This document shows, piece by piece, positions 1 through 64,000 of a stretch of DNA of 64,000 nucleotides. The first letter of the stretch is position 1; every line of letters begins with the position of its first letter. The notes under the pieces were generated by a model. That model was not told where the DNA came from and did no database searches. It saw nothing but the letters and a program-made list of their open reading frames with translations. The stretch comes from Gordonia pseudamarae (lineage in GTDB: Bacteria > Actinomycetota > Actinomycetes > Mycobacteriales > Mycobacteriaceae): assembly GCF_025273675.1 (NCBI RefSeq), contig NZ_CP045809.1, positions 2,914,001 through 2,978,000 of the forward strand, in the 5' to 3' direction. The translations under genes were made by a program, and so were the position numbers.

Positions 1-292
1 CCTGGTCGAGGGTCAGCACCGCATCGGCACCGCGATCGAGCGCTCGGCGCACACCCGCGTTCAGCGCGTGTGCGATGCCGCTGTTCTCCGGACTCTCGAT
101 GACCGTCGCGCCCCGGCCGGCGAGGGTGTCGAGGATGGTGCGGACCCGATCGTCGGCGCCGGCGAGCAGCGACGGCGATCCGTCGTCGACGACGATCACC
201 GAGTCGACCTGCCCGATCACACGGTCGATCACGTCGATGATCTCCGTGCTCGGTTCGAACGCGGTGACCACCGCGATCACCGTTCTGCTCAT
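1..292 (-). CDS. Glycosyltransferase family 2, N-terminal part (runs off the window)
   Basis: The minus-strand frame starts at an ATG (292-290) and runs off the window after about 97 codons. The N-terminus has the GT-A nucleotide-sugar pattern: an AVVTAFEP first strand, VIVVDDGS at about residue 33, ESPENSGIAHALNAGV and then LTLDQ. VVDDGS and GIAHALNAGV are typical of rhamnosyl/galactofuranosyl-type GT2 enzymes that build cell-envelope glycans from NDP-sugars at the inner face of the membrane. The ATG overlaps the stop of the NRPS-like gene (ATGA), so translation is probably coupled and this is the third gene of that operon. Donor and acceptor cannot be told from this fragment. Confidence 0.8.
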   Translation of the reverse strand, partial: MSRTVIAVVTAFEPSTEIIDVIDRVIGQVDSVIVVDDGSPSLLAGADDRVRTILDTLAGRGATVIESPENSGIAHALNAGVRRALDRGADAVLTLDQ

Positions 293-3075
293 ACCGAGTC
301 CTCCCCCTGTGTGTCCTCTCCCCGGGCACCCTCGTGTCCGGTCGCGACGGCCTCGGCGAGTACCTTCGCGGTTTCGCGCACCAATGGCGGGCGCAGCATC
401 GAATGATGGTCTCCCGATACCCGCACCACGATCGGCCCACCGGCCACCAGCCGGTCCCAGGTGGCGGCGTCACCGGAGTTGGCGTCGGCCATCACCACCA
501 CCGCAGAACCCGGGTACACGGCGGGCCTGTGACGCTTGATCTGCTGCCTGCCCAGGTCCCAGAACACCGTCCACTGCACGGCCGTCGGCAGGCGCACGAG
601 ACCAGCGGTGGCCACCAGCGCACTCATGAGCGCCCGGTTCCACAGGATCGACACCCGTTCACGCGGTCCCGGCGGCTCGCGGTCGGCCTCGCCCGTACCG
701 GTGCGGTCCGGCAGCGCCTCCCGCTCCGGGGCCGTAGCGGCCGGATCGACCGCCCCGCCGGTCACCCGTGCGAGGAGTTCGGGTTCGAAGATCGGGTCCA
801 GCAGTACCACTGATTCACACTCGGCGCCGCGCCCGGCAAGGATCGTGGCCGCCTCAAGCATGACGAAGCCGCCATAGGAATAGCCGCACAGCCGATAGGG
901 TCCGGCGGGCTCCACGGCCAGGATGTCGCGCACCGCCCGCCGGGCCGCGGCCCGGATGGACCGGTCGGCCCGGCCTCGGCGCTCGAGTCCGTGCGCCTGC
1001 AGCCCGTACACCGGATAGTCCCCGGCGAGCTCACGAACCAGCGGCAGCAGCCCGGCCGCCGGACTGCCCGCACCCGCCGCGATGAACAGCGGACGTCCCG
1101 TGCCCGAACGCAGGCGGGTGATCGATCCGACGCCTTCGGTGCGGGCGCGGGTCTCGCTGGCGGCGTCCAGGAGCGCGCCCAGTGCCGCGATCGTCGGTTC
1201 GGCGGCGAAATCCGCGGTGGCGATCTCGACCAGCCAGCGATCGGCGACCCGCCGCAGCATAGTGGCCGCCGCCAGCGAGTCACCGCCGAGGGCCACGAAA
1301 TCCTCGTTGCGGCCGACCACGTCGAGGGCCAGGATCTCCTGCCACAGGTTGGCCAGATCGGCCTCGGTCAGCCCGCGCACCGGCTCAGGCACACGCTCGG
1401 GCGGCGGCGGCAGTGCGGCCCTGTCGACCTTGCCTCGTTCGTTGCGCGGCAGTTCGGCCAGCACCACCACATCGCGGGGAATCATCCAGGGCGGCACCGT
1501 CTTCGACATTTCGGTACGAATCTCGGCCGGCGACGGCGACCACAGGTCGGGATCGACGGCCACGTGGGCGACGAGCGTGTGTGCCGAGCGGTCGGCGGTC
1601 ACCACCGCATCCGCCGTCCACGGCAGTGCCCGGATGGCCACCTCCACCTCGATCGGCTCGACGAGATAGCCCCGGATCTTGACCGCGTCGTCCTTACGGC
1701 CGAGCAGATGCAGCCGCCCCTCGTCGTCTAACCTGCCCAGGTCACCGGTTCGGTAGCGCCGTCGTCCGGCACCGAGGTCGGTGAACCGGGCGGCGGTGAG
1801 TTCGGGTGCGCCGTGGTAGCCGAGGGCGATGTGAGCCGATTCGATGACCACCTCCCCCGCGGACCCGGCGGGCAGATCAGCGCCGTCCTCGCCGACGATC
1901 CGCACATGCTTGTCCGAAGCGGGGGTGCCCACCGCGATGACACCCGGAGGATGGGCGCGGTTCGCGGGCAAACGGTTGAACGCCAGATTTCCGGTCTCCG
2001 AGGACCCCGACCAACTGCAGAACACGCCGCCGGGCATGAGATGGGCGCGTACTCGGTCGACGTCGCCGCTGTGCACCGGTTCACCACAGGTCGTCAGCAA
2101 CCGCACGGAGTCGACGGCGCGCATCGCGCCCGGATCGGCCTGGTCCGCGGATGTGTCCGCGCGGGCGTCGGGCAGCCAGGACCGCAGCAGCGAGGGGGTG
2201 CAGTGCACCGTGGTGGCCTGTTGCTCGTCGAGCCAGTCGCGCAGACCGTCGACACCTCGCCGGCGCACGTCCCACAACAGCAGCCGCGCCCCGTTCAGCA
2301 AGGTCATCATCACGCAGTCGAATCCGGCGCCGAAGCTCAGCGGCAGCAGTGTCGCCGCGCTGTCGTCGGGTCCCAGACCCAGGAACACGCGGCCGTCGGT
2401 GGCCTGATTGACCCAGAAGCGCTGCGCGTGGACGACACCTTTGGGTTCGCCGGTGGAACCGGAGGTGAAGATGAGCGTGGCGGGGTCATCGGGCCCGATG
2501 TCCACCGGTAGTTCGATCCCGGTGCTGTCCGGGTGATCTGTGTCTTCCGGGTGACCTGTGTGTTCCGGGTGACCTGTGTGTTCCGGGTGACCTGTGTTGT
2601 TCGGGGATGCTGTGTCGTTCGGGGGTGCTGTGTCGTTCTGGAGTAGCGGGGCACGCAGGTCGTCGGCGGTGAGCAGGTGGGCGCCCGACAGCGCGAGGAT
2701 GCGCTCACGCCGGGCCTCGGGCAGGAACGGATCTAGGACGATCACCGGATGTCCCGAACAGAGGACGGCGAGCACGGACAACACCGAATCCACATCGGAC
2801 TCGACATCGATCGCGACCGGCCGGGATCTCTCGGGTACCGCCGCCGCGATCAGACCCGCTCGTCTGTCGGCGACGGTCAGCGCACCGCAGAAGGTCACCG
2901 ATTCGTCCGGTGTGCGCACCGCGATCTCGTCCGCGCGCCGGGCGGCCACCGCCCGCCAGATCTGCGCCGCGGTGACATCTCCTGCGCCAGCATGATCTTC
3001 GTACATAAATCCTGAACCGGACATTGTGGGTCGGGTGTCATCACCGGCACGGCGTGTACTCATCACCATCACCAC
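289..3075 (-). CDS. Stand-alone NRPS-like enzyme: adenylation-PCP-thioesterase
   Basis: 928 codons with three domains in order. Adenylation (about 35-540) has the P-loop LIFTSGSTGEPKG (201-213), YRTGDLGRLDDEGR, GRKDDAVKIRGY and PRNERGKVDR with the catalytic A10 lysine. A peptidyl carrier follows (LGGDSL, phosphopantetheine serine), then a type I thioesterase with nucleophile motif GYSYGG. No condensation domain is present, so the enzyme should load one acyl or amino acid and release or transfer it. The A5 region reads SWSGSSETGN rather than the usual YGPTE, so the substrate cannot be predicted. A low-complexity hexapeptide repeat interrupts the A domain before the P-loop. The start is uncertain (MVMVM run). 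The first codon abuts the mycolyltransferase stop, and the stop overlaps the glycosyltransferase start, so it is the middle gene of a coupled operon, perhaps for an envelope lipid or glycolipid (inference). Confidence 0.85.
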   Translation of the reverse strand: MVMVMSTRRAGDDTRPTMSGSGFMYEDHAGAGDVTAAQIWRAVAARRADEIAVRTPDESVTFCGALTVADRRAGLIAAAVPERSRPVAIDVESDVDSVLSVLAVLCSGHPVIVLDPFLPEARRERILALSGAHLLTADDLRAPLLQNDTAPPNDTASPNNTGHPEHTGHPEHTGHPEDTDHPDSTGIELPVDIGPDDPATLIFTSGSTGEPKGVVHAQRFWVNQATDGRVFLGLGPDDSAATLLPLSFGAGFDCVMMTLLNGARLLLWDVRRRGVDGLRDWLDEQQATTVHCTPSLLRSWLPDARADTSADQADPGAMRAVDSVRLLTTCGEPVHSGDVDRVRAHLMPGGVFCSWSGSSETGNLAFNRLPANRAHPPGVIAVGTPASDKHVRIVGEDGADLPAGSAGEVVIESAHIALGYHGAPELTAARFTDLGAGRRRYRTGDLGRLDDEGRLHLLGRKDDAVKIRGYLVEPIEVEVAIRALPWTADAVVTADRSAHTLVAHVAVDPDLWSPSPAEIRTEMSKTVPPWMIPRDVVVLAELPRNERGKVDRAALPPPPERVPEPVRGLTEADLANLWQEILALDVVGRNEDFVALGGDSLAAATMLRRVADRWLVEIATADFAAEPTIAALGALLDAASETRARTEGVGSITRLRSGTGRPLFIAAGAGSPAAGLLPLVRELAGDYPVYGLQAHGLERRGRADRSIRAAARRAVRDILAVEPAGPYRLCGYSYGGFVMLEAATILAGRGAECESVVLLDPIFEPELLARVTGGAVDPAATAPEREALPDRTGTGEADREPPGPRERVSILWNRALMSALVATAGLVRLPTAVQWTVFWDLGRQQIKRHRPAVYPGSAVVVMADANSGDAATWDRLVAGGPIVVRVSGDHHSMLRPPLVRETAKVLAEAVATGHEGARGEDTQGEDSV
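2518..2637 (-). repeat. Coding 18-bp minisatellite in the NRPS-like gene
   Basis: About 6.5 imperfect 18-bp units encode hexapeptides such as NDTAPP, NDTASP, NNTGHP, EHTGHP (twice), EDTDHP and DSTG (residues 147-186). The array lies in a loop between the N-terminal subdomain and the P-loop of the adenylation domain. Units nearest the P-loop are the most alike at DNA level (ccgggtgacctgtgtgtt), which suggests recent slippage. The unit length keeps frame. Confidence 0.85.
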
Positions 3076-4146
3076 TCAGCGACGCAGAGCCGCGGCGACA
3101 GTGGGCCACGACCGGTGCAATTCGTCCTGCCAGTAACGCCACGAGTGGGTGCCGCTGTCCGAGAGATGGACGGTCGCCGGAATCCCCAACTGCCTGAGTC
3201 TGGCGGCCATCGCCGAGGTGCAGTTGTGCGCCGCCGCCTCCAGTAAGCCGCCGACCACCACCTGTTCGCCGAGCGAGGGCGCACCCGGCGCCTGCAAACC
3301 CGGCTTGTCGTACCGCCCGGCCGTCCCCGTGCCACTGGACAGGTACAGCGACAGGCCACGTAGCTTGTGCGCGTTGACATACGGGTCGTACTTCGTCCAC
3401 AGCGGTGATCCGAACGGCCCCCACATGTTGTCGGTGTTGGCCTTGTTGGCCATGTACACGGTGCCGCGTACCGCCGAGTATCCGTCGAGGGTGCTGGTGC
3501 GCGCGCAACCGCTGTAGGCGGCCACACCCTGATACAGCGCGGGCGCGGCGATCGCCAGATTCAGCACGGAAGTGGCCGACATCGACATGCCGCCGATGGC
3601 ATTGACGCCGTTGGTGCGCAGGGAGGTGTTGACCGCGCGCGGCAGTTCCCGGGTCAGGAATGTCTGCCACATCGGCTGCCCGATCACCGGGTCTCGGCGG
3701 ATCCAGTCGGTGTAGTAGGTGCCGATGCCCTTCTGCGGGATGACCACGTTGACCCGCTTGTCGGCGAAGAGCTTCAGGATGTCGGTCTGGGCCAGCCAGT
3801 TGGCCCCGTCCTCGCCGCCGCCGGCACCGTTGAGCAGATAAAACGTGGGCGCACCGGCGGGGGTGCCCGCCGGCCGGATGATACTCAGCGGAATCTCGGC
3901 GTCCATCGCCGCCGAATACGCGGTGGCCTGCCACAGGTTGTCGCCGATGTGGGTGAGCGAGTGCAGCCGTCCGTCATCGCTTCCGGGCACGGCATGGTTT
4001 CGGGGTGCGGCGTCGCTGCGGGGGTCGGCCGTGGCGGGTGAGGAGACGAACACCGACAGGGTGAGCAGAGCGGTGAGCACTCCGGCCAGGACCGCGGTCG
4101 GCCGACGGACGGCACGTGCGGTGGACCGCACTACAGGCAACAGCAT
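3076..4146 (-). CDS. Secreted mycolyltransferase / antigen-85-like esterase
   Basis: 356 residues with a Sec signal peptide (basic N-terminus, a hydrophobic stretch LAGVLTALLTLSVFV, then SPATADP). The body is an alpha/beta-hydrolase of the antigen 85/corynomycolyltransferase family: YLLNGAGGGEDGANWL, IPQKGIGTYYTDW, a nucleophile elbow GGMSMSATSVLNLA and a C-terminal HSWRYWQDEL bearing the histidine. Such enzymes transfer mycolates between trehalose monomycolate and arabinogalactan or trehalose outside the membrane. The canonical Ag85 elbow is GLSMSG-like; GMSMSA fits the corynebacterial/Gordonia branch. It is the first gene of the operon with the NRPS-like enzyme (zero spacing). A candidate DtxR/IdeR box ends 3 bp upstream of the ATG, and a TAGGCT hexamer there would suit a leaderless transcript. 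Confidence 0.88.
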   Translation of the reverse strand: MLLPVVRSTARAVRRPTAVLAGVLTALLTLSVFVSSPATADPRSDAAPRNHAVPGSDDGRLHSLTHIGDNLWQATAYSAAMDAEIPLSIIRPAGTPAGAPTFYLLNGAGGGEDGANWLAQTDILKLFADKRVNVVIPQKGIGTYYTDWIRRDPVIGQPMWQTFLTRELPRAVNTSLRTNGVNAIGGMSMSATSVLNLAIAAPALYQGVAAYSGCARTSTLDGYSAVRGTVYMANKANTDNMWGPFGSPLWTKYDPYVNAHKLRGLSLYLSSGTGTAGRYDKPGLQAPGAPSLGEQVVVGGLLEAAAHNCTSAMAARLRQLGIPATVHLSDSGTHSWRYWQDELHRSWPTVAAALRR

Positions 4147-4148
4147 AG

Positions 4149-4167
4149 TAAGGGCAGCCTACACTCA
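4149..4167. promoter_or_regulatory. Candidate DtxR/IdeR iron box
   Basis: TAAGGGCAGCCTACACTCA matches 13 of 19 positions of the DtxR/IdeR consensus TTAGGTTAGSCTAACCTAA, with an intact AGCCTA centre. It sits immediately upstream of the mycolyltransferase ATG and overlaps a possible -10 (TAGGCT on the minus strand), a position suited to repression. The match is moderate and was made by eye. Confidence 0.4.
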
Positions 4168-4289
4168 ACACTACGTCGGCGGAGTACTCGGCCCGCCGCC
4201 CTATCGCCTGAACGCGCGCGGCGCGATCCGGCGGGCCCACGTCCTGGCCGCCGGCCATCCGACGACCACGGTGGCGGTAATCGCGAGAC

Positions 4290-5399
4290 CTACGAGGTCG
4301 CGATGTCGGCGAGCACCCGTTCGGTGAATCCCGCGGTCGTCGCCACCCCTCCGAGGTCCCGGGTGCACACCCCGGCCGCCAGCGTCGTCGCCACCGCGGT
4401 GTCGATCCGGTCGGCGGCCGCGCGCACATCGGCCCGGCCGGTGCGATCGGCGTACCACCGCAGCAGCATCGCGGTGGACCCGATGATCGCTACGGGGTTG
4501 GCGATCCCCTGCCCGGCGATGTCGGGGGCCGCCCCATGCGCCGCCTGCGCCATCGCCCGGCTCGACGAACAGTTCACCGACGCCGCGATACCCAGTGAAC
4601 CGGCGAGTTCACCGGCCAGATCCGACAGGATGTCGCCGAACAGATTCTCCGTGACCACCACATCGAACTGCTCCGGCCGGCGTACCAGCATCGCGGCCAT
4701 CGCGTCGACATGGAAGTCGTCGACCCGCACGTCCGGGTACCGGACGGCCACCTCACGACACACATCACGGAACAGGCCGGTGGTCAGCCGCAGCACGTTG
4801 GCCTTGTGCACGATCGTCACATGTCCCGAACGGCCGCGTGCTGCCCGGAACGCCTCGGCGGCGATCCGTTCGGTCGCCGCCCGCGTGATCACCCCCACCG
4901 ACAGCGCGACGTCGGGGGTGGGCATGAACTCGCCGCTGCCCACGGCCATGTTGCGGTCGGCGTACAGACCCTCGGAATTCTCCCGGGCGATCAGCACGTC
5001 GATGCCGGGGGCGGTGGCGGCGACGCCGGGCAGCGCCCGTGCGGGACGCAGGTTGGCGAACAGGTCGAATCGCTTGCGGATCACCCCGCCCGGGGTGAGG
5101 TCGGCGGCGAAACCTGCCGGGTAGGCGGCCGAGTCATGCGGGCCGAGCACCCACAGGTCGAGCCCGGACAGTGCCTCGAGTGTCTCGTCCGGGATCGGCG
5201 TGCCGTGGGATTCGATGGCCCGGGCGCCGAAAGGCAGTTCCACCCAGTCGATCCGGATTCCGGCGCGCGCGGCCGCCGCGTCGGCGACAGCGACGGCCGC
5301 GGGCACGATTTCCGGGCCGATGCCGTCACCGTTCATCACTCCGATCTGCAGACCGCCGTCGGAAGACGCTGTACCCAAGGATGATTCAACGATGGCCAT
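4290..5399 (-). CDS. Isocitrate/isopropylmalate dehydrogenase-family protein
   Basis: 369 residues of the beta-decarboxylating dehydrogenase family (NAD(P)-dependent oxidation and decarboxylation of a 2-hydroxyacid). Visible signatures are GDGIGPEI at the N-terminus, an arginine-bearing substrate loop (RKRFDLFANLRPAR), SEGLYAD with the catalytic tyrosine, VHKANVLRLT with the catalytic lysine, ENLFGDILSDLAGELAGSLG with the metal-binding aspartates, and APDIAGQGIANPVA in the cofactor loop. It could be LeuB-like, an isocitrate enzyme or a tartrate/malate dehydrogenase, and the sequence alone does not decide. Its ATG shares one base with the polA stop (TGATG), so it is probably translated from the polA message, an unusual partner for a DNA polymerase. 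Confidence 0.85.
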   Translation of the reverse strand: MAIVESSLGTASSDGGLQIGVMNGDGIGPEIVPAAVAVADAAAARAGIRIDWVELPFGARAIESHGTPIPDETLEALSGLDLWVLGPHDSAAYPAGFAADLTPGGVIRKRFDLFANLRPARALPGVAATAPGIDVLIARENSEGLYADRNMAVGSGEFMPTPDVALSVGVITRAATERIAAEAFRAARGRSGHVTIVHKANVLRLTTGLFRDVCREVAVRYPDVRVDDFHVDAMAAMLVRRPEQFDVVVTENLFGDILSDLAGELAGSLGIAASVNCSSSRAMAQAAHGAAPDIAGQGIANPVAIIGSTAMLLRWYADRTGRADVRAAADRIDTAVATTLAAGVCTRDLGGVATTAGFTERVLADIATS

Positions 5400-8164
5400 C
5401 AGTGGGCCGCGTCGTCCCAGGACCTGCCGAAACCGACAGACACCTCCAGTGGCACCGACAGGGTGATCGCCGAACCCATCTCCTCACGCACCAGCGTCTC
5501 CACGGCGTCGCGTTCCCCGGCAGCCACCTCCACCACCAGTTCGTCGTGTACCTGCAACAGCATTCGCGACGACAAACCTTCTGCGGCAAGACGTTTATGG
5601 ACGTTGATCATGGCGACCTTGATGATGTCGGCGGCGGTGCCCTGGATGGGCGCGTTGAGCGCCATCCGTTCGGCCGACTGCCTGCGCTGCCAGTTGTCGC
5701 TGTTGAGGTCGGGCAGATACCGTCGGCGACCGAACAACGTCGCGGTGTACTCGTTGGTGCGGGCCTCCTCGACCACATGCCGCAGATAGTCGCGAACCCC
5801 GCCGAACCGGGCGAAGTACTGGTCCATCTGGGCCTTGGCCTCGTCCCTGCTGATCTTGAGCTGCGCGGCGAGACCGAAGGCGCTCAAGCCGTACGCGAGT
5901 CCGTACGACATGGCCTTGACCCGGTGCCGCATCTCGGTGGTCACCTCGTCGATCGGCACGCCGAACGCCCGCGAACCGACGAAGTTGTGCAGGTCCTCAC
6001 CCGTGTTGAAGGCCTCGATCAGACCCTCGTCGCCCGACAGGTGCGCCATGATCCGCATCTCGATCTGGCTGTAGTCGGCCGTCATCAGGGTCTCGAACTC
6101 GGTGCCGCGGGCGTTGGGCCCGACCACGAAACCGTGCCGGATCTGCCGACCGGCCTCGGTGCGCACCGGGATGTTCTGCAGGTTCGGGTCGGTCGAGGAC
6201 AACCGTCCGGTGGCCGCGACCGTCTGATTGAAGGTGGTGTGAATGCGGTCGTCGTCGGCCACCGACTTGAGCAGACCCTCGACCGTGACCCGCAGCCGGG
6301 TGGCGTCACGATGCTCGAGCAGGTGCGCCAGGAACGGATGTTCGGTCTTCTCGAACAAACTCTGCAGGGCGTCGGCGTCGGTGGTGTAGCCGGTCTTGGT
6401 CTTCTTGGTCTTGGGCATGTCGAGCTTGTCGAACAGCACCGTCTGCAACTGCTTGGGCGAACCCAGATTGATCTGTTCCCCGATCACCTCGTAGGCCGCG
6501 TCCGCGGCGGCCCGGACCCGATCGGCGAATTGCTGCTCGAGTTCCTGGAAATGCTTGGTGTCCACCGCGATTCCCGCCGACTCCAGATCCGCCAGGACAA
6601 CGGTGAGCGGCAGCTCCATGTCGGTGAGCAGCGACCGTGAATCGATCTGGTCCAACTCGGTGTCGAGCGCGTCGGCCAGTTCGGCCACCGCCCGCGCCTG
6701 CAGCATCTGATGCTCGAATACCTTGGTCTCGTCCTGTCCGTCGGCGTCGAGTCCATCGGCGTCGAGCAACGTCAGCTGACCGTCACCGTCGGTTCCCTCG
6801 GCCTTGAGTTCGCGGCGCAGATACCGCAACGACAGGTCATCGAGTTCGAAGCTGCGCTGACCGGGGCGTACCAGGTAGGCGGCGAGCGCGGTGTCGCTGG
6901 TGACCCCCCGCAACGTCCAGCCGCGCACCCGCAGCGCGTGGATCGCCCACTTGGCCTCGTGACAGGCCTTGGGCGCGTCCTCGTCCACGAGCCACCGCGC
7001 CAGGTCCTGTTCGTCGGCCTGCCCGATCGCGGGGATCGCGATATACGCCGATGCGCCGTCGGCGGCGGCGATGGCGATACCGGACGGGTCTGCGTCGACG
7101 ACCCGGCGCGGCGCCGACACGGCGATGCCGGTGCGTCCGGTGCGGGCGTGCGCGTCGAGCCAGGGACCCACCTCGCCCTCACCCAGGACCGATCCGTCCA
7201 GGTCGAACCCGGCCTCGGCCTCCGGCTCCGCCGACGCGAGTGTGTTGAACAGGCGGTCGCGCAACACCCGGAACTCCAGCTCGTCGAACAGGGTGTGGAT
7301 GCGTTCACGATCCCACCCGACCAGCGCCAGTTCGTCGGGGCCGGCGGGCAATTGCATGTCGCGCACCAGCTGTGTGAGATGCCGGTTGGTCTGCACCGAG
7401 GCGAGGTTGGCGCGCAGCGAGTCACCCACCTTGCCCTTGATCTCGTCGACGTGGTCGACGAGCGCTGTCAGCGAGCCGTACTGGCGGATCCATTTGGCGG
7501 CGGTCTTGTCACCGACGCCGGGCACGCCGGGCAGGTTGTCGCTGTTGTCGCCGCGCAACGCCGCGATGTCGGGGTACTGGGCGGGGGTGACGCCGTACTT
7601 CTTCTCCACCTCTTCGGGGGTGAACCGGGTCAACTCCGACACCCCTCGCTTCGGGTAGAGGACGGTCACCGAGTCGTCGACCAGTTGCAGCGAATCCCGG
7701 TCGCCGGTCACGACGAGAACGTCGAAACCGCGTTCGGCGGCCTGCGTGGCGAGCGTGGCGATGATGTCGTCGGCCTCATAGCCCTCGATCGCCATCACCG
7801 GGATCCCCAGCGCACCGAGCACCTCTTTGGTGAGTTCGACCTGCCCGCCGAACTCCTCCGGCGACTTGGCCCGCTGCGCCTTGTATTCGGGAAACAGTTC
7901 CGAACGGAAGGTCTTGCGGGATACGTCGAAGGCAGCCGCGACGTGGGTGGGTTGTTCGTCGCGCAGCAGGTTGATGAGCATCGAGGTGAAGCCGTACACC
8001 GCGTTGGTGGTCTGCCCTGTGTTGGTCGTGAAATTTTCCGCGGGCAGCGCGAAAAACGCCCGGTAGGCCAGCGAATGGCCGTCGAGCAGCATCAGAACCG
8101 GTTTGCCCGACGCGGTGCGGGCGGACGAACTCTGGGCGGGTGCGGCACTCTTGGCGGGACTCAC
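5399..8164 (-). CDS. polA: DNA polymerase I
   Basis: 921 residues from a GTG start (VSPAKSAAPAQ), which matches the usual MSPAK beginning of mycobacterial PolA; an upstream in-frame ATG at 8203 looks too far out. The N-terminal 5'-3' exonuclease (about 20-310) has LLDGHSLAYRAFFALP, GYEADDIIATLA, TGDRDSLQLV and PGVPGVGDKTA. The middle domain is the degenerate 3'-5' exonuclease fold usual in actinobacteria. The polymerase domain has motif A MTADYSQIEMRIMAHLSG, motif B (RHRVKAMSYGLAYGLSAFG) and motif C LLQVHDELVVE. It processes Okazaki fragments and fills repair gaps. The downstream dehydrogenase gene overlaps its stop by one base. Confidence 0.98.
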   Translation of the reverse strand: MSPAKSAAPAQSSSARTASGKPVLMLLDGHSLAYRAFFALPAENFTTNTGQTTNAVYGFTSMLINLLRDEQPTHVAAAFDVSRKTFRSELFPEYKAQRAKSPEEFGGQVELTKEVLGALGIPVMAIEGYEADDIIATLATQAAERGFDVLVVTGDRDSLQLVDDSVTVLYPKRGVSELTRFTPEEVEKKYGVTPAQYPDIAALRGDNSDNLPGVPGVGDKTAAKWIRQYGSLTALVDHVDEIKGKVGDSLRANLASVQTNRHLTQLVRDMQLPAGPDELALVGWDRERIHTLFDELEFRVLRDRLFNTLASAEPEAEAGFDLDGSVLGEGEVGPWLDAHARTGRTGIAVSAPRRVVDADPSGIAIAAADGASAYIAIPAIGQADEQDLARWLVDEDAPKACHEAKWAIHALRVRGWTLRGVTSDTALAAYLVRPGQRSFELDDLSLRYLRRELKAEGTDGDGQLTLLDADGLDADGQDETKVFEHQMLQARAVAELADALDTELDQIDSRSLLTDMELPLTVVLADLESAGIAVDTKHFQELEQQFADRVRAAADAAYEVIGEQINLGSPKQLQTVLFDKLDMPKTKKTKTGYTTDADALQSLFEKTEHPFLAHLLEHRDATRLRVTVEGLLKSVADDDRIHTTFNQTVAATGRLSSTDPNLQNIPVRTEAGRQIRHGFVVGPNARGTEFETLMTADYSQIEMRIMAHLSGDEGLIEAFNTGEDLHNFVGSRAFGVPIDEVTTEMRHRVKAMSYGLAYGLSAFGLAAQLKISRDEAKAQMDQYFARFGGVRDYLRHVVEEARTNEYTATLFGRRRYLPDLNSDNWQRRQSAERMALNAPIQGTAADIIKVAMINVHKRLAAEGLSSRMLLQVHDELVVEVAAGERDAVETLVREEMGSAITLSVPLEVSVGFGRSWDDAAH

Positions 8165-8273
8165 CCGGACCAGTCTAGGACGTGTGGGCCGGGCCAGATA
8201 CACAGCAGCCCGCCGGGACGGTGTCTCCGACGGGCTGCGCTCGTGGTGGTCTGTGGTGTGCCGTACGGCGGGA

Positions 8274-8561
8274 TCAGACCGCCGGGTGCGGATGCAGTCT
8301 GCGGTACTGCGCAGCCTCCTCGTCGGTGACGTCGGGGATCAGCGCGAGATGATGCACCGCGCGGGTGGTCCTGGTGATGAGCACACCGCCGACGAGAAGA
8401 CCGGCCACCGCGATGGCCGCGGCGATCCACGCCGTCGCCGGTTCGCCGAATGCCAATGCGGTCACCGCGAACGGTGCCGCGGAGAAACCGATCATCGCGA
8501 TGAACGCGCCGAGGGCGGCAAGCGGTTGAACTGTGTGGTTCTCACGTGTGGTGATGGTCAT
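8274..8561 (-). CDS. Small two-helix membrane protein, unknown function
   Basis: 95 residues. A short polar N-terminus is followed by two hydrophobic segments (about 14-38 and 43-62) and a cytoplasmic-looking tail ending in DEEAAQYRRLHPHPAV. It resembles small actinobacterial membrane proteins of the DUF2530/hypothetical type but I do not recognise a family with certainty. The upstream stretch (tcaggagacgacgatg on the minus strand) carries a ribosome-binding site, which supports the ATG. It lies 109 bp upstream of polA on the same strand. The function is unknown. Confidence 0.6.
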   Translation of the reverse strand: MTITTRENHTVQPLAALGAFIAMIGFSAAPFAVTALAFGEPATAWIAAAIAVAGLLVGGVLITRTTRAVHHLALIPDVTDEEAAQYRRLHPHPAV

Positions 8562-8708
8562 CGTCGTCTCCTGATGAGGGCGGGTTACGCACTTCTCAGT
8601 GTGCTCACCGGCCGCACCGTGATGCAGGGCCGTTGGACCCGCACCACCGATGCCGAAAGCGGTGACTTACTGGGAGACTTTGTGATTGACCCGCCGTGCC
8701 GACAGACC

Positions 8709-9489
<781 letters not shown>

Positions 9490-9506
<17 letters not shown>

Positions 9507-10524
9507 CGGGCACTCCCAGGTAGGCGGCGATCACCGCCGGATTGTCTCGGACCTCACGCGGTGTGCCCTCGGCGATCTTGCGGCCGAATTCGAGGACGAC
9601 GATGCGGTCGGTCACTCCCATCACCAGACGCATGTCGTGTTCGATCAGCAGCACGGTGTACCCGTCGTCGCGGATCTTCTTGATCAATCCCATCAGTGCC
9701 GACTTCTCACTGGGGTTGAATCCGGCCGCCGGCTCGTCCAGGCACAGCAGTTTCGGTTCGGTGGCCAACGCCCGCGCGATCTCCAGGCGGCGCTGGTCGC
9801 CGTAGGGCAGGTTGGCGGCCTTCTCCGTGGCCCGCGCGGCGATCCCCACGAACTCCAGCAGCGCCATGCCGCGGTCGACGGCGTCGCGTTCCTCCCGGTA
9901 GTGCCGGGGGGTGCGGAACGTCGCCCCCCATACCGACGTCTTGTGCCGGGCGTCGGTGCCCACGCACACGTTCTCCAGCGCCGTCATCTCGCCCCACAGC
10001 CGCACGTTCTGGAACGTGCGCGCGATGCCTTTGCGGGTGATTTTGTGCCGCTTGAGCTTCCGGAGCGGTTCTCCGTCGAACGACACGGTACCGCGGGTGG
10101 GTGTGTACACCCCGGTGATCGCGTTGAAGCAGGTCGTCTTTCCCGCCCCGTTCGGCCCGATCAGACCCAGAATCTCGCCCCGCCGGATGTCGAACGAGAC
10201 ATCGCTCAGTGCCGCCAGGCCACCGAACTCCACGGTCAGGTCCCGCACCTGCAGCAGCGCATCGCCTTCGGCCGTCACGATGTCGCGTTGCGGTGCGACG
10301 ACCTCGGCAACCAGTTCGGGGTCGGCCAGGGCGGGGTCTATCGCCACCGGATCCACCACCGTCGTCGCGAGCGGATCGGCGAGCACCTCGGCCACCTGCT
10401 CGGTCGGCGACTCGACGACCTGATGGATTCCGTCAGCCACACCGTCGGCGCCGGACCCGGTACCGGGCGGTTGCCACACGGGGCGGGCCGGCTCGCGCGG
10501 ATCGTCGGGGAAGCGGTGCGTCAC
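9490..10524 (-). CDS. livG: Liv-type ABC transporter ATPase (LivG) with N-terminal extension
   Basis: 344 residues, about 90 more than a usual LivG. The ATPase starts near residue 90 (LLQVRDLTVEFGG) with Walker A GPNGAGKTT (123-131), LivG-type GIARTFQNVRLWGEMT, signature LPYGDQRRLEIARAL and LLCLDEPAAGFNP. The first 88 residues are acidic and proline/alanine-rich with repeated VADP/LADP-like segments and no recognisable fold. No alternative start near the domain is obvious: the ATG at 10524 overlaps the livM stop by 4 bp, which supports the long form. The second ATPase of the importer. Confidence 0.92.
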
Positions 10525-11777
10525 GATGTGACCTCCTTCTGCGCGCCCACGACCGGGTCCCCGCCCTCCCCCGGCGGACCGGGGTCCCGTCGGGCGGCAT
10601 CGCCGACACGTTGCGCCGCCGCGTACACCTGCCGTCCGAACGTGATCAGCCGGGCGCGGGCGGGGAACAGCCCCTGCGGACGGAAGATCATCAGCGCCAC
10701 CAGTGCCAAACCGAAGAACAGGTACTTGAAGTCACCGAGCGACTGTCCGCCCACCTCGATGCCCTGCACCCGCGCGGGAATGTACACAATGATGAAGGCG
10801 CCGACGATCACGCCGAGTTTGTTGCCCTGACCGCCGATGACCACCGCGCACAGAAACAGCATCGAATTGATGACGGTGAACGCCTTGGGATCGACGTACT
10901 GCACCTGCCCGGCGTAGACGGCGCCGGACAGGCCGCCGATGCCGGCACCGATGACGAACGCCCACAGCTTGTACTTGAACGTGGGTACACCCATGATCTC
11001 GGCGGCGTCCTCATCCTCGCGGATCGCGATCCAGGATCGTCCGACGCGGCTGCGTTCGAGGTTGCCGACGAACAGCAACACGATCACCACCAGCAGCAGC
11101 GCCAGCCAGTACCACCAGATGCCCGAGTTGATCCGGTCGTTGTTCTGCACCGAGAACACGCCGTCGGGTTTGTCGGCGCTGGTACCCAGTTCCGGGAACA
11201 GCACCCCCTGCAGACCGGCGGGACCGTTGGTGACCTCCTTGAGGTTGTCGGCCAGCAGCCGCACGATCTCACCGAAACCCAGGGTGACGATGGCCAGGTA
11301 GTCCCCGCGCACCCGCAGCGTCGGCGTGCCCAGGATGACGCCGGTGATGCCGGTGATGACAATGGCCAGCGGGATACACGCCAGCCACGCCCACGGCCCG
11401 GAAAAGATGCCGTGGTCGACGCTGTTCCACACCGGGCTGGCCGGGCTGGTCAGCAGCGCCACCACATAGGCGCCCACCGCGTAGAAACCCACATACCCGA
11501 GATCAAGCAGACCCGCCTGCCCGACCACCACGTTCAGGCCGATCGCGATGAGTGCGACCATCGCGAACTGCGCCATCGTGGCGCCGAAGTCGGTCGCGGT
11601 GGTGGAGATGAGCGGCGGGTCGAGCACCGGGAGCAGGGCCAGCGCGGCGAATGCGACGACGCCGACACCCCACTGGGCCGGCCGTGACTGCCTGTCCCAC
11701 CAGCTGCGGATCGCATCGCCCACGCCGCGGCGCGGTGCGGCGGCGGCCACGGGAACGGTCGGGTCCGAATTCGTCAT
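10521..11777 (-). CDS. livM: Liv-type ABC transporter permease (LivM)
   Basis: 418 residues, polytopic. The LivM signature is VVGQAGLLDLGYVGFYAVGAYV near residue 85, followed by GTPTLRVRGDYLAIVTLGFGEIVRL and the EAA-like loop GRSWIAIREDEDAAEIMGV that contacts the ATPase, then PQGLFPARAR at the end of the membrane part. A polar N-terminus of about 30 residues and a C-terminal tail of about 45 residues flank the membrane domain. It forms the transmembrane pore with LivH. Both ends overlap neighbouring genes by 4 bp (livH upstream, livG downstream), so the operon is translationally coupled. Confidence 0.93.
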   Translation of the reverse strand: MTNSDPTVPVAAAAPRRGVGDAIRSWWDRQSRPAQWGVGVVAFAALALLPVLDPPLISTTATDFGATMAQFAMVALIAIGLNVVVGQAGLLDLGYVGFYAVGAYVVALLTSPASPVWNSVDHGIFSGPWAWLACIPLAIVITGITGVILGTPTLRVRGDYLAIVTLGFGEIVRLLADNLKEVTNGPAGLQGVLFPELGTSADKPDGVFSVQNNDRINSGIWWYWLALLLVVIVLLFVGNLERSRVGRSWIAIREDEDAAEIMGVPTFKYKLWAFVIGAGIGGLSGAVYAGQVQYVDPKAFTVINSMLFLCAVVIGGQGNKLGVIVGAFIIVYIPARVQGIEVGGQSLGDFKYLFFGLALVALMIFRPQGLFPARARLITFGRQVYAAAQRVGDAARRDPGPPGEGGDPVVGAQKEVTS

Positions 11778-12817
11778 ACGCGTGCCTTCCCGAGTTTCTC
11801 ACCGAGGATGCCCGTCGGCCGGAACATCAACACCAGGATGAGCAGCGCGAACGCCACCACATCCTTCCACTGATTACCGAAGACGACCGATCCGTAGTTC
11901 TCCATCACACCGAGCAACAGGCCGCCGAGCAACGCTCCGCGCACATTGCCGATACCACCGAGCACCGCCGCGCAGAACGCCTTGATGCCCAGGATGAAAC
12001 CGCCGTAGTAGACGACATTCGACGGGACGTGCAGGGTATACAGCAACGCCGCGGCACCGGCGAGCAGACCGCCGATCAGGAACGTCACCATGATGATGCG
12101 TTCGCGCGAGACACCCATCAGCAGCGCCGCCTCCGGATCCTGTGCGACCGAACGGATGCCACGTCCCAGCCGGGTCCGGTTGATGAGAAAGTCGACGCCC
12201 ACGGCCAATCCGATCGCCGCGATCACGATGATCAGGATGACATTGGTGACCGATGCGCCGAAAACGGTGAACTGCTCGGTCGGCTGGACCAGCTTGATCG
12301 CCGGCTGGGGGCTCGACCCGCCCAGACGCGGATCTGTCGGCACCTTCGGCAACACGTAGTGGACAAACTCCTGCAGCACGAACGACATGCCGATCGCCGT
12401 GATCAGGAAGGCGAGCGGTTTGGCGTTGCGTTTTCGCAGCGGCCGGTACGCGACGAACTCCAGACCGACCGCGGTGGTGCCCGAGACGGCCATACCGATC
12501 AGCCCGGCCAGCAACAGATAGGCGATGGTCATCAGCGTGCCTTCGCTCCACACATCGCCCTGAGGCCGGAAACCCAGCAGCATCAGGCCGATGTACTGGC
12601 CGAACATGCCGAGCATGAACACTTCCGAATGCGCGAAGTTGATCAGTCTGAGCACGCCGTAGACGAGCGTGTAGCCCACCGCGACGAGGGCGTAGATCGA
12701 ACCGTAGGCAAGTCCCTGAATCGTGAGTGTCCAGAATCCGTCTCGCAACGCACCGAGATCGAAGCCGATGGTCGAAGCCACCACCGACGTCGACTCGGCC
12801 AACGAATACGCGATCAT
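11774..12817 (-). CDS. livH: Liv-type ABC transporter permease (LivH)
   Basis: 347 residues with eight or so hydrophobic helices. Signatures are LAYGSIYALVAVGYTLVYGVLRLINFAHSE (LivH N-terminal motif, residues about 35-65), the cytoplasmic loop GRGIRSVAQDPEAALLMGV that docks on the ATPase, and GIKAFCAAVLGGIGNVRGALLGG. The stop overlaps the livM start by 4 bp. A 97-bp gap separates it from livK upstream; that gap has a run of short gtgcaccc-like repeats but no clear hairpin. Confidence 0.93.
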   Translation of the reverse strand: MIAYSLAESTSVVASTIGFDLGALRDGFWTLTIQGLAYGSIYALVAVGYTLVYGVLRLINFAHSEVFMLGMFGQYIGLMLLGFRPQGDVWSEGTLMTIAYLLLAGLIGMAVSGTTAVGLEFVAYRPLRKRNAKPLAFLITAIGMSFVLQEFVHYVLPKVPTDPRLGGSSPQPAIKLVQPTEQFTVFGASVTNVILIIVIAAIGLAVGVDFLINRTRLGRGIRSVAQDPEAALLMGVSRERIIMVTFLIGGLLAGAAALLYTLHVPSNVVYYGGFILGIKAFCAAVLGGIGNVRGALLGGLLLGVMENYGSVVFGNQWKDVVAFALLILVLMFRPTGILGEKLGKARV

Positions 12818-12914
12818 GCGTACCTTTCAGCCGAAATATCGTGGTCCGCACACAGGTGCACCCGGGACGAGATACTCGCACCCGGGTGCACCGATGTACA
12901 CCTACCTCTGGTCG

Positions 12915-14144
12915 TTACTTGACTTCGTAAACCCAGATCAGCGACGACTTGAGTTCGCCGGTCGAGGTCCACGAATACTCGCGGGCCAGACCGCTGCCCT
13001 GGTAGTCCTTGACGAACGCCAGCAGGTCGGCACGGGTGGTCTTGCCCTCGGCGATGCCCTTCATCAGGATCGTCGCCAGATCGTAGGCCTCGACCGAGTA
13101 CACGCCCGGCGCCTGCTTGAACTTCGACTCGTAGGCTTCCTTGAACTTGTCGGGGGCCGGACCGCACGGGCAGGTGAGCAGCGCACCCTTGGCGGAGCTG
13201 CCGGCCAGCGCGGTGAACTGCGGGTCGTTCGCGCCGTCGCCGGAGACGAACGTGATCGAGGAATCGGCGCGCTTGAGCTGCTCGGCGAGCGGGGCGGCCT
13301 CCGAGTAGTAGCCGGCGTAGAACACCGCGTCGGGCTCGGCACCGGTGATGGTCGAGATGATCGCCGAGAAGTCGCGCTCGCCCTTCTTCACATCGCCCTC
13401 GCAACTCTTGATGCTCGCATCACCGAGGGACGCGATCACCGCCTTGGCCAGGCCCGCACCGTACTCGGTGTCGTCCTTGACCACGCACACCTTTTCCTTG
13501 CCTGCCGTGCCGGTCAGGTACTTGGCGACCGCCGGGCCCTGCACGTCGTCGTTGGCCAGACCGCGGAAGAACGTCTTCCAGCCATTGTCGGTGAGCGCCG
13601 GGTTGGTGGCCGATGCGGTCACCGACACCAGACCCGCCTGGCTGAAGATGCCGCCGGTGGCCTTGGTCTCACCGGAGAACGCCGGTCCGATGAGGCCGAC
13701 GACGTCCTTGTTGTTGACAATCTGCGGCGCGACCTGAGTCGCCTTCTGCGGGTCACCCTCGGTGTCGTAGGTCTTGAGCGTGATCGTGCAGTCCGGGTTG
13801 GCGCTGTTGTGCTCGTCGACGGCGAGTTGGGCGCCGTTGCGGATGTTGATGCCGAGCGCGGCGTCGGCGCCCGTCAGCGCTCCGGCCATCGCGATGGTGG
13901 TCGGGTCGCATGTGGCCTTACCATCACCGGCCGGACTCAGCGCGTCCGACTCGGCCGCCGCCTCCACCTCGTTGCCACTGGTGTCGATCTGCGCGAGCGG
14001 CGCGATCATCAGACCTGAGCTCGTACCCGCCGAGGTGCTCGTGCCCGAATCCGAATCCGAGTCGTCCTTGGAACTACACGCGGACAGGGCGAGGACAGCT
14101 GCCATCGTCACCGCGAGAGCACCCGTCGTCATCCGACGATGCAT
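12915..14144 (-). CDS. livK: Liv-type substrate-binding lipoprotein (LivK)
   Basis: 409 residues. The N-terminus is a lipoprotein signal: MHRRMTTGALAVTMAAVLALSACSS with lipobox LSAC, followed by a Ser/Asp-rich linker. The mature part is a type I periplasmic-binding fold (Peripla_BP_6), seen in MAGALTGADAALG, VVGLIGPAFSGETKAT, VSVTASATNPALT, YGAGLAKAVIASLG and VFYAGYYSEAAPLAEQLKRA. It delivers branched-chain amino acids or a related compound to LivHM. First gene of the operon; its leader holds two adjacent hairpins just before the ribosome-binding site (gagaggtgtg). The gene directly upstream is pdtaR, whose ANTAR domain family binds paired hairpins in leaders. Confidence 0.93.
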   Translation of the reverse strand: MHRRMTTGALAVTMAAVLALSACSSKDDSDSDSGTSTSAGTSSGLMIAPLAQIDTSGNEVEAAAESDALSPAGDGKATCDPTTIAMAGALTGADAALGINIRNGAQLAVDEHNSANPDCTITLKTYDTEGDPQKATQVAPQIVNNKDVVGLIGPAFSGETKATGGIFSQAGLVSVTASATNPALTDNGWKTFFRGLANDDVQGPAVAKYLTGTAGKEKVCVVKDDTEYGAGLAKAVIASLGDASIKSCEGDVKKGERDFSAIISTITGAEPDAVFYAGYYSEAAPLAEQLKRADSSITFVSGDGANDPQFTALAGSSAKGALLTCPCGPAPDKFKEAYESKFKQAPGVYSVEAYDLATILMKGIAEGKTTRADLLAFVKDYQGSGLAREYSWTSTGELKSSLIWVYEVK

Positions 14145-14168
14145 GTTTCACACCTCTCAATTCTGCCG

Positions 14169-14203
14169 CACGACGCGAACGTCGTGAGGTCCGGAAGAGA
14201 CCT
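14169..14203 (-). promoter_or_regulatory. Two adjacent hairpins in the livK leader
   Basis: On the minus strand AGGTC-tcttccg-GACCT (14203-14187) is followed without a gap by CACGAC-gttcgc-GTCGTG (14186-14169). Both stems are perfect; the second has a six-base loop. The pair ends 24 bases before the livK ATG and just before its ribosome-binding site. The arrangement recalls ANTAR-target tandem hairpins, but the loops do not show the usual A at position 1 and G at position 4, so the assignment is tentative. Confidence 0.4.
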
Positions 14204-14334
14204 GACGGAAAACTTAACCCGAAACTCCGCCTCCCGCGCAGGTTCTGCGCGCAAAGTCGCAGCCGACGGCGGCGTGTTGCACAGATTTAACGCCGCGCCG
14301 GATGCCCGGCCCGGTCAGGGACGCAGCGGCGGCG

Positions 14335-14958
14335 TCAGCCCGGGGCACCCAGCGTTTCGACCACCACCTGCGCGACGGCCCTCATCGTCGTGCGACGGTC
14401 CATCGCCGCCCGCTGGATCCACTTGAACGCCTCGGGTTCGCTGAGGTTCTGTTTCTCCATCAGCAGCCCTTTGGCGCGTTCGACCAGTTTCCGGGTCTCC
14501 AGCCGGTCCTGCATGGACGCGACCTCGGACTCCAGCGACTTGACCTCCTGATAGCGACTGACCGCCACCTCGATCGCCGGCACCAGATCGGCCTTGGTGA
14601 ACGGCTTGACCAGATACGCCATCGCACCCGCGTCGCGAGCCTTCTCCACAAAATCACGCTGACTGAAAGCCGTCAGCATAACCACCGGAGCAAGACGTTT
14701 CGCGGCGATCTCGCTGGCCGCGTCGATACCGTCGCGGACCGGCATCTTGATGTCCATGATGACCAGATCCGGATGGAGTGATTCGGTGAGTTCGACGGCC
14801 ACCTGGCCGTTGGGTGCCTCCCCCACCACGTCATAGCCTTCTTCGCGGAGCATCTCGATCAGATCCATCCGGATCAGGGAGTCGTCCTCGGCCACCAGCA
14901 CCCGATGCGTGGTCGCGGGGGTATCGCCACCCGTCGCAGTCTCTTGCGTCACCGTCAC
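14335..14958 (-). CDS. pdtaR: ANTAR-domain response regulator PdtaR
   Basis: 207 residues. The receiver domain (about 18-135) has acidic pocket VAEDDSLIRMDL, phosphoacceptor aspartate in LVIMDIKMPVRDG, VVMLTAFSQ and the lysine in YLVKPFTKADL. A coiled linker (YQEVKSLESEVASMQDRLETRKLVERAKG) leads into the C-terminal ANTAR RNA-binding domain (LLMEKQNLSEPEAFKWIQRAAMDRR). This is the architecture of mycobacterial PdtaR (Rv1626), phosphorylated by the histidine kinase PdtaS, which is not in this window. ANTAR proteins act by antitermination on leader RNAs, often for nitrogen and amine metabolism. Same strand as livK, 190 bp upstream of it. Confidence 0.95.
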   Translation of the reverse strand: MTVTQETATGGDTPATTHRVLVAEDDSLIRMDLIEMLREEGYDVVGEAPNGQVAVELTESLHPDLVIMDIKMPVRDGIDAASEIAAKRLAPVVMLTAFSQRDFVEKARDAGAMAYLVKPFTKADLVPAIEVAVSRYQEVKSLESEVASMQDRLETRKLVERAKGLLMEKQNLSEPEAFKWIQRAAMDRRTTMRAVAQVVVETLGAPG

Positions 14959-15126
14959 TTCTCCTCCTCACCCAGCCCCGGTTCACGGCGCCGGCCGCCT
15001 CCCCAGACGTGCCGATCACCCCAGGTGGCCACCCTGGCCATGGCGAGCAGAGTACCGGTTGGCGACGCATCCGGCTCATCGTCTAATGTGGACAACCGCG
15101 GCGCCGCACACCGGGGCCGCGAGGAT

Positions 15127-15200
15127 GCCCTCGTAGCCCAATTGGCAGAGGCAACGGATTCAAAACCCGTCCAGTGTGAGTTCGAGTCTCACCGAGGGCA
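15127..15200 (+). tRNA. tRNA with CAA anticodon (Leu), short variable region
   Basis: A 74-base cloverleaf: acceptor stem GCCCTCG/CGAGGGC, D arm GCC...GGC with GG in the loop, anticodon stem ACGGA/CCCGT (the last pair is A-C) with loop TTCAAAA giving CAA, variable region CCAGT, T stem GTGAG/CTCAC with loop TTCGAGT, discriminator A and no encoded CCA. CAA reads the leucine codon UUG. Bacterial tRNA-Leu normally has a long variable arm; only five bases are seen here. The translated antisense peptide TRTHTGRVLNPLPLPIG is a common spurious ORF in actinobacterial annotations, so this tRNA is widespread. Confidence 0.88.
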
Positions 15201-15599
15201 CAACTTCCTCTGAGGTTGCTGTTGATCCCGGAAACCGGGTTCGGCAGCAAACTCAGTTCGTATCGGCACCTCTCGGCTCCCGGGGACGGAGTCGGACTGC
15301 GGTGCGACGGCGGGCCACCTTCCACATCCACGGCCGCAGACGCCGCAAACAGGATCTGGAATGGGCGAATCGGCGTCGACTGATCGGGCGCGTCCGGATA
15401 TGCGGTCACATCACTCGACCACAGCGAAACCCGCTGTCCAGCTGATCTTCCCAGAGCTTGCGAGGGTGAGTTACAGGAACCCGAATGCCTCGAGTTCACG
15501 GGCACGCTCAAAGCCCTTTCCTTCCATCCGTGATGTGTAGTAACCTCACCGTGTCCATGACGAGATCAAAATGTTATCTACGACGAGCGGACCGATACA
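15201..15599. other. Gene-poor stretch downstream of the tRNA
   Basis: No convincing reading frame. Just after the tRNA an imperfect nested inverted repeat (gaggttgctg...cagcaaactc, enclosing cccgg-aaa-ccggg) spans about 15211-15256 and may act in 3' processing or termination. The last 70 bases (gtgtagtaacctcaccgtg, then atgttatctacgac) are the AT-richest and probably carry the promoter of the M23 peptidase gene, but no -35/-10 pair is clear. Confidence 0.5.
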
Positions 15600-16400
15600 G
15601 TGCTACAACACCGACCGAACTCCCCCGCCGCCATCCCGGACGCGAAGATCCTCCCGGCCGACCTGCTGCTCTGCGGCGCCTCGTCGAGCGGCCGCCGGGC
15701 CGGACAGCACCGCGCCGCCAAGAACTCGTCGGCGTCCGCGACCACCGTCGCCGGCGCGACCGTGGCACTGGCCGGAGCGATCGGGCTGGCCGCGGGCGGT
15801 GCGGCACAGGCGGCCGCACATCCGTCGACCCCGACGACCGACTACAAGACGGACCCCGCGCTGTCGACACTCCGATCGCTGGCCACACTGCCGGGCGTGG
15901 AGGATCTGACGGCCCACGCGCAAGACCTGGCCACCCACGCGGATCTGTCGGCCTCGATCGACAAGGCCCTGCAGGACCTGCTGCCCCGGAAGCTCCCGAC
16001 TCCCCACAAGCACACCGCAGTGCGGCCCGTCCACGGCACGGTGACCTCCGGCTACGGCGCCCGCTGGGGCGTCCAGCACTACGGCGTCGACATCGCCAAC
16101 GAGATCGGCACGCCGGTCTACGCGGTCACCGACGGCACCGTCCTCGAATCCGGTCCCGCCTCCGGCTTCGGCCAGTGGGTACGGGTCCAGCAGGACGACG
16201 GCACCATCGGGGTCTTCGGCCATGTCGACCAGAGCTTCGTGACGGCGGGCCAGGAGGTCAAGGCCGGCGAACAGATCGCGACCGTCGGCAACCGCGGACA
16301 GTCCACCGGCCCGCACCTGCACTACGAGGTCTGGGACAAGGACGGCACCAAGATCAACCCGCAGGTGTGGCTCAAGAATCGCGGCGTCGACATCGAATAG
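15600..16400 (+). CDS. M23-family peptidoglycan metallopeptidase
   Basis: 266 residues from a GTG start. A polar N-terminus (about 45 residues) precedes a hydrophobic segment ATTVAGATVALAGAIGLAAGG (49-69) ending in AQAAAHP, a signal peptide or anchor. After a linker, the C-terminal LytM/M23 domain (about 140-266) has PVHGTVTSGYGARWG, zinc motif HYGVDIAN (H and D), VFGHVDQSFV and the second zinc motif GPHLHYEVW (HxH). All four zinc and catalytic residues are present, so it is probably an active endopeptidase cutting peptidoglycan cross-bridges outside the membrane. The start is uncertain, with no strong ribosome-binding site. Monocistronic; it converges on the DUF429-RelA/SpoT gene. Confidence 0.85.
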   Translation: MLQHRPNSPAAIPDAKILPADLLLCGASSSGRRAGQHRAAKNSSASATTVAGATVALAGAIGLAAGGAAQAAAHPSTPTTDYKTDPALSTLRSLATLPGVEDLTAHAQDLATHADLSASIDKALQDLLPRKLPTPHKHTAVRPVHGTVTSGYGARWGVQHYGVDIANEIGTPVYAVTDGTVLESGPASGFGQWVRVQQDDGTIGVFGHVDQSFVTAGQEVKAGEQIATVGNRGQSTGPHLHYEVWDKDGTKINPQVWLKNRGVDIE

Positions 16401-16652
16401 CCCCGCCCGACAACAAGACCTCTCGGATTCGGTCCACAAGACCCCTTCGGTCGCGGACACCGTTGGCTACGAGCCGCTACTCGGCGGCGGACTGATCACC
16501 ACGCTGCCGTACCGATCATCGCGGCGGTCGGACTGGCGCTGTTCACCGTCTTCTCGGTGATCTCGGTCGCCGCGATCGGCGTGTGGGACATCCGGTGCAC
16601 ACCATCGGCCGCCTGATCAGCCGCACGGCTCCCCGGCCCGGCCGGTCCGCGA

Positions 16653-18374
16653 TCAGCTGTCGGATCCGCTCAGCTTCACCAATCGGTTCTCCAACAAGAG
16701 GATTCGGTGCGCGTTGCCGTCCAACCGGACGTACCGGTCGCCGAATGCGGCCAGGAGCGCATCGTCGAGACGGCGCACCGCACCCGCGGGATAGCGGTAA
16801 CCCATCGCCGCGTCGACGGCGTCGGTGTCGACCCCGGCCAGCTCCCCTTCCAGCGCCTCCAGCGAATCGATTCCCAGATCGAGCAGCAGCCCGGAGATCC
16901 AGGCGTAATGGTCGGTACGTGACCAACCCGCGTCGGGAAACCGGGTACCCAGATACGTTGCCAGCACCGGGGTCGGGATCCGCGGGTCGTCGGTGACCTC
17001 GATGCCCGGCTCGGACGGTTCGGCCGACAGCAACCGCTCCCGGATCGCCGAGAACTCCCGGTCGGCGAGTTCCAGCAGGCCCGCCGCCAACGCGAAACGC
17101 CGGTTGAGGTCGGGCGCGTCGTCCTCGGACACCGACCCCTTGTAGCGAATGTCGTGTTCGAACTCGGCCCACGCGTGCTGCAGGATCGTCCGCACCTGTA
17201 CCGACGCCGGAAGCTGCTCGCCTTCGAGCGCAACCAGCAGGTGCCGGCTCGCATACCCCCAACGACCCTCGCTCGCCGTTTGCTGCCCCATGTCACGATC
17301 ATCGAGAAGCCGCATCTCGTCGGCGAGAAGATTGGCGACGACGGCGACATCGTCGTACAGGTAGGTGATGACCCGGACACCGATCTGATCGGTGATCTCC
17401 GACAGCGGATCGGTGTACACGTGCCGGCCGTCGACGTGCCGGTCAGCCTTACCCGCGAAGGACGCAACGGTTTTGGTGCGACCGGACACCGTCACATAGT
17501 TGATGCCGGCGTCGTCGAGCAGGTTGATCAACCTGGCCAGGTAGCGCGCCGTCGACTGTTCCAGCGCCGGCCGACGCTCGGTGTAGGCCACGACCGCATC
17601 GGCGATCGCACCCGGGGTGGTCTCCGCCGGTGCGGGCAACAGATCGTGCGGCAAGGTCGGGGTGAGGATATAGCCGGTCTCGAAGTCGCCGTAGATGGTC
17701 ACGTCATCGGGTCTGCGCGTGGCCAGGAGCGCCACATACGCGCAGACAACCGCATCCACCGGATCCTCGGCGCGCCGCAGGTCACTCTTGCGCCGCGCGG
17801 ATTCGACAGTCTCCCGCAGTTGCGACCAGTCCTCGCAATCACTCACCCGCAGCGGCGGATTCGCATGAGCGAGGGCCTCGACGTGCTCGATCAGCCGTAA
17901 CAGCTCGGCCCGCAGCTGTGAGAAACTCCGACCGGTCTTCGCCTTGTATTTCAGGGTTCGTCCGAGGCGGAACAGCACCACCGTCGCCGGATGCGGGTAG
18001 ACCTCGATCGCACGCCTGGCCGCTGTCGACTCCGGATCCGGGTCCAGACCGAGAGACTCGGCGATGGCCGCCGCGCGAGGAATACCGGCGAACTCCTTCT
18101 TGCCGGTATTGGACGGATGCGCGCCGGCCTGAAATCTGCCGAAATCGACATTGAGTCGCCGCTCCGCCTCACGCTGCCCCTTGGGGTTGACGACGATCAG
18201 CGGCGCGTCGATGGCGACCAGGCAGTCACCGGCGACATACGGTTCCACGGCCTTTCGGATACTCGCGTCATCACCGGCCGTGGTCGCGGACACCAGCGAC
18301 CCGGCGTCGTCGACGATCGCGACACCTGTGGGCTTGCGCTGCCCCCACGCCAGGTCGAGTCCGACAAAATACAC
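16653..18374 (-). CDS. DUF429 (RNase H-like) fused to a RelA/SpoT (p)ppGpp-synthetase-like domain
   Basis: 573 residues. Residues 1-245 are a DUF429 domain, a predicted nuclease of the RNase H fold: GLDLAW (D7), AIDAPL (D56), EVYPHPA (E124) and DPVDAVVCAYVALL (D204/D207) give the expected acidic set. Residues about 275-415 match a small-alarmone-synthetase domain: SGRTKTVASFAGKADR (R299, K301, S305, K309), ITDQIGVRV (D329, R334), GYASRH (373-378), then VQVRT (392-396) and AEFEHDIRYKG. No HD hydrolase, TGS or ACT domain is present. In RelQ-type enzymes a catalytic glutamate stands directly before the [VI]Q[VI]RT motif; here it is S391, so synthesis may be lost or altered. The last 155 residues form a helical C-terminal region. 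GTG start, monocistronic. Mycobacterial MS_RHII-RSD joins RNase HII to the same type of domain, so this looks like an independent RNase H-alarmone pairing (inference). Confidence 0.85.
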   Translation of the reverse strand: MYFVGLDLAWGQRKPTGVAIVDDAGSLVSATTAGDDASIRKAVEPYVAGDCLVAIDAPLIVVNPKGQREAERRLNVDFGRFQAGAHPSNTGKKEFAGIPRAAAIAESLGLDPDPESTAARRAIEVYPHPATVVLFRLGRTLKYKAKTGRSFSQLRAELLRLIEHVEALAHANPPLRVSDCEDWSQLRETVESARRKSDLRRAEDPVDAVVCAYVALLATRRPDDVTIYGDFETGYILTPTLPHDLLPAPAETTPGAIADAVVAYTERRPALEQSTARYLARLINLLDDAGINYVTVSGRTKTVASFAGKADRHVDGRHVYTDPLSEITDQIGVRVITYLYDDVAVVANLLADEMRLLDDRDMGQQTASEGRWGYASRHLLVALEGEQLPASVQVRTILQHAWAEFEHDIRYKGSVSEDDAPDLNRRFALAAGLLELADREFSAIRERLLSAEPSEPGIEVTDDPRIPTPVLATYLGTRFPDAGWSRTDHYAWISGLLLDLGIDSLEALEGELAGVDTDAVDAAMGYRYPAGAVRRLDDALLAAFGDRYVRLDGNAHRILLLENRLVKLSGSDS

Positions 18375-18618
18375 GCGTACAACTATGCCTTACCGCGCCG
18401 TGTCCCCTGTGCCACGTCCTCCCCGCCGCGATCGGCGTATACCTGTTCGTCGACGTCGTGTCGACCGCGGCCGGCGGCCCCACACTGCCGATGGGTTCGC
18501 CGGTCCTGAAGTGACCGGTGCTCCCGGTGCGCCGACCGAATGAATTCCGTTCGGGCGGCGTGACCGGGAGCGCCGCCTCTGCTGGGATGGGACGCAGCCG
18601 CCGGACGAAGGACCAGCA

Positions 18619-19644
18619 ATGCCAACCCATCTGCTACGTCTCACCCTCGCGTTTCTCTTCGCGATTCCGGGACTGCTGATCGCATCACCGGCGGCGGCGT
18701 GCGCCTGCGGCGCGATCGCCAGCAACGACGCCGCCGCTCAGGTCAACCGGGAGACGGCGATCGTGTCGAAGACCGGAAACCGTGAAACCATCGACATGCG
18801 GCTGTCGATGCGATCGGTGCGATCGGACGCCGCGCTGATCGTCCCCACACCGACACCCGCCACCGTATCGGCCGGCGATGGCGCACTGTTCGACGACTAC
18901 GAGAAGATCAGCGCGCCCCGCACCGAAACCCGACGGCACTGGTGGTCGCGGTCGACCGACGACGACGGTGCCACCGCCGGTGCCCGGGCGCCCGCGAGTG
19001 CCGCCGGAGCCGCCGATCCGCAGGTCGTCGCCCGCGTCCGGCTCGGCCCCCTCGACATCACCACACTCACCGGCGGCGACCTGGACGGCCTGCGGAAATG
19101 GTTGTCGGACAACGGCTACCAACTCAAGCCCGCCGTGATCTCGGCATTGGCACCGTATGTGGCCGAACGGTGGTCGTTCGTGGCCATCGCACTGACCTCC
19201 CCCACCGCGCTGTCCGGGCCGCTGGACCCGATCCGCATGGAGTTCGACACCGATCAGCTCGTGTACCCGATGCGGATGTCGGCCGCGGCCACCGGAACCC
19301 AGACGGTCGACCTGTACGTGCTCGCCGATCACCGCCAGGACCGGACCGACGCCGACACCGCGCGGCAACAGGTGCGCACCCTGTACTCCGGTCGACTCGC
19401 CGACGGCCGGCACCTCACCACGGTCCGGACGACAGTCACCGCTCCGCAATCTATTTCGTCCGATTTCGTGTTCGCCACGGCCGCCGATGATTCGCCCTAC
19501 CGGCGGGTCGTGTACACAGACTCCGACGTCACCATCGCGGGCATGATGGCCGGGCCGTTCCTGCTCGTCGTCGGCGTGATCGTGCTTGTCGTCGTGGTGG
19601 CGGGTGTCGCTGTTGCCGTGGGTCGGCGGCGGATCGACGGGTGA
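18619..19644 (+). CDS. DUF2330 membrane-anchored secreted protein
   Basis: 341 residues. A signal peptide (LLRLTLAFLFAIPGLLIASPAAA) is followed at once by CACGAI, the cysteine pair typical of DUF2330 proteins. The extracellular part has IVSKTGNRETIDMRLSMRS and ALIVPTPTPATV, common to the family, and a Ser/Ala-rich insert after RHWWSRSTDDD. A C-terminal helix (AGPFLLVVGVIVLVVVVAGVA) with a basic RRR end anchors it in the membrane. The start is supported by gaaggac 7 bases upstream. Function unknown. Transcribed away from the DUF429-RelA/SpoT gene across a 244-bp region that must hold both promoters. Confidence 0.8.
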   Translation: MPTHLLRLTLAFLFAIPGLLIASPAAACACGAIASNDAAAQVNRETAIVSKTGNRETIDMRLSMRSVRSDAALIVPTPTPATVSAGDGALFDDYEKISAPRTETRRHWWSRSTDDDGATAGARAPASAAGAADPQVVARVRLGPLDITTLTGGDLDGLRKWLSDNGYQLKPAVISALAPYVAERWSFVAIALTSPTALSGPLDPIRMEFDTDQLVYPMRMSAAATGTQTVDLYVLADHRQDRTDADTARQQVRTLYSGRLADGRHLTTVRTTVTAPQSISSDFVFATAADDSPYRRVVYTDSDVTIAGMMAGPFLLVVGVIVLVVVVAGVAVAVGRRRIDG

Positions 19645-19863
19645 GATCGGTTGATGAGCCCGCGAACACCGTCGTCTCACCGGGTTTCGAGGCTCGCCGC
19701 CTGGCTGCTCCTCACACCCCAACCGGCGAAAAGGGGGCGGCCGACACCGCTCGAAGCCGGCGGCTCCGCACACCTCCACCAGCAGGAGGGGCGGTCTTGG
19801 GCTGCGAGGATGCCTCGGCGCACGTAGACTTCCGGCATCGGTAGTCCCGGAAGGTGGCCTTCG

Positions 19864-21273
19864 ATGAGATTTGTCCAGACCATCGCGGGGACGACGTATG
19901 AGTTCGACGGCATCGTCGAACTCCTGGCCAAGGCCACGCCGCTGCGCTCCGGTGATCAGCTCGCCGGTTGCGCGGCCACCTCGGATGCCGAACGGGCCGC
20001 CGCCGCTTGGCAATTGGCAGATGTTCCGCTGGCCACACTCCTCGAAGAGCCGGTGGTGCCGTACGAAACCGACGAGGTGACGCGGCTGATCATCGACACC
20101 TACGACCGCGACGCGTTCGCCGCGGTGTCGCATCTGACCGTCGGCGGATTCCGCGACTGGCTGCTGGAGACGGCGGCCCGGGAGGACGCCGCCGAACGCT
20201 ATGCCGCCGTCGCACCAGGTCTGACGCCCGAAATGGTGGCGGCCACAAGCAAGCTCATGCGCAACCAGGACCTGATCCTGGTGGCCTCGGCGGCCCGGGT
20301 GCGGTCCGCGTTCCGCACCACCATCGGCCTACCCGGCCGGATCGCGACGCGACTGCAACCCAATCATCCCACCGACGACCCGCGCGGCATCGCCGCCGCC
20401 ACCCTCGACGGGCTGCTGATGGGCTGTGGCGACGCGGTCATCGGCATCAATCCGGCCACTGACTCACCGCAGGCCACCGCCGATCTGCTGCACCTGCTCG
20501 ACGACATCCGGCAACGCTTCTCCATCCCGATGCAGTCGTGCGTGCTCTCACACGTCACCACCACCGTCGAACTGATCGAACGGGGCGTGCCGGTGGATCT
20601 GGTGTTTCAGTCGATCGCCGGAACCGAGTCGGCCAACCGCGCTTTCGGGGTAAGCGTGCCGATGCTGACCGAGGCCAACGAGGCCGGGCGCTCACTCAAC
20701 CGGGGCACCGTCGGCGACAACGTCATGTATCTGGAAACGGGCCAGGGGTCGGCGCTGTCGGCCGGGGCACACCTGGGCACCGGTGGCAGACCCGTCGATC
20801 AGCAGACGCTGGAGACCCGCGCCTACGGCCTGGCCCGCGCGCTGGAGCCGCTGCTGATCAACACCGTCGTCGGATTCATCGGGCCGGAGTACCTCTACGA
20901 CGGCAAACAGATCATCCGGGCCGGTCTCGAAGACCACTTCTGCGGCAAACTGCTCGGGCTGCCGATGGGGGTGGACGTCTGCTACACCAACCACGCCGAG
21001 GCCGACCAGGACGACATGGACACCCTGCTCACCCTGCTCGGGGTGGCCGGGACCGCATTCGTGATCGCGGTCCCCGGCGCCGACGACGTGATGCTCGGAT
21101 ACCAGAGCCTGTCCTTCCACGACGCGCTGTACGTGCGTCGGGCACTGAACCTGCGGCCGGCACCAGAGTTCGAACAGTGGCTGGCCGGTCTGGGTATGGC
21201 CGACAGCAACGGCCGGATCCTGCCGGTGGACCCGGCCACCTCACCCCTGCTGGCCCTGGCGGCGGCACCGTGA
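19864..21273 (+). CDS. eutB: Ethanolamine ammonia-lyase large subunit
   Basis: 469 residues, full length for EutB. Signatures include FDGIVELLAKATPLRSGDQLAG, LMRNQDLILVASAARV, RLQPNHPTDD, LLDGLLMGCGDAVIGINPATDS-like TIM-barrel segments, FQSIAGTESANRAFG and YLETGQGSALSAGAHLG. With EutC it converts ethanolamine to acetaldehyde and ammonia using adenosylcobalamin. eutC follows with a 4-bp overlap. The 219 bp upstream show no cobalamin-riboswitch B12 box by eye. No microcompartment genes, EutA reactivase or permease are adjacent, so this is a minimal cytosolic eut locus. The next gene encodes a BacA/Rv1819c-like transporter. Confidence 0.96.
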   Translation: MRFVQTIAGTTYEFDGIVELLAKATPLRSGDQLAGCAATSDAERAAAAWQLADVPLATLLEEPVVPYETDEVTRLIIDTYDRDAFAAVSHLTVGGFRDWLLETAAREDAAERYAAVAPGLTPEMVAATSKLMRNQDLILVASAARVRSAFRTTIGLPGRIATRLQPNHPTDDPRGIAAATLDGLLMGCGDAVIGINPATDSPQATADLLHLLDDIRQRFSIPMQSCVLSHVTTTVELIERGVPVDLVFQSIAGTESANRAFGVSVPMLTEANEAGRSLNRGTVGDNVMYLETGQGSALSAGAHLGTGGRPVDQQTLETRAYGLARALEPLLINTVVGFIGPEYLYDGKQIIRAGLEDHFCGKLLGLPMGVDVCYTNHAEADQDDMDTLLTLLGVAGTAFVIAVPGADDVMLGYQSLSFHDALYVRRALNLRPAPEFEQWLAGLGMADSNGRILPVDPATSPLLALAAAP

Positions 21274-22145
21274 CCACGCCGCACACGGGCCCCCCGGCAG
21301 CGGGCGCACCCGACGTGTGGACCGACCTGCGGCTGACGACCCGGGCCCGGATCGGTCTCGGCCGCGCGGGCAACTCGCTGCCCACCTCCCGGGTGCTCGA
21401 GTTCACCGCGGCGCACGCGGCCGCCCGTGACGCCGTCCACGACCCTCTCGACGCCGACCGATTCGCGGCTTCACTCACCGGCCTGGGGCTGGGCGAACCG
21501 CTTCTCGTGGCCAGCAAAGCGCGCTCACGCGGGGAGTATCTGCGCCGCCCTGACCTCGGTCGACAACCCGCCGACGGCACCGAACTCCCCTCGGCGGCAG
21601 CCGATGTCGGCGTCGTGCTGGCCGACGGACTGTCGCCGCGCGCACTCGCCGACCACGGTCACGCACTCGTCGCAGCCCTGCTCGAGACCTTCGGCGGCCG
21701 GTACACGATCGCGCCGCCGGTCATCGCGACCCAGGCGCGCGTTGCGCTCGGCGACCACATCGGCTCGGCTCTCGGGGTGACCACGCTGATCATGATCATC
21801 GGCGAGCGTCCCGGACTGTCGGTGGCCGACAGCCTCGGCATCTACCTCACGCACCGGCCGCGGGTGGGCCGTACCGACGCCGACCGCAACTGCGTCTCCA
21901 ACATCCACCCGCCGGACGGGCTCGGCTACGCCGCGGCGGCCGCGGTCACCGCCGCGCTGCTGGCCGGAGCGCGCACGCTGGGCCGTTCGGGCGTCGACCT
22001 CAAGGACACCTCGCGCCGGGAGCCGGACCCCGAGCTCGTGATGAATTCCGACGCGATCGAGAGCCCCTCACCCACCGATCGCCCGCCCGCCGATCGCCCG
22101 GGCCGCACACAGACGGCCGTTACCCATCCTCACCAGCAAAGTTAG
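21270..22145 (+). CDS. eutC: Ethanolamine ammonia-lyase small subunit
   Basis: 291 residues from a GTG that overlaps the eutB stop (GTGA). Matches to EutC: DLRLTTRARIGLGRAGNSLPT, EFTAAHAAARDAVH, LLVASKARSRGEYLRRPDLGR, ADGLSPRALADHG and SDRNCVSNI-like RTDADRNCVSNIHPPDGLGY near the end. The small subunit completes the cobalamin site with EutB. The last 35 residues (SPTDRPPADRPGRTQTAV) are low-complexity and beyond the usual family end. The stop lies inside a candidate DtxR-like box. Confidence 0.95.
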   Translation: MTTPHTGPPAAGAPDVWTDLRLTTRARIGLGRAGNSLPTSRVLEFTAAHAAARDAVHDPLDADRFAASLTGLGLGEPLLVASKARSRGEYLRRPDLGRQPADGTELPSAAADVGVVLADGLSPRALADHGHALVAALLETFGGRYTIAPPVIATQARVALGDHIGSALGVTTLIMIIGERPGLSVADSLGIYLTHRPRVGRTDADRNCVSNIHPPDGLGYAAAAAVTAALLAGARTLGRSGVDLKDTSRREPDPELVMNSDAIESPSPTDRPPADRPGRTQTAVTHPHQQS

Positions 22146-22160
22146 GTAAGACTTAGCTTG
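22142..22160. promoter_or_regulatory. Candidate DtxR/IdeR-like box upstream of the ABC transporter
   Basis: TTAGGTAAGACTTAGCTTG matches 13 of 19 positions of TTAGGTTAGSCTAACCTAA, the left half being perfect for six bases. It overlaps the eutC stop codon and lies about 285 bp before the chosen transporter start, so it would act on an early promoter. Moderate match, by eye. Confidence 0.35.
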
Positions 22161-22264
22161 CTGGCGCGCTGGTCGAGGGCGGTCTACTCTCGGGTACAAC
22201 GCAATGGTGACCAGGACAAACACGGTTCGCCGAATAATTCCAAAAGACCTTTCTCTGCAGCCCG

Positions 22265-22307
22265 CCGGTGCCGTCGACGTCGTGACACACGATGTCGACG
22301 GCACCGG
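22265..22307 (+). terminator. 14-bp perfect hairpin after eutBC
   Basis: CCGGTGCCGTCGAC (22265-22278) and GTCGACGGCACCGG (22294-22307) are perfect complements around a 15-base loop. A T-rich tract (cctttttc) follows 12 bases later. It lies between eutC and the ABC transporter start and may end the eutBC transcript or attenuate into the transporter. A TAAGAT hexamer at 22382 further down could serve as the -10 of a separate transporter promoter. Confidence 0.6.
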
Positions 22308-22444
22308 TCGTTGCACGCTCCTTTTTCGCACCCACCGGCGCAATGGGCCCTTTGCCCGGTAGCGCGCGCCGTGGCCGGGTTAAGATTCCCGCCATCTGCC
22401 GGTTCGGCAGCCGTCAACCGCCCGACCGGACAGATGGGGAACGC

Positions 22445-24388
22445 GTGGAATACAGCATCGACTGGGGATCGGAGTTTCTGACGTCGCTCCGCTGGATCGC
22501 CATTATGTTCAGCTACTCGATGATCGGCCTGCTCGTGGCCGGTTTCGTCCTGTCCCGGACGACGCTCTGGGGCCGTCAGTACTGGCGCGCGGCCGGTGGA
22601 TTCTTCACCGGCCGCGACACCCGGGTGAGTGCGTGGGTGCTGGTGGTGGTGCTGATGCTGCTCATGGTGATCGGTGTCCGATTGACCGTGGTGCTGTCCT
22701 ACCAGGGCCGCGACATGTTCAACGCCCTGCAAGGCGCGGCCGAGGCGATATCGAACGGCGACGGCACCGCCCTCGACCAGGCCGAGGACATGTTCTGGAA
22801 CTCGCTGTGGCTGTTCGGGCTGCTGGCGACCATTCACGTGGTCCGCACGTTGGTCGAGCTGTACCTGGGCAGCATGTTCGAGGTACGGCTGCGGCAGTTC
22901 ATGACCACCCGTGTCACCACCGACTGGCTCACCGGACTGGCGTTCTACCGCAACCGGTTCGTCAACACCGGTATCGACGGCGACGATGCCAAGATCCAGC
23001 CCGGCGTCGACAACCCCGACCAGCGTATCGAGATCGATATCGACAACGTGTCGGCCTCGAGCCGCAGGCTGGTGTTCGGGTCCGGCGGATCGTCGACCAA
23101 CGGCGTGATACCCGCCATCATCACCATCTGCACATTCACCAAGATCTTGTGGGAACTGTCCGGCCCCATGGACATCTTCGGCACCGAGGTACCGCACGCC
23201 ATGGTGTGGATGGTGTACCTGTTCGTCCTGGTGTCGACGATTGTCGCGTTCTGGCTCGGCCACCCGTTGATCAGGCTGTACTTCCTGCGCGAACGCCTCG
23301 CGGCCAACTTCCGCTACTCACTGGTCCGGCTTCGCGACGGCGCCGAGAAAGTGGCGCTGTACCGGGGCGCCGACACCGAGCAGCGCGGCCTGCTCGACCG
23401 GTTCGCGTCGATCGTCGTCAACTTCTGGCAGGTCGTGTTCCGCTCACTCAAGTTCAACGGCTGGAACTTCGTGGTGAATCAGGCGTCGGCGGTCTTCCCC
23501 TACATCATTCAGGCACCGCGATTCTTCGCCGGCGAGATCAAGCTCGGCGAGATGACGCAGACGGCATCGGCGTTCGGCAACGTGCACGACTCGCTGTCGT
23601 TCTTCCGCGAGGCATTCGACTCGTTCGCCGACCTGCGGGCGTCACTGTACCGTCTCGACGGCCTCGAACAGGCCAACCACGAGTCTCGCGAGCTCCCCCA
23701 GATCGCCACCGTGGACACCGAACGCGGCGTCGAAGTGCGCAAGGTGACCACCTCCACCCCGGATGGCGTGGAGCTGGTGAGTGAGCTGGACCTGTCACTA
23801 CATCCGGGCGACGCGCTGGTCATCAAGGGACGGTCCGGTTCGGGCAAGACCACCCTGCTGCGCGGCCTGGCCGGTCTGTGGCCGTTCGTCTCCGGCGAGT
23901 TCGCCCGTCCCGGCGAGTCGACGCTGTTCCTGTCGCAGATCCCCTACATTCCGCTCGGCGATCTGCGCACCGCCGTCGCCTACCCGGCGTCACCGGAATC
24001 GGTGGGCGACGATTCCATCCGGGCGGTGCTGGAACAGGTCTTCCTGTCGCATCTGGTCGGCAGGCTCGACGAGGAGGCCGACTGGGCCGCGGTCCTGTCA
24101 CCCGGCGAACAGCAACGTGTCGCGTTCGCCCGCATTCTGCTCAATAAGCCCGCGGTCGCATTCCTCGACGAGGCCACCTCGGCGATCGACGAGGGCCTGG
24201 AGTTCGAGTTGTACTCACTGATCCGGCGCGAACGACCCGACACGGTGCTGATCTCCGTCAGCCACCGCAGCACCACCGACCAGCACCACACCCAGTTGCT
24301 CGAATTGACCGGTGGAGGCGCGTGGAATCTGCGGCCATTGGATCCGCCGGGAACGGTGCCCGGTGCCGGAAAGCACTCACCGCAATAA
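22445..24388 (+). CDS. SbmA/BacA-like ABC transporter (Rv1819c type)
   Basis: 647 residues from a GTG (VEYSIDWGSEFL) with gggga upstream; an in-frame ATG at 22292 sits inside a hairpin and gives an improbable leader. The N-terminal half is the SbmA/BacA-like membrane domain (about six helices), with MFNALQGAAEA, the LTGLAFYRNRF loop, NPDQRIEIDI, and FNGWNFVVNQASAVFPYIIQAPRFFAGEI. The C-terminal ATPase has Walker A GRSGSGKTT, signature LSPGEQQRVAFARIL and FLDEATSAID. This fused form matches M. tuberculosis Rv1819c, known to import cobalamin and hydrophilic peptides such as bleomycin. Directly after cobalamin-dependent eutBC, B12 uptake is a reasonable guess. Confidence 0.92.
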   Translation: MEYSIDWGSEFLTSLRWIAIMFSYSMIGLLVAGFVLSRTTLWGRQYWRAAGGFFTGRDTRVSAWVLVVVLMLLMVIGVRLTVVLSYQGRDMFNALQGAAEAISNGDGTALDQAEDMFWNSLWLFGLLATIHVVRTLVELYLGSMFEVRLRQFMTTRVTTDWLTGLAFYRNRFVNTGIDGDDAKIQPGVDNPDQRIEIDIDNVSASSRRLVFGSGGSSTNGVIPAIITICTFTKILWELSGPMDIFGTEVPHAMVWMVYLFVLVSTIVAFWLGHPLIRLYFLRERLAANFRYSLVRLRDGAEKVALYRGADTEQRGLLDRFASIVVNFWQVVFRSLKFNGWNFVVNQASAVFPYIIQAPRFFAGEIKLGEMTQTASAFGNVHDSLSFFREAFDSFADLRASLYRLDGLEQANHESRELPQIATVDTERGVEVRKVTTSTPDGVELVSELDLSLHPGDALVIKGRSGSGKTTLLRGLAGLWPFVSGEFARPGESTLFLSQIPYIPLGDLRTAVAYPASPESVGDDSIRAVLEQVFLSHLVGRLDEEADWAAVLSPGEQQRVAFARILLNKPAVAFLDEATSAIDEGLEFELYSLIRRERPDTVLISVSHRSTTDQHHTQLLELTGGGAWNLRPLDPPGTVPGAGKHSPQ

Positions 24389-24407
24389 TTTTTGGACAAA
24401 TCGGAAA

Positions 24408-24435
24408 CGGAAGCCGCCACCTCGGGCGGCTTCCG
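24408..24435 (+). terminator. Rho-independent-type terminator after the ABC transporter
   Basis: CGGAAGCCGCC (24408-24418), loop acctcg, GGCGGCTTCCG (24425-24435): an 11-bp perfect GC-rich stem 20 bases after the transporter stop. It is followed by only a weak T tract (tcgttcc), common in high-GC actinobacteria. Confidence 0.75.
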
Positions 24436-24556
24436 TCGTTCCCGGGGTGTTTGCCGTACGTCCGGGCCTCTTCGGCCCTAGTGTGAGGACACGGAATGAC
24501 GCAGTGCCTCACCTGCCGGCCGGACAACGGCCCGAGAGCCCGAAGGACGGACCTCC

Positions 24557-26545
24557 ATGTCCTCAACCGAAACACCCGGGACCGGAATCCCCGCGACGAC
24601 CACCGTCAAGGAGATGACCCTTCGCGGAATCGTCCTCGGCGGCGTCATCACCCTGGTGTTCACCGCCGCCAACGTCTATCTCGGTCTGCGTGTCGGATTG
24701 ACCTTCGCCACCGCCATTCCCGCCGCCGTGGTGTCGATGGCGATCCTGCGCTACTTCGCCGATCACTCGGTGATCGAGAACAATATCGTGCAGACCATCG
24801 CATCGGCCGCCGGCACGCTCTCGGCGATCATCTTCGTGATCCCGGGCCTGGTGATGATCGGCTGGTGGACGGGCTTCCCGTACTGGACGACGGTCGCGGT
24901 CTGCGCGATCGGCGGCATCCTGGGCGTCATGTACTCGATCCCGCTGCGGCGGGCATTGGTCACCGGATCGGATCTGCCCTACCCCGAGGGTGTGGCGGCG
25001 GCCGAGGTACTCAAGGTCGGCGATTCGACGACCGGTGCCGCGGAGAACAAGGCCGGGTTGCGGGTGATCCTGCTCGGCGCCGTCGCGTCGGCGGCATATT
25101 CACTGCTCACCAAGCTCAAGGTGATCAGCGACACCGTGTCGGGCACGCTGAAGATCGGCACCGGCGGCACCCTGTTCAACGCCGGAATCCTGATGTCGCT
25201 CATCGGAATCGGCCACCTGGTGGGTGTCGCCGTCGGCATCGCGATGCTGGTGGGTCTGCTGATCTCGTACGCGGTGCTGCTGCCGATCAAGTCACAGGAC
25301 AAGGCCACGCCCGGAGACCTGCTGTCGGATGTGATCGGTTCGGTGTTCAGCCAGGAAGTGCGGCTCATCGGTGCGGGCGCCATCGCGATCGCCGCGATCT
25401 GGACCCTGGCCAAGATCATGGGCCCGATCGTCCAAGGCATGACCTCGGCGATGCAGTCGACCCGGGCACGGCGCGAGGGCGCCAGCGTGGACGTCACCGA
25501 ACGGGATATCCCGGTCACCATCGTCGGCGGCACCATTCTGGTGTTGCTCATCCCGATCGCGTTCATGCTGTGGGACTTCGCCCACGACACGGTCCTGAGT
25601 GGCGGTTCGGCCGGAATCATCACGGTCAGCGTCGTCTTCGTTTTCGTGATCGGTCTGGCCGTGGCCGCCGTCTGCGGCTACATGGCCGGGCTCATCGGAT
25701 CGTCGAACAGCCCCATCTCGGGTGTGGGCATCCTGGTGGTGCTGATCGCCGCCATCCTGATCAAGGCGACCTTCGGCGACACCGACGAGACCCACATCCA
25801 GGCACTCGTCGCGTTCACCCTATTCACCGCCGCCATTGTGTTCGGTGTGGCCACCATCTCCAACGACAACCTGCAAGACCTCAAGACAGGTCAGCTCGTG
25901 GGCGCCACCCCGTGGAAACAGCAGGTGGCACTGGTGATCAGGGTGTTGTTCGGATCCGCGGTGATCCCGCCGATCCTGAGCCTGATGTACGACGCTTTCG
26001 GTTTCGTCGGCGCCCCCGGCGAAACCGAGGACTCGCTGGCCGCCCCGCAGGCGGGTCTGCTCAAGGATCTGACCCAGGGCGTTCTGGGCGGCGACCTGGA
26101 CTGGGCGCTCATCGGTGTGGGCGCGCTCATCGGGGCCGGGGTCATCGTGATCGACGAGGTCCTGGCCCGCACGACACGGTTCCGGCTGCCGCCCCTGGCC
26201 GTGGGCATGGGCATGTACCTGCCGATGGCGGTGACGCTGATCATCCCGGTCGGCGCGTTCCTGGGCGCGTTCTACAACAGGTGGGCCGAGCGTTCGGGCG
26301 GCAACGTGGAGCACAAGAAGCGGATGGGCACGCTGCTGGCCACCGGCCTGATCGTCGGCGAGGCACTCTTCGGTGTGGTCTTCGCCGGGATCGTCGCCGC
26401 GACCAGCGACGACGGCGTGTTGCAGATCGTGGGCGACGGATTCGACAAGTGGGCCCAGGCACTCGGGGTGATCGTGTTCGCCGGTTCGCTGGCGTGGCTG
26501 TACAACCGCACGCAGCGGATCTCAAGCGCCGAGCCCGGCAAGTAG
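24557..26545 (+). CDS. OPT-family oligopeptide transporter
   Basis: 662 residues with about 15 hydrophobic helices. OPT signatures: TLRGIVLGGVITLVFTAANVYLGLRVGLTFATAIPAA-type first segment, ENNIVQTIASAAGTLSAIIFVIPGLVM, RALVTGSDLPYPEGVAAAEVLK and late SLAWLYNRTQR. OPT proteins are proton-driven secondary importers of small peptides or metal-chelate compounds. A ggacggacct stretch precedes the ATG. A terminator separates it from the ABC transporter, so it has its own promoter. It converges on the marR gene with one base between stops. Confidence 0.9.
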   Translation: MSSTETPGTGIPATTTVKEMTLRGIVLGGVITLVFTAANVYLGLRVGLTFATAIPAAVVSMAILRYFADHSVIENNIVQTIASAAGTLSAIIFVIPGLVMIGWWTGFPYWTTVAVCAIGGILGVMYSIPLRRALVTGSDLPYPEGVAAAEVLKVGDSTTGAAENKAGLRVILLGAVASAAYSLLTKLKVISDTVSGTLKIGTGGTLFNAGILMSLIGIGHLVGVAVGIAMLVGLLISYAVLLPIKSQDKATPGDLLSDVIGSVFSQEVRLIGAGAIAIAAIWTLAKIMGPIVQGMTSAMQSTRARREGASVDVTERDIPVTIVGGTILVLLIPIAFMLWDFAHDTVLSGGSAGIITVSVVFVFVIGLAVAAVCGYMAGLIGSSNSPISGVGILVVLIAAILIKATFGDTDETHIQALVAFTLFTAAIVFGVATISNDNLQDLKTGQLVGATPWKQQVALVIRVLFGSAVIPPILSLMYDAFGFVGAPGETEDSLAAPQAGLLKDLTQGVLGGDLDWALIGVGALIGAGVIVIDEVLARTTRFRLPPLAVGMGMYLPMAVTLIIPVGAFLGAFYNRWAERSGGNVEHKKRMGTLLATGLIVGEALFGVVFAGIVAATSDDGVLQIVGDGFDKWAQALGVIVFAGSLAWLYNRTQRISSAEPGK

Positions 26546-26546
26546 T

Positions 26547-27068
26547 TCATCGCGAACGGCGCAGATGGTCCTCGACCAGTTCGAGTACGGCCAGGGCGGC
26601 ACCCGCCTGGCCGGAGCGCTCGCCCAGCGCCTCGCCCACGATCTCCGACCAGGTGGCGTACAGCATCGCGATCCCCGCGCGCGCGGTGTCGGTCACGTCG
26701 AGGCTGACCTGACGGGAATCGGTACCGCGGCGGCGGCGCTCCACCAGGGCTTTGGCGGTCAGGCTGCGCAGCGCCGTGCTGATGTTGCTGCGCTGCAGTC
26801 CGGTCGCCTCGGCGACCTCGGTCGGTGTGCAGCCGGGGTTGCGGTGCACCCACCGCATCACCGTCGCCTCGGTACCGGTCAGCGGCGGTAGACCGGACAC
26901 GGCCAGCGATCGCGGCTCGAGTTCTCGTGCCACCCGCAAGATCGCGTCGGCCAGTTCGGCCGGCACCGAATCGGTTGTGCCGACGTCCGGCGTGGGTGAT
27001 CCGAGTGCCGTGGCCCCGGCCGGGCCGCTCGGGGTTGTCACCGGTGTTGTCGCATCGGGCATCGCCAT
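26547..27068 (-). CDS. MarR-family transcriptional regulator
   Basis: 173 residues. The winged helix-turn-helix is central: LTGTEATVMRWVHRNP, TPTEVAEATGLQRSNISTALRSLTAKALVERRR (recognition helix and wing start), then GTDSRQVSLDVT. A helical C-terminus (MLYATWSEIVGEALGERS) supplies the dimer interface. The first 35 residues are disordered and Pro/Thr-rich, so the start could be a few codons later. It is divergent from a Bcr/CflA efflux pump; MarR repressors usually control the adjacent pump and themselves. Direct and inverted repeats in the shared 157-bp region are candidate operators. Confidence 0.88.
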   Translation of the reverse strand: MAMPDATTPVTTPSGPAGATALGSPTPDVGTTDSVPAELADAILRVARELEPRSLAVSGLPPLTGTEATVMRWVHRNPGCTPTEVAEATGLQRSNISTALRSLTAKALVERRRRGTDSRQVSLDVTDTARAGIAMLYATWSEIVGEALGERSGQAGAALAVLELVEDHLRRSR

Positions 27069-27092
27069 CTCCGGAACTGTACATCGGGCCGT

Positions 27093-27122
27093 CTACACAT
27101 CAGGTCACCTACACATCAGGTC
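27093..27122. promoter_or_regulatory. Direct repeat upstream of marR
   Basis: Two exact copies of ctacacatcaggtc (27093-27106 and 27109-27122), 16 bp apart, begin 25 bp upstream of the marR start. Spacing of about 1.5 helical turns and closeness to the start suggest either operator half-sites or a simple slippage duplication. Confidence 0.35.
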
Positions 27123-27168
27123 GGGTACACCAGATCCTCGCGTACCTGAATGCTTTACATCCGGCAAG

Positions 27169-27188
27169 TAGTTATGTTTTAATAACTA
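27169..27188. promoter_or_regulatory. Inverted repeat in the marR/MFS promoter region
   Basis: TAGTTAT-gtttta-ATAACTA, a 7-bp perfect dyad in the only AT-rich patch of the divergent region, 38 bp before the MFS start. MarR dimers bind such 16-20 bp dyads. TTTACA (27154-27159) nearby could be a -35 for the pump gene. Confidence 0.5.
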
Positions 27189-27225
27189 TATCACCACCGA
27201 CCCCCTCCCCAAGAATCGACGGCAC

Positions 27226-28482
27226 ATGCAGCAGACACCCACCGAGTCCACGACGGACACACCATCGATCCCCGACCGCCCGTCCGGTACCGACAGCGCA
27301 CTGACGACCAGACTTCTCCTCATCCTCGCCCTGCTCTCCGCGGTGGCCCCTCTGTCGATCGACCTGTACCTGCCGGCCTTCCCCTCGATGGCCGAGGACC
27401 TATCCACCTCTACATCCGCGGTCCAGCTCACCCTCACCGCCTTTCTCGTCGGAATCACCATCGGGCAGTTGATCTTCGGACCCCTCTCCGACAGGTTCGG
27501 CAGGCTACGGCCACTGCTGATCGGAGCGGTGCTGTGCGTGGTCGCGAGCATCGTCGCGGTCATCGCCCCGAGTATCTCGATCCTGGTGGCGGCCCGGCTG
27601 TTTCAGGGCATCGGAGGTGCCGCGGGCATGGTCATCGGCCGCGCCGTCATCTCGGACGTGGCCCGCGGCAAGGCCGCGGCACGGGCATTCAGCCTGATGA
27701 TGATCGTCGGCGGCATCGCCCCGGTGATCGCGCCGATGATCGGCGGATTCCTGGTCGATCCGCTGGGCTGGCGCGGTATTCTCACCGTGGTTCTCGGGCT
27801 GGCCGTGATCATGGTGGTGTGCGTCTTATTCGGAATCAGGGAAACCCTCCCGGCCGCACGCCGTGCGGAACTGAAAGCGCTCCGAGCACAGAGTGATTCA
27901 CCGTACGAAGCGCTGCGCTCGCGCGAGTTCCTCTCCTACACCCTGACCTTCGGGTTCTCCTTCGCGGTCATGATGGCATACATCTCCGCCTCGCCGTTCG
28001 TCTATCAGGACATGATGGGCCTGAGCAGCATATGGTACGGAATCATGTTTGGCTGCAACGCTTTCGCATTGATGATCGTCAGCGGTGTCGCGGCCCGGCT
28101 CGCCGCGGTCCGCTCGGCGCGCGGCATGCTCGCCACCGGCGTCGCAGCCATGGCCACCGGAGTCGCGGCCCTGGCCCTGCTCGTGGCCGCCGGTGTCGAC
28201 CCCATCTGGCTCAGCGTTCCACTGTTCTTCGCCATCGCCTCCCTCGGCCTGATCCTCGGCAACGCCACCGCGCTGGCGCTCGGCGCCGTGCCGGCCGCCG
28301 CCGGCAGCGCATCGGCCGTGCTCGGCGCCCTACAGTTCGGGCTGGCCGCCGTCGTCTCCCCGCTGGTCGGACTCGGGGGCGAGGACACCGCCGCCCCGAT
28401 GGCCGTCGTGATGGGCATATCGGCCGTCATCGCCGTCATCGCCTTCCTGACATCGGGCCGCACCACGACCCGGGCCGCATAG
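27226..28482 (+). CDS. Bcr/CflA-family MFS drug efflux transporter
   Basis: 418 residues, 12 predicted helices. After a polar N-terminus (22 residues), TM1 has SAVAPLSIDLYLPAFPSM, the Bcr/CflA hallmark. The loop 2-3 MFS motif is GPLSDRFGRLRPLLIG, and motif C-like GGIAPVIAPMIGGFL marks antiporters. It should export drugs or small metabolites by proton antiport. Regulation by the divergent MarR protein is likely from the arrangement and the dyad between them. A very strong double hairpin lies just after the stop. Confidence 0.9.
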   Translation: MQQTPTESTTDTPSIPDRPSGTDSALTTRLLLILALLSAVAPLSIDLYLPAFPSMAEDLSTSTSAVQLTLTAFLVGITIGQLIFGPLSDRFGRLRPLLIGAVLCVVASIVAVIAPSISILVAARLFQGIGGAAGMVIGRAVISDVARGKAAARAFSLMMIVGGIAPVIAPMIGGFLVDPLGWRGILTVVLGLAVIMVVCVLFGIRETLPAARRAELKALRAQSDSPYEALRSREFLSYTLTFGFSFAVMMAYISASPFVYQDMMGLSSIWYGIMFGCNAFALMIVSGVAARLAAVRSARGMLATGVAAMATGVAALALLVAAGVDPIWLSVPLFFAIASLGLILGNATALALGAVPAAAGSASAVLGALQFGLAAVVSPLVGLGGEDTAAPMAVVMGISAVIAVIAFLTSGRTTTRAA

Positions 28483-28497
28483 CGGCACCGGCCCCCT

Positions 28498-28551
28498 GTT
28501 GTCCCGTCCGTGTGGTGGCCGCCCCGCCGGCCACCACACGGACGGGACAAC
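28498..28551. terminator. 24-bp perfect hairpin between convergent genes
   Basis: The left arm starts GTTGTCCCGTCCGTG at 28498 and ends at 28521; the right arm (28528-28551) is its exact complement around the loop ccccgc. It sits 15 bp after the MFS stop and about 100 bp from the converging binding-protein gene, so it can terminate from either side. A 24-bp perfect stem is longer than an ordinary terminator. Confidence 0.75.
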
Positions 28552-28554
28552 GGA

Positions 28555-28600
28555 ATCGGCCCGCCGCCCCCGATTCGTGAAGTGGGGGCAGCGGGCCGAT
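28555..28600. terminator. Second, nested hairpin between convergent genes
   Basis: Outer stem ATCGGCCCGC (28555-28564) with GCGGGCCGAT (28591-28600); an inner CCCCC/GGGGG pair closes the loop gattcgtgaagt. It starts three bases after the 24-bp hairpin and probably terminates the binding-protein transcript coming from the right. Confidence 0.6.
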
Positions 28601-28612
28601 CCGGTCGCCGCT

Positions 28613-28644
28613 CAGGCGATCAGGCGATCAGGCGATCAGGCGAT
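28613..28644. repeat. 8-bp tandem array (caggcgat x4) after a stop codon
   Basis: Four exact copies of caggcgat, beginning 8 bp beyond the stop of the binding-protein gene on its transcript side. The unit cannot keep frame and lies in the 3' untranslated region, between the stop and the double hairpin. Confidence 0.9.
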
Positions 28645-28652
28645 CACGGCGC

Positions 28653-29876
28653 TTACCCGATGACATCACCGCAGACCGGTGAGGCATCCTTGCGCGGCAC
28701 GAAGGCCTCGCCCTCCAGGTCTATCAGGAAGTAGCACTCACGGTCGGGCGAGATGTCGGTGAAGCTGCGCTTGAGCGGGAACAGACCACCGGCGTCCCAG
28801 TTCTCGTCGGCGCGCAGTGTGGTCATGAAGTCGGCCTGCGAGGCATCACAGCCCGCCTTCTCCAGGCCGTAGATCAGCAGATCGGCCGCCCACCAGCCGT
28901 AGGTCTGACCGAAGGTGGGTATGCCGGTGGCCGATCCGGCGTACTTCTTCAGTGCTTCCGAATACTTCTGCGTGGCAGGGGTGTTCAACTCGACGGGAGT
29001 GAACTGCGGCATGAAGGTCATCCCCTGGGCCCCCTTGACCGCGGGTGCCGACGCCAGTAGGTCACCGCCGTAACCCGACGCCGACATCACGCTCTTGAGG
29101 GTGACCCCGGACTGCCTGAGACCGGCGATGATGGCCATCGAGGTCTCCGGGTTGACCGGCAGGAACACCGCCTGTGCCCCGGAATTCTTGATACCCAGCA
29201 CGATCGAGCCCACATCGCTGGAACCGAGGGCGAGTTTGTCGTAGAACAGGCCACGGCTCAGACCGGCCTTGTCCGCCGAGCGCAGGATCTGCTCGGCGCC
29301 CTTGCGAGAGGATTCGGTGTCGTAGGAGACCGCCGCCACCTTGGTGACGCCGAGCTTCTTCCAGTACTCCCCGATCGTCGAGTAGGTCTTGTCATAGTCA
29401 GGGACCTTCGGCGCGGCGGCGAACAGGTTGTTGCCGGACTGCAGCCACTGCGGCGCGGCGTCGAAGGCACCGCCGATCACCGGAGTGGATGCGCCCGTGG
29501 TGGTGACGAACTGCGCGGCGCCGAAAAAGTACGACGAGATGCCGACCATCGCGTACACCTTGTCCTGCTGGATCAGCTTCTGCGCACCGGCGAGCGCGCC
29601 CTGCGGACCGGACTGGTCGTCGGCGGTGACGAGGTTGAACTCGGTGGACGAGCATGCGCCGCCGGAATCCCGGTATGCCTTGAACCGCGCCTGCATGGCC
29701 TGGTCGACGCCCTTGAACGCGGCGCTGGCCGGACCGCTCTGCGACATCAGCAGACCGACCCTGACCGACTCACCGGCGGACGTGCCGTCGTCACCGCCGC
29801 CGCACGCCGTCGCGATCATCGTCACCGCGGCGAGCACACCGGCGGCCCGAACAGCAGTCTTTCGCAAAACCCTCAC
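28653..29876 (-). CDS. Liv/urea-type ABC transporter substrate-binding lipoprotein
   Basis: 407 residues. Lipoprotein signal MRVLRKTAVRAAGVLAAVTMIATACGGGDDG with lipobox ATAC. The mature part is a type I periplasmic-binding fold: RVGLLMSQSGPASAAFKGVDQA, DDQSGPQGALAGAQKLIQQDKV, MVGISSYFFGAAQFV, VAAVSYDTESSRKGAEQIL and NSGAQAVFLPVNPETSMAIIAGLRQSG. It differs clearly from the LivK at 12.9-14.1 kb, so the two importers probably take different substrates. It is divergent from the permease/ATPase operon (30074 onward), with a candidate operator palindrome between them. Confidence 0.88.
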   Translation of the reverse strand: MRVLRKTAVRAAGVLAAVTMIATACGGGDDGTSAGESVRVGLLMSQSGPASAAFKGVDQAMQARFKAYRDSGGACSSTEFNLVTADDQSGPQGALAGAQKLIQQDKVYAMVGISSYFFGAAQFVTTTGASTPVIGGAFDAAPQWLQSGNNLFAAAPKVPDYDKTYSTIGEYWKKLGVTKVAAVSYDTESSRKGAEQILRSADKAGLSRGLFYDKLALGSSDVGSIVLGIKNSGAQAVFLPVNPETSMAIIAGLRQSGVTLKSVMSASGYGGDLLASAPAVKGAQGMTFMPQFTPVELNTPATQKYSEALKKYAGSATGIPTFGQTYGWWAADLLIYGLEKAGCDASQADFMTTLRADENWDAGGLFPLKRSFTDISPDRECYFLIDLEGEAFVPRKDASPVCGDVIG

Positions 29877-29963
29877 CAGCCTTCAACGAAAACACGTGCC
29901 TCCGACATCGGAACCCACAGTGGCCACCAGTCTGGAAGACCCTTACTGTTGCCCTTTCGGAGT

Positions 29964-29980
29964 TGACAACTGTTGTGTCA
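29964..29980. promoter_or_regulatory. Palindrome in the divergent promoter of the second Liv system
   Basis: TGACAACTGTTGTGTCA has TGACA/TGTCA arms, with ACAACTGTTGT forming an inner 11-bp palindrome. It overlaps a consensus -35 hexamer TTGACA (29963-29968) reading toward the permease operon, a typical repressor position. No regulator gene is adjacent. Confidence 0.45.
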
Positions 29981-30073
29981 TCCGTCACGTTAACATGCAG
30001 CGATCGGGAAACCACCAGTATCCGGCGGACCAGACCCCGATCGGACCGTCGACGACATTGCGGAGGGGTACGT

Positions 30074-32056
30074 GTGCTCTCGTACGTGCTGGTAGGTCTC
30101 TCACTCGGCGCGATCTACGCGATCGCCGCCGGATCACTGGTGATCACCTATGTGGCCTCGGGGATCTTCAACCTGTCGTTCGCGGCGATGGCCTACACCG
30201 TGGCCCGCTGCTACTACTTCCTCAACACCGAGCAGGGCTGGGGCATCCTCGCCTCGGCGGTGGTCAGCCTCGGCGTCTTCGCGCCGCTGCTCGGGATCGT
30301 GCTCTACGCGGTGCTGTTCCGGCACCTGCGGCTGCGCTCCACACCGGTCAAGCTGGTCGCGACGATCGGCCTGTCGGTGGCGTTGCCGCCGCTGGTGAAC
30401 CTGATCTTCGGCACCCTCACCAACCCCACCGCACCCGGCCTCGCACCGCGCCCGCTGGGGGTGATCACCGTCTTCGACACCGCCGTCAACGGCGATCAGA
30501 TCGCCACCTACCTCGGGCTGGTGGTGGTGCTGGTCGCCGGCATCGGCCTCCTGCGGTTCACCTCGGTGGGACTGAAGGTGCGGGCCCTGGTCGACTCGGA
30601 GGCGATGACCGCCCTCAATGGCATCAGCCCCGGCCGGGTCTCCGTCGGGGTGTGGGCGGCCAGCAGCGTGCTGGCCGGACTCGCCGGCATCCTGGTGGCC
30701 CCCACCGCGGGCCTGTCCGCCGAGGCGATGACCGGCCTGATGGCGACCGCCTTCGCGGCGGTCGTGGCGGCCCGGCTGCGCCACCTGGGTGTGGCGATCG
30801 GGGTGGCGCTGATGATCGGCGTGGTCACCGGCGTGGTGCAGAAGTTCGTCAACGCCGACAGCGATGTGGCGGCCAAACTGGTACCCGGCGTGCCGTTCGT
30901 GCTGATGCTGCTGTTCCTGATCTATCACGCCTTCCGCGGGCAGGCGGGTGATCTGGTCAGCGGCGGCGGACTGGACCGGTCGATCAGTACCCAGGCTGAT
31001 GAGAACTCCACCACGACAAGAGACCTCACCGCCGTACCGGTGTGGCGCCAGCCCGGTGTGATCGCCGCGGCCGTGGTGTTCGTGGTGGTCGCGATCGCAC
31101 CGCTGGGCCTCGACGAGTACTGGACGGCCCGGGTCACCGCCGGCATCTGTCTGGCCATCGCCATGCTCTCCTACACACTGCTGGTCGGTGAGGGAGGCAT
31201 GGTGTGGCTCTCGCAGATCACCTTCGCCGGACTCGGTGCGATCATCGCCGCCGAACTCGCCACCGACCACGGTCTGCCCGCCCTGCTCGCGATCGTCGTG
31301 GCCGCCCTGCTCGTCACGCCCGTCGGCGTGCTCATCGGCATCCTCACCATCAGGCTCGGCGACCTGTATGTCGCGCTGGTCACCCTCAGTTTCGGCCTGC
31401 TCGTCACCACACTCGTGTTCACCACCGACAGCATCGCCAACTACGGCATGGGCGTGGCGCTGCTGCGTCCCGACGTCGTCTCCGACAGCACATCATTCGC
31501 ATATCTGGCACTTGTGGTGTTCGCGGTGACCGCGATCCTCGTGGCCAATCTGCGCCGCTCCACCACCGGCCTGGCGATCAGCGCCGTGCGGTGGAGCGAG
31601 AACGGTGCGCGCACCATCGGCCTGAGCATCGCCACGGTCAAGATCCTGCTGACCGCACCGGCCACCTTCGTCGCAGCCGTCGGCGGCGGCTTCCTGGCCA
31701 TGAACTTCGGCTCCACCCTGCCCGACAGCTTCAGCCCGTTCCACGGCCTGGTGTGGCTCGCCGTCCTGGTCACCGTCGGATCGCGGTCGATCGTCGCCGC
31801 ACTGGTGGCCGGCGTGCTCTTCTACCTGATGCCCGCCGTCTTCGACAACTATCTGCCCTCGGATCTGGCGGAGGTACCCACCATCCTGTTCGGTCTCGGC
31901 GCGATCATGGTGGCCCGCAACCCCGAAGGGGTCATCGCCCAATTCGGCGACGCCGCGACAGGTGTGGTCGAACGGCTCCGGCGCTCCGCCCCACCGCCGG
32001 ATGCGGCGGACCCGGATTCTTCCCCGAACAAGGTGATCGGAGGCACGTCAGCATGA
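30074..32056 (+). CDS. Fused LivH-LivM permease of an ABC importer
   Basis: 660 residues from a GTG with GGAGGGG five bases upstream; the open frame extends further left but without a better start. Residues 1-300 are a LivH domain (VGLSLGAIYAIAAGSLVITYVASGIFNLSF; docking loop GLKVRALVDSEAMTALNGI). After a polar linker (SGGGLDRSISTQADENSTTTRD), residues about 320-620 are a LivM domain (LLVGEGGMVWLSQITFAGLGAII; GDLYVALVTLSFGLLVTTLVF; loop GLAISAVRWSENGARTIGL). Separate permease genes are the rule, as in the importer at 8.7-14 kb, so the fusion stands out. The stop overlaps the next ATPase start (ATGA). Confidence 0.9.
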   Translation: MLSYVLVGLSLGAIYAIAAGSLVITYVASGIFNLSFAAMAYTVARCYYFLNTEQGWGILASAVVSLGVFAPLLGIVLYAVLFRHLRLRSTPVKLVATIGLSVALPPLVNLIFGTLTNPTAPGLAPRPLGVITVFDTAVNGDQIATYLGLVVVLVAGIGLLRFTSVGLKVRALVDSEAMTALNGISPGRVSVGVWAASSVLAGLAGILVAPTAGLSAEAMTGLMATAFAAVVAARLRHLGVAIGVALMIGVVTGVVQKFVNADSDVAAKLVPGVPFVLMLLFLIYHAFRGQAGDLVSGGGLDRSISTQADENSTTTRDLTAVPVWRQPGVIAAAVVFVVVAIAPLGLDEYWTARVTAGICLAIAMLSYTLLVGEGGMVWLSQITFAGLGAIIAAELATDHGLPALLAIVVAALLVTPVGVLIGILTIRLGDLYVALVTLSFGLLVTTLVFTTDSIANYGMGVALLRPDVVSDSTSFAYLALVVFAVTAILVANLRRSTTGLAISAVRWSENGARTIGLSIATVKILLTAPATFVAAVGGGFLAMNFGSTLPDSFSPFHGLVWLAVLVTVGSRSIVAALVAGVLFYLMPAVFDNYLPSDLAEVPTILFGLGAIMVARNPEGVIAQFGDAATGVVERLRRSAPPPDAADPDSSPNKVIGGTSA

Positions 32057-32871
32057 GCGCAACCACCGATGTATCGCTCCCGGCACGACTGTCCGCCCGC
32101 GATGTGACGATGCGTTTCGGCGGCCTCGTCGCACTCGACAACGTGTCGATCGATGTCCCGCCACGCTCCGTCGTCGGCCTCGTCGGACCCAACGGTGCCG
32201 GCAAGAGCACTCTGTTCGGAGTGCTGTCGGGACTGCTCACCCCCAGTGCGGGCACGGTGACACTCGACGGCACCGATATCACCCGGACCTCCGCCCGCGC
32301 CCGCGCACGGCGCGGCATGGCACGCACATTCCAGCATCCCGAACTCTTCACCACGCTGACCGTGCGCGAGCACGTCGTCCTGGCCGACCGGGTCCGGCAC
32401 TCGGGGGCACGACTGTGGACCGACGCCATCACCGGCCGGGGTCTGCGCCGCCCACCGGCCGACGAGACCGCCCGCGTCGACTCCCTCATCGACGCCCTCG
32501 GGCTCGGACCGATCGCGCACCGCAGGATCGGCGACCTCCCGCTCGGCTCATGCCGGCTGGTAGAAGTGGCGCGCGCACTGGCGGTGCGGCCCAGGCTCGT
32601 GTTGCTCGACGAACCGTCCTCGGGACTGGACGTGACCGAAACGGCCGAACTCGCCGACGTGCTGCAGCAGGTGGTGGCCACCCACGACGTGTCGTTGCTG
32701 TTCGTCGAACACGACGTGGAGCTGGTGCTGCGCATCTGCGACTCGGTGCACGTCCTGGACTTCGGCGTGAAGATCGCCGCCGGCACACCCGATCAGATCC
32801 GCGAGGATCCCGCCGTACGTGCCGCCTATCTCGGCGCCGACGTCACCCCCGCACAGGAGGCACAGTCATGA
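32053..32871 (+). CDS. Liv-type ABC transporter ATPase (LivG-like)
   Basis: 272 residues starting at an ATG that overlaps the permease stop by 4 bp. Walker A GPNGAGKST, LivG-type RRGMARTFQHPELFTTLTVREHV, signature LPLGSCRLVEVARAL (a degenerate LSGGQ, normal for LivG) and Walker B LVLLDEPSSGLD, then EHDVELVLRICD. Works with the following LivF-like ATPase on the fused permease. The substrate is unknown; the family imports branched-chain amino acids, urea, short amides and related compounds. Confidence 0.92.
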   Translation: MSATTDVSLPARLSARDVTMRFGGLVALDNVSIDVPPRSVVGLVGPNGAGKSTLFGVLSGLLTPSAGTVTLDGTDITRTSARARARRGMARTFQHPELFTTLTVREHVVLADRVRHSGARLWTDAITGRGLRRPPADETARVDSLIDALGLGPIAHRRIGDLPLGSCRLVEVARALAVRPRLVLLDEPSSGLDVTETAELADVLQQVVATHDVSLLFVEHDVELVLRICDSVHVLDFGVKIAAGTPDQIREDPAVRAAYLGADVTPAQEAQS

Positions 32872-33611
32872 CCGACACCCAGCCGGACACCGCCCCACTC
32901 CTGCGGGTCCACAACCTGACCGCCGGCTACGGTCCGGCGCAGGCACTGTTCGGGGTATCCCTGGACGTACCGGCCCGATCCGCGGTGGCGGTCCTCGGCC
33001 CCAACGGTGCGGGCAAGTCGACGCTGGCCCGGGCGCTGTCCGGGCTGATCCCGACCACCGGCGGCAGCGTCGAGTTCGCCGGACGCACCATCACCGGCGC
33101 CTCTGCCACCGCCATCCGGCGCGCGGGCCTGGTGCATCTGCCCGAAGGGCGTGGCATCTTCCCCGGACTGACCGTGCAGGAGAATCTGCGGCTGGCGCTG
33201 TCCGTCGACAAGATCGACCCCGCCGAGGCCTTCGACCGCGCGTTCGGGTTCTTCCCCGCGCTGGCCGAACGGCGCAAGCAGACCGCGGGCACCCTGTCGG
33301 GCGGCGAACAGCAGATGCTGTCGCTCTCGCGGGCGCTGATGGTGAATCCGCGACTGGTGATCGCCGACGAGATGTCGCTGGGACTGGCGCCGATGCTGGT
33401 CGACGCGGTCTTCGACGGCCTGCGAGCCGCGCTCGACGCGGGTGTGGCGGTGATCATGATCGAACAGTTCGCGGCCAAGGCCATCGCATTCGCCGATCAC
33501 TGCCTGATCCTGCAGCGTGGCGCGGTGGCATGGTCGGGCTCGTCCGCGCGGGCCGGCGGCGAACTGCTGCACCGCTATCTGGGTGCGGCCGGCGCGGGTG
33601 TCAGCGGCTGA
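32868..33611 (+). CDS. Liv-type ABC transporter ATPase (LivF-like)
   Basis: 247 residues; the ATG overlaps the previous stop (ATGA). Walker A GPNGAGKST, LivF hallmark LPEGRGIFPGLTVQENL, signature SGGEQQMLSLSRAL, and LVIADEMSLGLAP in the Walker B region, where the usual catalytic glutamate after D is present (ADE). Instead of the standard EQN it has IEQFAAKAIAFAD. Last gene of the operon; its end overlaps the 3' end of the convergent dedA-family gene by 11 bp. Confidence 0.92.
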   Translation: MTDTQPDTAPLLRVHNLTAGYGPAQALFGVSLDVPARSAVAVLGPNGAGKSTLARALSGLIPTTGGSVEFAGRTITGASATAIRRAGLVHLPEGRGIFPGLTVQENLRLALSVDKIDPAEAFDRAFGFFPALAERRKQTAGTLSGGEQQMLSLSRALMVNPRLVIADEMSLGLAPMLVDAVFDGLRAALDAGVAVIMIEQFAAKAIAFADHCLILQRGAVAWSGSSARAGGELLHRYLGAAGAGVSG

Positions 33612-34308
33612 CCGGACGCTCCTGGGACAAATCCCCGACCCCCTCCGGCAGAACCGGCCCCGATCGCCGGAGCCGGTTGACCGTCCACCAGATCGCCAGC
33701 CCCACCACGATCGTCACCCCGATGGACAACATCAGAGTGGCGCCGAGCTGGGCGCCGGCGAAGTAGCCGACGAGTGAGATGGTGGTGCCCCAGGAGACCA
33801 CACCGATGACGTCGGCGATCACGAAGTTGGCGGTCCGCATCCGCACGATACCCGCCACCGGCGGCATCAGCGTACGCACGAAGCCGAACCAGCGCCCGGT
33901 CGCGACTGCGACCATCCCCCGCTCGTTCACCCGATTCTGCGCCCTGACCCAGCGTTCACCGCCGAATCGGCGGCCCGCCGTCGACGACATGATGCGGGGT
34001 CCGCTGACCCGGCCGATCCAATAGCCGGTGAGATCGCCGGCGAACGCCGCCACGCACAGGGAGACCACGAGCCACCCGATGTTGGTGGGCCCGACGGCGG
34101 CCGCGACGCCCGCCGCCAGCACTATCCCCGACGACGGCAGGATGAAACCCATCACCAGCGTCGCTGTTTCGACGTAGACAATGGCGCAAGCGATCAGGTA
34201 CACCGCCCACGACGGCACGTCGGCGATGATGCCTTCGAGCCAATCCGCTATCCCTGACACGTCATTCACGGTAGCGCGTACGATCGCGGTCACACCAACC
34301 GGTTTCAT
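33601..34308 (-). CDS. DedA-family membrane protein
   Basis: 235 residues. The DedA/SNARE-associated domain includes the re-entrant membrane segment VETATLVMGFILPSSGIVLAAG, GDLTGYWIGRVSG and the conserved arginine stretch NERGMVAVATGRWFGFVRTLMPPVAG, followed by two C-terminal helices. DedA proteins translocate lipid carriers such as undecaprenyl phosphate or phospholipids across the inner membrane. The start could be a few codons downstream, since the first 15 residues lack support. It converges with the livF-like gene and overlaps its 3' end. Confidence 0.9.
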   Translation of the reverse strand: MKPVGVTAIVRATVNDVSGIADWLEGIIADVPSWAVYLIACAIVYVETATLVMGFILPSSGIVLAAGVAAAVGPTNIGWLVVSLCVAAFAGDLTGYWIGRVSGPRIMSSTAGRRFGGERWVRAQNRVNERGMVAVATGRWFGFVRTLMPPVAGIVRMRTANFVIADVIGVVSWGTTISLVGYFAGAQLGATLMLSIGVTIVVGLAIWWTVNRLRRSGPVLPEGVGDLSQERPVSR

Positions 34309-34337
34309 ACATCAGGATCGACACCGCGACCTGGCCC

Positions 34338-34385
34338 GTCACAGATCTGGGTCGTCACAGATCTGGGTCGTCACAGATCTGCGGC
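34338..34385. repeat. 16-bp tandem repeat x3 across the FGE stop codon
   Basis: gtcacagatctgggtc at 34338 and 34354 and gtcacagatctgcggc at 34370. The FGE stop (34373-34371) lies in the rightmost unit; the other two copies lie in the 3' untranslated region. Confidence 0.92.
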
Positions 34386-35279
34386 GCACCGGAACCCGAG
34401 ATGCCCGGTGGCCGAATCGTCGGACTGAGCCGAACGCGCCGCCGGACGGTAGCGCCTGCAGTACTCGGGCGCACACAGAAACGATCCACCCTTGGTCACC
34501 CGCATCACCCGGGGCGAGGTGGTGGGTGCCAGCAGGTCCGGGCGTCCACCGGCATCGACGATCGGACCGTCGGCCACAGGATGGCGCGGCACAAACACGT
34601 CGACGACCCGCTCCCAGACGTTGCCGATCATGTCGTACAGACCGAAACCGTTGGCCGGATACGTGCCGACCGGCGACGTCGACCCCCAGCCCTCGTTGAG
34701 ATAGGGAAATCGACCCTGCCAGGTGTTGGCCATCGCGCGGCCACCCGGCCGCAGCTCCGCACCCCAGGCGTACTCGGTGCTGCGCCCACCCCATGCCGCG
34801 TACTCCCACTCGGCCTCGGTGGGCAGACGCCGGCCCGCCCACCGGGCATAGGCCTGCGCGTCGCGATAGGCGATCTGCACCACCGGGTGCCCGGGCAGAT
34901 CGTCGACGCCGCTGCCCGGGCCCCGCGGCGAACGCCAGCACGCACCCGGCACCCACCGCCACCATCGGCTCCAGTCGCCCAGGTCGACGGGACCGTCCGT
35001 CGGGGTGAACACCAGTGCGCCGGGCACCAGCTGTGCCCGATCGGCGCCGGGAAAATCCTCGGGGTCGATGGGTTCCTCGGCAACGGTCCGGTAACCCGTC
35101 TCGGCCACGAACCGCGCGAACCGGGCGTTGGTCACGGGGTGTCGTTCGATGGCGAACGGCGCGACCCGGCGATCGTGCCGGGGCCGTTCCTCCGGATAGT
35201 GCCTGTCCGACCCCATCCCGAACACGCCGCCGGGCAGCGGCACCAGCTCGGACAGTGGGACCACCTGCGTCGACGGCAC
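34371..35279 (-). CDS. Formylglycine-generating enzyme (sulfatase-activating)
   Basis: 302 residues of the FGE-sulfatase (SUMF1/EgtB-like) fold: LVPLPGGVFGMGSDRHYPEERP, HPVTNARFARFVAETGYRT, VVQIAYRDAQAYARWAGRRLPTEAEWEYAA-type core and DMIGNVWER. GGSFLCAPEYCRRYRPAAR near the C-terminus holds the two copper-binding cysteines in the CxxxxC spacing that defines true aerobic FGE, as in Streptomyces and M. tuberculosis Rv0712. It oxidises a sulfatase cysteine (CxPxR) to formylglycine using O2. No sulfatase gene is in the window. The stop codon lies in a tandem repeat. Monocistronic, divergent from the PAP2 gene. Confidence 0.93.
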   Translation of the reverse strand: MPSTQVVPLSELVPLPGGVFGMGSDRHYPEERPRHDRRVAPFAIERHPVTNARFARFVAETGYRTVAEEPIDPEDFPGADRAQLVPGALVFTPTDGPVDLGDWSRWWRWVPGACWRSPRGPGSGVDDLPGHPVVQIAYRDAQAYARWAGRRLPTEAEWEYAAWGGRSTEYAWGAELRPGGRAMANTWQGRFPYLNEGWGSTSPVGTYPANGFGLYDMIGNVWERVVDVFVPRHPVADGPIVDAGGRPDLLAPTTSPRVMRVTKGGSFLCAPEYCRRYRPAARSAQSDDSATGHLGFRCAADL

Positions 35280-35518
35280 CCGTCCAGACTAGGGCGTGTC
35301 GCCCGGCAGGTGCACGCCGTGTGCGGTGCGGGCGGCGCCGACTACCCTTGCGCCGACTATCCTTCAATGTCGGGAATCACCGGCCACCCGCCGGAGTCCC
35401 CAGCAATACCCCCAAGCAATACCCACTGAAGCAATGCCCATTGGGGCGATCACCCGCCGCGGCCGCACGCCGCGCCGATGCGGTGCCCCGCACGGCAGTG
35501 ACCCGAGAAGGGATCCCG

Positions 35519-36460
35519 ATGCGTTACGACCCCCCGCACCCCCACGACGTGGAGAACGGGTCGATGCGCGCCTGTATCCGGTGGGGTGTGCTGCTGGTGG
35601 TCGCCGTATCCGTGTGCGCGGGCACCTACTACCTGATGGTGCGCACCCAACGCGGCCAGACGATCGAGGACTACGCACTGGCCGGCGCCGATCAGATCGG
35701 CAGCAACGCCCGGCTGCGGGCCGGTGACTTCCTCTCCCAGATGTCGATCGGGTCGTTGATCATCACCACGATCGTCGTCACCGCCATCGCCCTGCTGCGC
35801 GGGCGTCCCCTGCTCGCGCTCGCCGGTGCCGCCATCGTCGTGGGTGGTCAGGTCGTGGCCCAGCCGCTCAAATCGGAACTGACCCGGCCCGGTCTGCTCA
35901 CGGCGACCGGAGCACCCGATCACAACAGCTTCCCCAGTGGGCACAGCGCCATCGCCGCCAGCATCGTGTGCGCGCTACTGCTGGTGGTGCCCTACCGGCT
36001 GCGCGGCATCGTAGGAATCGCAGGGGTGATCGGGGCCACCGCGATCAGCACCTACACCGTCGTCGCCAAATGGCACCGGTTCTCCGACACGGTCGGCGCC
36101 AACATGGTCGCGGTGGCCGTCGCGTGTGTGGTGCTGATCGTCTTCACCGCCTGCGGCGCGATCCGGCTGCAGGTGGTCGCCCCCGGCGACGGCAACACGG
36201 TCCTGCGCAACACCGCGCTCGCGGCACTCGCCACCGGTGCGATCGCCGTATTCGCGGCCGGGGTGCTGGTGATCTACGACGGATGGAACCGGACACCACT
36301 GGACTGGGTGTCCTCGGACAGGTTCCTGCTGGGCTCGCAGCTGCTCGCCGCCGCCACGACTGTGCTGGCGCTGCTGGCGTTCTGGGCGACGCTGTATCGC
36401 CTCGACCTCGCGCCGCGCCGGCGAGTAGCACTGGGTGGAAAGGCCGTGTTGCGGGTCTGA
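35519..36460 (+). CDS. PAP2-superfamily membrane phosphatase
   Basis: 313 residues from an ATG preceded by gagaaggga. About six helices. PAP2 motifs: KSELTRP (motif 1), NSFPSGHSAIAAS (motif 2, catalytic histidine) and KWHRFSDTVGA (motif 3, histidine and aspartate). In motif 3 the arginine of the classic SRxxxxxHxxxD is not at its usual place, as in the WHRxSD subgroup. It probably dephosphorylates lipid phosphates (phosphatidate or polyprenyl pyrophosphates). 68 bp upstream of the epimerase and possibly cotranscribed with it. Confidence 0.85.
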   Translation: MRYDPPHPHDVENGSMRACIRWGVLLVVAVSVCAGTYYLMVRTQRGQTIEDYALAGADQIGSNARLRAGDFLSQMSIGSLIITTIVVTAIALLRGRPLLALAGAAIVVGGQVVAQPLKSELTRPGLLTATGAPDHNSFPSGHSAIAASIVCALLLVVPYRLRGIVGIAGVIGATAISTYTVVAKWHRFSDTVGANMVAVAVACVVLIVFTACGAIRLQVVAPGDGNTVLRNTALAALATGAIAVFAAGVLVIYDGWNRTPLDWVSSDRFLLGSQLLAAATTVLALLAFWATLYRLDLAPRRRVALGGKAVLRV

Positions 36461-36528
36461 GCGCCCCGATAGGGTGGTCAGCGACAGCCGTCCCGGCCCG
36501 GGACGACGCAGCGAAGTAGGAGAACTGT

Positions 36529-37647
36529 ATGGCACCGACCGGCATCCGTGTCCTCGTCACCGGCGCGTGTGGACTAGTGGGGAAGGCGACGGTCGCCACG
36601 CTGCGCTCGCGGGGCCACCATGTGACCGCCACCGACCTCGACACCCCGGCGGGCCGCAAGACGATCAGGCAACTCTCCGCCGACACCTACGACGCGCCGG
36701 GCACCCTGGCCGTCGAATGGGTGAACCTGACCGATGCCGATGCCGTCAACGCGCTGGTCACCCGCACCGCACCCGACGCGATCGTGCACCTGGCCGCCGT
36801 CATTCCGCCGTTCTGCTACGAGAACCGCGAACTCGCCCGGGCCGTCAACGTCGGCGGCACCCGCAACCTGGTCGAGGCGGCCACCGGTGTGGCCGATCCC
36901 CCGCGCTTCGTGCAGACATCGAGCATCGCGGTCTACGGTCCGCGCAATCCGTACGCCGGGCGCGGCATGCTGCGCCCCGACACCCCGATCGCGCCGGGCG
37001 ACCTGTACGGCGGGCACAAGGCCGAAGCGGACACGATCGTGCGCAACTCGGGACTGGAATGGGTGATCCTGCGGCTGGGCGGTGTGCTGCCCGACAGCCT
37101 GCTGACCGCCAACCCCCGGCTCGCCGAACTCGACGCGGTGCTGCCCAATGACGGCCATGTGCAGTCGGTGGCGGCCTCGGACGTGGCGACCGCGTTCGCC
37201 AACGCCGTCACCACCACCCAGACGCGCCGGGAGTATCTGATCGGCGGCGACGACACGCACCGGCATGTGCAGGGCCCGCTGGTGAAGGCCGCCGGTGATT
37301 CGCTGGGCATCGGCGGCGCGATGGGCAGCCACGGTCGTCCGGGCGATCCCGCCGACGACACGGCCTGGTTCGCCACCGACTGGATGGACTGCACCGAGTC
37401 CCAGCGGGTACTGGAGTTTCAGAACACCACCTTCGGTGAACTGATGGCCCGGGGCAGACTGGGCGGCGCCAAGCGTCTGGCGATGACCGCGAGCACCCCG
37501 ATCATCCGGGCGGTGCTCAAGCACCGCTCACCCTACCGTGGCAAACCCGGACGCTACGCGGACCCGTGGACACTGATCCGATCCACCTGGGGTGACCCCG
37601 GACCCGACCCGGAAAGCCTTGCCGCACTGAAATCCCCGCCGCAGTAG
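36529..37647 (+). CDS. Extended SDR: NAD-dependent epimerase/dehydratase family
   Basis: 372 residues. The N-terminal Rossmann motif is VTGACGLVGKA (GxxGxxG), then HLAAVIPPF, NVGGTRNLVEAA, TSSIAVYG (serine) and YGGHKAEAD (YxxxK catalytic pair). It resembles actinobacterial nucleotide-sugar epimerases and hopanoid-linked oxidoreductases; the substrate is not evident. The start is supported by aggagaac upstream. The TAG stop is in the first unit of a 17-bp tandem array. It converges on tesB. Confidence 0.85.
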   Translation: MAPTGIRVLVTGACGLVGKATVATLRSRGHHVTATDLDTPAGRKTIRQLSADTYDAPGTLAVEWVNLTDADAVNALVTRTAPDAIVHLAAVIPPFCYENRELARAVNVGGTRNLVEAATGVADPPRFVQTSSIAVYGPRNPYAGRGMLRPDTPIAPGDLYGGHKAEADTIVRNSGLEWVILRLGGVLPDSLLTANPRLAELDAVLPNDGHVQSVAASDVATAFANAVTTTQTRREYLIGGDDTHRHVQGPLVKAAGDSLGIGGAMGSHGRPGDPADDTAWFATDWMDCTESQRVLEFQNTTFGELMARGRLGGAKRLAMTASTPIIRAVLKHRSPYRGKPGRYADPWTLIRSTWGDPGPDPESLAALKSPPQ

Positions 37648-37708
37648 TATCCCTGTCGCAGTAGTATCCCTGTCGCGCTAGCATCCCTGTCGCAGTAGTA
37701 TCCCTGTC
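37641..37708. repeat. 17-bp tandem repeat x4 across the epimerase stop codon
   Basis: gcagtagtatccctgtc at 37641, 37658 and 37692, with a variant gcgctagcatccctgtc at 37675. The first unit contains the TAG stop of the SDR gene (37645-37647). The array fills most of the gap before tesB ends, and no separate terminator hairpin is seen there. Confidence 0.95.
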
Positions 37709-37728
37709 GCGGCAGCGGATCGGCGTCG

Positions 37729-38610
37729 TCAGGACTTGCGCGGGAAGTGCCGGACCAATGCCTCCTGCGTCACCGAGGCCACCAGTGCGCCCTCCCGCGT
37801 CCAGAAGCGGCCCGAACCCAGTCCCCTGCCGCCGGCCGCGACCGGGGATTCGGTGGCGTACAACAGCCAGTCGTCGAACCGGAACGCGCGATGGAACCAC
37901 ATCGAATGGTTGACGGTGGCGGCGAACAATCTGTCGAATCCCCACGAGAGGCCGTGCGTGGTGATGATCGAGTCGAGCACCGTGGTGTCGGAGGCGTAGC
38001 ACATCGCCGCCACATGCAGGACCGGATCGTCGGGCAGCGGACCGTCGGTCCTCATCCACACCCGATTGTGGTCGAGGCTGCGTCCGGCGGTGTGCAGCTT
38101 CCAGCTCGGGTCGTTGGCGAAGCGCACGTCGATCGGGTGCAGGGCGTCGACGAAGGTCGTGATCTTGTCCTCATAGCCTGCGAACTGCTCGCCCATCGTC
38201 GGCAGTTCGTCCGGGTGCGGCGCCTGCGGGATGTCCACCGCATGCTCGAGGCCCGCCAGCGTGTCCTGGAACGCGACCAGCACCGTGAACAGTTCCTCAT
38301 CGTCCTGCACGGCGGTGACCTGCCGGTTGGCGAACGACTTGCCGTCGCGGAAACGCTGCACGTGATACTCAATCGGCTTGTGCACATCGCCGCCACGGAT
38401 GAAGTGGGCGTGCAGGGCGTGTACCGGCGGTGCGCCGCGGGTCAGCGACCGTGCGGCGGCCACCGCCGATTGCGACAGCATCTGCCCGCCGAAGGTCCGC
38501 GGGGTACTCACCCGGGGCGGATTCCGGCCGATGAACAGATCGTCGCCCCGACGCTCCAGATCGAGGATCGACAGCAATTGCCCAAGGTCGTCGGACTGCT
38601 CCACTGACAT
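37729..38610 (-). CDS. tesB: Acyl-CoA thioesterase II
   Basis: 293 residues with a double hotdog fold: FIGRNPPRVSTPRTFGGQMLSQS-type N-terminal hotdog, HALHAHFIRGGDVHKPIEYHV, then the second hotdog with RSLDHNRVWMRT, VLHVAAMCYASDTTVLDS (catalytic aspartate), HSMWFHRAFRFDDWLLYATESP and GRGLGSGRFWTREGALVASVTQEALVR. It hydrolyses acyl-CoA thioesters to free acids and CoA. The neighbouring pyk-tesB order is the same as M. tuberculosis pykA-tesB1. A 78-bp gap separates it from pyk upstream on the same strand. Confidence 0.96.
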   Translation of the reverse strand: MSVEQSDDLGQLLSILDLERRGDDLFIGRNPPRVSTPRTFGGQMLSQSAVAAARSLTRGAPPVHALHAHFIRGGDVHKPIEYHVQRFRDGKSFANRQVTAVQDDEELFTVLVAFQDTLAGLEHAVDIPQAPHPDELPTMGEQFAGYEDKITTFVDALHPIDVRFANDPSWKLHTAGRSLDHNRVWMRTDGPLPDDPVLHVAAMCYASDTTVLDSIITTHGLSWGFDRLFAATVNHSMWFHRAFRFDDWLLYATESPVAAGGRGLGSGRFWTREGALVASVTQEALVRHFPRKS

Positions 38611-38672
38611 GCCGTCAGCCTATCGGCGAACAGGGACAGCACGGGTCACCAGGGTCGAACCCACCGCAACAA

Positions 38673-38700
38673 CTCAGTGGTCCTTGACTCAGTGGTCCTT
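38673..38700. repeat. 15-bp duplication across the pyk stop codon
   Basis: ctcagtggtccttga (38673-38687) is followed by ctcagtggtcctt (38688-38700). On the coding strand the pyk stop TGA (38691-38689) lies in the first copy met and the second copy follows in the 3' untranslated region. Confidence 0.85.
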
Positions 38701-40116
38701 CTCGCCGATCTTGTGGACATGGATCATGTTGGTGGAGCCGACCGTCCCCGGCGGAGCGCCCGCCACCACGACCACCACGTCGCCGTCCTTGAGGCGGCCG
38801 ATCCGCATCAGTTGCATGTCGACCTCCTCGACCATCTTGTCGGTGTTCTCCACATGATTGACGATGAACGTCTCGGTGCCCCAGCTCAGGGCGAGCTGGC
38901 TACGGACCGCCTGCAACGGGGTGAACGCAAGCAGCGGCAGTCGCGAATGCAGCCGGGCCAGACGCCGGACGGTGTCACCGGACTGGGTGAACGCGACGAG
39001 CGCCTTCACCTCCAGACGTTCGCCGATGTCGCGGGCGGCGAACGAGATCACGCCCCGCTTGGTGCGCGGCACGTGTGAGAGCGGCGGCACTTCGCGCGAA
39101 CCACCCTCGACGGCCTTGGCGATCCTGTCCATCGTGGCCACCGCCTCCACCGGCCACTTGCCCACCGACGTCTCACCGGACAGCATCACCGCGTCGGCGC
39201 CGTCGAGTACCGCGTTGGCCACATCCGAGGCCTCGGCGCGGGTCGGGCGTGAGTTCTCGATCATCGAATCGAGCATCTGGGTGGCCACGATCACCGGCTT
39301 GGCGTTCTCACGGGCCATCTGGATGGCCCGCTTCTGCACCAGCGGGACCTCCTCCAGCGGCAACTCGACGCCGAGATCGCCGCGGGCGACCATGATCGCG
39401 TCGAACGCCAGGACCACCGCCTCCAGGTTGTCGATGGCCTCGGGCTTCTCCAGCTTGGCGATCACCGGCACCCGGCGGCCCACCCGGTCCATCACGTCGT
39501 GGACCAGCTCGATGTCGGACGGGCTGCGCACGAACGAGAGGGCGACCATGTCGACGCCCAGTTGCAGTGCGAACTCCAGGTCGGCGATGTCCTTCTCCGA
39601 CAGCGCCGGCACCGACACGTTCATGCCGGGCAGCGAGATGCCTTTGTTGTTGCTGACCGGGCCACCCTCGGTGACCGTACAGATCACGTCGTTTCCGTCG
39701 ATACCGGCCACGATCAGCCCCACCTTGCCGTCGTCGACGAGGAGCCGGTCCCCGACCACGGCGTCGCGTGCGAGTCCCTTGTAGGTGGTGGAGACCCGGT
39801 CATGGGTGCCGTCAACGTCCTCGACGGTGATCCGGACCTGTTCGCCGTTCTCCCACACGGTCTTTCCGTCGCAGCCGTCGAATCGGCCCAGGCGGATCTT
39901 GGGTCCCTGCAGGTCGGCCAGGATGCCGACCGCCTTCTCGGTGATGTCGGTGGCCCTGCGGATACGCGCGTACATCTGCGCGTGGTCCTCGTGCCTGCCG
40001 TGACTCATGTTGAGCCGGGCCACATCCATGCCGGCCCGCACCAGGTCCACAATCCGTTCGTCGGAGTCGGTGGCCGGCCCCATCGTGCAGACAATTTTCG
40101 TTCGTCGCATCGTCAC
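38689..40116 (-). CDS. pyk: Pyruvate kinase
   Basis: 475 residues. The barrel begins RRTKIVCTMGPATDSDE; substrate and metal motifs are NMSHGRHEDH, LADLQGPKIRLG, VIAKLEKPEAIDNL (catalytic lysine), MVARGDLGVELPLEEVP and ATQMLDSMIENSRPTRAEASDVANAVLDG. The C-terminal domain (LEVKALVAFTQSGDTVRRLARLH) is the allosteric domain. It makes pyruvate and ATP from phosphoenolpyruvate and ADP. The protein ends MIHVHKIGEKDH. The start may be the second methionine (two codons in). The stop codon region is duplicated. Confidence 0.97.
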   Translation of the reverse strand: MTMRRTKIVCTMGPATDSDERIVDLVRAGMDVARLNMSHGRHEDHAQMYARIRRATDITEKAVGILADLQGPKIRLGRFDGCDGKTVWENGEQVRITVEDVDGTHDRVSTTYKGLARDAVVGDRLLVDDGKVGLIVAGIDGNDVICTVTEGGPVSNNKGISLPGMNVSVPALSEKDIADLEFALQLGVDMVALSFVRSPSDIELVHDVMDRVGRRVPVIAKLEKPEAIDNLEAVVLAFDAIMVARGDLGVELPLEEVPLVQKRAIQMARENAKPVIVATQMLDSMIENSRPTRAEASDVANAVLDGADAVMLSGETSVGKWPVEAVATMDRIAKAVEGGSREVPPLSHVPRTKRGVISFAARDIGERLEVKALVAFTQSGDTVRRLARLHSRLPLLAFTPLQAVRSQLALSWGTETFIVNHVENTDKMVEEVDMQLMRIGRLKDGDVVVVVAGAPPGTVGSTNMIHVHKIGEKDH

Positions 40117-40228
40117 CTTGGCTACCTTAGTCCCGTCGGATGGGCATCTCCACGCGATCGCATCGCCGCGGCCGCAGTCGCCCGGAGGATTCAGCTGTTG
40201 TTCATCCGCACGCCGTCACCGGACCCCG

Positions 40229-41726
40229 CTATCGCACGCTCAGCGGCAGCGCGGCGGGTTTCACCGGCGACGGGAGGTCGGAGGCGCCCATCAGAAACCG
40301 GTCCACCGCACGAGCCGTCGAGCGTCCCTCGGCGATCGCCCACACCACGAGCGAGGCGCCCCGGTGCGCGTCTCCGCACACGAATACGCCGGGTGCGTCG
40401 GTCTGCCAGTCGCTGCCGCACGAGAGGGCGCCACGCCGGTTGGGCGCCACCCCGAGCCCGGCGAGCAGCGGACCCTTCTCCACGCCCTCGAATCCGATCG
40501 CGAACAATGCCAACTCACAAGGGATCTCGAACTCCTCGCCCACCGGGGTGATCGATCTGCTGCCGTCGGCGTCGCGGGTGACGGCAACCTCGGCCAGCAC
40601 CATCGTGGTCACCTTGCCGTCGGCGTCGCCGGTGAACCGCTGCACCGCGACCTGATACTTGCGCTCGCCACCCTCCGCGTGTGCCGACGAGGTTCGCATC
40701 ACCAACGGCCACGTGGGCCACGGCGAGCGCGAATCATCGCGGTCGAGGGGCAGTGCGGGGTTGTAGTCCAGTTGCACCACCGATGCGGCGCCCTGCCGGT
40801 GCGCGGTGCCCAGGCAGTCGGCTCCGGTGTCGCCGCCGCCGATGATCACCACATGCCTGCCGGCCGCCGAGATCGGGCTCGGGCCATCGCCCTCGCATTC
40901 GCGGTTGGCCGGTACCAGATGTTCCATCGCCAGATGGACACCGTCCAGCTCACGTCCGGGCACCGGGTTGTCGCGGGCGGCCATCGCACCGATCGCCAGC
41001 ACCACCGCATCGTGCCCACCACGCAGGTCGTCGACCGAGATATCCGTTCCCACATCACAATTGACGACAAACGTGGTGCCTTCGGCCTCCATCTGCGCCA
41101 CCCGGCGGTCGATGTCGGACTTCGGCAGCTTGTATTCGGGGATGCCGTACCGCAGCAACCCGCCGATCCGGTCGTCGCGTTCGTACACGGTCACCTCGTG
41201 ACCGGCCCGGGTCAGCTGTTGCGCCACGGCCAGACCGGCCGGGCCGGAACCGACCACCGCCACCGTCCGGCCGGTGAGGGCCGCGGGCGGTTCCGGGCGG
41301 ATGAAGCCGTCGTCCCACGACCGGTGCGCGATGGTCTTCTCGATGCGTTTGATGGTGACGCTGCCACCGGTGGCCGGCTCCGAGATCGACAGCACGCACG
41401 CCGCCTCGCACGGCGCCGGACACACCATGCCGGTGAACTCGGGAAAGTTGTTGGTGGCGTGCAGCCGGGCACTGGCCGCATCCCACCGGCCGCGGCGCAC
41501 CAGATCATTCCATTCGGGAATCAGGTTACCCAGTGGGCATCCCGCACTTCCCGAATGGCAGAACGGAATTCCGCAATCCATACAACGCCGCGCCTGGTCG
41601 GAGACATCGGTCAACTCCAATGCCGGATCGGCCGGGTGCGCGTACACGTCGCCCCAGTCGTGGATCCGCTGATCCGCCGGCCGGTACCCGGCCTCGTGCT
41701 TGGCAACTTCGAGAAATCCGCGCGGA

Positions 41727-41734
<8 letters not shown>
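40229..41734 (-). CDS. gltD: Glutamate synthase small subunit
   Basis: 501 residues from GTG ([10 protein letters not shown]), with ggagg seven bases upstream and matching the MADP.GFL start of homologs; an ATG 33 bases earlier has less support. Iron-sulfur cysteines are in [21 protein letters not shown] and [15 protein letters not shown]-binding [15 protein letters not shown] and NADPH-binding [13 protein letters not shown] follow, and the final FAD segment is [21 protein letters not shown]. It passes electrons from NADPH to GltB. It overlaps the gltB stop by 8 bp. A 112-bp gap precedes pyk. Confidence 0.96.
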
Positions 41735-46298
<4,564 letters not shown>

Positions 46299-46616
46299 CG
46301 AGACCTCCACACTCGAGCGCGTCGGCGACGCACCGTGTCGCCGACGCCGATATGTACCGGCATCCTCTGGACAACACTGTCCGGTGGAGCATGAGCACCA
46401 CTCGCCAACCACAAGAGGGTATGTGAGGGCTGGTCAAATACCGTGGTCGAGTAGCGTTCTCAACTCTAACCCAATGTCGGCCGATGCGTCGGTCGCTTCG
46501 GGTGTGAACCACACGACGCCGCCCCGTCGCCGCAGGTCCGGCGGGAGAACCCCGAAACCCGCCACACCGCCATCTCACGTGGCTTCGGGACTCATCGGCC
46601 GACGCCTCGTCGCACC
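46299..46616. other. Gene-less region between lgt and gltB
   Basis: 318 bp without a convincing frame. Next to gltB it holds the leader hairpin annotated separately and a short ggaca-acac-tgtcc dyad (about 46376). Farther out lies an AT-richer patch (about 46425-46475; on the minus strand ggttagagttgagaac and ggtatttgacc) that probably contains the gltB promoter, though no well-spaced -35/-10 pair is evident. The part nearest lgt shows nothing recognisable. Confidence 0.5.
46319..46347 (-). promoter_or_regulatory. Leader hairpin directly before gltB
   Basis: GCGTCGGCGAC (46319-46329), loop gcaccgt, GTCGCCGACGC (46337-46347): an 11-bp perfect stem ending about 20 bases before the gltB ATG, adjacent to its ribosome-binding site. 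It could be an operator dyad, an attenuator or a translational control element. Confidence 0.55.
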
Positions 46617-47936
46617 TCAGCCTGCGGATGGGGGCGCTTTATCCTCGGATCCGGGCTCGGTGTCGTCCGGTTCCGCATCGGGTTCCGCCGGGTCGGTGTC
46701 GTCCGGTTCCGCATCGGGTTCCGCCGGGTCGGTGTCGTCCGGTTCTTCTTCGGGGTCCGGTTCCTCTTCGGGGTCCGGTGTCGCGTCCGTGGCGGCGGCC
46801 TCCGTCTCCGGGTCGGCGTCGTCCTCGGGTGCGTCGGTGATCACCGGGGTCGCACCGGTGTTGCCGGTGTGGCGGGCGATGGCCTCGGTGAGGGCATCGT
46901 GCGGGTCGACGCCGGACTGCGACGGTTCCCGCGCGCCACCCTCGTCGTCGTCCTTACCGTGGTCTTCGCGGTCGGCCTCGTCTTCGTTGTCGTAGTACTC
47001 GAACTCGTCGACATAGCCGACGTGGCCCAGTTCCTCAAGCTCGGCCGCCTTGGCCTCGCGGTACATGCTCAGGCCCTGTTCACGCCCCTTCGGGGCGATC
47101 ACGAAGTACGCGGCGGCGATCGCGAAGATAATGCAGGCGGTGAACACGTTGATGCGGATCCCGGCGATCTCGGTCGCCGGATCCGAACGCATCAGTTCCA
47201 CCCCGAGCCGGCCGACGCAATACAGGGCGACGTACAGGGCGAAGAGCCTGCCGTGCCCGATGCGGGCATAGCGGTCGATGATCACCAGGATCACCACCAC
47301 CAGCAGGTTCCACAGCAGTTCGTACAGGAACGTGGGATGTACGATCTTCTCGACGACGCCGGTGGACACCCCGTTCATGGCGTCGCGGTTGCCGAACTCG
47401 TCGACGCGTTCGTAGATCTTCAGGCCCCACGGCACGTCCGTTTCGCGGCCGTACAGTTCCTGGTTGAAGTAGTTGCCGAGACGGCCGATGGCCTGCGCCA
47501 GCAGGATCGGCGGGGCGATCGCGTCGCCGAAGGCAGGCAGTTTGATGCCGTACTGGCGGGCGCCGATCCAGGCACCGACCGCCCCCAGGGCCACCGCGCC
47601 CCAGATGCCGAGCCCACCCTCCCACACACGCAGGGCGTCGACGGCGCTCTTGCCGTCGCCCGGGGTGTCACCGAAGTACGTTTTCCAATCGGTGATGACG
47701 TGGTAGAGCCGACCACCGATCAGTCCGAACGGCACCGCCCAGATAGCGATGTCGAGAATGTCACCCTCACGGCCACCGCGGGCCACCCAGCGGCGGCCAC
47801 CCCACCACACCGCGATCACGATGCCGAGAACGATGAACAGGGCATAGGCACGCAGCGGTACGGGGCCGAGATGCCATACGCCCTGCGCGGGGCTGGGAAT
47901 GTAGGCCAGGGGTGTGACTGTCACGCCTGCCAACAC
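46617..47936 (-). CDS. lgt: Prolipoprotein diacylglyceryl transferase with long acidic tail
   Basis: 439 residues. The catalytic membrane part (about 1-285) has PVPLRAYALFIVLGIVIAVWWGGRR, GLIGGRLYHVITDW, GGLGIWGAVALG, the Lgt signature GRLGNYFNQELYGRETDVPWGL, and HPTFLYELLWNL. It transfers diacylglycerol from phosphatidylglycerol to the lipobox cysteine of lipoproteins, such as the two binding proteins here. Residues about 300-439 form an acidic disordered cytoplasmic tail (YVDEFEYYDNEDEADRED, then PEEEPDPEEEPDDTDPAEP repeats) absent from enterobacterial Lgt; actinobacterial Lgts often carry tails. Last gene of the his-trp block, 132 bp after trpA. Confidence 0.95.
   Translation of the reverse strand: MLAGVTVTPLAYIPSPAQGVWHLGPVPLRAYALFIVLGIVIAVWWGGRRWVARGGREGDILDIAIWAVPFGLIGGRLYHVITDWKTYFGDTPGDGKSAVDALRVWEGGLGIWGAVALGAVGAWIGARQYGIKLPAFGDAIAPPILLAQAIGRLGNYFNQELYGRETDVPWGLKIYERVDEFGNRDAMNGVSTGVVEKIVHPTFLYELLWNLLVVVILVIIDRYARIGHGRLFALYVALYCVGRLGVELMRSDPATEIAGIRINVFTACIIFAIAAAYFVIAPKGREQGLSMYREAKAAELEELGHVGYVDEFEYYDNEDEADREDHGKDDDEGGAREPSQSGVDPHDALTEAIARHTGNTGATPVITDAPEDDADPETEAAATDATPDPEEEPDPEEEPDDTDPAEPDAEPDDTDPAEPDAEPDDTEPGSEDKAPPSAG
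46660..46776 (-). repeat. Coding repeats in the lgt tail (36 bp and 18 bp units)
   Basis: Two exact 36-bp units (46660-46695, 46696-46731) encode DPAEPDAEPDDT, and a partial third copy runs into two 18-bp units (46741-46758, 46759-46776; one difference) encoding PEEEPD. All units keep frame and preserve the acidic Pro/Asp/Glu composition. Confidence 0.9.
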
Positions 47937-48028
47937 TAATGGACGGCATGCCGGTGACGGCCCGGCCCCGTTCTGGACGAAGGAGCCCGCGCGAGTGACG
48001 GAGGAAGAACGGGGACCCGAGGGCCGTC

Positions 48029-48076
48029 AGCGGCGATGAGACACAGCGGCGATGAGACACAGCGGCGATTAGACAC
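48029..48076. repeat. 16-bp tandem repeat x3 across the trpA stop codon
   Basis: agcggcgatgagacac at 48029 and 48045 and agcggcgattagacac at 48061. The trpA stop TAA (48071-48069) is in the rightmost unit, exactly where that unit differs by one base from the others. The remaining two copies are in the trpA-lgt gap. Confidence 0.93.
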
Positions 48077-48893
48077 TGTGGTGGCCGCGTACCCCTTCGG
48101 CGAGGTCGGCGACGAGTTCACGTAGCCGGTCCTGGCCCGCGTGAGCGGCGGTCACCAGTGCCGATCCGACGATCACGCCGTCGGAGTAGGCGGCGATTTC
48201 CGCTGCCTGCTCACGGTTGCGGACACCGAGACCGACCCCGATCGGGATCTCCGAATAGTCGCGCACCCGCGCACACAGTTCGGGGGCGGCGTTGGAGACG
48301 TTGTCGCGTGCTCCGGTCACGCCCATCGTCGAGGCCGCGTACACGAAGCCTCGGGAGGCGTCGACGGTGAGCGCGATCCGTTCGGTCGTCGACGACGGCG
48401 CGACCAGGTAGATGCGGTCGAGGCCGTATTTGTCGGAGGCCTCGTGCCATGCCGCGCCTTCCTCGGGGATGAGGTTGGGCGTGATCAGACCCGCGCCGCC
48501 GGCCTCGGCGAGGTCGTGGGCGAACCGGTCCACCCCGTATTTGAGGACGGGGTTCCAGTAGCTCATGACCACGGCGGCACCACCGGCGTCGGTGATGGCC
48601 TTGACGGCGGTGAACACGTCGCGGACCCGCACGCCGTTGGTGAGGGCGAGTTCGGCGGCCTCCTGGATGGTGGGCCCGTCCATCACCGGGTCCGAGTACG
48701 GGACACCGACCTCGATGATGTCGCATCCGGCCTCGACCATTGTCCGGAACGATTCGAGGGATCCCTCAACCGTCGGGTAGCCGACGGGCAGGTATCCGAT
48801 GAGGGCGCTGCGGCCCTCGGCCTTGCAGCGGGCGAACACCGACGCGAGTGTGGACGCGGGGGCCGGCGCGAAGGTGCCTGGTTCGGTGCTCAT
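48069..48893 (-). CDS. trpA: Tryptophan synthase alpha chain
   Basis: 274 residues. TIM barrel with [36 protein letters not shown] (catalytic glutamate and aspartate), [39 protein letters not shown] and [15 protein letters not shown]. It cleaves indole-3-glycerol phosphate to indole, which is channelled to TrpB. It overlaps the trpB stop by 4 bp. The stop codon is in a three-copy 16-bp tandem repeat. Confidence 0.97.
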
Positions 48894-50197
48894 GACTGCT
48901 TTCTTGCGTTGCTGACGGCGTGTGCGTCGTTCTCCGACGGCGGCGGCTCAAACAGGTTGAACCATCGGCCCGCGGTGTCGACGTCCTTGTCGCCGCGGCC
49001 GGACAGGCTGACCACGATGATGGTGCCTTCGCCGAGTTCCTGGCCCAGTTGCAGCGCGCCGGCGACCGCGTGCGCGGATTCGATCGCCGGAATGATGCCT
49101 TCGCGGCGGGACAGCAGCGCGAGCGCGTCCATCGCCTCGGTGTCGGTGATGGGCCGGTACTCGGTGCGGCCGATGTCCTTGAGGTAGGCGTGTTCGGGGC
49201 CTACCCCGGGGTAGTCCAGGCCCGCGGAGCTGGAGTGCGATTCGATGGTCTGCCCGTCGTCGTCCTGCAGCAGGTACGAGTAGGCGCCCTGGAACGCGCC
49301 GGGTGAGCCGCCGGTGAAGGTGGCCGCGTGCCGCCCGGTCTCCACACCGTCACCGGCTGCCTCGTAGCCGACCAGGCGTACCGCGGCATCGTCGATGAAC
49401 GGGTGGAAGATGCCTATCGCGTTGGATCCGCCGCCGACGCAGGCGACGACGGCGTCGGGCAGCCTGCCCGCCTGTTCGAGGATCTGCACCCGCGCTTCGA
49501 GGCCGACGATGCGCTGCAGGTCGCGCACCATTGCCGGGAACGGGTGGGGGCCGGCGGCGGTGCCGAAGCAGTAGTAGGTGTTGTGGGCGTTGGTGACCCA
49601 GTCTCGCAGCGCCTCGTTGATGGCGTCCTTGAGGGTGGCCGAGCCGTTGTCGACGGCGATCACCTCAGCGCCGAGCAGCCGCATCCGGGCCACGTTCAGG
49701 GCCTGCCGGTCGGTGTCGACGCGGCCCATGTAGATGACGCATCCGATGCCCAGCAGCGCGCAGGCGGTGGCGGTGGCGACGCCGTGCTGACCGGCGCCGG
49801 TCTCGGCGATGACCCGGGTCTTGCCCATGCGGTGCGCGAGCAGCACCTGACCCAGCACGTTGTTGATCTTGTGGGATCCGGTGTGGTTGAGGTCTTCTCG
49901 TTTGAGGAAGATCCGGGCACCGCCGGCGTGTTCGGCGAGCCGGGTCGCCTCGTACAGGGGTGAGGGCCGTCCGGTGTAGTGCCGTTGCAGCCGGTCGAGT
50001 TCGGCGAGGAAGGTGTCGTCCGAGCGCACCTTGTCGTAGGTGGCGGTGACCTCGTCGATCACGGCCATCAGCGCCTCGGGCACGTGCCGGCCGCCGTACA
50101 CGCCGAAATGACCGCCGGCGTCGGGCTCGATGCTGGTTCGTGTGGTCAATCCCGTGCTGGCGGTGGGAAAATCGGCCGTCTCATCGTTACCGGTCAT
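48890..50197 (-). CDS. trpB: Tryptophan synthase beta chain
   Basis: 435 residues. PLP enzyme with [46 protein letters not shown] (PLP lysine), [28 protein letters not shown] (phosphate loop), and a C-terminal [10 protein letters not shown]. It condenses indole with serine to tryptophan. The first 30 residues are a polar lead. 4-bp overlap with trpA; the 115-bp gap to trpC upstream has an AT-rich patch (ctaataaaac) that might hold an internal promoter. Confidence 0.97.
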
Positions 50198-50303
50198 GAC
50201 CTCGCGGACTCCTCATCGTCACACCGGCGACATCGCCCCCGGTACGACTGATCACACCCTAGAACTACCTGGGGCACAAACTAATAAAACTGGGTGGACG
50301 TGA

Positions 50304-50327
50304 AAACCGGTTTCAGCGAACCGGTTT
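50304..50327 (-). terminator. Hairpin or duplication at the trpC stop
   Basis: AACCGGTT occurs twice, 14 bp apart, bracketing the trpC stop TGA (50315-50313). Because AACCGGTT is self-complementary, the copies can form an 8-bp hairpin over a six-base loop (weak terminator or attenuator), or reflect the same stop-codon duplication seen elsewhere in the window. Confidence 0.45.
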
Positions 50328-51131
50328 GGGGCACGACGGGTGCGTTCCGGCGGTCACCAGTTCACTGACCGCGGCCCGCGGATCACCACTGGTGACCAGG
50401 CCCTCGCCGACCAGCACGGCATCGGCGCCCGCCCCGGCGTACGCCAGCAGGTCGGCGGTACCGCGCACACCCGACTCGGCGATCCGGATCACCTCGGTGG
50501 GCAGTCCCGGCGCGATCCGGCCGAAGCAGTCCCTGTCGACCTCCAGGGTCTTGAGGTTGCGTGCGTTGACGCCGACGACCGACGCCCCTGCCTGCAGAGC
50601 CCGGTCGGCCTCTTCCTCGGTGTGCACCTCCACCAGGGCGGTCATGCCGAGGCTTTCGGTGCGGTCGAGCAGCGAGGCGAGCACATTCTGCTCCAGTGCG
50701 GCCACGATCAGCAGGATCACATCGGCGCCGTGCGCGCGGGCCTCGTGGATCTGGTACGGGCCGACGATGAAGTCCTTGCGCAGGACGGGGATGGACACCG
50801 CGGCGCGGACCGCGTCCAGGTCGGCCAGCGAGCCACGGAACCGCCGCTGCTCGGTCAGGACGCTGATGATGCGGGCACCGCCGTCCTCGTAGGCCTTGGC
50901 CAGCTGAGCGGGGTCGCCGATGGAGGCCAACTCCCCCTTCGACGGTGAGGCGCGTTTGACCTCGGCGATCACCCCGATGCCGGGTAGCCGCAGCGCCGCA
51001 GCGGCGTCCTTGGGTGGTGCGGCTTTCTCCGAGGCCGCCTTGATCGCCGCGAAGTCGATCACGGCTTCGCGGGCGGCGACGTCAGCCTTGACTCCCTCGA
51101 TAATCGAGTCGAGGACGGTCGGCGTGCTCAC
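50313..51131 (-). CDS. trpC: Indole-3-glycerol phosphate synthase
   Basis: 272 residues from GTG ([14 protein letters not shown]) with aaagggg upstream; the frame is open 56 codons further but those residues look non-coding. TIM barrel with [12 protein letters not shown] (catalytic lysine), [73 protein letters not shown] and [12 protein letters not shown]. It closes the ring to indole-3-glycerol phosphate. 86 bp after the TIGR02234-type membrane gene. Confidence 0.96.
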
Positions 51132-51217
51132 GAGTGCTCGACCCCTTTCGCCTGGTGCATGTGGGTTAAGGGTAGACGCACCGGAAATTCCGGGTGAGCG
51201 CGGGTATACGAGGTCAT

Positions 51218-52102
51218 CTAACGGCCGCCCGAGTCCGGGCGCGGATCGCCACCGACGTCCAGCTCCGTCGGATCCAGACCGGTGTCGAGGGCGTCCCACA
51301 GCATCCGCTCGCTGGCACCGCCGGGCGTGGGTTCGGCGGGCTCCGGCCCGTCGGGGTCCCGGTCAGCGGGAGTCCGGTTCTGTGCCGCCTTACGTTCCTC
51401 GTACTGACGGAAGATCTCCCGTTCGGCGTCGTCGCGGCGGGCCGCCGGGGTCCGGTACTTCGACGCCGGCGCAACGCCGCCGCGGGCCGCTCGCAGCAGG
51501 AACACACCCGCCGCCACGCATACGGCGGCACCGACCAGCACGGTCGACACCGCCCACTCGTTGACGTCGACGAACAACACCTGATAGCGATCGGGCATGT
51601 CGGCCACGTCACCGGCATAGCCGGCGTCGGCACCGTCGGTGAGCAACGAGATCACCGGGACGGCCGCCACCACTCCGCCCGCAGCCACCAGGATCGCGAT
51701 CAGCCGCAGGCCCCAGCCCCTTACCGACAGGGCCGCGGCGATCGCCGCCAGCAACACGAGGGCGAGCGGTGTCAGCCACGGACTCCACGCCGAACCCTTC
51801 ACCTCGAACGCGCGCTGGTCGGTCAACCCGTCGAACGGTTCGGCCTCCACCCGGCACCAGTGCAGCTGCGCGGCGGCCCAGAACACGGCGGCGGCGACGG
51901 CGAGCAACAAGGCCGCGATCATCTTGGTCCGGCGGGTCCGGCGCTGGGCGTCGGGGGCGGGTCCGGGATCGGTCGTGCCCCCCGCCGTGGCGGGAGACGT
52001 GTCCGCAGTGGTGTCCGGGTCCGCAGTGGGGTCCGGGTCTGCAGTGGGGTCCGGGTCTGCGGTGGGGTCCGCCGCGGACGGATCGGTGTCGCCGGCACTC
52101 AC
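51218..52102 (-). CDS. Trp-operon-associated membrane protein (TIGR02234 type)
   Basis: 294 residues. A disordered N-terminal tail rich in TADPDP repeats (about 1-55) precedes four hydrophobic segments: [20 protein letters not shown] with the following [43 protein letters not shown] and [19 protein letters not shown] charged C-terminus ([20 protein letters not shown]) follows. Location between trpE and trpC and the [12 protein letters not shown] first helix match the actinobacterial family found at this locus (M. tuberculosis Rv1610). Function unknown. Its start overlaps the trpE stop by 4 bp, so it is coupled to tryptophan synthesis. Confidence 0.85.
52005..52072 (-). repeat. Coding 18-bp repeat in the trp membrane protein
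   Basis: Units at 52005, 52023, 52041 and a partial one at 52059 follow gcagtggggtccgggtct with one or two changes and encode TADPDP. Two units (52023, 52041) are identical. In frame, in the disordered N-terminal tail. Confidence 0.85.
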
Positions 52103-53655
52103 GAGGGGTTTCCCACCCGGCGCATCGTGCCCGCCGCCGCGATCGCGTTCAGCACCGCCATCGCCTTGTTCTTGGCCTCGGTGTACTCGTACGCCGGGTC
52201 ACTGTCGGCGACCACACCCGCACCGGCCTGCACGAACGCCCGGTCCCCCGACAGGATCGCGGTACGGATCGCGATCGCGGTATCGGCGTTGCCCGCGAAG
52301 TCGAGATAGCCGACGATGCCGCCGTAGAGGCCACGCCGGGTCAGCTCATGTTCCTCGATCAGTTCCATCGCCCGCACCTTCGGCGCACCGCTGAGAGTGC
52401 CCGCCGGGAAACACGCCGTCACCGCGTCCAGCGCGGCCCGGTCCTCGGCCAGGGTGCCCGACACCGTCGACACCAGATGCATGACGTGGCTGTATCGCTC
52501 GATGTGGCAGTAGTCGGACACCTTCACCGTCCCGGGCCTGCACACCCGGCCAATGTCGTTGCGGGCCAGATCGACGAGCATCAGATGTTCGGCGTTCTCC
52601 TTCGGGTCCTCCAGCAGACCCTTGCCCAGCAGCAGGTCCTCCTCCTCGGTGGCACCGCGCCAACGGGTACCGGCGATCGGGTGGGTGGTGACGACCCGGT
52701 CGGCAACCGTCACCAGTGCCTCGGGTGAGCTGCCGACGATGGTGAACGGCTCCTGGGCGATGCCCTGACCGGTGCCCGCCGACGCGCCCGTCCCGCCGGG
52801 CATGCGCAGCAGATACATGTACGGACTCGGATTGGAGGCGCGCAGCACCCGGTACACATCCAGCGGGTCGGCCGTCGTCTCCATCTCGAACCGCACCGAC
52901 GGCACCACCTGGAACGCCTCGCCGGCCTCGATCTCACCGACCAGCGACCGGACCACCGCGCCGAACTCGTCGACATCGCGCTGGGCCACGTACTCGGGCG
53001 CCGGCCGGTCGTACTGCGCGACCGTCGACGCCAGCGGCGCGGCCAGCGCCCCGGTCATCCTGTCGAGCCGGGCGATCGCGTCGTCGTACGCCTCGTGCAC
53101 CCGATCGTCGGTGCCGTCCCAGTTGACGGCGTTGGCGATGAGCGTGATGGTGCCCTCGTGGTGGTCGACGGCGGCGATGTCGGTGGCCAGCAACATCACC
53201 AGGTCGGGCAGACCCAGATCGTCGGTGGTGGTCGAGGGCAGATTCTCCAGTCGGCGCACCATGTCGTAGGCCATGAAACCGACGAACCCGCCGGTCAGCG
53301 GCGGCAAACCGGGCAACGGGTCGGTCGCCAGCAGTTCCAGGGCCGCGCCCAGCACCTGCAGCGGATCGCCGCCGGTGGGTGCGCCCTCGGGCACACTTCC
53401 CCACCAGTGCGCCTCACCGTCGGCGACGGTCAGCGCCGACGGCGCACCGGCACCGATGAACGACCACCGCGACCACGACCGGCCGTTCTCCGCGGACTCG
53501 AGCAGGAACGTGCCGGGACGGTCACCGGCCAGCTTCTGATACGCCGACAGCGGTGTCTCGGCGTCGGCGAGCACCTTGCGGACCACCGGGACCACCCGAT
53601 GATCGCGGGCCAGGTCGGCGAACTCCTCGAACGTCGTCTCAGCGGGCGCGCTCAT
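52099..53655 (-). CDS. trpE: Anthranilate synthase component I
   Basis: 518 residues from ATG ([19 protein letters not shown]); an upstream in-frame ATG at 53715 lies inside the tautomerase gene. The N-terminal domain has the tryptophan-feedback LLES element ([19 protein letters not shown]). The chorismate-binding domain has [38 protein letters not shown] core, [29 protein letters not shown] and [20 protein letters not shown]. It makes anthranilate from chorismate with ammonia from a TrpG glutaminase, which is not in this window. ATGA overlaps at both ends couple it to the tautomerase and the membrane protein. Confidence 0.97.
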
Positions 53656-53831
53656 CCGAGCGGCTCGCCGCCGACGCCCCACTGGGTGCGCGGGATCTCG
53701 TTGATCGTCACCCACACCGAGTCGGGATTCTTGCCGGTGGCGCGGGCGTACGCCTCGGTCACCGCCGCGATCGTCTCACGCTTGATGCGATCGGACATGC
53801 CGGGTGTTTGGGAGATCTGGATCAAGGGCAT
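53652..53831 (-). CDS. Small 4-oxalocrotonate tautomerase-family protein
   Basis: 59 residues: [19 protein letters not shown], then [20 protein letters not shown] and [20 protein letters not shown]. Proline follows the initiator methionine, as required for the N-terminal proline catalytic base of this superfamily; the alpha-helix and WVTINEIP strand are typical. It overlaps the hisI end by 10 bp and its TGA overlaps the trpE ATG (ATGA), so it is a genuine operon member between the his and trp genes. The substrate is unknown; homologs act on enol/keto acids in catabolism. Confidence 0.88.
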
Positions 53832-54220
53832 GGGTCTGCTCCTGCGCTCTCTGGGGTGAACGTCGGTTGTGGGGCGGTGACTCCGGGAAGGAGAGAAGAC
53901 GTGTCGAAACAGCTGTGGCTGCCGGTATGGCAGGCCGCGCCGTCCTGGTCGACGATCAGTAGCAGAGTGTCGCCGTCGCAGTCCACACGCACGTCGTGCA
54001 CAGTCTGGAAGTGGCCGCTCGTCTCGCCCTTCACCCAGTACTGCTGACGAGACCGCGACCAGTAGGTGGCACGCCGGGTGTCGAGGGTGCGTTCGAGGGC
54101 CGTGTCATCCATCCACGCCATCATCAGTACGACGCCGGTGCCGCGTTCCTGCGCGATCGCCGCGAACAGGCCGTCGTCGTTTCGGGTGAGCCTGGTGCTC
54201 AGCTCCGGATCGAGTGCCAT
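53822..54220 (-). CDS. hisI: Phosphoribosyl-AMP cyclohydrolase
   Basis: 132 residues from ATG ([11 protein letters not shown]) with ggaggag upstream. HisI signatures: [33 protein letters not shown], and metal-binding [21 protein letters not shown] followed by the second zinc cysteine (SHSCF). It is monofunctional, without a HisE domain; hisE is not in this window. It opens the purine ring of PR-AMP in the third histidine step. The end overlaps the tautomerase start by 10 bp. Confidence 0.95.
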
Positions 54221-54233
54221 CGGGATTCTCCTC

Positions 54234-55007
54234 CTATCGGACCGTGATGCCGTCGGCGCGCATCGCGTCCTTGACCTGGCCGATGGTGAGTTCACCGAAA
54301 TGGAACACCGATGCGGCGAGCACGGCATCGGCACCGGCGTGCACGGCCGGGGCGAAGTCCTCCACCTTGCCCGCACCGCCGCTGGCGATGACCGGGACGG
54401 TGACCGCCGCGCGCACCGCCCTGAGCATCCGCAGGTCGAAACCCGCCTTGGTGCCGTCGGCGTCCATCGAGTTGAGCAGGATCTCCCCCACCCCGAGGTC
54501 CTGGCCGCGCCGGGCCCATTCGACGGCGTCGATGCCGGTGCCCTTGCGGCCGCCGTGGGTGGTGACCTCCCAGCCCGACGGGGTCGGGGGCTGTCCGTCG
54601 GGCACGGTGCGCGCGTCCACCGACAGCACGATGCACTGCGACCCGAACCGCCGGCTCATCTCGTCGAGCACCTCCGGCCGGGCGATGGCGGCGGTGTTGA
54701 CGCTCACCTTGTCGGCGCCGGCGCGCAGCATCGTGTCGACGTCGTCGACGGTGCGGATACCACCGCCCACGGTGAGCGGGATGAACACCTGGTCGGCGGT
54801 GCGTTTGACCACGTCCACCATGGTGGCGCGGCCCGAACTCGACGCCGTGACATCGAGGAACGTCAGTTCGTCGGCGCCTTCGCGGTCGTAGCGTTCGGCC
54901 AGTTCGACGGGGTCGCCGGCATCGCGCAGGTTCTGGAAGTTGACACCCTTGACGACACGACCGTCGTCGACGTCGAGGCAGGGAATGACCCGGACAGCTA
55001 CTGGCAT
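54234..55007 (-). CDS. hisF: Imidazole glycerol phosphate synthase cyclase subunit
   Basis: 257 residues from ATG ([14 protein letters not shown]), the expected HisF length; an upstream ATG adds 14 unsupported residues. Barrel motifs: [20 protein letters not shown] (first catalytic aspartate), [32 protein letters not shown] (second aspartate), [20 protein letters not shown] [11 protein letters not shown], and [13 protein letters not shown]. With HisH it makes IGP and AICAR. A GC-rich insert ([20 protein letters not shown]) is normal for HisF. Confidence 0.96.
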
Positions 55008-55020
55008 GTGACCACTCTTC

Positions 55021-55845
55021 TCATTCCGCGTCCTCGTTCCATCGGCCACCGGACGCGTCCGTGATGACCTCCATCAGTTCGGCGTGCAGGCCGGGCGCAC
55101 CCACCACCAGCGACGACGAGTTCACCGTCCACGGCCGCCCGGCCAGGTCGGTGGCCACACCACCGGCGGCCCGCACCAGTGCCGCTCCGGGCGCGTTGTC
55201 CCAGGCGTGCCGACCAAAGATGACGGCGCCACCGAAGATGCCTGCGGCGGTGAACGACAGATCGACGCCGGTGCTGCCGGTCATCCGCAGGCGCGCCGCC
55301 CGCGAACTCAGGGCCCGCACCACATCCGCGCGCACGGCGCCGGCGAACCGGCCGCCGTGCGCGGCGTTGAACGGCCCGTAGGCGAGCACCGATGTCGCCA
55401 GCGCGGTGCCGGTCAGGGACGGCGCCGGCTCGCCGTCGACGAGCAACGGACCGTCCACATGTGCGGCGTAGCGGCGATCCTGCAGCGGCAGCCACGTCAA
55501 CCCGAGAACCGGGTCGCCGTCGACGAGCAGCCCCAGCAGGATGCCCGTCAGCGGCACGCCGGTGGAGTAGTTGTACGTGCCGTCGACCGGGTCGAGTACC
55601 CACACCGCGCCCGTGTCGAGGTCGGGGCCGCCGAACTCCTCGCCGTGCACCGGGATCTGGGTACGCTCGGCCAGTTCTGCGGTCAGGCGGCGTTCGAGAT
55701 CCAGATCGACCTGGGTGGCGAAGTCGGTGGCACTCTTGGCCACCGCGCTGGGCGCGCCCACCCCGTCGCGGAATTCCCCGACGGCACCGTCGAGGATCGA
55801 TCCGGCGACGTGCAGAAGCCGCGAATAGTCCAGGTCGGCCGTCAC
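55021..55845 (-). CDS. impA: Inositol monophosphatase-family protein in the his operon
   Basis: 274 residues from a GTG that overlaps the hisA stop (GTGA). Metal-binding motifs of the IMPase family: [23 protein letters not shown] and WDNAPGAAL near the C-terminus. Lithium-sensitive phosphatases of this family hydrolyse inositol phosphate or histidinol phosphate. The position between hisA and hisF matches impA of mycobacteria and corynebacteria; whether it serves histidinol-phosphate or inositol-phosphate hydrolysis cannot be settled from sequence. Confidence 0.92.
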
Positions 55846-56585
55846 GCCCTGGCCACCGCCCCGAGCGCCTCGGGCAGCGTGAAGCGGCCCGCGTACAGGG
55901 CCTTGCCGACGATCGCGCCTTCCACACCCTGCGGCACGAGCCCGGCGATCGCCACCAGATCCTCCACAGCCGATACACCTCCGGAGGCGACGATCGGCGC
56001 GGACGTCTTGGCCGCGACCTCGGCGAGCAGTGCCAGGTTGGGGCCTTTGAGGGTGCCGTCCTTGGACACGTCGGTGACCACGTAGCGGGCGCAGCCGTCG
56101 GCGTTGAGACGGTCCAGGACCTCCCACAGGTCGCCGCCGTCGGTGACCCAGCCACGCCCGCGCAGCCGCCACGAGTCGCCCTCGGCGACCACGTCGAGGC
56201 CCACCGCGATCCGGTCGCCGTATTCGGCGATCGCCGTGCGACACCAGTCCGGATTCTCCAGCGCGGCGGTGCCCAGGTTGACGCGGGTGCAGCCGGTGGC
56301 CATCGCCGCGGCCAGCGAATCGTCGTCACGGATACCGCCGGACAGCTCCACCTTGACGTCGAGTTCGGCGACCACACCGGCGAGCAGTTCACGGTTGTTG
56401 CCCTTGCCGAATGCGGCATCGAGATCAACCAGATGAATCCACTCGGCTCCGTCGCGCTGCCACGCCAGCGCCGCCTCGCGGGGCGATCCGTACGACGTTT
56501 CGGTGCCTGCCGCACCCTGCACCAACCGGACGGCCTGCCCGTCGGCGACGTCGACTGCGGGGAGGAGTTCGAGGGTTGTGCCCAT
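55842..56585 (-). CDS. hisA: HisA/PriA phosphoribosyl isomerase
   Basis: 247 residues. Half-barrel repeats: [18 protein letters not shown] (first catalytic aspartate), [62 protein letters not shown] (second aspartate) and [13 protein letters not shown]. In actinobacteria lacking trpF the homolog (PriA) isomerises both ProFAR and phosphoribosylanthranilate. No trpF is present among the trp genes here, so the dual role is likely (inference). It is 74 bp after the small membrane gene and overlaps impA by 4 bp. Confidence 0.95.
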
Positions 56586-56659
56586 CGGTTGTGGTGTTCC
56601 TGTTCTGTGAGGGGTGAGAGCGGAAAGACAATCTGCCCGGGAGGGCCGGGCACCGACGA

Positions 56660-56977
56660 TTAGGGCGTGTCTCCCAAGCCGTCGGCGCCGGATTCGCCGC
56701 GGACCTGACGTTCGACGGCCGAGATCATCCGGTGCGACACCAGGCCGATCACGGCCACCATCAGGACCAGCGCGAGCAGGCCGACAACGAGCGCCGCGAC
56801 CGACGACACCCGGGTCAGCACCATGATGATCGGGATGGACACCAGCAGGACCAGCACCCCCGAGCCCAGGGAGTAGAGGGCGAGTTTGGCGAAGGAGAAC
56901 CCGGGCGCGTCGGTCGTCTCCCGTCGCTGCGCTCGCCCCGTCGTACCCGATCCCCGCGATCTGCCCTGCGTGTTCAT
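56660..56977 (-). CDS. Small two-helix membrane protein in the his operon
   Basis: 105 residues. A basic N-terminus ([21 protein letters not shown]) is followed by helices [18 protein letters not shown] and [18 protein letters not shown], then [14 protein letters not shown]. The ATG overlaps the hisH stop (ATGA), so it is a genuine coding gene. Similar small membrane proteins occur near hisH/hisA in related genera. Function unknown. Confidence 0.75.
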
Positions 56978-57612
56978 CGCAGGCTCCGCACCCAGTTGAG
57001 CAGCAGTTGCGCGCCCGCGTCGCCGGACTTCTCCGGGTGGAACTGGGTTGCCGACAGCGGACCGTTCTCCACGGCCGCCAGAAACGGTCCGCCGTGTTCG
57101 GCCCAGGTCAGTGCGGGCGCGGCCAGCGCGGTGCCATCGTTGTCCATTTCCCAGGTCTGCGCGGCATAGGAGTGTACGAAGTAGAAGCGGGTGTCGGCGT
57201 CGACTCCGTCGAACAGGACCGAATCCTGCGGGGCGCGCACCGTGTTCCAGCCCATATGCGGCAGCACCGCGGCCGGAAGCCGGGTGACCGCACCGGGCCA
57301 TTCGGCGCAGCCCTTCGTCTCCACCCCGAACTCGACGCCGCGCTCGAACAGGATCTGCATGCCGACACAGATTCCCAGGACCGGCCGGCCACCGGCCAGT
57401 CGGCGGCCGATGATCCGCTCCCCGCGCACCTCATGCAGGCCCTTCATGCACGCCTCGTAGGCGCCCACGCCGGGCACCACCAGACCGTCGCAGTCGAGCG
57501 CCTCCCGCATGTCCGAGGTGACGGTGACGTCGGCACCGGTACGTTCGAGCGCACGCTGCGCCGAACGCAGATTGCCCGAACCGTAGTCGAGGATCGCGAC
57601 AGCGGCTGTCAC
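56974..57612 (-). CDS. hisH: Imidazole glycerol phosphate synthase glutaminase subunit
   Basis: 212 residues, class I glutaminase: [34 protein letters not shown], oxyanion and nucleophile [13 protein letters not shown] (catalytic cysteine), [10 protein letters not shown], and [12 protein letters not shown] (catalytic histidine and glutamate). It supplies ammonia to HisF. 4-bp overlaps with hisB upstream and with the small membrane gene downstream. Confidence 0.96.
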
Positions 57613-58277
57613 AGAGCTCCCTTCGTCGACGGGATGCCCGTCACTCGTGCGTCGTATTCGGTGGCCGCCCGCAGTGCGCGCGCCACCGCCTTGAACTCGG
57701 CCTCGGTGATGTGATGCTGGTCACGGCCGTACAACACCCGCACGTGCAGCGCGATCCGCGCGTTCATGGCGAGCGCCTCGAAGACGTGCCGGTTGATGAC
57801 CGTCGAATATGGGACGCCCGGGTAGCCACCGATGACGGCGCCGAGCATGTGGTCGGGTTCGCCGGTGTGCACGCAGTACGGACGGCCGGAGACGTCGACC
57901 GCGGCGTGGGCCAGGCTCTCGTCCATCGGGATCCAGCAGTCACCGAACCGCCGGATTCCCTTCTTGTCGCCGAGCGCCTGCCCGAGTGCCTGCCCGAGCA
58001 CGATCGAGGTGTCCTCGATGGTGTGGTGGCCCTCGACCTCGATATCGCCCTCGGCCTTGACCGTGAGGTCGAAGCTGCCGTGCTGGCCGAACGCGGTGAG
58101 CATGTGGTCGAAGAAGGCGATCCCGGTGGAGATGTCGGTGACACCGGTGCCGTCGAGGTTCAGTTCGACGGTGATCGACGACTCGCGTGTGGTGCGCTCG
58201 ACCCGTGCGATGCGCGGCTCACGCGCCTGGGTGGTGGATGCGGGCTGTGGGCCGGGCGTGGGCTGTGTCGCGGACAC
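57609..58277 (-). CDS. hisB: Imidazoleglycerol-phosphate dehydratase
   Basis: 222 residues from a GTG directly after the hisC stop. A polar 20-residue lead precedes [18 protein letters not shown]. Manganese-binding motifs are [55 protein letters not shown] and the late [17 protein letters not shown]. It dehydrates IGP. Monofunctional (no phosphatase domain), as in all actinobacteria. Confidence 0.96.
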
Positions 58278-60748
<2,471 letters not shown>

Positions 60749-60861
60749 GGGATCTCCTGGCTGGACGGGGTTGACTTTCCCAGGATATGTGGTGCGGCTA
60801 CCCGTTTTCGAATGCGCCCACCCCGGTGCCCCCGCGGACACCGTCACCGACCCCGCCGATC

Positions 60862-60896
60862 GTCGTCGGCATCGTCTGAACGTCGATGCCGACGAC
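60862..60896 (-). terminator. 13-bp perfect hairpin between the small membrane gene and hisD
   Basis: GTCGTCGGCATCG (60862-60874) pairs exactly with CGATGCCGACGAC (60884-60896) across a 9-base loop. It follows the stop of the small membrane gene by 11 bp and precedes the hisD promoter region, so it likely ends that transcript and isolates the his operon. Confidence 0.7.
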
Positions 60897-60907
60897 TCCC
60901 GGCCGTC

Positions 60908-61141
60908 CTACTGCGACACTCGCTTACGCCCCCAGATCAGATAGACGGCGGGCAGGATTCCGACGGAATTCACCATCGCCAGCCCAAGCCCCCACGCCCA
61001 CTTCGGGCCGTTGACCTCCTCCTGTGTGCGGCTCGCGAGGTCACGCCCGGCCCAGGTGCGCAACCCGGTGTCGATCGTCGTGGTCGCCACGACCACCCCC
61101 TTCTGCCGACTGGTCAGGTCCTTCCACTTCTTCTTCGCCAT
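60908..61141 (-). CDS. Small membrane protein, unknown function
   Basis: 77 residues: a lysine-rich start MAKKKWKDLTSRQKGVVV, a first amphipathic helix region, then KWAWGLGLAMVNSVGILPAVYLIWGRKR with one clear membrane helix. Similar short proteins with a KKKW start and a VNSVG..P..Y..GR end are widespread in actinobacteria but uncharacterised. A separate transcript upstream of hisD, ended by a strong hairpin. Confidence 0.7.
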   Translation of the reverse strand: MAKKKWKDLTSRQKGVVVATTTIDTGLRTWAGRDLASRTQEEVNGPKWAWGLGLAMVNSVGILPAVYLIWGRKRVSQ

Positions 61142-61296
61142 ACTCGCACCGTAGTCCGACCATGACCGCCGTCACAGAGGGGGATGTCCGCGTTGGCTAC
61201 GGTTGCGGTACCGCGATCGCGGCGCGGGAGCCGTCGGGGCGCCACACAGCGCACCGCCGGGCAGGCACCGACGATCAGCACCCACGAGGAGGACAC

Positions 61297-61791
61297 ATGC
61301 TGTACCGGGACGCACCGACCGTCGAGGTATCCACACTCATCGAAGGCGCCACCGCCGACCAGGTGTGGGAATTGGTGACCGACATCGGCCTGCCCACCCG
61401 CGCCGCCGGCGAACTGGCGTCCGCGGAATGGATCGGCGATCCCGGAGTGGCGGTGGGTGCCAGGTTCCGCGGCACCAACACCACCGACGGTCTGGGCACC
61501 TGGATCGGCGAATGCGAGATCGTCGAGGTCGACCCCGGCCGGCGCTGGGCGTGGGTGGTGGGCCCCGCCGGTGGCGGCAGGCCGTGGGCGACATGGGCAT
61601 TCGAGGTCGAGCCGTCGGGCAAGGGCACGATTATCCGCCAATGGGCCCGCCTGGGCCCCGGCCCGTCCCGCCTGTCGGAGTTTATCGCGGCCGCCCCGGC
61701 CAAGGAGTCCCGCATCATCGCCAACCGCATGGCCACGTGGCGCGAGGGCATGCGGGCCAACCTCGACCTGATCCGCACCACCCTGACCTGA
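61297..61791 (+). CDS. SRPBCC/polyketide-cyclase-like protein
   Basis: 164 residues from ATG with gaggagga upstream. START/SRPBCC fold pattern: VEVSTLIEGATADQVWELVTDIGLPTRAAGEL, GARFRGTNTTDGLGTWIGECEIVEVDPGRRWAWVV, and TWAFEVEPSGKGTIIRQWARLG, ending in a long C-terminal helix with WREGMRANLDLIRTTL. Such proteins bind hydrophobic ligands or act as cyclases/dehydratases; no specific role is evident. Divergent from the small membrane gene. Confidence 0.82.
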   Translation: MLYRDAPTVEVSTLIEGATADQVWELVTDIGLPTRAAGELASAEWIGDPGVAVGARFRGTNTTDGLGTWIGECEIVEVDPGRRWAWVVGPAGGGRPWATWAFEVEPSGKGTIIRQWARLGPGPSRLSEFIAAAPAKESRIIANRMATWREGMRANLDLIRTTLT

Positions 61792-61892
61792 GCGACGTTG
61801 AGCGTCGGCACACGATCTGCGTGCGTCCGCACGCATACGGGCGATGACGGGGCGTTCCCGCGCAACGATGCGGTTGAGCGGGAACGTTGGTC

Positions 61893-62315
61893 CTACCGCG
61901 TTCCGAACGGGTTGCGGACTTCGACACCGGCGATCGACTGACCGCTGTTGAGGTCTTCGCTCCAGAGAACCCGGCAGCCCATCTGGCTCGCGCTTCGGAT
62001 CACCATCGCGTCCCAGAACGAGATCCGCGTGGAGTCGGCGATCTCGGCCGCAGCGATGACATCGTGGGCCAGCGGCGAATGCACCGGCCAACGGGTCAGC
62101 GCCCGCAGAGTCTCCTGCGCGTCGGCAGCACTCAGCGGGACCTCGACCTTGCGTGTGACGTTGACATAGAACTCCTGCAAGACCTGGACACTGAGCACGC
62201 CTGCACGTGCACGACCCAACTCCGCAATCAGAGCCGACGCCACACCGTGCCGTCGATCGCCACCCTGATCGTAGGCGTAGAGCAGAACATTCGTGTCGAC
62301 GAACTCGTGGGTCAT
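61893..62315 (-). CDS. PIN-domain toxin (VapC-like ribonuclease)
   Basis: 140 residues. PIN fold: FVDTNVLLYAYD (first aspartate), VLSVQVLQEFYVNVTRK with the conserved glutamate, then ISFWDAMVIRSASQMGC (aspartate after FW) and VLWSEDLNSGQ (last acidic residues). All four acidic positions are present, so it is probably an active magnesium-dependent RNase. Its ATG overlaps the stop of the upstream antitoxin-like gene by 4 bp, the classic order antitoxin then toxin. Target unknown. Confidence 0.9.
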   Translation of the reverse strand: MTHEFVDTNVLLYAYDQGGDRRHGVASALIAELGRARAGVLSVQVLQEFYVNVTRKVEVPLSAADAQETLRALTRWPVHSPLAHDVIAAAEIADSTRISFWDAMVIRSASQMGCRVLWSEDLNSGQSIAGVEVRNPFGTR

Positions 62316-62551
62316 CGCCTGTGCAACTCGTCACGCGTCCAGGTGATATCCCCGACCTTCATGGCCGTCCCACCGGACATGCGCTCGATTTCCTTCTCCC
62401 ACATGGAGTCATAGTCATCGACGCCACCGGCCATGTGTTCGACCAACTCGGCAACTAATGCCGACACCGACGTATCACGCTCCGCCGCGAGCACCTTCGC
62501 CTTGCGCACCAGCTCCTCGGGCAGTGAGAGCGTGATATTCCGATTAGCCAT
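62312..62551 (-). CDS. Ribbon-helix-helix antitoxin (VapB-like)
   Basis: 79 residues. The N-terminus NITLSLPEELVRKAKVLAAERDTSVSALVAELVEHMA is a ribbon-helix-helix DNA-binding domain; the C-terminal part (YDSMWEKEIERMSGG, then ITWTRDELHRR) is the toxin-neutralising tail. The 4-bp overlap with the PIN gene supports a toxin-antitoxin pair. The pair should repress its own promoter just upstream (62552-62600). Confidence 0.85.
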   Translation of the reverse strand: MANRNITLSLPEELVRKAKVLAAERDTSVSALVAELVEHMAGGVDDYDSMWEKEIERMSGGTAMKVGDITWTRDELHRR

Positions 62552-62598
62552 GTGAATCAGCGTAGCACTGGATCACAGCCTTTGGCTGTGTCGAACAG

Positions 62599-62691
62599 TC
62601 AGGTGCGGCGCTCAACACCCCCACGGGAACAGTCGTCGTTGTTGTTTGCCGCTTCGGGCCTGACGAGAAGGTTGGTGTCGACCGCAATCAC
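62599..62691 (-). pseudogene. Remnant of a second PIN-domain gene
   Basis: A GTG-initiated frame reads VIAVDTNLLVRPEAANNNDD and ends after 30 codons. VIAVDTNLLVR is the canonical VapC first strand with the catalytic aspartate; after it similarity stops and a TGA follows. It is a broken copy of a PIN toxin unrelated in sequence to the intact neighbour (FVDTNVLLYAYD), which suggests a former second toxin-antitoxin locus. Confidence 0.6.
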
Positions 62692-63135
62692 GACGGCAGC
62701 CCGTAGGACAAGAGGCGACCCGATCACTGATCAAGCACATAGCTGGCGGTCGGTACTGCGCCGCGTCCGGCATGATCGGCCGAGCATTGACCGATCAGGG
62801 TTAGAAGGGCGTCACCAGGTGTTCGACGGCGGGCTGTGCGGTACCGAGGCGGCGACTGTCGTCGACAATCTGGGTGCTCGCGGTGCTCAACCTGATCGTC
62901 AACGAGTGCTATCTCGTAACCGACCCGGACACCGATCCGATCCGGCACCATAGCGGCACTCCAGATAATCGGGTGCACTTCTCCCGTCACCCGGAAAGAA
63001 CTTGCGGCAACAGCGGTTCTGGCGGTGCCGCTGATAGAGGCGTCGATGAAGCAGCGGGCCGGGGGGCCCGTCGACGATCCGGCCGATATCGAAGCCGGGA
63101 TCTGGGATGGGCACATTCCCGGGTCCCGACACCGG
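62692..63135. other. Gene-poor stretch with decayed sequence
   Basis: About 440 bp without an intact gene. A minus-strand frame near 62900-63110 contains CFIDASISGTARTAVAASSF and RVTGE, faintly like the FIDAPVSGG segment of 3-hydroxyisobutyrate dehydrogenase-type enzymes, but no start or flanking domain fits. Composition is slightly less GC-rich than neighbours. It looks like gene debris next to the vapC remnant. Confidence 0.35.
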
Positions 63136-63765
63136 TCAGGCGGCGTGGGCGAGAATCCAGTCGACCAGCGGCCGAGTCTGACGCCAATCCTTGCGGACCC
63201 GATCGATGAGACCGGCCGTGTGGATGACCGGATCAAAACCGTAATCCTTTGCCACGGTGATGGATTTGTGCCGGAGCAGGCCGATGCGGGGGTGATCCTT
63301 CGGCCAGCCGCGCGGTGCGGTTTTCAGTTGGTCGCCGCCGACCTCCCAGCCTGCTTTCGTCAGTGTCGCCAGAATCGTCTCCAATTCGGGGCCGAACAGG
63401 TCGCTGTCGATGGCCTGCCGGACGGCGGCCAGGACCTCGGCCTCGGCGTGGTAGAAGCCTGCGGCGACCCGGACACCCGGTGCCGAGATCTCCACGTAGT
63501 AGCCGGTGGCCGGGGCCACCGCCACGAACGCCCCCTGGTGGGTCTTGTAGGGCGTCTTGTCCGTGGAGAAGCGGACGTCCCGGTACGGGCGGAACACCTT
63601 GACCTCACCGAACTCGGCGGCCAGTGCACCGGTCAGTTCGGTCATCGGCGCGGCGACCGCGTCGCGGTAGGTGTCCTTGTGCGCGTCCCAGAAGACCTTC
63701 GAGTTGTCGATCTCCAGATCGTCGTAGAAGTCGAGTGCGGCTTCCGGAAAACCCTCGAAGGTCAT
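63136..63765 (-). CDS. DUF2461 (TIGR02453) family protein
   Basis: 209 residues from ATG (MTFEGFPEAALDFYDDLE); 38 further upstream codons look non-coding. Family features: FYDDLEIDNSKVFWDAHKD, KVFRPYRDVRFSTDKTPYKTHQGAF, YYVEISAPGVRVAAGFYHAE and late PRGWPKDHPRIGLLRHKSIT. Widespread, conserved, function unknown. Confidence 0.9.
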   Translation of the reverse strand: MTFEGFPEAALDFYDDLEIDNSKVFWDAHKDTYRDAVAAPMTELTGALAAEFGEVKVFRPYRDVRFSTDKTPYKTHQGAFVAVAPATGYYVEISAPGVRVAAGFYHAEAEVLAAVRQAIDSDLFGPELETILATLTKAGWEVGGDQLKTAPRGWPKDHPRIGLLRHKSITVAKDYGFDPVIHTAGLIDRVRKDWRQTRPLVDWILAHAA

Positions 63766-63823
63766 GTGTGCGAGCGTACCGGTGCGCGGACAGTCGCCTC
63801 GCCACCCGTCCGGTGTGCGCGGA

Positions 63824-64000
63824 TCAGATCCGGCGCACCTTCCAGATCCGGTCGACGCCGCGGTTCTGCGCATATCCACCGTCGAGGACGGCGCTGGACT
63901 TGTCGATCACCAGGAAGGTGTTCGGCTTCCACGCGAGGAGCTGGTTCGGCAGCAGACCGGTGGTGATCAGCCGGGTCACGCCGTAGGTCTTCTGGTCGAT
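63824..64000 (-). CDS. 3' end of an unrecognised gene
   Basis: 58 C-terminal codons, open to the window edge and ending in TGA (63826-63824). Residues read IDQKTYGVTRLITTGLLPNQ, then LLAWKPNTFLVIDKSSAVLD and GGYAQNRGVDRIWKVRRI. The pattern of short beta-strands with a basic end suggests a globular enzyme or binding protein, but I do not recognise the family. The 5' part is outside the window. Confidence 0.7.
   Translation of the reverse strand: MDQKTYGVTRLITTGLLPNQLLAWKPNTFLVIDKSSAVLDGGYAQNRGVDRIWKVRRI

What the first reader, a model, noticed from the sequence alone, without database searches (positions are those of the whole stretch)
16653..18374. RNase H-like DUF429 domain fused to a RelA/SpoT synthetase domain that lacks its catalytic glutamate
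The protein joins a predicted nuclease (D7, D56, E124, D204/D207) to a small-alarmone-synthetase fold with intact RxK, DxxGxR and GY...RH motifs. The glutamate expected just before [VI]Q[VI]RT, essential in RelQ-type enzymes, is S391. Mycobacterial MS_RHII-RSD couples RNase HII to (p)ppGpp synthesis; a different RNase H-like family in the same arrangement suggests a convergent link between nucleic-acid processing and nucleotide signalling. It may make another product, act as a toxin-type pyrophosphokinase held by its own nuclease domain, or only bind nucleotides.
Basis: partly seen in the sequence, partly recalled or inferred. Interest (0 to 1): 0.8.

Follow-up and report, generated by a model that had tools for sequence, protein, structure and literature searches.

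The report
RelZ enzyme missing its usual glutamate
This gene encodes RelZ, an already known fusion of a nuclease-fold domain and an alarmone-synthetase domain; it was likely gained from a mycobacterium, and because its missing "catalytic" glutamate is absent from every close relative examined, the enzyme would probably still work rather than be broken.

Summary
In detail: window 18374→16653 (minus strand) encodes a 573-aa protein with DUF429 (5-230) and RelA_SpoT (298-413), and residue 391, Glu in RelQ-type enzymes, is Ser. The reading as a convergent arrangement does not hold: it is an ortholog of mycobacterial RelZ (MS_RHII-RSD), whose "RNase HII" domain is itself DUF429.

Beyond the finding: (1) residue 391 is Ser, Gln or Ala in 432 of 432 non-identical sequences (window included), never Glu, while the other synthetase motifs are invariant or nearly so; 51 of 51 more distant synthetases examined keep Glu. 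It is a clade trait, not an error. (2) Of 59 held genomes of the genus only the window's own has relZ; in two others its slot holds a different gene, and the protein falls in a mycobacterial clade: probable horizontal gain. (3) DUF429 models as a RuvC-like fold; residues ~466-570 form a third, helical domain without a recognised match. (4) Many mycobacteria carry only the DUF429 half, in six of seven checked loci at the relZ place.

Published RelZ makes pGpp/ppGpp and cleaves RNA:DNA hybrids; the same is inferred, not shown, here.

The parts
16653..18374 (-). relZ-type gene, 573 aa (GTG start)
17685..18362 (-). DUF429 domain (residues 5-230), RNase H-like fold of RuvC type; D7, D56, E124, D204 in 312 of 312 and D207 in 311 of 312 sequences that hold the domain
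17136..17483 (-). RelA_SpoT synthetase domain (residues 298-413)
17202..17204 (-). codon TCG of Ser391, where RelQ-type enzymes have the glutamate
17373..17390 (-). DxxGxR motif, D329-R334, the metal-binding Asp kept (432 of 432)
17472..17480 (-). RxK motif, R299-K301 (each 431 of 432)
17241..17258 (-). GY..RH motif, G373-H378
16665..16979 (-). third, C-terminal helical domain (about residues 466-570), no Pfam match and no close solved structure found
15600..16400 (+). left neighbour, M23 peptidase: left edge of the variable slot
18619..19644 (+). right neighbour, DUF2330 protein: right edge of the variable slot

Best explanation
This gene encodes a RelZ-type (MS_RHII-RSD-type) protein, probably gained from a mycobacterium, whose DUF429 half (nuclease fold) is predicted to cut the RNA of RNA:DNA hybrids and whose synthetase half, which lacks the RelQ-type glutamate as do all 431 close relatives examined, would likely still make pGpp and ppGpp. 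Shown here: both domains, grouping with the mycobacterial fusion, conservation of the other synthetase motifs, clade-wide absence of Glu, absence of the fusion from the other 58 held genomes of the genus. Taken from reviews of M. smegmatis RelZ: use of GMP>GDP>GTP, hydrolysis of RNA:DNA hybrids and R-loops, inhibition by single-stranded RNA and pppGpp. Inferred and untested: that this copy does the same; that D329 with water and perhaps Ser391 fills the Mg2+ shell that the glutamate completes elsewhere; that the nuclease clears R-loops while the alarmone half acts on stalled transcription, as proposed for RelZ.
For: The best 120 of 3356 homologs all carry both Pfam domains over 97-100% of the query, many named bifunctional ribonuclease/(p)ppGpp synthase of Mycobacterium/Mycolicibacterium. 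The synthetase tree puts the window protein inside a 33-row clade (SH-aLRT 99) whose rows with a species name are Mycobacterium/Mycolicibacterium. M. gilvum and M. vanbaalenii, species listed with RelZ orthologs in PMC7591505, both carry Ser here (P0344 and L001, another isolate). R299, K301, D329, R334, Y374, R377, H378, Q393, R395, E406, H407 in 431 or 432 of 432. RelZ activities: PMC7591505, PMC8622095, PMC10112252. Fold of both halves.
Against: No activity was measured for this protein. The sequence of M. smegmatis RelZ itself was not obtained, so Ser in the assayed enzyme is inferred from its relatives. The Glu is described as Mg-binding or catalytic in RelP and Rel. Many mycobacteria lack the synthetase half, so it is dispensable there. 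Reviews say that the isolated domains are inactive, which fits badly with DUF429-only orthologs being common. Horizontal gain is not proven: loss in the other genomes of the genus is not excluded.
Confidence: 0.78

Rival explanations
1. The synthetase half is a pseudoenzyme that only binds nucleotides and regulates the nuclease.
For: Glu absent in 432 of 432; the half is missing from many mycobacterial orthologs.
Against: The remaining catalytic motifs are invariant or nearly so across several actinobacterial families, which a dead site would not need; published activity of M. smegmatis RelZ.
Confidence: 0.12
2. The loss of Glu changed substrate use: the clade is specialised for GMP (pGpp) or for another acceptor rather than for GDP/GTP. 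This refines the best explanation and does not exclude it.
For: RelZ is described as the only SAS with higher affinity for GMP than for GDP/GTP (PMC10112252 passage); 51 of 51 more distant synthetase loci examined keep Glu; in FaRel2 the matching Glu145 contacts the adenine of ATP (PMC11782079 passage).
Against: One characterised enzyme only; in the structures described the glutamate lies at the ATP/Mg side, not at the guanine pocket.
Confidence: 0.3
3. A toxin-type pyrophosphokinase held by its own nuclease domain, or an anti-phage system.
For: PADLOC candidates: the DUF429 half matches PDC-S44 at E 1.8e-83 and the synthetase half PDC-S33 at E 1.8e-06.
Against: No partner gene on the same strand beside it and no defence gene recognised among eight neighbours: M23 peptidase, DUF2330, EutB, an ANTAR response regulator and others (one search gave matches to SduA, mad3/mad8 and Csa3 profiles, which I judge to be generic receiver, ABC and MarR-type cross-matches). 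One chromosomal DUF429-only ortholog tested hits PDC-S44 as strongly (L262, E 2.8e-85); in mycobacteria the neighbourhood is conserved in most loci compared.
Confidence: 0.05
4. Convergent fusion of another RNase H-like family to a synthetase.
For: None found.
Against: Same Pfam domains, order and tree position as mycobacterial RelZ.
Confidence: 0.01

Closest known systems
RelZ / MS_RHII-RSD (MSMEG_5849) of Mycobacterium smegmatis and its mycobacterial orthologs
   Same: DUF429 plus RelA_SpoT in one chain of about 575 aa; about 59-76% identity to named mycobacterial copies, 79% to the best, unnamed hit; inside their clade
   Different: Lies outside Mycobacterium in another chromosomal place; no activity data; the M. 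smegmatis sequence was not compared directly
actRel / RelS of Corynebacterium glutamicum
   Same: Same actinobacterial SAS group by the literature (PMC5566576 section 12); matches in genomes of corynebacterial size run through the synthetase and the C-terminal helical part
   Different: No DUF429; the copies examined in such genomes keep the glutamate; C. glutamicum RelS itself was not fetched
RelP (YwaC) and RelQ (YjbM)
   Different: Glu (E174 in S. aureus RelP) where this clade has S/Q/A; no DUF429; no C-terminal helical domain
RuvC-like RNase H-fold proteins (clade D of PMC3985635: RuvC, RuvX, Ydc2, DUF429)
   Different: Sequence identity 7-13% in those rows; the published activity of RelZ is RNase HII-like; a shared fold shows no function

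Membership tests
RelZ | DUF429 N-terminal plus RelA_SpoT C-terminal in one chain | tested here: met
RelZ | grouping with the mycobacterial fusion in a tree | tested here: met
   clade of 33 rows, SH-aLRT 99 (quick method); nearest rows with a species name M. vanbaalenii and M. hippocampi
RelZ | pGpp/ppGpp synthesis with GMP>GDP>GTP | not testable with these tools
   needs an enzyme assay; literature only
RelZ | RNA:DNA hybrid and R-loop cleavage | not testable with these tools
   literature only
RelZ | same residue at position 391 in M. smegmatis RelZ itself | not tested
   its sequence was not obtained; M. gilvum, M. vanbaalenii, M. fortuitum and M. peregrinum copies have Ser
RelQ (YjbM equivalog) | NCBIfam GTPPhKinYjbM curated score | tested here: not met
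   54.4 bits against a cut-off of 320
RelP/RelQ | Glu before [VI]Q[VI]RT | tested here: not met
   Ser391; 0 Glu of 432
RNase HII (RnhB) | match to an RNase HII profile | tested here: not met
   only DUF429 and RelA_SpoT listed up to E 1 in Pfam
RNase HII (RnhB) | RNase HII fold as nearest fold | tested here: inconclusive
   not among the 50 rows shown; RuvC-type proteins are
RuvC-like RNase H fold | fold match and conserved acidic residues | tested here: met
   D7, D56, D204 in 312 of 312 and D207 in 311 of 312; which of them are catalytic in RuvC is recalled
toxSAS toxin-antitoxin | adjacent antitoxin in a bicistronic unit | tested here: not met
   the genes on both sides, M23 peptidase and DUF2330, lie on the opposite strand
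PDC-S44 defence candidate | PADLOC profile match | tested here: met
   E 1.8e-83; also E 2.8e-85 for one chromosomal DUF429-only ortholog
PDC-S44 defence candidate | defence activity | not testable with these tools
   no defence gene recognised among eight neighbours, which does not settle it

The most novel reading that the evidence does not exclude
RelZ and its stand-alone sisters are a separate class of alarmone synthetases that dropped the Mg-shell glutamate once, work without it, and became pGpp makers through that loss; the nuclease half is an independent RuvC-type R-loop enzyme that many mycobacteria kept after deleting the alarmone half.
Probability: 0.3. Interest if true: 0.6.

Novelty: new member of a known kind. 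Interest (0 to 1): 0.36.

Why it matters
The fusion itself is known. What is useful is that a residue treated as catalytic in RelP, RelQ and Rel is absent from a whole clade to which a biochemically active enzyme is assigned, so either the residue is not essential to the chemistry or the clade has found a substitute; both can be tested with purified proteins. It also corrects the picture of the nuclease half (RuvC-type fold, often kept alone) and adds a lone copy outside Mycobacterium, probably gained by transfer.

Tried and rejected

Papers: PMC7591505, text parts 1-3 of 6 read. PMC5566576, passages and section 12. PMC3153485, PMC4429107, PMC3985635, PMC5794853, PMC7983052, PMC11782079, PMC12691689, PMC8622095, PMC10112252: passages only. 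The primary RelZ papers (Murdeshwar and Chatterji 2012; Krishnan 2016; Petchiappan 2020) were not read; the first is not held, the others I did not ask for. That I found no description of the clade-wide loss of Glu rests on searches (listings) in an open-licence library only.

Full report

What family it is. The 120 best of 3356 homologs all carry both domains, many named bifunctional ribonuclease/(p)ppGpp synthase of Mycobacterium (one of the 120 is the window's own protein). The literature describes this fusion: DUF429 in front of actRel in M. smegmatis, M. gilvum and M. vanbaalenii (PMC3153485); MSMEG_5849 with RNase HII activity 'through domain Duf429' (PMC4429107); RelZ making pGpp, ppGpp and pppGpp with GMP>GDP>GTP, hydrolysing RNA:DNA hybrids and R-loops, both domains needed in one chain (PMC7591505). 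The finding is therefore a RelZ ortholog, not a convergent arrangement.

The missing glutamate. I pooled the listed hits of three protein searches (each lists the best 120 of 2691 to 3582, so this is the near part of the family) with 80 of 466 genome loci: 442 sequences, 432 after removal of identical ones (near-copies remain; the window's own is one of the 432). Residue 391 is S in 395, Q in 33, A in 4, E in none. In 109 of the 432 the DUF429 stretch is lacking; some of these look like complete stand-alone proteins, some are fragments. The 30 loci of genus g29 returned all have Ser (29 by pattern, L248 read). Outside this clade the picture is the reverse. Of 78 weaker rows of the family-wide search I examined 51 loci: a pattern that leaves the position open gives Glu in 51 of 51; pairwise alignment had given Glu in 45 and had slipped in 6. 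On a 91-row synthetase tree built without column 391, Glu versus not-Glu needs one change (quick method, support of that split 87, several long outgroup branches, so the point of change is only roughly placed). In RelP the residue (E174) completes the Mg2+ shell through water together with D107 (PMC7983052, PMC5794853); in FaRel2 the matching E145 contacts the adenine of ATP (PMC11782079). The Asp is kept here (D329, 432 of 432). I infer that the clade runs the reaction with a changed Mg/ATP site. That RelZ is described as the only SAS preferring GMP (PMC10112252) makes a link to the lost Glu attractive, but it rests on one enzyme, whose own sequence I did not obtain.

Where it came from. Of 59 held genomes of the window's genus only the window's own has the two-domain protein; 7 others have weaker synthetase matches only, E 2.7e-24 to 3.2e-4. 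In 401 genomes of the family, 19 hold a synthetase at 65% identity or more: the window's and 18 of genus g29. None of 9 window neighbours is found in the flanks (up to 6 kb, some cut) of the 80 relZ loci at E 1e-15 and 40% coverage. In two other genomes of the genus the same block (binding protein, ANTAR response regulator, M23 peptidase, then DUF2330) is present with something else between M23 and DUF2330: a 188-codon putative secreted ORF in G004, a 313-codon putative secreted, perhaps lipase-like ORF in G045 (both names are from the look of the sequence). The tree places the protein among mycobacterial sequences. GC of relZ (0.661) is like its six neighbours measured (0.636-0.708), so composition does not help. 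Horizontal gain into a variable slot is the simplest account; loss elsewhere in the genus is not excluded and the donor is not identified.

The two halves part company in mycobacteria. In 396 genomes of the g29 genus, 314 match at E<=1e-50; I counted 122 rows that reach into both domains (two of them cut short), and by subtraction 192 genomes have weaker matches. The 28 of these that were listed cover residues 1 to about 250 only, at most 269. Of 7 such loci taken with flanks none holds the synthetase, and 6 have the neighbouring ORFs of the fused locus L001 (6 to 14 shared ORF pairs, shadow frames included; L264 has none but itself). In a DUF429 tree with 27 of the 28, 25 form one clade (99) and 2 changes suffice. 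Loss of the synthetase half at the relZ locus is the likeliest reading. It sits uneasily with the report that isolated domains are inactive.

Verdict. Observation confirmed; interpretation corrected; a new member of a known kind, with a clade-wide active-site change that deserves an assay.

Noticed in passing
L262, L263, L265-L268 (against L001, L002, L270, L271): DUF429-only orthologs at the relZ locus of many mycobacteria, most ending just after the linker: the synthetase half appears to have been lost.
   Followed up: partly
window 17640-18374; L262: The DUF429 half matches the PADLOC phage-defence candidate PDC-S44 very strongly (E 1.8e-83), as does a chromosomal DUF429-only ortholog; that profile may be catching a housekeeping family.
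   Followed up: partly
window 16665-16979: Unannotated C-terminal helical domain that seems shared with actRel/RelS-type synthetases.
   Followed up: partly
window 16400-18619; L160, L161: Variable slot between the M23 peptidase and DUF2330 genes: three genomes, three different inserts.
   Followed up: partly
L082 and L081 (own genome, C1:368146-368511 and C1:2347081-2347410): The genome also has a RelQ-like 250-aa synthetase with ELQIRT and a long Rel with EVQIRT, both with the Glu.
   Followed up: no
window 15726-15750 and 18275-18299: A 25-nt inverted repeat (80%) with one arm in the M23 gene and one inside relZ; possibly chance.
   Followed up: no
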